A DNA stretch of 27,759 bases from a virus: positions 1 through 27,759 of IMG/VR virus record IMGVR_UViG_3300023082_000032; one strand, written 5' to 3'. How positions within the stretch are numbered: position 1 is the first letter of the stretch; the number at the start of each line of letters is the position of its first letter. A program made the position numbers and the translations under genes. Under the pieces are notes generated by a model. It ran no database searches. It saw only the letters and a list, made by a program, of their open reading frames with translations, and was not told the DNA's origin. Positions 1 through 27,759 of the stretch are shown here, in pieces.

Positions 1-21
1 GTCTTTACAGGCCGGCTGCAT
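1..21 (-). CDS. 5' end of an unidentified gene, cut by the window edge
   Basis: Only the first seven codons are visible (M-Q-P-A-C-K-D). The ATG is preceded by an AGGAG Shine-Dalgarno sequence about nine bases upstream, and the gene follows the last tail gene after 28 bases on the same strand. That position, right after the tail tip genes, often holds further tail fibre, chaperone or lysis genes in related phages. The visible part is too short to assign a family. Confidence 0.5.
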
Positions 22-49
22 GGCTGGCTTCTCCTAAGTGGGAAGGCGG

Positions 50-1579
50 TTAGACCCAGTTAACTTTATCGGGGGTTAAAATAATGAATTCTTCTGTCGC
101 GGGGTTGTAACTTCCGTAATGGCGCATATCGGCTGGCAATACTTCTGAGCTGTTAAGACCCTGATAGCCTTCGCTGGTAATCACACCAATTACTCTTTCA
201 ATGTCGTCACCTCTTGCATCAGCTTCGGTAACGGCAATCAAATTATTGCTATATAGAATGAATGACCATTTTTTAGCGCTTGCTGAGTAGTTGGGCAGCG
301 AACCACCAAAACCACCAAAGCTTGCGCCTAGGTCTGCCCACATTTTAAACGGCGTGTCTGGATAGGTCGTTGTGTTGGTCCAAGCCCCATCAACATACAC
401 AACCGTCAAATCACCATCATTCCAGTTTGAAGACACCGAATAACTATTGGTTCTGCTCCATTCCGACCCCGGACCGTCCCACGTTGCCGTGCCCCGCCCT
501 GAGGCAATCCCGCCTCCAGTGATATTTGAACTGCCATAATCTAAAACATTCTGCCCGCCGTTTTTATATTCTTCTACGATCAGGGGTGACAGCGTAGAAA
601 CTGTAAAGCTGGCCGCCCCTCTCACATAAGTGTCGTGACACTTTAAGTGGCATGGCCGAATATCTTCGCTCTCAAAGACAACCATCAGCATCCACTGGCG
701 CGTGACTTCAAGGCTTGCCGGTCCATTCCAGGAACCACTAGGCCCATTAATGACCTCTATCGTAGGGGAGAAATCGTAAGTAACTACATCCCCTAGGCTG
801 GGATCGCGCTCAATAGGCTTTCTGTCGATTTCTATAGCAGGGCCAGTGTCCCCAAACTGGCCGTAACTATCGCCGCTTTCGTTTCTTTCCTCAGTGTAAA
901 CATCGTCAAAGGCAAATAGCACTTCTCCGGCAATTGACAAGACCGATTCGGTTCTATCAAGCGAGACTTTATAGAACGTATAAGGCCGAGGCCGTGCATC
1001 CACATCTTGAGCGTCTCTGTCCGACGTCCGATTAAAGAGCGACCAAGCCAATATTGCGGTTCGCCCGGAAGGGCTGAAGCTGTGAAGCCTCACCACTTCA
1101 TCGCCGGGAAAGCCCAGATTCCCCGACAGTTTCCGGCGCATGTTGTCATCGGCCTGGCCTATCGGAGCGACGAGCAATGTAGTGAAGGTCTCACCCGCGA
1201 CACCAAACTCGCCGAAGCGCTTCAGCGTGATTCGGATGTTGGTGGAACCGGCGTTAATGGTCCCCGCGATAATACTCGCCTGCCACCGGCTGCCATCCTC
1301 CGCCTGGAACATCCAACCTTGGAAGGAACGTCCATAAAGACTGGTGCCAGTGATCAATGCTCGCCCGGCCCAATACTGCCCGCCCGGCGGTGCGCTGGCC
1401 GCTTCCTCGGGCGTGATGGGCTCAATCCCCTTAACCGATATAAGGTGAGTATCGCCAGGGCCGCAAATCGCAGTTTGCAAGCCTTGGGGCTGATCGTATG
1501 GACGGGTATCTCCATTCGGCAAGTGGATCAGGGAGTTTCGCACCAAGCCATGCCAAGGCCAGACCAGTGTTCGATTCAT
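50..1579 (-). CDS. Distal tail protein, possible receptor-binding/tip protein
   Basis: A 509-residue protein at the end of the tail module. I do not recognise a named domain. The N-terminal 180 residues are compact and rich in Gly, Ala and Thr. The rest is rich in Ser, Asn, Gly and aromatic residues with few charges, as in beta-rich tail tip or receptor-binding proteins. Base composition changes along the gene: the N-terminal coding part (about 1050-1579) is GC-rich like the neighbours, while the C-terminal part (about 50-1000) is clearly richer in A and T. This suggests the distal part was exchanged. Its start is 18 bases after the stop of the preceding tail gene. The tail assignment comes from position and composition only. 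Confidence 0.65.
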   Translation of the reverse strand: MNRTLVWPWHGLVRNSLIHLPNGDTRPYDQPQGLQTAICGPGDTHLISVKGIEPITPEEAASAPPGGQYWAGRALITGTSLYGRSFQGWMFQAEDGSRWQASIIAGTINAGSTNIRITLKRFGEFGVAGETFTTLLVAPIGQADDNMRRKLSGNLGFPGDEVVRLHSFSPSGRTAILAWSLFNRTSDRDAQDVDARPRPYTFYKVSLDRTESVLSIAGEVLFAFDDVYTEERNESGDSYGQFGDTGPAIEIDRKPIERDPSLGDVVTYDFSPTIEVINGPSGSWNGPASLEVTRQWMLMVVFESEDIRPCHLKCHDTYVRGAASFTVSTLSPLIVEEYKNGGQNVLDYGSSNITGGGIASGRGTATWDGPGSEWSRTNSYSVSSNWNDGDLTVVYVDGAWTNTTTYPDTPFKMWADLGASFGGFGGSLPNYSASAKKWSFILYSNNLIAVTEADARGDDIERVIGVITSEGYQGLNSSEVLPADMRHYGSYNPATEEFIILTPDKVNWV

Positions 1580-1596
1580 GGAAAACCCTCAATGCG

Positions 1597-2286
1597 CTAG
1601 ACCGTACCCGAATCAGCACCGCCGCCAGAGCCGCCTGACGCCGACACAGCAGAAGTGGTACGGCTCAGCACGAACCACGCGCCCCCTAAACTCAACATGT
1701 CATATCGGGTAATGCTGGCTCCGGCAGCCACCAGCACACCATCAGCCACGTTAACGACCTGCGCCGACTCTGCGGACAGGTAACAGTTACTGTCACCAGG
1801 CGCGAAGTTCAGCATCAAGATTTCGAGCCGAAACGCCTGGGCCCCCTCGGGCGGCGCCGGGAAGGTAATCGCAAAAGGCTGGGGCAAGCCCGAGACAAGC
1901 GACCAGCTCATGCTTTGGTATTCCAGGCTAACCACAAACTCAATGGCCAGACTGATCGGGCTGCGAATAGCCCCACCGGTGCCGATCAATGCCGACAGCT
2001 TGTTCAGCGTACCGGCCGTCACAGCACAATAAACAAAGGTACCGCTCGGCCAATCTTGCGCTGTGGTGCCTTCTTGGGCGCGCACGATCGATACCCCGCC
2101 GAACAGGACCCGGACGGAAACAATCTCAGCAGGCGCGGCGTCAATTGGATTCAGCGAGCTGGAGAGCGTCAGGATGTATTCGCCGTCCGGCAAGAGCGCG
2201 AGCGACTCGGCGGTGATAGGCAAGTTGGTGTCGACCGCAGACAGCCCGGCGGTGAGCTGGGTAAGCCAGTTGTTTACGAAATTCAT
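1597..2286 (-). CDS. Tail tip-associated structural protein, unknown family
   Basis: A 229-residue protein starting M-N-F-V-N-N-W. The first half has the feel of a small beta-rich attachment domain; the motif I-V-R-A-Q-E-G-T-T-A near residue 70 is frequent in phage tail tip and fibre proteins. The C-terminus is a flexible Gly/Ser/Ala tail (residues about 210-229), which suggests a linker or an exposed end. It sits between the 141-residue tail gene and the last tail gene in a tight run. There are no membrane segments or catalytic motifs. A structural role is inferred from position. Confidence 0.65.
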   Translation of the reverse strand: MNFVNNWLTQLTAGLSAVDTNLPITAESLALLPDGEYILTLSSSLNPIDAAPAEIVSVRVLFGGVSIVRAQEGTTAQDWPSGTFVYCAVTAGTLNKLSALIGTGGAIRSPISLAIEFVVSLEYQSMSWSLVSGLPQPFAITFPAPPEGAQAFRLEILMLNFAPGDSNCYLSAESAQVVNVADGVLVAAGASITRYDMLSLGGAWFVLSRTTSAVSASGGSGGGADSGTV

Positions 2287-2294
2287 ATCAGACC

Positions 2295-2720
2295 CTATGG
2301 GTTCGCTTCGGGGGTAATTGGCTGCGCCAGATTGATCACTGCTTCACCGCCATTGGCGTCGGTGAGCACCAGCTTTTTGATGGAGGGGATGGTGAACAGT
2401 CCGTCACTGCTCAAGAGCCCGTTGGTCCAGTACTCTCGCTTGGTGAAGTCCGCTTCGGTAAGTGGGCTGGCGATCCCGCCACCAGTGGCCGGCGCGTTCT
2501 TTGGGTTGTACGTGCCCTTCCCCTTGGTGGCCGGTACCGCCCCCCGAGCCTGCAGCACTGGCAGCGAGGTGCTTTGCCGTTTCGGCGCTACCAGACGGCT
2601 CAGGTCACTGCCCAATTCTTGGCTGGACGCCATTCGGTCGGCACTGATGCTTGATCCGATTGATTTGCGCTCAGCCAAAGCAGACGCACCACTTTTCCGG
2701 CGATCGCTTTCAAGGCTCAT
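2295..2720 (-). CDS. Small tail-region protein of unknown function
   Basis: A 141-residue protein. The first 60 residues are polar, rich in Ser, Arg and Lys and probably disordered. A Gly/Pro/Thr-rich middle (about 65-90) follows, and the C-terminal 50 residues look folded. It begins two bases after the tail hub stop codon and ends eight bases before the next tail gene, so it is surely co-transcribed with them. I do not recognise the family. A basic disordered N-terminus beside the hub gene would suit a small connector or chaperone of the tail tip, but this is inference. Confidence 0.6.
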   Translation of the reverse strand: MSLESDRRKSGASALAERKSIGSSISADRMASSQELGSDLSRLVAPKRQSTSLPVLQARGAVPATKGKGTYNPKNAPATGGGIASPLTEADFTKREYWTNGLLSSDGLFTIPSIKKLVLTDANGGEAVINLAQPITPEANP

Positions 2721-2722
2721 CG

Positions 2723-4453
2723 CTATAACTCCAGCGGGTCGTTAGGAATTTTCAGCCGGTAAGTAGCCGGGATATCGACTACCAATTCATCGCGTTCAGT
2801 GGCCGGGATTTCAGATGCGGTGATTTGAAGGCGCCGTTCAAAGACAGGTAACGTCGGATCCGCGTTGTCGTAGTTGCCCGAGAAACCGTCTAGTGCGTCG
2901 TCGTAAACTGGCGAATCCTGCTTGCCGCCCAGTTGAGTCTCCAGCGCCGGAGCGACGACATCCTCTTCCTGCGGCACCGTCGAAATTGCCGGAGCGCTCA
3001 GCGGATCCTGATCTGCTCCGCCACCACGCATGAGTTTCACCGTGAGGGTAGTGATCGCCGCGCCGCTGGCAAGATCGAAAGAGTCTTCGACGCGGCAGCA
3101 CCTGGCTTGCGCCAGTATTCCCTGATCCCGAAGACTTAATGTGTGGATCAAGTCCACATCCAAAACCATGCTGGTTGGGACACTCCAGCTCACCGCGGTG
3201 GCCGTGTGAGCAAGAACAATTGTTGTTTTCGCTTGATTGAGCAAACACAGCAATGCGGCCTGCCGCTGCGCCTCATCACGCTCATCAACGTGACCGGATT
3301 TCCCATCTACTGATGCAGGCACATCGATGCCGAAAGGCCCGCTTTCCCAAGTGCCACTTAAGTCAGTCGAATAATCAATTGATACTGAGTCTCTGGATAT
3401 CACCTCGCCAGCCTGCGCGACACTTGCCTCGGCAACAACGGTGAGGGCATATTTTTCTGTCACGGACTGAACCCAACGGCGCCCGCCGGTGAAGGTCACG
3501 CCCAACAACAGATCGGGATAGTTGTTGATCCAGGGTATGCCATTGCCACAGATGTCAGCGCCAGACCCGGGCGGCCTGACATAAATCGGCGATTTGATAA
3601 TGCTCATCCCCGCCGACGATGCGGAATCCTTCACCATCGCGACATCAGGCAGCTCCGAACTGGCTTGGCGCCACAGGCAAAACCCCTGAGTTCCGCCAAG
3701 CCCGCTCGTTTCCGGGTGTACCCAAGTAAAAGTTTCATTTAGTTGGTGCAGTCTGGAAAATCTGTAACTCGCATCAATCACCACCTTGTTGGTCAAGCTG
3801 GTCAAATCGGCGTAACTAACCTTCACAGAGTCATAGATCGTACTGCCTTCGCCGAAAGCAAAATCAACGTTCCCGGCATACCAACTGGTCAGCCGTAGGG
3901 CGCCGGTGGTTGATGAATCCAGACTTGCCTGAATGGTGCCCAAGCGCTCGCCAAGGTAATCCCAGCGGCTACGGCCTTCGGGCGCTTCGAAAACATCTGC
4001 CGACCAGAACGCAGGGGCAAGCGCGTCAACCTCTGCAACGGAAAGCTTTTCAATCCGCTGCTGGAGCTGATCACCGCAGTGACAAATCAGCAATCGTCCG
4101 ACCGAGTCCCACTCTGTAGAGAACACGCGCCCAGTGTACCTTCGCTTCTCAGTCGTCACTCCCACGGCCGTTGTGATGTAGTCGATGGTGACTTCCCTGC
4201 CCACCCAATCCATTGGCAATACCGCTCCGGGCAGCATCTGCAGAGTAAAGTTGGCAACACCTGCGGCGCCGCGCTCACGGTCTACATCAACTTGGCCGCT
4301 CAAACGCGCGGTGAAGTCGACGGCGGCAACCAAAACGCGAAGGGCCCAACGGAAAGCGTATCCCGGCACGATCGGCTGGGGGTCCGAGACTGCCGCGCGT
4401 CCATTGCCACCACTATTGAGAGGGCCGGCGTTGAGTGGAGATCCGTTGAGCAT
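2723..4453 (-). CDS. Tail hub/baseplate-like protein
   Basis: A 576-residue protein. Residues about 40-130 carry a pattern typical of phage tail hub domains of the gp27/gpD type: a 'D-x-T-A-R-L-S-G-x-V-x-V-D' strand, a later 'G-R-E-V-T-I-D-Y' strand, then 'Y-T-G-R-V' and 'C-G-D-Q-L-Q-Q'. This supports a ring at the tail end between tube and tip. The C-terminal 100 residues are acidic and less ordered. I chose the ATG at 4453, which overlaps the upstream stop as TGATG and gives the N-terminus M-L-N-G-S-P-L-N; an in-frame start 27 bases earlier lies inside the upstream gene. No lambda gpJ-like protein is seen, so the tip differs from that of lambda. Confidence 0.7.
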   Translation of the reverse strand: MLNGSPLNAGPLNSGGNGRAAVSDPQPIVPGYAFRWALRVLVAAVDFTARLSGQVDVDRERGAAGVANFTLQMLPGAVLPMDWVGREVTIDYITTAVGVTTEKRRYTGRVFSTEWDSVGRLLICHCGDQLQQRIEKLSVAEVDALAPAFWSADVFEAPEGRSRWDYLGERLGTIQASLDSSTTGALRLTSWYAGNVDFAFGEGSTIYDSVKVSYADLTSLTNKVVIDASYRFSRLHQLNETFTWVHPETSGLGGTQGFCLWRQASSELPDVAMVKDSASSAGMSIIKSPIYVRPPGSGADICGNGIPWINNYPDLLLGVTFTGGRRWVQSVTEKYALTVVAEASVAQAGEVISRDSVSIDYSTDLSGTWESGPFGIDVPASVDGKSGHVDERDEAQRQAALLCLLNQAKTTIVLAHTATAVSWSVPTSMVLDVDLIHTLSLRDQGILAQARCCRVEDSFDLASGAAITTLTVKLMRGGGADQDPLSAPAISTVPQEEDVVAPALETQLGGKQDSPVYDDALDGFSGNYDNADPTLPVFERRLQITASEIPATERDELVVDIPATYRLKIPNDPLEL

Positions 4454-4962
4454 CACGCTTCCTCCCACGCAATAGACCAACCGAACGTCGCCTGGGCCGC
4501 GCTCATTGATTTTGGGGGTTTACTAGCGAACACGTTATAGACCGGCATCCACTGAATCATGTACTTGGTGGCGCCCACCAAAAGGTTGGCAGTGGCAACA
4601 CCGCCAGCCAGTGTGCATCCAACCTGCACCCAATCTGAACCAACCAAAGCAAAAGCGGCTGGATCTGTATCGGGACGTGGCTGGCTCGTAAGGATGTAGG
4701 TTCTGCCATCGCCCACAATGCACTCTTGATAGGTCAGGCGCAGCTCAAGGGGCTGGCTGTAATCGAGTCCATCAAGGCCAGGCGGCATCCAACCTTGGCC
4801 GCTGATCGACCCAGAAGCCTTGCCCCAGTGCGTCATTTTTACGCCAGCGCCACCCGATAGCCGAACAACTGTCTCGCCCAACAGAGGCGTGTCGGATTGA
4901 TCGGGAGCACCGGCGTGCAAGACGATAGGCACGCCACCCAGGGTGACAAGAGGAAGGCTCAT
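4453..4962 (-). CDS. Tail protein upstream of the hub, unknown family
   Basis: A 169-residue protein starting M-S-L-P-L-V-T. I chose the ATG at 4962 because a GGAG sequence lies seven bases before it; the longer in-frame version would begin inside the terminator hairpin. The sequence is beta-rich and soluble, with no membrane segment. Its stop codon overlaps the hub start (TGATG), so the two products are translationally coupled and probably assembled together. It occupies the place where distal tail proteins are encoded, after the tape measure and an inserted membrane gene. The precise role is unknown. Confidence 0.7.
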   Translation of the reverse strand: MSLPLVTLGGVPIVLHAGAPDQSDTPLLGETVVRLSGGAGVKMTHWGKASGSISGQGWMPPGLDGLDYSQPLELRLTYQECIVGDGRTYILTSQPRPDTDPAAFALVGSDWVQVGCTLAGGVATANLLVGATKYMIQWMPVYNVFASKPPKSMSAAQATFGWSIAWEEA

Positions 4963-4979
4963 CCATTTACTCCGGACAC

Positions 4980-5004
4980 AAAAAAACCGCCACACGGGCG
5001 GTTT
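4980..5004 (-). terminator. Intrinsic terminator behind the zinc-ribbon moron
   Basis: On the minus strand an 8-bp perfect stem (AAACCGCC/GGCGGTTT) with a five-base loop is followed by a run of T. It lies between the stop of the zinc-ribbon membrane gene (5021) and the start of the next tail gene (4962). It would end a short moron transcript. Late transcription must read through it, as expected for Q-modified polymerase. Confidence 0.85.
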
Positions 5005-5020
5005 CGGGAAAGAGGTGCTG

Positions 5021-5317
5021 CTATTCGGTTATTGCAGGTAGATCGGACTGACAGTGCTTACATTTCTTCGCTTCTCGCTGAACGAGCTCGGCACAATGCG
5101 GGCACTTCCTGTAACGAGACGAAACCCCAAACTTGCGCGCTATATCTTGGCTCTTTGCATCGTCAAAACCCAACGGATTCAATATCCACAGGATCACCAA
5201 GGCAATGACCGAAAGGAAAAAACCCAGCATGAACCAACCGACGACACTGCGGCCTTTCTGGTGCGCCAGGTAGGCACACAGGAAAGCAAACACGATCGAG
5301 AAAATCAAAATTCCCAT
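5021..5317 (-). CDS. Two-TM zinc-ribbon membrane protein (moron)
   Basis: A 98-residue protein. Residues 2-19 and 25-46 are strongly hydrophobic and form two membrane segments. The C-terminal part is a zinc ribbon with C72-x2-C75 and C86-x2-C89, preceded by a basic stretch. The ATG at 5317 was chosen because a strong AAAAGGAG ribosome binding site lies five bases upstream. The gene interrupts the tail module between the tape measure and distal tail genes, is lower in GC, and has its own terminator and a candidate promoter. These are marks of a moron expressed in the lysogen. Small membrane proteins at such places often alter the host envelope or block superinfection; that is only a hypothesis here. 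The product would sit in the inner membrane. Confidence 0.8.
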   Translation of the reverse strand: MGILIFSIVFAFLCAYLAHQKGRSVVGWFMLGFFLSVIALVILWILNPLGFDDAKSQDIARKFGVSSRYRKCPHCAELVQREAKKCKHCQSDLPAITE

Positions 5318-5322
5318 ATCAA

Positions 5323-5375
5323 CTCCTTTTGGACAGCCGCAATCTACCATCTAAATTCACGCTGACCAAAAGGAG
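5323..5375 (-). promoter_or_regulatory. Hairpin that would mask the moron ribosome binding site
   Basis: A perfect 10-bp inverted repeat (CTCCTTTTGG at 5366-5375 in minus-strand sense, CCAAAAGGAG at 5323-5332) is extended inward, after one mismatch, by four more pairs (CAGC/GCTG). The loop is 23 bases. The downstream arm contains the ribosome binding site of the zinc-ribbon gene. In an RNA that started upstream, such as the late operon transcript, this site would be paired and translation blocked. In an RNA starting inside the loop the site would be free. Confidence 0.75.
5341..5369 (-). promoter_or_regulatory. Candidate promoter inside the hairpin
   Basis: Minus-strand sequence shows TTGGTC, a 17-base spacer and TAGATT, which match the sigma70 boxes at 3/6 and 4/6 positions. 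The expected start, near 5334, falls between the loop and the downstream arm, so the transcript would lack the upstream arm of the hairpin. The match is modest and the call rests mostly on context. Confidence 0.4.
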
Positions 5376-5395
5376 AGACAAAGCGCTATTCAATG

Positions 5396-8300
5396 TTACG
5401 TCCTTCCATACTTAACCCGCTGATTGCGGACAAGCCGCTGAAAGTCTTGCTGCGGCGCTTGGAAGTTGTAGGTCTCGCCGCCGACGTTCATAGACACATG
5501 ACCCAGCGGCTCAGGCACTACGGGGTTAAGTTGCTGCTGAATAGCGGTGCTGACCGCAGGGATATTTGGCAAGGATCGCGGCCCTACGCTACCGCCATGC
5601 GCAAATCGAGGAAACTTCCGGTCGTTTATCATCCGAAGGAAATCCGGACCATAGTGCTGAACGGCCGCCGTTTTCATCACAAACTCACCGTTTGAAAGCA
5701 TAGCCAATATGCTGTCGCTTGTTCCACTACCTGGACCGCGCACCATATCGCCTCCCGCGTAGCCTGGCAGATCGGCGGATGGCGCGGCGACCGCAGGCAC
5801 GTCTCCGCCCAGAACGGTCACTGGGATAGTCAGCACTTGCCGCATCTGCGAAGCCACTTCGGCAATTTGACTTTGCGCCGCCGCCACCGAAGCTTGATCA
5901 ATCGCAGGGGTTACTGGTACATCAAGATTCCGCACAGCACCGTCTGGGATTGCCGGTTGGACTGGAACAGGCAGCGGCCCTTTGGCGGCAACCTCGCGAA
6001 CGAGTTTCTGGTAGTAGTCTTCCTCGAGTACCGGCGCGACCTGAACAGCAGTATTCCGCTGCGAGTAATCCGTGACGCCAGCTTGGTACTTCAGTTTCGC
6101 CGAAGTTTGGGTTGCTGCTGGTGAAGTCGGCGCAGCGCTGGGCGCCGGGGCCTGCGTTGTTGAGGTGGGAAACGAAACGGTGCTGTTGGACTGACCAGAA
6201 ATGGCCTGCATTTCATCCGTAGGCTTGACCGTCACAGGAACATTGAATGCCAAACCCAACTTCGCCTTCAGATCCTGCATCTGCTTAATGACAGCTGCAA
6301 CCGCCTCTTCCGAAAGCGTCGGCGTGATCTGGACGTTTTTAAGCTCATCGAGCCGGGCCTTCAGATCGGCCGTTTTATCGGTCGCGGCCTTTAGGCTGTC
6401 CTCGGCCTTCTTGACGTTGATGCCGTCGGCAGCCGTCTCGATGCTCTGCAGTTCCTTGATGAAGCCAGCAAACCCAAGAGTATTGCCACCTGCGTCCGCA
6501 AGCTTCTGGAGAATCTCCAAAGACGCTTCGGCTTTCTTTTTGGCGCCATCCACATCGCCGTTTTGAAGCGCTTGCCTGGCACCTACTTTCAACGCCTGCG
6601 CGTTTCCGTACGATAGTTCGCCGGACGTTCCGCCACCTTGGATCCCGGAGAGCGCCGCAGCGTATTTTTTCTGAGTGTCGAGCTGTTCGTCTTTCGCTTT
6701 TTTGATAGCGCTGGTTGCCGCCCGCTCTGCCGCAACTTGCGCTTTCAAGCCCTTTTTCGTCTCGGCGATCAGATCCGTCTGAACCGCCTTGAGCTTCGTG
6801 CTTTGCGCACGGGCAGCTTCTAGACGTGCCTCGCCCTCTTTCTCCGCATCAGAGTTGCCCTGCCCTTGATCGGTGGCCAGCTTATCTCGTGCGGCCTTGG
6901 CATCCGCTATGAATTTGTTTAACCCTGCAATCTCAGAATCAAGTTGTGCTTGTGTGTATAGCTTCCAGTCGAAAAGAACTTTGTCGTTTTTGTCGTTAAC
7001 ATTCAGCTTCGCGCGGGCAGCTACCAGGTCGCGGATACGTGCGAGAGCAACCGATATCTCAGTTGAGAAACCACCGACAGTCGTTTTCGCACTTCGGAAA
7101 TAATCTCCGAACTCGCCGCTCGACAGTTTCGCAATCGCTGCCGTCACGCCTTGAACAGCGCTTACGGCATTGTTCGAAGCGCCGACAAAATCGTCCATCT
7201 GCTTCGTGGAAACAAGAATTTGGTTCTTAAGCTGTTCGAAGGCGCCGCCCCATGTTTCCGGCAGCGTCTTGGCCTCTGCGGTGAGTTTTGGAAGCTCTTG
7301 CAGAAGGACGTCAACGATCACGTCCGCCGTCAATTTACCCTCGGCCGCCATGGCACGAAGCGCACCGGTTGGAACCTTGAGGCCATCAGCAAGCGCACGT
7401 AGCAGTCGTGGGGAGTTCTCAGCAATGGAGTTGAATTCATCGCCGCGCAATACGCCCGAGCCAAGCGCTTGCGAGAATTGCAGCACTGTACTTGCAGTCT
7501 CTGAAGCGGTGGCACCGCTAATACGCAGAGATTGGGTCACTGCGTCGATTACACCAAGGGTCTCTTTTTGCCCGCGCCCCATTTGGGCGAGAGCCGGCGC
7601 GAGCTGGCTGTAGAGTTGAACCACACCTTCAAGTGGTGCCTGATTGCGCTGGGCGATTACAAATGTCGCCCGTTGGGCCTCGTTGTATTCCTCTTGGCTC
7701 GATGTCGCCAGCCGAAGCTGTGCTTCCATCTTCTTCGCAACGTCGGTCGTTTTGAGATAGGCAACTCCCAGTGCGATCGCGGACAGACCGGCGCCAGCCA
7801 GGGTGATATTGTCAGTCAGCCCAGAATCGGAGGCTGAACCGGCCTTGGCCTTATTTGCGCTTGCCTGCTCACCCTTAAGGGCGGCAATAGCCTTTCGGGT
7901 TTGGTCCAACTGCTTGCGGTACTGCGTTTCCGCAACGCTGCGCTCAGAAGCGGAAAGCACCCCTGCGCGGGTTAGCCGAAGATAATCCGCAGTCACTGTA
8001 GCAAGCTGCGCTCGCAGCTCTTTAAGACGATTAATGCCAAGATTCTGAAGAGCGGGGTCTTTGGTGGACGCAACTGGCACCTTTACAGGCGCAGCGTTGA
8101 CCGACCGCAGCTCACGCAGCTTCGTAAGCGTCTCGGACACGCTACGGCGATAATTTGCCTGAGCAATCCCCAAGTCGCGAGAGGACAACTCTCCAGACGA
8201 TTTCACCAGCGCGTACTGTTCGCGAAGTTTCACCAAAGCCTGTTGCGTGTCACGGACACCGCTTGCGCCAAGCGAGCTCTTGGCCGAACTCAAAGCACTC

Positions 8301-8731
8301 TCGGCGCGGCCTGCTGCCAGGGCTTTGCTGTACTCGACACTGAGACGGCGTTGCTCGGCAGACAGGTTTCGGGTGTCAACGCCAGCGTCACGAAGGCTTG
8401 ATTGCATTTGCTGGAGGCGACTTACTTGAGTTGCCTCGGTTCGTTCAAGGCGCTGCAACTCGCGCACAGACGCTTTGTACGAATCCTGCAACTGACGCGA
8501 CGGTACGTCCGATTTGACCAACTCGGAACTGAGCTCACGCACCCGATCGCGGGCGTCGCGCATCGCTTTGCCAGTCTGGCCAACTTCTTTTTCCAGATCG
8601 CGAAATGCATTCACCTGACGCAGCGGCTTTTCGACGACCTTTACCAGATCGCCATATTCCTTGCGAAAGCCGGCGACTTCTTTGGTCGCGCCATCCAAGT
8701 CTGCCGTCAGGCGAAGCTCAATATCACGCAT
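5396..8731 (-). CDS. Tape measure protein
   Basis: A 1111-residue protein, the longest in the window, placed after the tail chaperone as expected. Residues 1-300 are rich in Lys, Glu, Gln, Ala and Arg and look like long coiled coils. Residues about 305-520 match the tape-measure N-terminal domain, with 'A-L-G-S-G-V-L-R-G-D-E-F-N-S-I-A-E-N-S-P' as its signature. More helical sequence follows, with a Pro/Ala-rich spacer at about 850-900. In long-tailed phages the tape measure sets tail length at roughly 0.15 nm per residue, so a tail near 160 nm is expected. There is no sheath gene, which fits a siphovirus. The start lies ten bases after an AAAGG sequence and seven bases after the chaperone extension stop. 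Confidence 0.93.
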   Translation of the reverse strand: MRDIELRLTADLDGATKEVAGFRKEYGDLVKVVEKPLRQVNAFRDLEKEVGQTGKAMRDARDRVRELSSELVKSDVPSRQLQDSYKASVRELQRLERTEATQVSRLQQMQSSLRDAGVDTRNLSAEQRRLSVEYSKALAAGRAESALSSAKSSLGASGVRDTQQALVKLREQYALVKSSGELSSRDLGIAQANYRRSVSETLTKLRELRSVNAAPVKVPVASTKDPALQNLGINRLKELRAQLATVTADYLRLTRAGVLSASERSVAETQYRKQLDQTRKAIAALKGEQASANKAKAGSASDSGLTDNITLAGAGLSAIALGVAYLKTTDVAKKMEAQLRLATSSQEEYNEAQRATFVIAQRNQAPLEGVVQLYSQLAPALAQMGRGQKETLGVIDAVTQSLRISGATASETASTVLQFSQALGSGVLRGDEFNSIAENSPRLLRALADGLKVPTGALRAMAAEGKLTADVIVDVLLQELPKLTAEAKTLPETWGGAFEQLKNQILVSTKQMDDFVGASNNAVSAVQGVTAAIAKLSSGEFGDYFRSAKTTVGGFSTEISVALARIRDLVAARAKLNVNDKNDKVLFDWKLYTQAQLDSEIAGLNKFIADAKAARDKLATDQGQGNSDAEKEGEARLEAARAQSTKLKAVQTDLIAETKKGLKAQVAAERAATSAIKKAKDEQLDTQKKYAAALSGIQGGGTSGELSYGNAQALKVGARQALQNGDVDGAKKKAEASLEILQKLADAGGNTLGFAGFIKELQSIETAADGINVKKAEDSLKAATDKTADLKARLDELKNVQITPTLSEEAVAAVIKQMQDLKAKLGLAFNVPVTVKPTDEMQAISGQSNSTVSFPTSTTQAPAPSAAPTSPAATQTSAKLKYQAGVTDYSQRNTAVQVAPVLEEDYYQKLVREVAAKGPLPVPVQPAIPDGAVRNLDVPVTPAIDQASVAAAQSQIAEVASQMRQVLTIPVTVLGGDVPAVAAPSADLPGYAGGDMVRGPGSGTSDSILAMLSNGEFVMKTAAVQHYGPDFLRMINDRKFPRFAHGGSVGPRSLPNIPAVSTAIQQQLNPVVPEPLGHVSMNVGGETYNFQAPQQDFQRLVRNQRVKYGRT

Positions 8732-8737
8732 GGAAAA

Positions 8738-8875
8738 TCAACCTTTCAAGGCTCGGAGAAAAAGCCTCCAAGGGTAGGCAAGCACCTGGTGGTGCCCGAC
8801 GCGAATCAATGCACAGATACAGTCATCGAGGTTTTTTAAGGCTTGCTCAGGCGACTGTGAAGCCGGTTCAGCCAT
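8738..8875 (-). CDS. Tail chaperone extension (T-like), reached by -1 frameshift or own start
   Basis: A 45-codon reading frame overlaps the 3' end of the chaperone gene by 40 bases in the -1 frame and ends seven bases before the tape measure gene. Its sequence is protein-like: an acidic helix, then 'R-V-G-H-H-Q-V-L-A-Y-P-W', then a Leu/Arg-rich end. It begins with ATG but has no clear ribosome binding site. A canonical slippery heptamer lies three bases before that ATG. Slippage there would join 87 residues of the chaperone, one Arg, and these 45 residues into a protein of about 133 residues. This parallels gpG/gpGT of lambda, where the longer form helps load tube subunits on the tape measure. 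Confidence 0.7.
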   Translation of the reverse strand: MAEPASQSPEQALKNLDDCICALIRVGHHQVLAYPWRLFLRALKG

Positions 8876-9138
8876 GCGAAAAAATCAGGATTCTGCTTTT
8901 TGCAGGTCGCAATCACTGCGCCTATTTGGCTCGGACGAAGCGTTTCGATTATTTCTGGCGTAAGCGAAGTGAATGTGGGCAGATCGGAAAGGCGGATCGT
9001 CTCAAACAGCCCATCGCCGACCTGATCCGAAATTGACTCACCTGTCATAAGGCCGCGAATTTCCGCAACTGAAAGCTCGCGGAAGATCACTTCATGGCCC
9101 GCGATTGTTACCACCACTGAATTAGTCAGCTCAGTCAT
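8836..9138 (-). CDS. Tail assembly chaperone (gpG-like)
   Basis: A 100-residue protein between the tail tube and tape measure genes, the standard place for the tail assembly chaperone. It has the usual features: a short beta-like start with 'I-A-G-H-E-V-I-F-R-E-L', then a helical acidic body, and a C-terminus with 'F-F-A-W-L'. It is known from lambda and others that this protein binds the tape measure and recruits tube subunits. A GGGGC ribosome binding site lies before the ATG. Codons 86-87 (TTT TTC) form part of a slippery heptamer, so a fraction of ribosomes may continue into the -1 frame. Confidence 0.85.
   Translation of the reverse strand: MTELTNSVVVTIAGHEVIFRELSVAEIRGLMTGESISDQVGDGLFETIRLSDLPTFTSLTPEIIETLRPSQIGAVIATCKKQNPDFFAWLNRLHSRLSKP
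8878..8884 (-). promoter_or_regulatory. Slippery heptamer T-TTT-TTC for -1 frameshifting
   Basis: The heptamer has the correct phase: TTT and TTC are zero-frame codons 86 and 87 of the chaperone. After slipping one base back, both tRNAs pair with TTT and translation continues CGC-ATG-GCT into the overlapping 45-codon frame. X-XXY-YYZ heptamers of this kind near the end of tail chaperone genes are a conserved feature of siphophages. I could not confirm a strong downstream hairpin by eye. Confidence 0.65.
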
Positions 9139-9151
9139 ATAAGCCCCATTG

Positions 9152-9173
9152 AAAAACCCGCCGGAGCGGGTTT
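9152..9173 (-). terminator. Intrinsic terminator after the tail tube gene
   Basis: A perfect 8-bp stem (AAACCCGC/GCGGGTTT) with a four-base loop is followed in minus-strand sense by TTC, giving a short T run. It lies between the stop of the tail tube gene at 9204 and the start of the chaperone at 9138. It probably lowers expression of the tape measure and tip genes relative to the tube. Confidence 0.8.
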
Positions 9174-9203
9174 GTGTGTTTCAGCTACCGGGAATCAACG
9201 AGG

Positions 9204-9962
9204 TCAGACAGTCGTCGGGACTTCTTTCTCGATGCGCATGTACTTCGACTTACCCGCGCCGACTTTCGCCGGATCAGAGAGAACCTTGGCGGTCACTTCC
9301 GACCCCATGAAATCGTCGGTGCTGATCCAATTAGTGCTTGCGGCCGGACTCAACTGGCAGCGGAAGTACTGCAGGTTCACACGCTTCTTGGTCCCCGCCG
9401 CGTTTGCGCCCTCGAACAGGAATTCGACGACCGTGCCACTGTTGGTCAGCGCCTCAATGACGTCGACGGTAGCGCTCCTGTACGTGACAAGAATTGCAGC
9501 ATCGTCAGCGATCGAACCAGCGGGAAGAATCTCGATACCCGAGCCGGTCAGTTGGTAATCGTCGCCTTCTACTAAGGCAGTACCACCAGCAAGCGACAGA
9601 GTCACCGACGTGATCGACAGCGGCATCTTGTCCAGCTTGATGGTGCCACCTTTGCTCGCGGTGTGAGGCTCGTCGGTGACAGTCGCCGACGGGATACGGG
9701 TAACGTCGCCCCAATACATCAGCCCGAGATTTTCGGTGTACAGCTCGCGCCAGTTCATGGTCAGGCCCATGCTAGTGATGCGGCTGATCGAGTCGTACTC
9801 ACCGCCTTGTGGCGTAGTGGTGTCAGCCAGAGTCAGATCAGTTTTTTCGATTGCCTGGACGAGCGTCGAGACCAGGCCGACAGGCAGGAATGCACCGCCT
9901 ACGCCGTACTTGCGCATCTTGACCTGGCCACCGACCACGAACGTTTCGATTTCGCGTGCCAT
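9204..9962 (-). CDS. Major tail tube protein
   Basis: A 252-residue protein. It starts M-A-R-E-I-E-T-F and contains 'G-V-G-G-A-F-L-P-V-G-L-V' and 'N-W-R-E-L-Y-T-E-N-L', and it ends with a basic segment after 'K-V-G-A-G-K-S-K-Y'. This pattern and its place two genes upstream of the tape measure fit the phage tail tube family; tube subunits form the hexameric rings around the tape measure. The ATG follows GGAG at good spacing. A terminator directly behind the gene fits the high demand for this protein compared with the following genes. Confidence 0.85.
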   Translation of the reverse strand: MAREIETFVVGGQVKMRKYGVGGAFLPVGLVSTLVQAIEKTDLTLADTTTPQGGEYDSISRITSMGLTMNWRELYTENLGLMYWGDVTRIPSATVTDEPHTASKGGTIKLDKMPLSITSVTLSLAGGTALVEGDDYQLTGSGIEILPAGSIADDAAILVTYRSATVDVIEALTNSGTVVEFLFEGANAAGTKKRVNLQYFRCQLSPAASTNWISTDDFMGSEVTAKVLSDPAKVGAGKSKYMRIEKEVPTTV

Positions 9963-9965
9963 GTT

Positions 9966-10175
9966 TTACTTCTCCGGGGTGTCGCCAGCGATCACACCTT
10001 GGTCTTTCAACCAGGTACGTTGCTCGGCGGTAACTTTGATTTTTGCACCCGGCAGAAGATCCTTGCGGGCATGGGTATGAGGCTTGATCAGCTCGACTTC
10101 GAACCGCGGGGCGGCGCGCTCGACCTGATCGCCGCTGGCGGCCGGAGCCACCACGACAACTTCGTCTTTAGGCAT
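9966..10175 (-). CDS. Small protein between neck and tail tube genes
   Basis: A 69-residue soluble protein. It begins with an acidic and then hydrophobic strand (D-E-V-V-V-V-A-P) and has a C-terminal 'G-A-K-I-K-V-T-A-E-Q-R-T-W-L-K-D-Q-G-V-I'. Small proteins of similar pattern occur at this place in other Pseudomonas phages, but I do not know a function. Its start overlaps the preceding neck gene by eight bases, and the tail tube gene starts four bases after it, so it is tightly built into the head-tail joining block. Confidence 0.65.
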   Translation of the reverse strand: MPKDEVVVVAPAASGDQVERAAPRFEVELIKPHTHARKDLLPGAKIKVTAEQRTWLKDQGVIAGDTPEK

Positions 10176-10638
10176 TTGGTTGCACCTGGATAATGGTGTG
10201 AAGGTGAACGGGGATCAGGACCGTGGCGGCCGTGACACCCTCAGAGGGAGGGAAGATTTCAGGAGCGCCAACAGTGATTCCACTGATACCGCGTGGAAGC
10301 CAGCCCGGGAGAACACCTTGCGTCGGCATGAGACACTGCAACAAGTCGTGCTCCAAGGCCTCGACCGCATCCTCGTAATCGTCGATCCCGGCCTGAACCG
10401 CGCCGACAATGTTGAATCCAGAAAAAACCTTCAGCGCATGCGGACCGGCAACCGGGGCCAGCCCTTTCGCTTTCTGCACGACGATGAGAGGGAACGCGAC
10501 GGATCGATCCTTGATCACCTCGTTGAACCAGCCAGAACGGGTATTTGCCCCGGCCGGTGTGAGGTAGCCGCTGCTCACAGATATCGTGGACAGCCGCTCA
10601 ATCAGGGCCTTGCGACCCGCAGTTAACAGATTGATCAT
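10168..10638 (-). CDS. Tail terminator-like neck protein (gpU-like position)
   Basis: A 156-residue protein from the ATG at 10638 (M-I-N-L-L-T-A-G-R-K-A-L-I); the longer in-frame version overlaps the upstream gene. The N-terminal helix 'R-K-A-L-I-E-R-L', the 'F-P-L-I-V-V' strand, a helix containing 'Y-E-D-A-V-E-A-L-E' and a closing beta strand ending in 'I-I-Q-V' resemble the fold pattern of tail terminator or minor tail proteins. These cap the tube and join it to the head. Position between the FII-like gene and the tail tube gene supports this. The family was not confirmed by search. Confidence 0.6.
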   Translation of the reverse strand: MINLLTAGRKALIERLSTISVSSGYLTPAGANTRSGWFNEVIKDRSVAFPLIVVQKAKGLAPVAGPHALKVFSGFNIVGAVQAGIDDYEDAVEALEHDLLQCLMPTQGVLPGWLPRGISGITVGAPEIFPPSEGVTAATVLIPVHLHTIIQVQPNA

Positions 10639-10643
10639 CAGTT

Positions 10644-10967
10644 TCAGTCCGACGACATGAGTGAATAGCGGTTGATGAGCCCGTCTGTGCCCATCCACTC
10701 GCCCAAGGCATAGCGTTTGCAGTTGATGGTCAGCAGATCGCCGCGCTGCGGGTCAGGAACTTCCCGGATTCGCAGATCCACGGCGAGCGCGACAGCGACA
10801 AAACTGCCGCCGCCGGCGGAACCAACATTGCGCTGGATCACCGCCCCTACTTCCTTGGTAGGTCCACCATCCTTGGCTTGGAAAACAGCGCCGCCCCGCT
10901 CGCCGAACATGTCGAACAGCTCGTCGTCCGCATCATCGAAGATGTCGTCGAACTCCGAGCCACCCAT
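10644..10967 (-). CDS. Head-tail joining protein (gpFII-like)
   Basis: A 107-residue protein directly after the major capsid gene, where lambda has FII. It starts M-G-G-S-E-F-D-D-I-F with an acidic N-terminal helix, then a beta-rich body with 'V-A-V-A-L-A-V-D-L-R-I-R-E-V-P-D-P-Q-R-G-D', typical of small neck proteins that fill a compact barrel. I chose the ATG at 10967, which overlaps the capsid stop (TGATG); the in-frame extension to 11006 lies inside the capsid gene. It is likely translated by coupling to the abundant capsid message. Its role would be in making the filled head ready for tail attachment. Confidence 0.7.
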   Translation of the reverse strand: MGGSEFDDIFDDADDELFDMFGERGGAVFQAKDGGPTKEVGAVIQRNVGSAGGGSFVAVALAVDLRIREVPDPQRGDLLTINCKRYALGEWMGTDGLINRYSLMSSD

Positions 10968-11971
10968 CACTTGGTCAGCTTGATGATTGCGCGCGGCAGG
11001 GTGCACAGGCTGAGCGGGTTGCTCTGTGCTTCCATGTCGATGCCTTTGTTGTGGCGCAGCGGTTCCTGGCTGGCATAGAACGGCACACCGGTGGTGTTCA
11101 CCGTCTCCATGTAATCCGCCGGGGCGAAGTTGGTGATGAACAAGCCATCAACGCCCACGGGCACCAGGTAGGCAGTATCCGGGTCCATGAACATGACGCC
11201 GCCTAAGTTGCCGTAGAACTCTTCCCAGTTCACGCCGCCGAAGCTGAAACCGTCGCGGCGGTGATCGTCGCGCAGAAATTGACCATCGTTCCAACGGTCA
11301 AAGGCTTTTTGGACCGAGTCGTGGTTGGTGAACGAGTCGAACCAGTTGCGACCCGCGATGCCCAGCCAGCCGGCGATGATGCCGGTGCCACCGATCGCGT
11401 CTTCCGCTTTTCGTTTGGCCTCGGTCACTTTGGCCAGCAGTTTGGTCTCGCTCGCGTTCATGGCAAACGCAACTGTCTGCTGGTCAATGCCGAAACGGGC
11501 ATAGAGGTCCAGCAGGACGCTGGTGCCATCGGCGTCGTACACCTTGCCGGTGATCGCGCCAACACGCTGGAAGCGGATGGTGGATTCAATGCGCTTACGC
11601 ATCTTCAGCAAACGCTTGTCGACCATCGCCTGCACGGTTTCCAGCTCGCTATCAGTGCCAAATGCACGGATGCCCTGGACTTCGTCAGCTCGAATTACCG
11701 CGCGCGTAGGCAAGTGGATGGTTTGAAACGGGACCATGTCACGGCGCGGACCAGTGGTCGGGTCGCTCGGCGATCCACGCTCTGCGGCCGGTACCAGCGT
11801 CAGGTTGTCGTTTTCACGTTCGATGAAAACCGAGGTGGTGGTAACGCCGGACTCTTCGAAAAGAGTATCCAGCCGCGTAGGTACCGCCTGCCCTTCAACC
11901 GGTTGGTTGATGGCAGCAGTCATTGCGATGCGACCAAACTCGTCGCCCGCGAAAATACTCAAATCGGCCAT
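10967..11971 (-). CDS. Major capsid protein (gpE family)
   Basis: A 334-residue protein close in length to lambda gpE (341). Family-like sequence includes the start 'F-x-x-L-x-x' type region, 'T-R-L-D-T-L-F-E-E', 'I-E-R-E-N-D-N-L-T-L-V-P', 'R-A-D-E-V-Q-G-I-R-A-F-G' in the first third, and a C-terminal 'L-P-R-A-I-I-K-L'. It forms the icosahedral shell, together with decoration protein D encoded just upstream. A terminator lies between the D gene and this one, so the capsid gene depends on antiterminated late transcription or on an unseen start in between. Confidence 0.92.
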   Translation of the reverse strand: MADLSIFAGDEFGRIAMTAAINQPVEGQAVPTRLDTLFEESGVTTTSVFIERENDNLTLVPAAERGSPSDPTTGPRRDMVPFQTIHLPTRAVIRADEVQGIRAFGTDSELETVQAMVDKRLLKMRKRIESTIRFQRVGAITGKVYDADGTSVLLDLYARFGIDQQTVAFAMNASETKLLAKVTEAKRKAEDAIGGTGIIAGWLGIAGRNWFDSFTNHDSVQKAFDRWNDGQFLRDDHRRDGFSFGGVNWEEFYGNLGGVMFMDPDTAYLVPVGVDGLFITNFAPADYMETVNTTGVPFYASQEPLRHNKGIDMEAQSNPLSLCTLPRAIIKLTK

Positions 11972-11988
11972 TCCGTTCTCCAGAAACG

Positions 11989-12008
11989 AAAAAACCGCCA
12001 GCGGCGGT
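11989..12008 (-). terminator. Intrinsic terminator between decoration and capsid genes
   Basis: In minus-strand sense a 6-bp stem (ACCGCC/GGCGGT) with a three-base loop is followed by six T. It sits in the gap between genes D (12032) and E (11971). Its strength looks good for a site inside an operon, so it probably acts as an attenuator that Q-modified polymerase passes. Confidence 0.8.
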
Positions 12009-12031
12009 CTTAATTAAATTGGGTTGCTGAA

Positions 12032-12382
12032 TCAGCGCAGGACGATGCCCGCGGCTGCCAGGGCTACTTTCGCGGGATCGGTCAGGCCAACCAGCAGGCT
12101 TTCGATCACCTCACAATCACGCACGATTCCGGTAGCGCGGCGATCTGCCGTGGTGTCGGCATCACGACCTTCGTAAAGAATCGCGATTTCAACGGTGGCG
12201 CCCTCGGCGGGAGCGGCAAAAGCCACGAATTTACCGGCGGCGTTCTTCGACAGGATTTGGCCTGCGGGAAACGCGGCTGCGCCTTTCAGCAGCAGGATCT
12301 GCTCACGCGATCGCTCGCCGTTCGCCTCGTTCAGCAAGAAGGCGGCGGTGGCCGCGCCTTGAGTAATGATGTCGTTTTTCAT
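12032..12382 (-). CDS. Head decoration protein (gpD family)
   Basis: A 116-residue protein with the features of lambda gpD-type trimeric cement: 'I-L-L-L-K-G-A-A-A-F-P-A-G-Q-I-L' at about 28-43, an Ala/Gly-rich centre, and 'I-A-I-L-Y-E-G-R-D-A' around 66-75. It would bind the three-fold sites of the expanded capsid and stabilise it. The ATG overlaps the stop of the protease/scaffold gene as ATGA. It is followed by a terminator and then the capsid gene, the usual C-D-E order. Confidence 0.9.
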   Translation of the reverse strand: MKNDIITQGAATAAFLLNEANGERSREQILLLKGAAAFPAGQILSKNAAGKFVAFAAPAEGATVEIAILYEGRDADTTADRRATGIVRDCEVIESLLVGLTDPAKVALAAAGIVLR

Positions 12383-13608
12383 GCTTTCGCCCCTTTGCGA
12401 CTGGCCCAGATGTCTTTGGCTGAGAAGGTTTTGGCGCCCTTGCCGGCGGCAGGCGCCGCAGCAGCAGCGCGGGTAGCATCACTTGCAATGCCATCCAGGC
12501 TGATCCCGCGATCTTTGGCAGCCGTAAACAGTGCCACGGCGGTCGCCTCTACACTGGAGCCGTCAGCCAAAGCAGCTTTGATTTCCGCGTCGAAACCTGG
12601 TGACGCCAGTGCAGTGATACCGGCGTAACGCGCACGCTCGGAGGCGGTCGCATCACTAATTGCGGTGGCACGAATGGCGTCGGTATCAATCTTTTCCGCC
12701 GCCGCGATGGTGATGGTTTTTGGATCGGCTCCGGCCTCGATAGCTGCGTGCAGCTCCGCCGTGGTTTTTACGGTAGTCACAAAGGTTTTCCTCGGTGGGT
12801 TGCTGGCAGGACCGGCCAACTCGGCAATAACAGATTCGAGCGAGCCGACGCGGTGCGCCAACCCTGATGCAACAGCTTCGGCGCCGACTTTCAGCCCCCC
12901 ATGACCGCCCATTTCTGGAACCTTGTCAGCGGAGACACCGAGGTTTCGAGCCACCTTGCCGACAAACACATCAGCCAGGGCATCAACCGTTTTGGTGATT
13001 TCTGCCCGACCCTCGTCGGTCTCGATGTTTGGCCGCTTGTTCGGCGCTGTGCCGCTTACGATTTCGTAGCTTTTCTTGCCGCCCTCATCCTTGTTCACGG
13101 ATACGTTCAGCACGACACCGATGGAACCGATCAGCGCGGTGTCATCCACCACGACTTCGCTGGCCGCACTGGCGATCCAGTACGCGGCGCTTGCGCCACT
13201 TCCGCCGACATACGCGACGATGCGTTTTTTATCGCGCGCCGCGTGGATCATGTCGGCCAGTTCGTTAATCCCGTTGGCCTCGCCACCCGGGCTATCGATG
13301 TTAAGGACGATTGATTTGACCGCCGGATTATCGAGCGCGGCCTGCAGGTCGGTAGCGATAGTGCCGGTGCTGGTGGCGCCGCTGATGCGCGTAAAGAAGG
13401 ACGCGTATCGGAAGATCGGGCCGGTTACAGGAATGACAGCAACGTTCCCGCGCTGAGTGACAGTGCGGGTATTGTCGAGCTGCTTGCCAAGCCGGGTTTC
13501 CAGCGCCTCCAGATCATTCTGGCGATCGGCGATAGACAGCAGGTTGTCGAGCGCGTCAGGAAGCATCAGCCAAGGCTGAGCACTGGCCAGCTCAAAGGCT
13601 CTTGGCAT
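12379..13608 (-). CDS. S49-type head maturation protease with C-terminal scaffold (gpC-like)
   Basis: A protein of 409 residues from the ATG at 13608, which follows GAGG by eight bases; a TTG two codons upstream overlaps the portal stop and is the alternative. Residues about 57-260 form an S49/ClpP-like protease domain with 'N-I-D-S-P-G-G' near 106 and the nucleophile serine in 'G-A-S-A-A-Y-W' near 140. A lysine in 'A-P-N-K-R' near 191 is a candidate for the catalytic dyad. Residues after about 270 are Ala/Thr-rich and helical, as in lambda gpC with its nested Nu3 scaffold. A separate internal start for a scaffold product is possible, but I did not find one with a clear ribosome binding site. 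Confidence 0.9.
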   Translation of the reverse strand: MPRAFELASAQPWLMLPDALDNLLSIADRQNDLEALETRLGKQLDNTRTVTQRGNVAVIPVTGPIFRYASFFTRISGATSTGTIATDLQAALDNPAVKSIVLNIDSPGGEANGINELADMIHAARDKKRIVAYVGGSGASAAYWIASAASEVVVDDTALIGSIGVVLNVSVNKDEGGKKSYEIVSGTAPNKRPNIETDEGRAEITKTVDALADVFVGKVARNLGVSADKVPEMGGHGGLKVGAEAVASGLAHRVGSLESVIAELAGPASNPPRKTFVTTVKTTAELHAAIEAGADPKTITIAAAEKIDTDAIRATAISDATASERARYAGITALASPGFDAEIKAALADGSSVEATAVALFTAAKDRGISLDGIASDATRAAAAAPAAGKGAKTFSAKDIWASRKGAKA

Positions 13609-13610
13609 GA

Positions 13611-15236
13611 TCAATCCTCTTTTTCTTCGTCATCATCAATGATCGGTTTGGCGGCAACGGTGGGTGCTGCGGGAGCAACTTCAACAGTTGTTCCGTTGGC
13701 CCTGCGCTGCTCCAGCTCGCGTGCACGCTGCCGGTTGACCTGCTGCCATGTCTCACCGGTCATTGCAGCCGTCTCCATGGTTTCGTTGCTGATGCCGATA
13801 TCAATACGCTCTCGGGCCGCCTTCGCTTCCTTGAGCTCGTCGATTGCACCGCGCGCGGGGCCAATCCAAATTGACTTGGTATAAGCCTTGCGGACGGCAG
13901 GGTCGCTATAGCCAGGCGCCTTGATGCGGCCGCGCGCTACCGCTTCGTCGATGAACAGCTCATAACTCGGCTGACAGAAATCGCAAACAAGCCACCAACG
14001 ACGCATGGTGTAGAAGCGCCACGCCTGAAGCATTGCGGCGCGGGCTGCGCTGTAGCTGCTGCTGTAATGAAGAAGAAGTTCTTCAACGGGAATTTCCAGC
14101 GCGGCGCCGATCTCTTTCACAATCGCGGAGAAGAATGGTTCGAACTGTGCGTTTGGCCGCCCCGGGTTAGCGGATACAGGCTCTTCGCCTACGGCCAAGT
14201 CGACGATGGCACCTTCACCCAGTTCTACCGGGCCACCAACGTTATCGCTACCATGTTGAAGGCTGTCTTCGTCGCCGAAGATAGGCTGCCCTTGTCCACC
14301 GGCATCGTAGTCGGCTGTTTTCTTGATGAAGACAGTGAACATTGCAGAAATGACGGCGTTCGTCAGCTCTGCGCTTGCGTAGCGCTCGAGCTTTTGAAGA
14401 GGCTCAAGGACCGGCGCCAAATACGGGGCGCCGCGCTTCAAACCCGGGCGCTCTTTATCGCACCAGACCTGCAGAACGCGACGACGGCCCGTTTCAACTC
14501 CAAAGGCTTCAACGCGATCCCAGCGCAATGGGTACTTAAGGAACTTGTCGTCCGGATAGCCATTGCATATGTGGTATGCGACTGGGGCACCGTACTGATC
14601 AAACTCAACACCCTCTACCATGAACTGGCTATCTGGTTGCCCGTTCGGGTTTGAAACCCGATCGGTCTCAACAAGCTGGATGCGAGTGCTGAATATCGTG
14701 CCTGGTCTGTCGATCCATGGCGTCGTCGCGAAACAGTCGCCCCCGGTCATTGCGGACACCAATGCCAGCGACTGGAGCTGATAGTGGTTCAGCGTGGCTT
14801 CCGCATCGCATTCACGCGGATCGCCCGCATACATCTCCCATTCACGCTGGATATGGGCGTTCAGGGCGTCAGCCTGTTCTTCGGTGATTCCCAAAGCTTC
14901 ATGGTCAACCTGAGGCCGGCAGATCAACCCTGTGCCGACCACATTGGTGCGAGTTCGCACAACAGCCGCACGCGCAATGGTGTGGTTGCGCATCGCATCA
15001 CGCGAGCGGGCAACAAGGGTCTTGCGTTCTGGCGTGCTGAGGTCCCGATTGGGGCTACCAAGAAACGGTAGCCAGCTAGACATGCTCCGAAGCATCCGCG
15101 ACGCACCGTGCCACCGGGTTTCACTGCCCCCGCCGCCACCCTGCGCCCGGGGTTGACTCTGAACCAGGTCAGAACCGGGATGCGTAAGTTCACGCACCAT
15201 CCGCTCTTCTGGAGTGGTACGTGTTAACCAACCCAT
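13611..15236 (-). CDS. Portal protein (lambda gpB family)
   Basis: A 541-residue protein, close to lambda gpB (533). Family marks are 'L-V-A-R-S-R-D-A-M-R-N' followed by 'V-V-R-T-R-T-N-V-V-G-T-G' (about 75-105), 'W-x-x-D-P-R-E-C-D', and a C-terminal part with 'S-Y-S-A-A-R-A-A-M-L-Q-A-W' typical of the lambda portal. The portal forms the dodecameric DNA entry ring and the docking site for terminase. The last 40 residues are acidic. The gene begins one base after the gpW stop and ends at the protease start, so gpW, portal and protease are packed as in lambda. Confidence 0.93.
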   Translation of the reverse strand: MGWLTRTTPEERMVRELTHPGSDLVQSQPRAQGGGGGSETRWHGASRMLRSMSSWLPFLGSPNRDLSTPERKTLVARSRDAMRNHTIARAAVVRTRTNVVGTGLICRPQVDHEALGITEEQADALNAHIQREWEMYAGDPRECDAEATLNHYQLQSLALVSAMTGGDCFATTPWIDRPGTIFSTRIQLVETDRVSNPNGQPDSQFMVEGVEFDQYGAPVAYHICNGYPDDKFLKYPLRWDRVEAFGVETGRRRVLQVWCDKERPGLKRGAPYLAPVLEPLQKLERYASAELTNAVISAMFTVFIKKTADYDAGGQGQPIFGDEDSLQHGSDNVGGPVELGEGAIVDLAVGEEPVSANPGRPNAQFEPFFSAIVKEIGAALEIPVEELLLHYSSSYSAARAAMLQAWRFYTMRRWWLVCDFCQPSYELFIDEAVARGRIKAPGYSDPAVRKAYTKSIWIGPARGAIDELKEAKAARERIDIGISNETMETAAMTGETWQQVNRQRARELEQRRANGTTVEVAPAAPTVAAKPIIDDDEEKED

Positions 15237-15237
15237 T

Positions 15238-15447
15238 TCAGAACCTCACATAGCTGATGCGGTTACGTCCGCGAGATTTATTGCCTTCTGCCGCGGCGGC
15301 GGCGACGTAGTCGGATTCAAGTTTGCGGAGCGTGGCCAGATCAGCGCGCGTTACCTGGCGCTCGCCGTAGCGAACGATCTGCCCACCCTTCAAAACCTTC
15401 TCAATAGCCGTGCGAACATCCGCCAAGCGCTGCTGTGCTTCTGTCAT
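15238..15447 (-). CDS. Head-tail joining protein gpW
   Basis: A 69-residue protein, nearly identical in length to lambda gpW (68). It has the expected two-helix layout: an N-terminal helix 'A-Q-Q-R-L-A-D-V-R-T-A-I-E-K-V-L', a short beta hairpin 'Q-I-V-R-Y-G-E-R-Q-V-T', and a second helix 'A-D-L-A-T-L-R-K-L-E-S-D-Y'. gpW is added after DNA packaging to stabilise the packaged DNA and allow FII to bind. A GAGG ribosome binding site lies six bases before the ATG. The gene lies between the large terminase and portal genes, the canonical A-W-B order. Confidence 0.92.
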   Translation of the reverse strand: MTEAQQRLADVRTAIEKVLKGGQIVRYGERQVTRADLATLRKLESDYVAAAAAEGNKSRGRNRISYVRF

Positions 15448-15449
15448 AT

Positions 15450-17357
15450 TTATCCTCGAGCGCGGCTGCGTGTGCCGCGTTGAACTGGTGCGCGACGAGC
15501 CCCCGCAAGTAGCTGCAGATCAAGGCCAAAGCGCTGCTGGCTGATACGAAGTGCCGCCAAGGCATAAACGAAGCAGTCGAGAGCCTCGTTTCGCCGACCT
15601 TTTGCGGTCCAGCGATAAACGCGTTTACCCTTTTCTATTTTCAGTTCCTTGGTTTCAGCGGTGAGCTGTTTCAGTTCGTCCTCGCCACAGATGTCGTTGT
15701 TGGCGGGTAGATGCACGCATCCCGGAACGGCCTCGCCGGCGGTGTTCGGCTGGATCTTCAAACGGCTGTAAATCAATTCTTTGGCGTTTTCCGTTCCGAC
15801 CTCAACCAGCCAGACCTTCTTCGCGTTGCGCGACTTCGGCCAGTTCGCAATCGGCTTGCCGGGGATGTTGGCGCCCTTCACAGGGATCACCCACATCTCG
15901 CCGTGGCGTCGGCTTTCGGCGTATACCTCATCGGTATAGTGGCCGCCGGAGTCCCAGCACCACCGTTCGACGCGCATCTTCGCGTTGTCGGCCCGGGTGT
16001 ACTGCTGCTGGATCTTCACACCGACCTTACGCCGAAGCTCCTCGCTGGCCGGATCGCCCATCAGCACCCACTTATCGACCAGCCAAGCTTCTTCACCAAC
16101 ACCGAAGGCCCAGACGCGGCCTTCGTATCGATCGTCCTGCGTATCGATGGAGCCCATCAGCGTCAGGCCGCGTGGCGGAACCTGCGCAAATACCTCGCGG
16201 CGCATGTAGAGCTGTTCCCAGTCGACCTTCTCGCCCTGGTCGTCTTCCCATGTTTCGCCGAGCGTGGTGTTGACGAAGGCAATCAGGTTTTCGCGGTTGT
16301 CCCTGACCTTGTCAAACTCGGTGACCATGTCGAGCCAGGTGGTGAAAGTGCTGTATGCCGTCCAGATGTGGAAGGTGACAACGCGCGGCGTACCCCGAAG
16401 CGTGTCATCTGGCGCGTACCAGTCGATGCCGTCGCGGGTCCAGATTCCGGATTTTTCGCAGATCCAGCGCCCGTTCCGGGCGGCCTCTACCATTTCGTGA
16501 TACCAGACCACGCACCCGCCGTGCTCGCAGGCGTACCAGGCTTGCGACACTTCACCGTGTTCGTTCTTCTCCCATTTGATGCCGAAGTCGCAATCCTTGC
16601 CGCCCCACTTTAAGTGTTGCTCTTTCGAGCAATGCGGACATGGAACGTGGTAACGGAGGAAATACGGCGATTCTTCGCCGGCCTTCTCGATCTGACAGGT
16701 GCCTTTGGTCTTGGGCGTCGATCCCCGGATGGATTTTGGGAACGTGGCGCCTTCAAGACGCTTGTCGCCGAGGAACGTCGGTGCGCCCTCGCCTTCCACG
16801 TTGGCTTCAAACTTTGACAGCTCATCGTAAATGACTTCGTCCGGGGATTTTTCCCGGTAATTCCGGCTCGCCTTACCGCCTAGGCACCAAAGCATCTTCG
16901 CGTTTTGAAAGCGCTTGGCGCTCAGCGAACTGTCACGGTGTTTCTTGCCGTGCCAGGGTGCGAGCTCCAGAAGCGTAGGCACGTCGCGAACCATCGTCTC
17001 CACGTGGCGCTTCATCAACTCTTCGGCGTCGGGATCGGTAGGACAAAAGCTCAGGACGTTGCGGCGTTTGTGCTGGATCTTGTAGCCGATGTTCGCCATC
17101 AACATCTTGGTGTAACCAACACGGGCAGACTTGATCAAGTTGATTACCCGGATCAGGTCATTGCCCATGGCGTTGAGGATCGCTACCTGAAAAGGGGCGG
17201 TTTCCCACTTCCCTTCCTGATAGGAAGACTCGGATGACAGGTAAAAATGGGTGTCTGCCCACTCGACCGCAGTCAGTGGCGGCTCTTTATAGAGCGCGCG
17301 CAGTCCTGCTTTGATCGCCTTTTGAAGGTCAATCAACCAAGGTTTCAAGATACTCAT
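15450..17357 (-). CDS. Terminase large subunit (gpA family)
   Basis: A protein of 635 residues from the ATG at 17357, similar to lambda gpA (641). A GTG eight codons upstream is an alternative, but the ATG has a better GGAA site before it. The ATPase region has the gpA-type Walker A variant 'K-S-A-R-V-G-Y-T-K' near residue 80 and the Walker B 'V-I-Y-D-E-L' near 175. A Cys-rich segment near 250-290 (C-P-H-C and others) looks metal-binding. The C-terminal nuclease half starts at 'M-G-S-I-D-T-Q-D-D-R'. This enzyme pumps DNA into the head and cuts at cos; gpA-type enzymes generally use cohesive ends. The gene overlaps the small subunit gene by 29 bases. Confidence 0.95.
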   Translation of the reverse strand: MSILKPWLIDLQKAIKAGLRALYKEPPLTAVEWADTHFYLSSESSYQEGKWETAPFQVAILNAMGNDLIRVINLIKSARVGYTKMLMANIGYKIQHKRRNVLSFCPTDPDAEELMKRHVETMVRDVPTLLELAPWHGKKHRDSSLSAKRFQNAKMLWCLGGKASRNYREKSPDEVIYDELSKFEANVEGEGAPTFLGDKRLEGATFPKSIRGSTPKTKGTCQIEKAGEESPYFLRYHVPCPHCSKEQHLKWGGKDCDFGIKWEKNEHGEVSQAWYACEHGGCVVWYHEMVEAARNGRWICEKSGIWTRDGIDWYAPDDTLRGTPRVVTFHIWTAYSTFTTWLDMVTEFDKVRDNRENLIAFVNTTLGETWEDDQGEKVDWEQLYMRREVFAQVPPRGLTLMGSIDTQDDRYEGRVWAFGVGEEAWLVDKWVLMGDPASEELRRKVGVKIQQQYTRADNAKMRVERWCWDSGGHYTDEVYAESRRHGEMWVIPVKGANIPGKPIANWPKSRNAKKVWLVEVGTENAKELIYSRLKIQPNTAGEAVPGCVHLPANNDICGEDELKQLTAETKELKIEKGKRVYRWTAKGRRNEALDCFVYALAALRISQQRFGLDLQLLAGARRAPVQRGTRSRARG

Positions 17358-17856
17358 CGAGGAATTCCGGTAATTGCTCACCGGAATCAGCGGCGAGGTT
17401 GCGCGCCAGGGCTATCTCGCGCTGTAAGGATTCGATGTGTCGTACATCGATCTCGGGGTGCTTGCGTTTGAGCTTGAGCGGGACGGTGTCGAGCAAAGAG
17501 CCGAGCTGCGCGGCAATCTTCGACAAAGCAAATATTGCGAAGCCGACCGGAACAAGCTGCTTGTCCGCAATCTCGTTCTTCTTTTCCTGCGCGATACGCT
17601 GGGCTGCCGTCAGGCCTTGGCGCTCGACCATCAGCTTGTATTCGATTAGCGGGTCGATACCGTCCGGAGTTTCGGACGCCGAATTTTTCTGTTCAGCCTG
17701 GGCAAGCCGGTTGTTCAAAATAGTTCGGACGTCGTAGAAGTTCTCCCGGCCAATCTTGGCGATGGATTCGACCTTCCACTTGTCGAAAGCTTGGACGGTA
17801 ATGCCAAGGCTTGCCGCCATTTGGCTCTTATTCAGCCAGTGAGGTTTGGGCTCCAT
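17329..17856 (-). CDS. Terminase small subunit (Nu1-like)
   Basis: A 175-residue protein, close to lambda Nu1 (181). It starts with a winged-helix DNA-binding segment: 'L-N-K-S-Q-M-A-A-S-L-G-I-T-V-Q-A-F-D-K-W' (residues 8-27). A helical oligomerisation region follows at about 75-160, and the acidic C-terminus 'L-P-E-F-L-D-E-Y-L-E-T-L' probably contacts the large subunit. It recognises phage DNA at the cos region and starts packaging. A strong GGAGGAGG site precedes the ATG. The 250 bases upstream are non-coding and carry repeats, as expected if they are its binding site. Confidence 0.9.
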   Translation of the reverse strand: MEPKPHWLNKSQMAASLGITVQAFDKWKVESIAKIGRENFYDVRTILNNRLAQAEQKNSASETPDGIDPLIEYKLMVERQGLTAAQRIAQEKKNEIADKQLVPVGFAIFALSKIAAQLGSLLDTVPLKLKRKHPEIDVRHIESLQREIALARNLAADSGEQLPEFLDEYLETLVD

Positions 17857-18108
17857 TTGCCTCCTCCATTGACGAGGCTGGGAGCTGCCGCGAGCCGGTT
17901 GGTGTTTAGTTGGTATTTCCGGGGGTCAAGTTGGTGTATTAAACGGCCAAAACCGCTCTATTCCGGCCCTTTCAGGCCAGCGACAATACAACAACCAACC
18001 CCCCTGAAAAAAAGTCATACATAGTTCAAAGTCGGGGCTCGAATTACCCTCACCCGAGGGGGGTGGGGGAAAGGACCCAGTGCACCACACTGGTGCAATG
18101 AGGCCGTT
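17857..18108. other. Probable cos region (non-coding)
   Basis: This 252-base stretch upstream of the terminase small subunit holds no convincing reading frame. It contains three helically phased GTTGGT repeats with a fourth inverted copy, G/C-rich inverted repeats at 18047-18060 (CCCTC-ACCC-GAGGG) and a 7-bp palindrome at 18081-18097 (TGCACCA-CAC-TGGTGCA). In lambda the order is cosQ, cosN, cosB, Nu1 gene, so cosN is expected in the right part here and cosB in the left part. I cannot place the nick sites by eye. Confidence 0.6.
17898..17937. repeat. Three phased GTTGGTRT repeats, candidate terminase binding sites
   Basis: Plus-strand copies are GTTGGTGT at 17898, GTTGGTAT at 17909 and GTTGGTGT at 17930. 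The spacings are 11 and 21 bases, one and two helical turns, so all face the same side. An inverted relative, ACAACCAAC, lies at 17991-17999. This resembles the R-site layout of lambda cosB, although the base sequence differs. Confidence 0.55.
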
Positions 18109-18834
18109 TCACCGACGCCGCGTCGCCACGGCACGTTCAAACGCCTTGGCGAATTGAATAGGCAACTGTTCATTTGCCTCCCGCTCGCCGATGCCGAAGA
18201 AGTCGAGCGCCTTCGAGTAGCCGGGCTTGCTGATGAACGCAATCAGGATCTGCACCTGAGCGCGCTTGGTCCCAGTTCTCTCAGCGATGCCTATAGGCTC
18301 GCTACCTCGGCGCATGACGAAGTAACGCGTGCGATTGCCAGCACTCCGCTTGCTATCCGTGCTGTTCTGATGCCTATCACCTTGAGCCCCAAGACCAGAC
18401 AGGATCTTCTGGAGCTGACCGCGCCCGATGTTGCCGTAGCTGTCGAGCTTCATGCCCGCACCAGGTACGACGAACTTCCCCTCAGGAAGAATGCCGCGTG
18501 CGCGCAACAGCGCCTCGCTGCGCTTGTGGCTGCGATCACCGCCATACACTTCAGGCGTAAGCCAGCGTGTGGCCGGGGCCGCGCCGTCTGCCTCATCCTT
18601 GATCCAAACCCGCGCTTCCATCTTCTGCTTGGTCGCCGGTATGAGCCTGAGGCTGTCGAGCGTGTAAGGCGTTGGCCTGTCGAACACTGTCCGCATTTCA
18701 CCGACCAATCGTTCCTTGATCAGCTTGGCCGTCTCAGTAAGGGCGAGGACAGTAGCGAACGGGATCTGGTTACGCTCAATGTCCGTCAGCTCTGCGAGAT
18801 TGTCGGCAAGCCCTGACGTCTGCACACGGATCAT
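18109..18834 (-). CDS. Phage structural/assembly protein upstream of cos (minor tail-like)
   Basis: A 241-residue protein with a GAGGA ribosome binding site. It starts with a helical region containing 'R-N-Q-I-P-F-A-T-V-L-A-L-T-E-T-A' and continues 'V-F-D-R-P-T-P-Y-T-L-D-S-L', 'P-A-T-K' and 'V-Y-G-G-D-R'. The middle has 'L-D-S-Y-G-N-I-G-R-G-Q-L' and the end is basic. The pattern of an N-terminal helix around 'P-F-A-x-x-x-A-L-x-x-T-A' is shared with minor tail Z-like and neck proteins, so I suspect a tail completion or neck role. The location before terminase rather than between FII and the tail genes is unusual. The assignment is weak. Confidence 0.6.
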   Translation of the reverse strand: MIRVQTSGLADNLAELTDIERNQIPFATVLALTETAKLIKERLVGEMRTVFDRPTPYTLDSLRLIPATKQKMEARVWIKDEADGAAPATRWLTPEVYGGDRSHKRSEALLRARGILPEGKFVVPGAGMKLDSYGNIGRGQLQKILSGLGAQGDRHQNSTDSKRSAGNRTRYFVMRRGSEPIGIAERTGTKRAQVQILIAFISKPGYSKALDFFGIGEREANEQLPIQFAKAFERAVATRRR

Positions 18835-18843
18835 TGGGCGTCC

Positions 18844-18975
18844 TCACTCAACGGTGCAGCCAGGCCAGATGGATTGGGCTAATGCCAAGGCGGCAGCGTG
18901 GTCGCGATCTTCTTGCATGATCATTGGAAAGGGCTTGTAGCCCGGGGCTGTGACATACCAACTCTTCTTGGTCAA
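18844..18975 (-). CDS. 43-residue conserved-looking small protein
   Basis: This short gene fills the gap between the coiled-coil membrane gene and the following structural gene. It begins with TTG overlapping the upstream TGA (TTGA) and ends nine bases before the next ATG. The product, with 'S-W-Y-V-T-A-P-G-Y-K-P-F-P-M' near the start and 'D-H-A-A-A-L-A-L-A-Q-S-I-W-P' near the end, is clearly protein-like: two aromatic-rich strands followed by an amphipathic helix. I recall similar short proteins in Pseudomonas prophages but know no function. Confidence 0.75.
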   Translation of the reverse strand: MTKKSWYVTAPGYKPFPMIMQEDRDHAAALALAQSIWPGCTVE

Positions 18976-19310
18976 GGCAACTGCCGTTCTACGGCCTCGC
19001 TTACCTTGTCCGCAGCCTTGCTGGCGACACCAGCAGCTTCAACGGCAGCACCTGATGCTTCCTGCACCTTCGCGGCTGCTTCCTGAGTGCTCTCCGCGAG
19101 TTTGGTTAAGCGAAGATCACGCTTGCCCATCGCAGCGTCATAGGCGTCACGCACCTCGGCGAGCTGTTTAGCCTGATAGCTGTTCGTTGCCCACACGCCT
19201 GCTTGAAACCCCAGCGTGAGACCGCCGACCACCAACAGTATTGCAATGACCCACACCTCTACTCTTTTCCACCAGTGCCGGGCGATGAAGTTGATTGCAC
19301 ATCTGTCCAT
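18972..19310 (-). CDS. Membrane-anchored helical protein, possible Rz-type spanin
   Basis: A 112-residue protein. A short basic N-terminus (to about residue 16) is followed by one strong membrane segment at about 17-40 and then a long Ala/Glu/Lys-rich helix to the end. The likely topology is N-in with a periplasmic helix. This is the layout of the inner-membrane spanin Rz, but no matching Rz1 lipoprotein frame was recognised inside it, and it is shorter than lambda Rz (153). Its start overlaps the preceding gene stop (TGATG). The position between the late promoter and terminase genes agrees with a lysis cassette. Other membrane-anchored roles remain possible. Confidence 0.65.
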   Translation of the reverse strand: MDRCAINFIARHWWKRVEVWVIAILLVVGGLTLGFQAGVWATNSYQAKQLAEVRDAYDAAMGKRDLRLTKLAESTQEAAAKVQEASGAAVEAAGVASKAADKVSEAVERQLP

Positions 19311-19681
19311 CAGTTGTTGCCTCCGGAGGCTGGCCGCAGACGCGCAATTTCTGCGCTCTGGCTGGCTACCCGCTCAGTGAGTTGTGCAACCTGGCTGGTA
19401 AGGGCTTCAATCTTTCCCTCCATTCGTCCTACTGCGGCAGCAAGTTCGTTGCGCTCTTTCGCGAATTGATCAGCGCGGGCCTCGGCCGCGTTAGCGCGGG
19501 TTCGTTCCGAATCCAGCAGTTCGTTGAGGCGACGCACAGTGCCGATGTCGGCATTGTCCATCGCGCGGTCTGTGGCGTCCTTTGACAGGAATTTACGTAG
19601 CCACAAGAAACCGCCGAGCAAGACTGTCCCAGTGCCGCCCAGCCAGGTAGCTGTGCCTGGGCCAAGATCGGTCGGGTCCAT
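19310..19681 (-). CDS. Single-TM coiled-coil protein, first gene of the late operon
   Basis: A 123-residue protein from the second of two adjacent ATG codons; GAGG is only two bases from the first ATG but five from the second. A Gly-rich hydrophobic segment (about residues 10-30, 'W-L-G-G-T-G-T-V-L-L-G-G-F-L-W-L') is the only membrane span. A long charged heptad-like coiled coil follows (about 40-110), and the C-terminus is polar. Being first after the presumed late promoter, it could be a holin-type or lysis-timing protein, but one TM plus a long cytoplasmic coiled coil is not a standard holin. The function is open. Confidence 0.65.
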   Translation of the reverse strand: MDPTDLGPGTATWLGGTGTVLLGGFLWLRKFLSKDATDRAMDNADIGTVRRLNELLDSERTRANAAEARADQFAKERNELAAAVGRMEGKIEALTSQVAQLTERVASQSAEIARLRPASGGNN

Positions 19682-19735
19682 CATTACCTCGAAATAAAGG
19701 GCTGCCTAGGTGAAGGGCAAGGCGGAGTAGTTTGA

Positions 19736-19750
19736 GATGGCATTGCCATC
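19736..19750. repeat. 15-bp palindrome in the late leader
   Basis: The sequence GATGGCA-T-TGCCATC is a perfect 7-bp inverted repeat with one central base. It lies in the untranslated leader of the late operon, between the terminators and the first late gene. It might be an operator or a small RNA hairpin. There is no T run, so it is not an intrinsic terminator. Confidence 0.45.
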
Positions 19751-19790
19751 ACTCCCCGCTTGGAAGAAAGGGCGTGGAAGGGCAGAAACG

Positions 19791-19814
19791 AAAAAACCCC
19801 GGCAAATGCCGAGG
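19791..19814 (-). terminator. Second leader terminator (tR'-like)
   Basis: In minus-strand sense the stem CCTCGGC/GCCGGGG (seven pairs, one of them G-T) with a four-base loop is followed by six T. It lies about 70-95 bases downstream of the predicted late transcription start and would stop unmodified polymerase before the lysis and packaging genes. Confidence 0.85.
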
Positions 19815-19837
19815 CTTCGGTGACCACAGAGAGTAGA

Positions 19838-19860
19838 AAACCCAACTTAAAGTCGGGTTT
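19838..19860 (-). terminator. First leader hairpin/terminator (tR'-like)
   Basis: In minus-strand sense AAACCCGAC pairs with GTTGGGTTT (nine pairs, one G-T) around a five-base loop, and a short TTTTC run overlaps the stem end. It starts about 25 bases after the predicted late start. With the stronger terminator behind it, it forms a tandem block. Confidence 0.7.
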
Positions 19861-19890
19861 CGCGCTCGTAAATACCGCAAAGTAGCAGAA

Positions 19891-19919
19891 AATATACTGG
19901 ACAACCCCGGGGCTGTCTA
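19891..19919 (-). promoter_or_regulatory. Predicted late promoter (pR'-like)
   Basis: Minus-strand sequence shows TAGACA (5/6 match to TTGACA), exactly 17 bases, and TATATT (5/6 match to TATAAT). The -35 box overlaps the stop codon of the DUF2971 gene. The spacer contains the palindrome CCCCGGGG, a possible site for the antiterminator, since lambda Q binds between the -35 and -10 boxes. Transcription would begin near 19884 and meet two terminators before any gene. Confidence 0.75.
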
Positions 19920-20750
19920 CTGCAGCACAAGCTTTCTCCGCTCAACGTCAAACGACTCTCGAGATATCTGAGTTTCGAAACATTGCAACCCAAACTTGTT
20001 TCCTGCTGCTAGCACATCAGTTTTCAACTGCAACGACGCACGATTGCCGACAATTATTTCAGTCATAGCATCAAAGGGGATTTGAAATAAAGCGACAGGA
20101 TATGGCGCTGCATCAATAGTCTTGTCCGCTTTGTCAAGCAATGCGACCATTCGCTCCTCCTTTTCATATTCCCAATCCAATGATTTTGTCAGCAGCACCT
20201 CATAAGATTCTTCGTCTGTAAATCGAGTAACCTTGATCTTCGTGCGATGAGCTGAATACATCACTTGAGTAATCTGACCACGGTCATTTATGTGGTTTGG
20301 ATCGCCACGAAAGTATGGATGCTCGCGATTGAATCCGATACAGAACCCTGCGTACGACCTCGCGTAATGAGACCACATAAGGGCACTGTCCCAGCGGCTG
20401 CTCAAAGAAAGAATACCGATTCTGCTGTTCATCCTCAGTTCTGAAGTTCGCATGAACCGTTCTCTTATGCCGGGCATATTTTGGCGCAAAATTTTTTCCG
20501 TCTGGGCCCATTCTTTACAAGCAGTCTTATCCTTGAGCCTTCTTTCTATCCGCGAATCGCCCGGCGCCGGCGCATGCCGTGCAAACAGCTCAGACTTCGC
20601 CCGCACCAAAGCCTCATGCTCAAGATTTTCAGGAAATGATGGCAGACATTCATACGGATCGTTGAGTGCGCCTGGTGGAGTGAAGCGAATCAGGCCGTCA
20701 ACCAAGAAACTGGATCTGTCAGCGTCGAGATACTTATAAACAAATGTCAT
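19917..20750 (-). CDS. DUF2971 family protein (probable moron)
   Basis: A 277-residue soluble protein with the marks of DUF2971: an N-terminal 'V-Y-K-Y-L' followed by 'I-R-F-T-P-P-G-A-L-N-D-P-Y-E' (residues 21-34), and a central 'M-W-S-H-Y-A-R-S-Y-A-G-F-C-I-G-F' (125-140). The conserved His and aromatic residues suggest an enzyme, but no reaction is established to my knowledge. Codon use and GC are lower than in the flanking phage genes. The start overlaps the Q gene by 17 bases, and the late promoter begins at its stop codon. It is therefore wedged between the antiterminator and its target. Accessory genes at this site often serve the lysogen, for example in defence or exclusion; that is a hypothesis. 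Confidence 0.8.
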   Translation of the reverse strand: MTFVYKYLDADRSSFLVDGLIRFTPPGALNDPYECLPSFPENLEHEALVRAKSELFARHAPAPGDSRIERRLKDKTACKEWAQTEKILRQNMPGIRERFMRTSELRMNSRIGILSLSSRWDSALMWSHYARSYAGFCIGFNREHPYFRGDPNHINDRGQITQVMYSAHRTKIKVTRFTDEESYEVLLTKSLDWEYEKEERMVALLDKADKTIDAAPYPVALFQIPFDAMTEIIVGNRASLQLKTDVLAAGNKFGLQCFETQISRESFDVERRKLVLQ

Positions 20751-21156
20751 CGTGCGTCTTTCCTTGAACGGTCGCTACGGGGTGTACTGATCTAACGCCT
20801 AGAACAAGGCAACTATTCAGGCGCTTTGATTCTAAAGCGCCGTCTAGCCACGCGATACCGGCTTTCCAGAGCTGCCGCGTCTTTTCTTCACCGAATCCCA
20901 ACTTTTTGCCGACACCTGACAGGGCGGTGTCCCGCGAGGTGTAATAGCTGATAACGACATTGCCGGACTCCGGGTAGCGATTGCGCAGCCGGCCAATTAA
21001 GCGATCAATCAGCAGCGCTTCATCATCTGTAATCATCGGCTCAGCGATGTCGTTCTCGCGTGACGCGCAGCAGGACACGCCCGAACCCAGCACGACCCAG
21101 CGGCCCCAATGCTCGAGCAAATTTTCAACACTACGCTCGTTCATCCGAATGATCAT
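20734..21156 (-). CDS. Antitermination protein Q-like
   Basis: A 140-residue protein. Its N-terminus 'S-V-E-N-L-L-E-H-W-G-R-W' and the later 'C-C-A-S-R-E' and 'A-L-L-I-D-R-L-I-G-R-L' agree with the phage Q antiterminator family found in D3-like and lambdoid phages. The helix 'A-L-S-G-V-G-K-K-L-G-F-G-E-E-K-T-R-Q-L-W' (about 82-101) looks like a helix-turn-helix. Such proteins load on RNA polymerase at the late promoter and let it pass terminators. The promoter and two terminators some 800 bases downstream are the expected target. The last 30 residues, after 'W-L-D-G-A-L-E', do not look like the family and run into the DUF2971 start, so this end may have been changed by insertion of that gene. 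An internal ATG four codons later is an alternative start. Confidence 0.8.
   Translation of the reverse strand: MIIRMNERSVENLLEHWGRWVVLGSGVSCCASRENDIAEPMITDDEALLIDRLIGRLRNRYPESGNVVISYYTSRDTALSGVGKKLGFGEEKTRQLWKAGIAWLDGALESKRLNSCLVLGVRSVHPVATVQGKTHDDICL
20820..20841. repeat. Perfect inverted repeat near the 3' end of the Q gene
   Basis: GGCGCTTT and AAAGCGCC are perfect 8-bp arms around a six-base loop. They lie just where the family-like part of Q ends. There is no T run after either arm. It may mark an old gene end or a recombination junction beside the inserted DUF2971 gene. Confidence 0.5.
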
Positions 21157-21159
21157 CGC

Positions 21160-21474
21160 TCAATCCCCTGTGAAGTTCGATCCACCAGCACCGCGGCGGT
21201 TATTATGTTCATAATCCTGATGGGCTCCGCCGATGGGTTGGCGCGCCCGGGCTAGCTCGGCCATCGTATTGCGCAACCTCATGCTCAGTTGCTGGACCAT
21301 CACACCAACGGGCAAGGCGTCACCCGTCGCGGCGCATACCCAGCCCGACGCATTGCAGGCTTCGCAATCGATCTGATGGAACATGCCGCTGGTGACTGTG
21401 GTGCCCCGACAGATGCCGCACTCCATCAGTCGCATCAGTTCTTTCCGAAAGGCTGGTCCGTGACTCTTCTTCAT
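21160..21474 (-). CDS. Small Cys-cluster (zinc-binding) protein upstream of Q
   Basis: A 104-residue protein from the ATG at 21474, fixed by an ATGA overlap with the preceding 57-residue gene. Residues about 17-45 hold two DnaJ-like half sites, C-x2-C-x-G and C-x2-C-x-A-S-G, so it probably binds one zinc ion. The rest is a basic helix and a Gly/Asn/Arg-rich tail. It ends three bases before the Q start. Small zinc-finger proteins are common between replication genes and Q in lambdoid phages, often without known function. A DNA, RNA or protein contact is likely. Confidence 0.7.
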   Translation of the reverse strand: MKKSHGPAFRKELMRLMECGICRGTTVTSGMFHQIDCEACNASGWVCAATGDALPVGVMVQQLSMRLRNTMAELARARQPIGGAHQDYEHNNRRGAGGSNFTGD

Positions 21475-21644
21475 CGTGGACCCCGACCTTTCTTTTGACG
21501 CAGCCATGGGCGGGGAGTCGAGGCAACAGATCGGCCGATGTGCCAGCCATCAACAGCCCTGGCAGCACCAAGCAGCGATTGGGAAAGCCCACCATTGGCC
21601 CAGGCCAGCGAGGCGATCAGGAGAACGTTTCGACCCGTTTTCAT
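21471..21644 (-). CDS. 57-residue protein linking integrase and Cys-cluster genes
   Basis: This frame starts with ATG overlapping the integrase TGA (ATGA) and stops with TGA overlapping the next ATG (ATGA). Such exact joining on both sides, in a chain where all neighbours do the same, supports a real gene. The product has a hydrophobic N-terminal segment (residues about 7-30, 'V-L-L-I-A-S-L-A-W-A') and a very basic C-terminus (R-Q-K-K-G-R-G-P-R). It may be a small membrane or secreted protein. No family was recognised. Confidence 0.65.
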   Translation of the reverse strand: MKTGRNVLLIASLAWANGGLSQSLLGAARAVDGWHIGRSVASTPRPWLRQKKGRGPR

Positions 21645-22933
21645 GCTTTTGAAACCTCGCCTATGGTTGATTCGGTGATGGTGCTCAAAGCCACGTCATC
21701 TGTGGTCTGTAGCTGATTGTCAGAATCTCCCGATCTAATGCCGGTCAATCCGTGAATCAGGGCAAACCCCTTTCCGTCTAGATGGGCATGCCACCGTTCC
21801 AACGCATCGCGCTTGCGTGCCATGACGTCGGACTGGATGTACACCTTCACGTTGTGGCCCATGGCGTGGTTGATCAGCAGCTCACCAATGAGGTGGTCGA
21901 TACCGATGTCTGCCCAGCCGGTACGGGCCACCTTGCGCAGGTCATGGCTAGTCCAGTCGCCTCTGCCCAACCGGGCGAACACTGCACTGGCCTGGCCTTC
22001 GCTGAGAGGTTTGCCACTGCGCGCCGGGAACACGAACTGTCCGTCGTAGCCGTTGGCGTGCTGCCAGTCGCGGTAACGAATCAGAAGCGCGCACATCTGC
22101 TCGGTCAGCGGCAGGTGATGCTCGATGCCGGTCTTGGTGTGCTTGCCAGGAATGAACCACTCCCGTTCGGCAAGGCTGATGTGCGACCACTGAGCCAGTC
22201 GGCTCTCACCGATGCGCGTGCCGTGGCAAAGCATCAGCAGCGCCAACATGGCGTCGCGTGGCTCGCTGTCGAAGACGTCATTCAGCTGCTTCAGAAGTGC
22301 CGGGAGCTGAACGCCACGCAACCGAGACGGCTTGATGCCCACTTTGGCCTTGGAGAAGTCGCTGAACTTGATGTCCTTCATCGGATTCGCCGAGATAAGC
22401 CGTAGCTTGAAGGCTTGGCGGAACGCCAGCGCCAACAGTTGAAACACCAGGCGCACATAGTCGATGGAGACGGTTTCCTGCATCGGCCACATCAACAGGG
22501 TGTCGAGCGTGGCCTTGTCGATGCTGGCCAGCGGCGTATCGCCCAGGCGCGGGATGAGGTGGCACTTGATCGCCGACGCACCGGTCTTTTTGCGCTTGTC
22601 CGACAGATTACGGTCACGCACCTGCCGGGCGGCGTACCAGTCCAGCAGCTCCTTGGTCGTGACCCATTTCGAGAGGTTGGAGCCAGCGCCAGCGTCGAGG
22701 CGCAAGCGGATGCCGGGCAATGCGGCGACAACCTGCTTGGCGTTCAAATCCGGGAAGTTGCCTATGTGATTCCACTTGCCCTTCGTGACCAGATACCAGG
22801 ATGCGCGAGCGCGATTGCGGGTGAAGCGCAGATACAGGCCCTTGTTCTCCACGTCGCGCAGATCCTGAACGTGCCCGCCAGCCTGACGCTTAATTTCAGG
22901 ATCGGTGATTTTTACTGCGGCTGTCCCGGTCAT
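21641..22933 (-). CDS. int: Tyrosine integrase
   Basis: A 430-residue site-specific recombinase. Residues 1-80 look like an arm-type DNA-binding domain (DUF4102-like, with 'K-G-L-Y-L-R-F' and 'W-Y-L-V-T-K-G-K'), and 85-190 like the SAM-like core-binding domain. The catalytic domain has R240 in 'H-G-T-R-I-G-E', a likely K267, H330 and R333 in 'S-H-D-L-R-K', H356 in 'L-L-I-N-H-A-M-G-H', and the nucleophile Y365. All key residues are present, so it should be active. About 65 residues after the active site form an extra C-terminal tail. Unusually it lies inside the early operon, overlapping the VRR-NUC gene before it and a small gene behind it. No attachment site fits beside it. Confidence 0.92.
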   Translation of the reverse strand: MTGTAAVKITDPEIKRQAGGHVQDLRDVENKGLYLRFTRNRARASWYLVTKGKWNHIGNFPDLNAKQVVAALPGIRLRLDAGAGSNLSKWVTTKELLDWYAARQVRDRNLSDKRKKTGASAIKCHLIPRLGDTPLASIDKATLDTLLMWPMQETVSIDYVRLVFQLLALAFRQAFKLRLISANPMKDIKFSDFSKAKVGIKPSRLRGVQLPALLKQLNDVFDSEPRDAMLALLMLCHGTRIGESRLAQWSHISLAEREWFIPGKHTKTGIEHHLPLTEQMCALLIRYRDWQHANGYDGQFVFPARSGKPLSEGQASAVFARLGRGDWTSHDLRKVARTGWADIGIDHLIGELLINHAMGHNVKVYIQSDVMARKRDALERWHAHLDGKGFALIHGLTGIRSGDSDNQLQTTDDVALSTITESTIGEVSKA

Positions 22934-23361
22934 GCTGCCACCTGAGTGCGGGGAAGTTTGAGGTATGCGGTCAACGCTTCCATGGCATCGGCATGACCAC
23001 GGCAGACGATCGCCAAGTAACCCTGCTCAGTCAGTGCATGCAGGCACGCGTCTTGGTTCGCGGATACAGGCGAGTCATGCGGCGGCGTGGCCTTGAACTC
23101 CAGATACAGACCGAAGAAGCCGCCGCGCGCCATCGGCAGAATGAGGTCGGGGATTCCGGCCTTCACGCCCTGCTTCTTCAACTCGATGGCAACGAGCTTG
23201 TGCCGGTGCCCGCCATTGGGAACGTGGAAGATCAGCTTGGCCGCCAGTGGATGACGCAGCGCCAACTCCAGCAGCAAGGCTTTCTGCTCCATGCCTTCCC
23301 AGTCGATTGGCTTGGCGCGGGGCACCTTCGGCTTGAAGGCTTTCATGGAGAGTGCTTTCAA
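22930..23361 (-). CDS. VRR-NUC domain nuclease
   Basis: A 143-residue protein with the PD-(D/E)xK pattern of the VRR-NUC family: 'V-P-N-G-G-H-R' (residues 48-54), 'G-I-P-D' (69-72), 'Y-L-E-F-K' (86-90) and Q103. D72, E88 and K90 are the presumed metal and catalytic residues. Stand-alone VRR-NUC proteins of this length in phages are thought to cut branched DNA such as Holliday junctions. The start is TTG overlapping the preceding stop (TTGA) with AAGGTGG upstream; an in-frame ATG five codons later is the alternative. It could resolve replication or recombination intermediates before packaging. Confidence 0.88.
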   Translation of the reverse strand: MKALSMKAFKPKVPRAKPIDWEGMEQKALLLELALRHPLAAKLIFHVPNGGHRHKLVAIELKKQGVKAGIPDLILPMARGGFFGLYLEFKATPPHDSPVSANQDACLHALTEQGYLAIVCRGHADAMEALTAYLKLPRTQVAA

Positions 23362-23663
23362 GCGGCCACCTTCCCTTCCGCAACCAGAATGTCGATGGTC
23401 CGGACCACGCCTTCCATGTGCATGACGCGCAGTTCATCGCGGCTGAATTCAGTCTTCGCCCGAGCGTCGACAGCATCGTGACAAGCGCTGCAAGACCAGG
23501 CGCCCTGCAAGTCGTTTGGCTTTAAGCCCGCGCCGCAGCGGGTGCCGGCCATGCGGAAATGCGCGAGGATAGTGGTGTCCGAATCACCATTGCAGATGCC
23601 GGGCACGCGAATCTGGCAGTCCCGGCCGCGCGCCGCCTTCGTCAGCTTGGTCTGCCTGCTCAT
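23358..23663 (-). CDS. YbcO-like (DUF1364) nuclease
   Basis: A 101-residue protein similar to E. coli prophage YbcO (96 residues). It has 'R-D-C-Q-I-R-V-P-G-I-C-N-G' (15-26), 'I-L-A-H-F-R-M-A-G' (32-40), 'K-P-N-D' and 'C-S-A-C-H-D-A-V-D' (58-66), which together form a zinc/HNH-like centre. YbcO is reported as a DNA endonuclease. The ATG at 23663 overlaps the membrane gene stop (ATGA); the longer open frame upstream of it has no typical coding features. It is directly coupled to a second nuclease gene, suggesting a joint role in DNA processing. Confidence 0.85.
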   Translation of the reverse strand: MSRQTKLTKAARGRDCQIRVPGICNGDSDTTILAHFRMAGTRCGAGLKPNDLQGAWSCSACHDAVDARAKTEFSRDELRVMHMEGVVRTIDILVAEGKVAA

Positions 23664-23992
23664 CCCGCGATCTCCGAACGTGGCGTGACTGACCAATCGC
23701 CAATGCCGTTCCACACACCCTCGCCACCCATGTGAGAAATGGTGCGGGCCGGCGAACCCATTTCGATCAGCAGAAAAGCGAACCAGATTTGCGGCGCATA
23801 TATCCAATGCGGGAATTTCCGCGCCTTGAATCCATGCACCCTGCCGCAGGCCCAAGCAAAGCGCGTGAATGATGCAGCGGCTACAACGGCGTACACCAAG
23901 CGGCCAAAGCATTTCGCGGCCACCCAAGTCAGCCAAAAATTGGCTGCGAAGCCGCATGCGACGACCCAATAGACGTACCATTCCACCGTCAC
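23660..23992 (-). CDS. Small membrane protein of the early operon
   Basis: A protein of about 110 residues. I place the start at GTG 23992, which overlaps the stop of the 36-residue gene (GTGA) and follows GGGGGTGG; a GTG at 24043 would add 17 residues. Two hydrophobic segments rich in Trp, Phe, Val and Ala (about residues 5-25 and 33-50) and a weaker one near 70-82 suggest an inner membrane protein. It ends with an ATGA overlap with the YbcO-like gene. No family or function was recognised. Confidence 0.6.
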   Translation of the reverse strand: MTVEWYVYWVVACGFAANFWLTWVAAKCFGRLVYAVVAAASFTRFAWACGRVHGFKARKFPHWIYAPQIWFAFLLIEMGSPARTISHMGGEGVWNGIGDWSVTPRSEIAG

Positions 23993-24099
23993 AGTCCACC
24001 CCCAAAATGCAGATGCGCAGTGCTCGGCTCCAGGTACACGCACTCCATCGTTCCGGAGAGGCAGTGAAGGACATTGATGATTCGGCTGAACAGGTTCAT
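23989..24099 (-). CDS. 36-residue small protein
   Basis: The frame begins with ATG overlapping the DUF3310 stop (ATGA) and ends with TGA overlapping the next GTG (GTGA). AAGG lies at ribosome binding distance. The product starts M-N-L-F-S-R-I-I-N-V-L and ends H-L-H-F-G-G-G-L. It has an amphipathic start and a polar end. The exact overlaps on both sides, in a chain of coupled genes, are the main support. Confidence 0.55.
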   Translation of the reverse strand: MNLFSRIINVLHCLSGTMECVYLEPSTAHLHFGGGL

Positions 24100-24320
24100 T
24101 GCGACAGACCCTTTGCTTCAGTTTCGAGCTCGATCAGCATTTCGATGAAATGCTTGGCCTTCTCCAAGTCCGCGAGGCCGCCCTTCTCACGCCAGCGGGT
24201 CACATACTTGATGACACTGCCCTCGGCAAACGGAATGCCGTTGGCGTGGATGTACTGGATCGGCTGGATCTTCAGTCCTTTGTAATGGCCGCCAGCAACC
24301 TGCGTGTTGAGTGCGCTCAC
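24096..24320 (-). CDS. DUF3310 family protein
   Basis: A 74-residue protein with the DUF3310 pattern: 'G-G-H-Y' near residue 10, 'Q-P-I-Q-Y-I' at 19-24, 'F-A-E-G-S-V-I-K-Y-V-T-R-W' at 31-43 and 'K-G-G-L-A-D-L-E-K-A-K-H' at 46-57. Proteins of this family are common in phages and are sometimes fused or annotated next to nucleotide kinases; a role in nucleotide metabolism is suspected but not proven. It begins with GTG overlapping the preceding stop (GTGA). Confidence 0.85.
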   Translation of the reverse strand: MSALNTQVAGGHYKGLKIQPIQYIHANGIPFAEGSVIKYVTRWREKGGLADLEKAKHFIEMLIELETEAKGLSQ

Positions 24321-24829
24321 TGTGCAATCCCCTTCAACAAAGCCTGGAGCTGCTTGAGCTTGCCGAGCGCCTCCGCGTTGCTATCGCGCTCCACTTCAAC
24401 CGAAAGAGCCACCTCTTCGATGCGCAGGGACAAGGACTTCAGGCGCGCGGTGATTTCACCCGCCAACCCAACCACCTCAGCGGACAGCCCAGCCAACGCG
24501 TCCAAAGCGGGGATATCTGCCTTCTTGATCGGGACCACGGTTTCAGACGCTACTTTCGGCATGGGCTGCTCGCTTTTAGGTTTGAGGGTGAGTGCGTCAC
24601 GCTGGAACTTGCCGCCAGACGGCTCGCGGATGATCCCGGCATCCTTCAGCTCACAGAGGGCGCGGCGGATTGCGTGTGCGGAGACGGTCGTGGCGTTCGC
24701 AGCAAGCGCGGCGCCGTGGATGTCATGTGCGCTCCAGCATTCTTGAATCGGGATATGGACGAATACCTTCCGCGCGATTGAGGACTGGCCGGACAGGAGC
24801 TGATGCAGACGAGCTTCAGTGAGTGCCAT
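24317..24829 (-). CDS. Winged-helix protein with C-terminal coiled coil
   Basis: A 170-residue protein from the ATG at 24829, which follows GGAGG by six bases and overlaps the end of the P-like gene by 14 bases. Residues about 28-65 resemble a winged helix: 'W-S-A-H-D-I-H-G-A-A-L' , then 'A-I-R-R-A-L-C-E-L-K-D-A-G-I-I-R'. A Lys/Pro linker follows and then a long helical region (about 105-168) with heptad-like Leu spacing. It may regulate the early operon or assist replication. The open frame extends further upstream, but that part overlaps the P-like gene and is not coding-like. Confidence 0.7.
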   Translation of the reverse strand: MALTEARLHQLLSGQSSIARKVFVHIPIQECWSAHDIHGAALAANATTVSAHAIRRALCELKDAGIIREPSGGKFQRDALTLKPKSEQPMPKVASETVVPIKKADIPALDALAGLSAEVVGLAGEITARLKSLSLRIEEVALSVEVERDSNAEALGKLKQLQALLKGIAQ

Positions 24830-25532
24830 TAGCGACCTCCACGACAGGACGGGCAGCAACCGATCGGCGAGCGCGCAGTTCGGCCAAAGCTTTGTTGCCG
24901 ACCTCCGGGGTAATTTTTGATGGCGGTGCCAGCTCAGCAACGGGCACGGACGCAATCTGCTCGCCGCGCCAGACCTTGTTAACCTGGACCATGTAGCGCT
25001 TTTCAAAGCTAGCCAAGCCAAGCTCACGGGAAAGCAGCGGGAGACTGTGGAAGCCAGCGGCCGCTGTGGCGTGATAAACCGCAGGGTGAAACCACTTTGC
25101 AGAGTCGCGCATCGCTGGGTGGCAGTTGCGCAGCGCCTGCTCGTATGCGGATTCAAGGCTTGGGAGATTCAACATTTCCGGCGTAGGCACACATCCTTGA
25201 ATGAACTTGCCCACGCTGGGGATGAAGTCGGAAGCCTCGGCGCGGCAACGCATCAGGCCGATATTGATCTGTTCCTGAGTGCAGATGCCGTTCTCGATGA
25301 AGCCCTGAAGCCAGGTCTTTTTCGATTCCAGGTAGGACTTCTTATCCGGCCACGCTTGGCGCCATGCCGTGCGAATCGAGCGCAATTCTTTGAACAGATG
25401 GTTGATTACCTGCCCGGTCTGGCGAGCCTGATCCTGTTTGGCCTGGGCAGACACGTCAGTGCCCGCTTCGACGAACTCACCGGCGTGAACCTTGGTCATC
25501 GCGGATGCTGCGTAGGAGGCGACCGTCTTCAT
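24816..25532 (-). CDS. Replication protein P-like (helicase loader)
   Basis: A 238-residue protein, close to lambda P (233), following directly behind the O-like initiator. The middle part 'W-R-Q-A-W', 'G-I-C-T-Q-E-Q-I-N-I-G-L-M-R-C-R' and 'F-I-P-S-V-G-K-F-I-Q-G-C' (about 57-117) agrees with the phage lambda P family. P proteins bind the host DnaB helicase and deliver it to the origin. The ATG overlaps the O-like stop as ATGA. The C-terminal 40 residues are Ala/Arg/Val-rich and less ordered. Confidence 0.88.
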   Translation of the reverse strand: MKTVASYAASAMTKVHAGEFVEAGTDVSAQAKQDQARQTGQVINHLFKELRSIRTAWRQAWPDKKSYLESKKTWLQGFIENGICTQEQINIGLMRCRAEASDFIPSVGKFIQGCVPTPEMLNLPSLESAYEQALRNCHPAMRDSAKWFHPAVYHATAAAGFHSLPLLSRELGLASFEKRYMVQVNKVWRGEQIASVPVAELAPPSKITPEVGNKALAELRARRSVAARPVVEVANGTH

Positions 25533-26323
25533 GACTTCACCCCGTCCATCCAGCTGGTGTCATCGTCGTCGGTGCTGTCCACAGTCGATGTCGCGCCTGC
25601 ACTGGTGGTGCGGTCACGCTTGATCCAGGAGGCGAGGCGGTATGCCCATCCGCCGTTGCTGTCAACAGTGCCAGGGCGTGCCAGGTAAAAACCCTTGAAA
25701 CTGGCAATCAGCTTGGCGGTTGCCGCATCAGCTGGCAGCGCAGCTATTTGCAGTTGAGCGGACAGCGCCTTGGCCGATGGTTCCCAGCCGGCGAACATGG
25801 CGAAGCGCTGACGGTCGTCGGCGGGTTGCAAGGCCTCGCCGTCTTGCTCGGCGACAGCGTTCAAAATCTCGCGCTGCTGCTGCTCTTCGGTTACCTGATG
25901 GTTAAGTGATGTATTGGGTGCAGATTCTGCACCCCGATCTGTCGAATTCTGCACCCCGGTCTGTTGCTGGTTGCACCCCGTGACGTCATCTGCACCCCGC
26001 TTTGAACGGGGTGCAGCGTTTGCACCCCGACCAAGCTGAAGGTCATAGACGACTGGGCGGCGGTCATGTCGTTCGATGTACACGGCAGCCAATGCCTGAT
26101 TGCCGCGAACGATGAAACCGCCCTCTTCCAACAGGTCCAACTTGTAACGGACGGTGCGTTCGGAAAGGCCGGTGTCTTCGCTCAGGGTGTTCGCAGATGG
26201 ATATGCGCCACGACCATCCGAACTGGCGTAGTTGCCCAGGCACAGCAGTACGTGACGCGCGCTTGAATCAGAGAGTTGGGTCTTGGCGATCTGAAGCGCC
26301 CAGGCCATAGCTTGAACACTCAC
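25529..26323 (-). CDS. O-like replication initiator with HTH and DnaT-like domains
   Basis: A 264-residue protein starting with GTG (GTGA overlap with the Rha gene; GGAG lies seven bases upstream). Residues about 5-90 form a winged helix-turn-helix: 'A-R-H-V-L-L-C-L-G-N-Y-A' and 'Y-P-S-A-N-T-L-S-E-D-T-G-L-S-E-R-T-V-R'. A linker at about 99-140 is encoded by the iteron cluster. Residues about 172-240 resemble the DnaT-like ssDNA-binding domain ('F-A-G-W-E-P-S' ... 'N-G-G-W-A-Y-R-L-A-S-W-I'). An Asp-rich tail follows. It probably binds the iterons in its own gene and opens the origin, as lambda O does, then hands over to the P-like loader. Confidence 0.85.
   Translation of the reverse strand: MSVQAMAWALQIAKTQLSDSSARHVLLCLGNYASSDGRGAYPSANTLSEDTGLSERTVRYKLDLLEEGGFIVRGNQALAAVYIERHDRRPVVYDLQLGRGANAAPRSKRGADDVTGCNQQQTGVQNSTDRGAESAPNTSLNHQVTEEQQQREILNAVAEQDGEALQPADDRQRFAMFAGWEPSAKALSAQLQIAALPADAATAKLIASFKGFYLARPGTVDSNGGWAYRLASWIKRDRTTSAGATSTVDSTDDDDTSWMDGVKS
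25928..26029. repeat. Iteron cluster, probable phage replication origin
   Basis: The 9-mer TGCACCCCG occurs at 25928, 25950, 25972, 25991 and 26021, and once inverted (CGGGGTGCA) at 26007. The first two copies share a longer ATTC prefix. Spacings of the first three are 22 bases, about two helical turns. A degenerate inverted half copy (GGGTGCA) is at 25916. Read as protein the copies fall in all three codon phases (R-G-A, G-C-N, G-V-Q), so the DNA, not the peptide, is repeated. Confidence 0.8.
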
Positions 26324-27069
26324 AGTGCAGCTCCATTCAGTTTTTCGGCCAGCAGCGCCAACCCTTTTGGCGTGATGAGAGCATCGAACGCGGCGCGCTC
26401 AATGCCGGTCTCTGGGTCTGGCTTCAGCGCAGTGACCTTGTGCCTCATCAGTCCGGCGGTGATACGCGGCTGATAGGCAACCCAACGGCTTGTACCGCGG
26501 CGGCGGAAGATCCACCTGCTGGCCTGCAGCCAGTCGAACAGCTTGGAAGGCTGCACCTGCAACTGCTTGGCGGCATCAGTGATGCAGATCGCGCCGCCAG
26601 CGCCAGCAAGACGCTGTATCGCGGCGACCTTCGGGGCTTGCCGCTTGATGAGCTGTTGCAACTGCTGGTTCTGCTCAGCCTGCTGGGTTGCCAAGCGCAT
26701 CGCTTCGAGGAATGTAGTGGGGATTTGGAGCTGGCCGACAACTCGCCCTTCCAGCTCATGCCAGCGCCGGATGACTTTCATACGCATCGGAGCGCTGTAG
26801 CCGGTCAGCAGGCAATCGGTATGCTCACGGTCAAGCAGGTATTCCGTCTGGCTACGATTCTGGGCGTCTTGATAGATGCGCTCAAAACTGAGCGCATCTA
26901 CGTTCAGCTCTGAAAGCATGGCGAGCACATCGCGCTTCACGTTTTTATGAAGCTTCCCGGTCAGCTCTGCAATTTCGCGCGAAGACATGAACTGGCGCGT
27001 CATGTGTTGCTGCTGGTGAACAACTGACGAATCAGGCGCCCTATTGCTCTGGGTGGTCGTGGTGTGCAT
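26320..27069 (-). CDS. Rha-family phage regulator with C-terminal KilA/ANT-like domain
   Basis: A 249-residue protein from the ATG at 27069, which follows GGAG by seven bases; an in-frame GTG at 27111 lies inside a hairpin and is less likely. Residues about 23-110 match the Rha N-terminal domain: 'S-S-R-E-I-A-E-L-T-G-K-L-H-K-N-V-K-R-D-V' and 'Y-L-L-D-R-E-H-T-D-C-L-L-T-G-Y'. A Gln-rich helix follows (about 125-145), then an antirepressor-type C-terminal domain ('D-A-A-K-Q-L-Q-V-Q-P-S-K-L-F-D-W-L'). Rha proteins regulate lytic growth in several lambdoid phages. It stands between the CII-like and O-like genes. Confidence 0.85.
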   Translation of the reverse strand: MHTTTTQSNRAPDSSVVHQQQHMTRQFMSSREIAELTGKLHKNVKRDVLAMLSELNVDALSFERIYQDAQNRSQTEYLLDREHTDCLLTGYSAPMRMKVIRRWHELEGRVVGQLQIPTTFLEAMRLATQQAEQNQQLQQLIKRQAPKVAAIQRLAGAGGAICITDAAKQLQVQPSKLFDWLQASRWIFRRRGTSRWVAYQPRITAGLMRHKVTALKPDPETGIERAAFDALITPKGLALLAEKLNGAAL

Positions 27070-27096
27070 AATCGGCTCCACAAGTGTTGTTGAAGA

Positions 27097-27121
27097 AGCC
27101 GGTCTAGCCACCGGCTTTTTT
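27097..27121. terminator. Hairpin between the CII-like and Rha genes
   Basis: A 7-bp perfect stem (AGCCGGT/ACCGGCT) with a six-base loop is followed by six T on the plus strand and by TCTTC on the minus strand. It is a good terminator for rightward transcription and a weak one for the early operon. For the early operon it would act like lambda tR1, needing antitermination or being leaky. Confidence 0.65.
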
Positions 27122-27133
27122 ATTGCCTGCGAT

Positions 27134-27556
27134 TTAAGCGACCTTGATGGAAGCCTTCAGCTGAGCCAGCGCATTCTCGGCGTGGGCGATCTCTTTCAAG
27201 ATTCGGGCGCGCTCTACCTGATCGACTCGACCGTCAGCCATGGCCGAGTGCGTCTCGACAGTGACCTCAGCGAACTCCAGGGTTGCGCGGCCTAGTGCCT
27301 GGTGGATGTCAATTGGCACTGGCTCAGCCGCTTTCACGATCGTGTAACCAAACTCACCAGCGAGAGCAGCCAACGGGCGGATGTCACCGGTATGCAGAAG
27401 CAGGGCGTACAAGTGCTTAACGTTGAACCAGGCGCCGTCGTAATTCGCGTTGGCACGCTGAAGCAGGCTTACCGGCGGCATGTTCATGAGCGTCGCGAGG
27501 CTCTTGGTCTCAGCCTCTTCAACCACCGCGTCACAAGCCTTCAGAAAACTTTGCAT
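27134..27556 (-). CDS. CII-like phage regulatory protein (CP76 family)
   Basis: A 140-residue protein resembling the CP76/CII-type regulators of Pseudomonas and related prophages: an N-terminal helical 'F-L-K-A-C-D-A-V-V-E-E-A', then 'L-A-T-L-M-N-M-P-P-V-S-L-L-Q-R-A-N' as DNA-binding helices (about 20-36), 'F-N-V-K-H-L-Y-A-L-L-L-H-T-G-D' (44-58), and a C-terminal charged helix with heptads. Such proteins follow cro and take part in the lysis-lysogeny decision by activating lysogeny promoters. This gene is second in the early operon, after the Cro-like gene. A terminator-like hairpin separates it from the Rha gene. Confidence 0.82.
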   Translation of the reverse strand: MQSFLKACDAVVEEAETKSLATLMNMPPVSLLQRANANYDGAWFNVKHLYALLLHTGDIRPLAALAGEFGYTIVKAAEPVPIDIHQALGRATLEFAEVTVETHSAMADGRVDQVERARILKEIAHAENALAQLKASIKVA

Positions 27557-27586
27557 TCATAAAACCCCGAGTTTGTTTATGTGGCG

Positions 27587-27600
27587 GCGTGCCATCACGC
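27587..27600 (-). repeat. Short hairpin between the Cro-like and CII-like genes
   Basis: GCGTG and CACGC form a 5-bp stem with a four-base loop in the 88-base gap between the two regulator genes. The site corresponds to that of nutR in lambda, and a loose boxA-like CGCTCCAT lies upstream in the minus strand. The loop is not purine-rich like boxB, so this is only a weak candidate. Confidence 0.25.
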
Positions 27601-27644
27601 GTATCAAGATGTGTCCCATGGAGCGGAACTAGAGGGACGCCTAC

Positions 27645-27759
27645 TCAGGCCACCATTTCGGCCCAAGGAAATGCGGGACAAAGGGACTCTTTTTTAAAAG
27701 CGCCTTCCGTTTGATCTTCAGCCCGCTTGGCAATGACAGGAGACATGCCGTGCTTGCCC
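27645..27759 (-). CDS. Cro/YdaS-like repressor, C-terminal part (cut by window edge)
   Basis: The last 37 codons of a gene enter from the right edge. The sequence runs 'M-S-P-V-I-A-K-R-A-E-D-Q-T-E-G-A-F-K-K-E-S-L' and stops soon after. This is the pattern of the C-terminal half of YdaS/Cro-type helix-turn-helix proteins, where 'S-x-x-x-A-x-x-I/A-E-x-x-T-x-G-A-x-x-R/K-x-x-L-x-P' is common. In position it matches cro of lambda: first gene of the early operon, before the CII-like gene. Another frame is open over part of the same stretch but is less protein-like. Confidence 0.65.
   Translation of the reverse strand, partial: GKHGMSPVIAKRAEDQTEGAFKKESLCPAFPWAEMVA

Follow-up and report, generated by a model that had tools for sequence, protein, structure and literature searches.

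Genes e, soc, 49, and I-TevI of bacteriophage T4 have Shine-Dalgarno (SD) sequences that are hidden in long early transcripts, and a late promoter lies between the two pairing arms, with an effect of about 100-fold for gene e according to the review of these systems (PMC3014915). This layout separates early from late expression in a lytic phage by means of T4 late promoters. The transposase genes of IS10 and IS50 are protected against read-through RNA entering from outside. Masking of an SD by a leader hairpin is also described for IS200 tnpA (PMC12594629). Induction brings very strong transcription of the operons in which prophages carry accessory genes, and the control of mistimed expression has been solved for few systems. 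In BstA/aba self-immunity, a DNA element spares the induced prophage (PMC8585504), and in Tha/Ith self-immunity, an inhibitor is encoded antisense (PMC11087260). HK97 gp15 is a moron with demonstrated superinfection exclusion, as cited in PMC10883804. What is new in the present analysis is that an SD-masking layout is recurrent in a family of tail-operon morons; the mechanism itself has a precedent in T4. A literature search, with incomplete coverage of the literature, did not find this design reported for temperate-phage morons.

The window analyzed here is a stretch of 27,759 nucleotides, positions 1 to 27,759 of IMG/VR virus record IMGVR_UViG_3300023082_000032. Within it, a small moron gene lies directly 3′ of a long gene that was assigned as tape-measure-like by its size, by the character of its sequence, by its position, and by how the neighbors are annotated in relatives (Table 1). 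The small gene is an extra gene inside a conserved phage operon. The initial annotation had claimed that it has its own terminator, and one is indeed present at 5005-4983; a terminator lies downstream of the gene in 44 of 54 family members (81%). The cassette in the window shows classical moron anatomy. The next gene downstream (4453 to 4962) must depend on read-through of the moron terminator or on another promoter. In most relatives, the moron gene sits just before the tape-measure gene, with a large ORF directly downstream in 26 of 34 loci, and its position relative to the tape-measure gene flips among relatives. The protein has two predicted transmembrane helices, a short helix, and a C-terminal zinc ribbon (helices 2-20, 25-49, and 53-63; Zn_ribbon_3 match, E 7e-7). 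The phrog_8436 profile matches it over residues 1-95 (E 1.1e-28), that is, across the whole protein, and PHROG 8436 has no function attached to it. A structure model was obtained with moderate confidence (pLDDT 76, pTM 0.35). Assignment to a known defence family was rejected, as the comparison gave just a marginal homing-endonuclease match via the zinc ribbon (E 0.018).

Read in the mRNA sense on the minus strand, the 5′ arm CUCCUUUUGG (5375-5366) pairs with the 3′ arm CCAAAAGGAG (5332-5323) over 10 bp, all of them perfect. Beyond one U-U mismatch, CAGC (5364-5361) and GCUG (5337-5334) form an inner stem of 4 bp. The claim of a 10-bp perfect stem plus a 4-bp inner stem over the SD of a zinc-ribbon membrane gene was therefore correct to the base. 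The hairpin loop is 23 nt, and a weak inner helix (AAUUUA/UAGAUU) takes in the −10 element. RNA folding, which the initial annotation had proposed as a check, was run computationally. The 67-nt hairpin fragment had a minimum free energy of −26.8 kcal/mol (z −4.8), equalled by 0 of 200 shuffles, and RNA from the predicted start at 5334 did not fold better than its shuffles. Perfect 10-bp inverted repeats with gaps of 20 to 60 nt were seen four times in the window versus about 1.5 times expected from mononucleotide shuffles. The repeat alone is thus not rare in the window, and its exact overlap with the SD is what stands out. Consistent with this, the SD opening energy in the window had a z of +4.3 versus upstream-shuffled versions, a value reached by 0 of 40 and 0 of 30 shuffles. 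The exact 10-bp repeat was present in none of the other viral contigs in a viral contig search, a comparison of the hairpin region with phage records found no DNA similarity, and the Rfam 15 covariance models gave no match at 5323-5375 and only chance-level hits nearby. A reading of the hairpin as a terminator was rejected, since no T-run follows the stem and the hairpin is absent from the terminator list. An RNA thermometer was considered improbable, a stem of −26.8 kcal/mol being too stable for one.

Table 1. Features of the moron cassette and its neighbors in the window
Feature	Position	Strand	Remarks
Next downstream gene (late)	4453..4962	-	In-frame ATG 4962-4960 after SD-like CCGGAG
Intrinsic terminator GAAACCGCCCGTGTGGCGGTTTTTTT	4983..5005	-	Strong; 3′ of moron gene
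Moron gene, 98 aa	5021..5317	-	ATG 5317-5315; PHROG 8436
3′ arm CCAAAAGGAG	5323..5332	-	Holds Shine-Dalgarno AAGGAG
Predicted transcription start	5334	-	7 nt past −10; placed by spacing
Inner stem GCTG	5334..5337	-	Partner CAGC 5364-5361
Putative extended −10 TGGTAGATT	5341..5349	-	In hairpin loop; core TAGATT 5346-5341, 4/6; extended TGG
Inner stem CAGC	5361..5364	-	Partner GCTG 5337-5334
Putative −35 TTGGTC	5364..5369	-	3/6 consensus; overlaps 5′ arm
5′ arm CTCCTTTTGG	5366..5375	-	Complementary to SD region; overlaps −35
Tape-measure-like gene, 1111 aa	5396..8731	-	Directly upstream, same direction; stop at 5396

The putative promoter TTGGTC-N17-TAGATT matches sigma-70 at 7 of 12 positions, and a simple consensus promoter scan of the window did not report it. 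When 16 relatives were aligned over 75 nt upstream, their sequences were divergent apart from a conserved block, TGnTAnAnT, in which six positions were invariant along with one G of the SD. In several relatives, TTTGGTG/C aligned at the −35, about 17 to 18 bp (usually 17) from the −10. A second clade carries GTGACA-N17-TAGGAT at the matching place, and a third carries an extended TGTTATGAT there. Because the extended −10 is conserved in relatives, transcription is predicted to start close to 5334, at a point past the 5′ arm. A start between the arms would correspond to the layout of T4 gene e; the conserved −10 lies between them, and the putative start was placed by its spacing from that −10. 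The initial annotation had placed a candidate promoter in the hairpin loop. This held for the −10 but not for the −35, which overlaps the upstream arm, and the candidate promoter combines a weak sigma-70 match, missed by the scan, with an extended −10 conserved in the 16 relatives. Inspection by eye led to rejection of a sigma-54 reading of TTGGCGCTTCCTGCTG in L052 and L117, where GG and GC are spaced by 8 and not by 10.

Predicted accessibility of the SD differs sharply between the two RNAs of the window. Opening of 8 SD bases was computed to cost 13 to 17 kcal/mol with both arms present versus about 2 kcal/mol in RNA starting near 5334-5335. On stepwise 5′ truncation, the drop in opening cost fell exactly where 5375-5366 was removed, and with the 5′ arm deleted, the predicted cost of opening the SD was about 2 to 4 kcal/mol instead of 16.9 kcal/mol. 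By prediction, then, the SD is buried in the long RNA and open in the RNA from the internal promoter, as for T4 gene e. The earlier claim that a long mRNA would be silent and a short one translated is partly supported, as the computed folding energies hide the SD in read-through RNA and expose it in RNA from about 5334.

Relatives of the gene were collected from viral contigs, giving 54 non-redundant members with distinct upstream sequence. They were compared with 131 further genes taken from these phage loci under identical treatment, for which two control values are given. Long RNA was defined as −90 to +20 and short RNA as −20 to +20, and dinucleotide shuffles were made of each gene's own upstream sequence. 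SD pairing with the region from −60 to −40 was about five-fold more frequent in the family (0.32 in 54 members versus 0.06 to 0.08 in 131 controls). The extra SD opening cost, long minus short, was 3.67 kcal in the family versus 0.83 and 0.35 kcal in the controls (p 5e-6 to 1e-9, depending on the test). The mean z versus upstream shuffles was +1.09 versus −0.14 and −0.19 (p 5e-6 and 8e-5); the designs of the shuffles and controls were fixed once the first family result was known, so that these p-values are not blind, and they are robust to fragment length (p about 1e-9 for long minus short when fragments of other lengths were used). Values of z above 2 were reached by 28% of the family versus 2% and 0% of the controls. 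After collapsing at 68% identity (n = 39), z was +1.10 versus −0.15 for controls (p 1.8e-5), and most of the SD was paired with −62 to −38 in 31% of the collapsed family versus 2.3% of controls. Pairing partners peaked at −60 to −40, just upstream of and within the promoter, which is the necessary position because the arm must be missing from the short RNA.

The arms also appear matched to their own SD regions. The mean arm-SD duplex energy was −8.33 kcal for own arms versus −6.77 kcal for swapped arms (p < 2e-4; collapsed, p 0.0006), and controls showed no effect in the same comparison (p 0.14). Arm pairs include CCCUCUGU/ACAGAGGG in L111, CCCAGAA/UUCUGGG in L094, L140, and L148, AUCUUCUUAcUUUACU/AGUAAAuAAGGAGAU in L080, and CCCUG/CAGGG in L210, variants inside one clade not being independent. 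Between L053 and L056, both sides of a helix around the −10 have changed, from GAGU/ACUC to GAGC/GCUC. A folding-free test requiring at least 6 contiguous Watson-Crick pairs was suggestive only (4 of 39 collapsed members versus 4 of 131 controls, p 0.08). Judged from these comparisons of sequence, the layout is an enriched, re-evolving feature of the gene family and not a one-phage curiosity. It provides a sequence signature for finding similar genes; for PHROG 8436 genes, the leader signatures in DNA letters are CCCAGAA/TTCTGGG or CCCTCTGT/ACAGAGGG.

About half of the relatives have no clear SD sequestration. L002 and L003, the closest homologs (77% amino acid identity), keep the promoter and AAAAGGAG and lack the SD-hiding arm, which indicates that the hairpin is not obligatory for the moron gene. 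The SD is open in the long RNA of L002/L003, L099, L104, L106, and L118. L002 and L003 have another hairpin around the −35, GGGGUGACA...UGUC(A)ACCCC. This hairpin, at about 4931-4962, reads GGGGTGACA..TGTCAACCCC versus ..TGTCGCCCC and is retained though one arm has changed. An enterobacterial subgroup (L099, L101, L107, and L112) inverts the family pattern: the SD of the long RNA is unusually open, at 0.1 kcal/mol, and every shuffle lies above this value.

Three other explanations of the inverted repeat were weighed. One is that the complementarity is accidental or compositional: a TTTTGG-rich −35 would happen to pair with the CCAAAAGGAG SD and would have no regulatory role in the window phage. 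Such an origin is suggested by the nearest homologs without the arm, by the roughly 1.5 10-bp repeats of such spacing expected per window, and by L046, which shares the −35 TTTTGG and differs in SD context. We nevertheless regard it as unlikely, since CTCC and CAGC lengthen the match to 14 bp centered on the SD, no shuffle (0/40 and 0/30) reached the window, and both the family-wide enrichment and the comparison of own with swapped arms go against accident. The repeat could instead be a DNA operator at which a dimeric regulator, or two dimers on the arms, controls the promoter, the RNA hairpin being a by-product. Operators flanking promoters are common in prophages, and the arms in the window are symmetrical about the −10. 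If this were so, it would be surprising that the 3′ arm falls on the SD even as the arms differ between clades in sequence, length, and spacing, that some arms contain G-U pairs, and that a half-site shared across the family was not seen; we consider an operator rather improbable.

Least probable of the three is that the hairpin mainly marks an mRNA boundary, shielding the tape-measure message at its 3′ end or providing an RNase III cut, with SD masking incidental. The hairpin lies 20 nt past the tape-measure stop codon, its 10+4-bp stem could block exonucleases, and a true terminator occupies the corresponding boundary in L045, L046, L050, and L059. Against a boundary role, the hairpin lacks a T-run and is not a terminator, and the pairing is still on the SD in relatives, in which the tape-measure gene usually comes after the moron gene (a large ORF downstream in 26 of 34).

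The reading that we favor, with a probability of roughly 60%, is that promoter, SD, gene, and terminator make up a self-contained moron cassette with fold-back translational silencing. RNA of the late tail operon would carry both arms, which would pair and bury the SD, so that the membrane protein would not be made. RNA from the weak extended −10 promoter of the cassette would start past the 5′ arm, with a leader of about 17 nt and an open SD, and would be translated. In a lysogen, with late genes off, this would give low constitutive expression of the moron, and late mRNA, though abundant in the lytic cycle, would not be translated for it; the lysogenic and lytic assignments come from the anatomy of the locus. 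The computations show the structure and its energetics, the conserved promoter, the enrichment in the family, and the match between arms and SDs; we infer the activity of the promoter, its state in the lysogen, late read-through, and the reason for silence. Most likely, silence would spare production of the phage itself from damage by a membrane or exclusion-type protein. Portable control of this kind, by a short anti-SD arm ahead of an internal promoter, would need no protein and would move with the cassette.

As in T4 e, soc, 49, and I-TevI, the SD in the window is predicted to pair with upstream sequence, and a transcript from the candidate promoter would lack the 5′ arm, so that the long RNA would be silent and the short one translated. 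The order is the opposite of that in T4, with silence expected of the long late message and activity of a sigma-70-like lysogenic transcript, for a moron in a temperate-phage tail operon. IS200 tnpA and IS10/IS50 likewise use an SD hairpin to silence a mobile gene, IS10/IS50 specifically in read-in RNA. However, IS elements guard transposases in transposon ends, whereas the arms in the window surround the internal promoter of a phage accessory gene. BstA/aba and Tha/Ith share with the window the need that a protective prophage gene must not hurt its own phage on induction; they differ in that the window would rely on translational masking in cis, for a protein whose protective role is hypothetical.

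A further counterpart is HK97 gp15, also a small inner-membrane moron beside the tape-measure gene with its own terminator. It differs from the window in having no zinc ribbon and an arm nearer the start codon, and gp15 and the window protein gave no alignment with E ≤ 100. Among 7 distinct leaders of gp15 relatives (L313-L341), 6 pair the SD with a short arm located past the −10 and ahead of the expected start, such as CUUUCC..GGAGG in HK97 and CACUCC/GGAGUG in L339; the shuffle test was not significant for these leaders (mean z about 0.7, n = 7), which makes them a lead only. It is a tentative and rather doubtful generalization that fold-back silencing is a general, repeatedly re-evolved solution for morons in temperate-phage late operons, covering at least the zinc-ribbon family and the unrelated HK97 gp15 family, in which an arm upstream of the gene's own transcription start would ensure that a protective membrane protein is never made from late mRNA.

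Several further features were observed in relatives and elsewhere in the window. The moron promoter of L045, L050, and L059 is directly preceded by a nearly identical strong terminator, GGGCACCTTCGGGTGCCTTTTCTTTTT, which would be a second, transcriptional insulation of the cassette. Upstream of 5001 in L117, the TGGTAGATT block that belongs to the clade of the window accompanies an L077-type moron protein; other L077-type members are without this promoter block, and promoter and gene seem to have been exchanged separately. Two repeat structures lie far from the moron in the window. A perfect 12-bp inverted repeat with a 4-nt loop (TAGATGCGCTCA/TGAGCGCATCTA) occurs at 26873-26900 within an antirepressor/Rha-like gene (26320-27111). 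At 25916-26034, within the gene at 25529-26323, direct and inverted TGCACCCCG repeats form a cluster that resembles replication-origin iterons inside an initiator gene.
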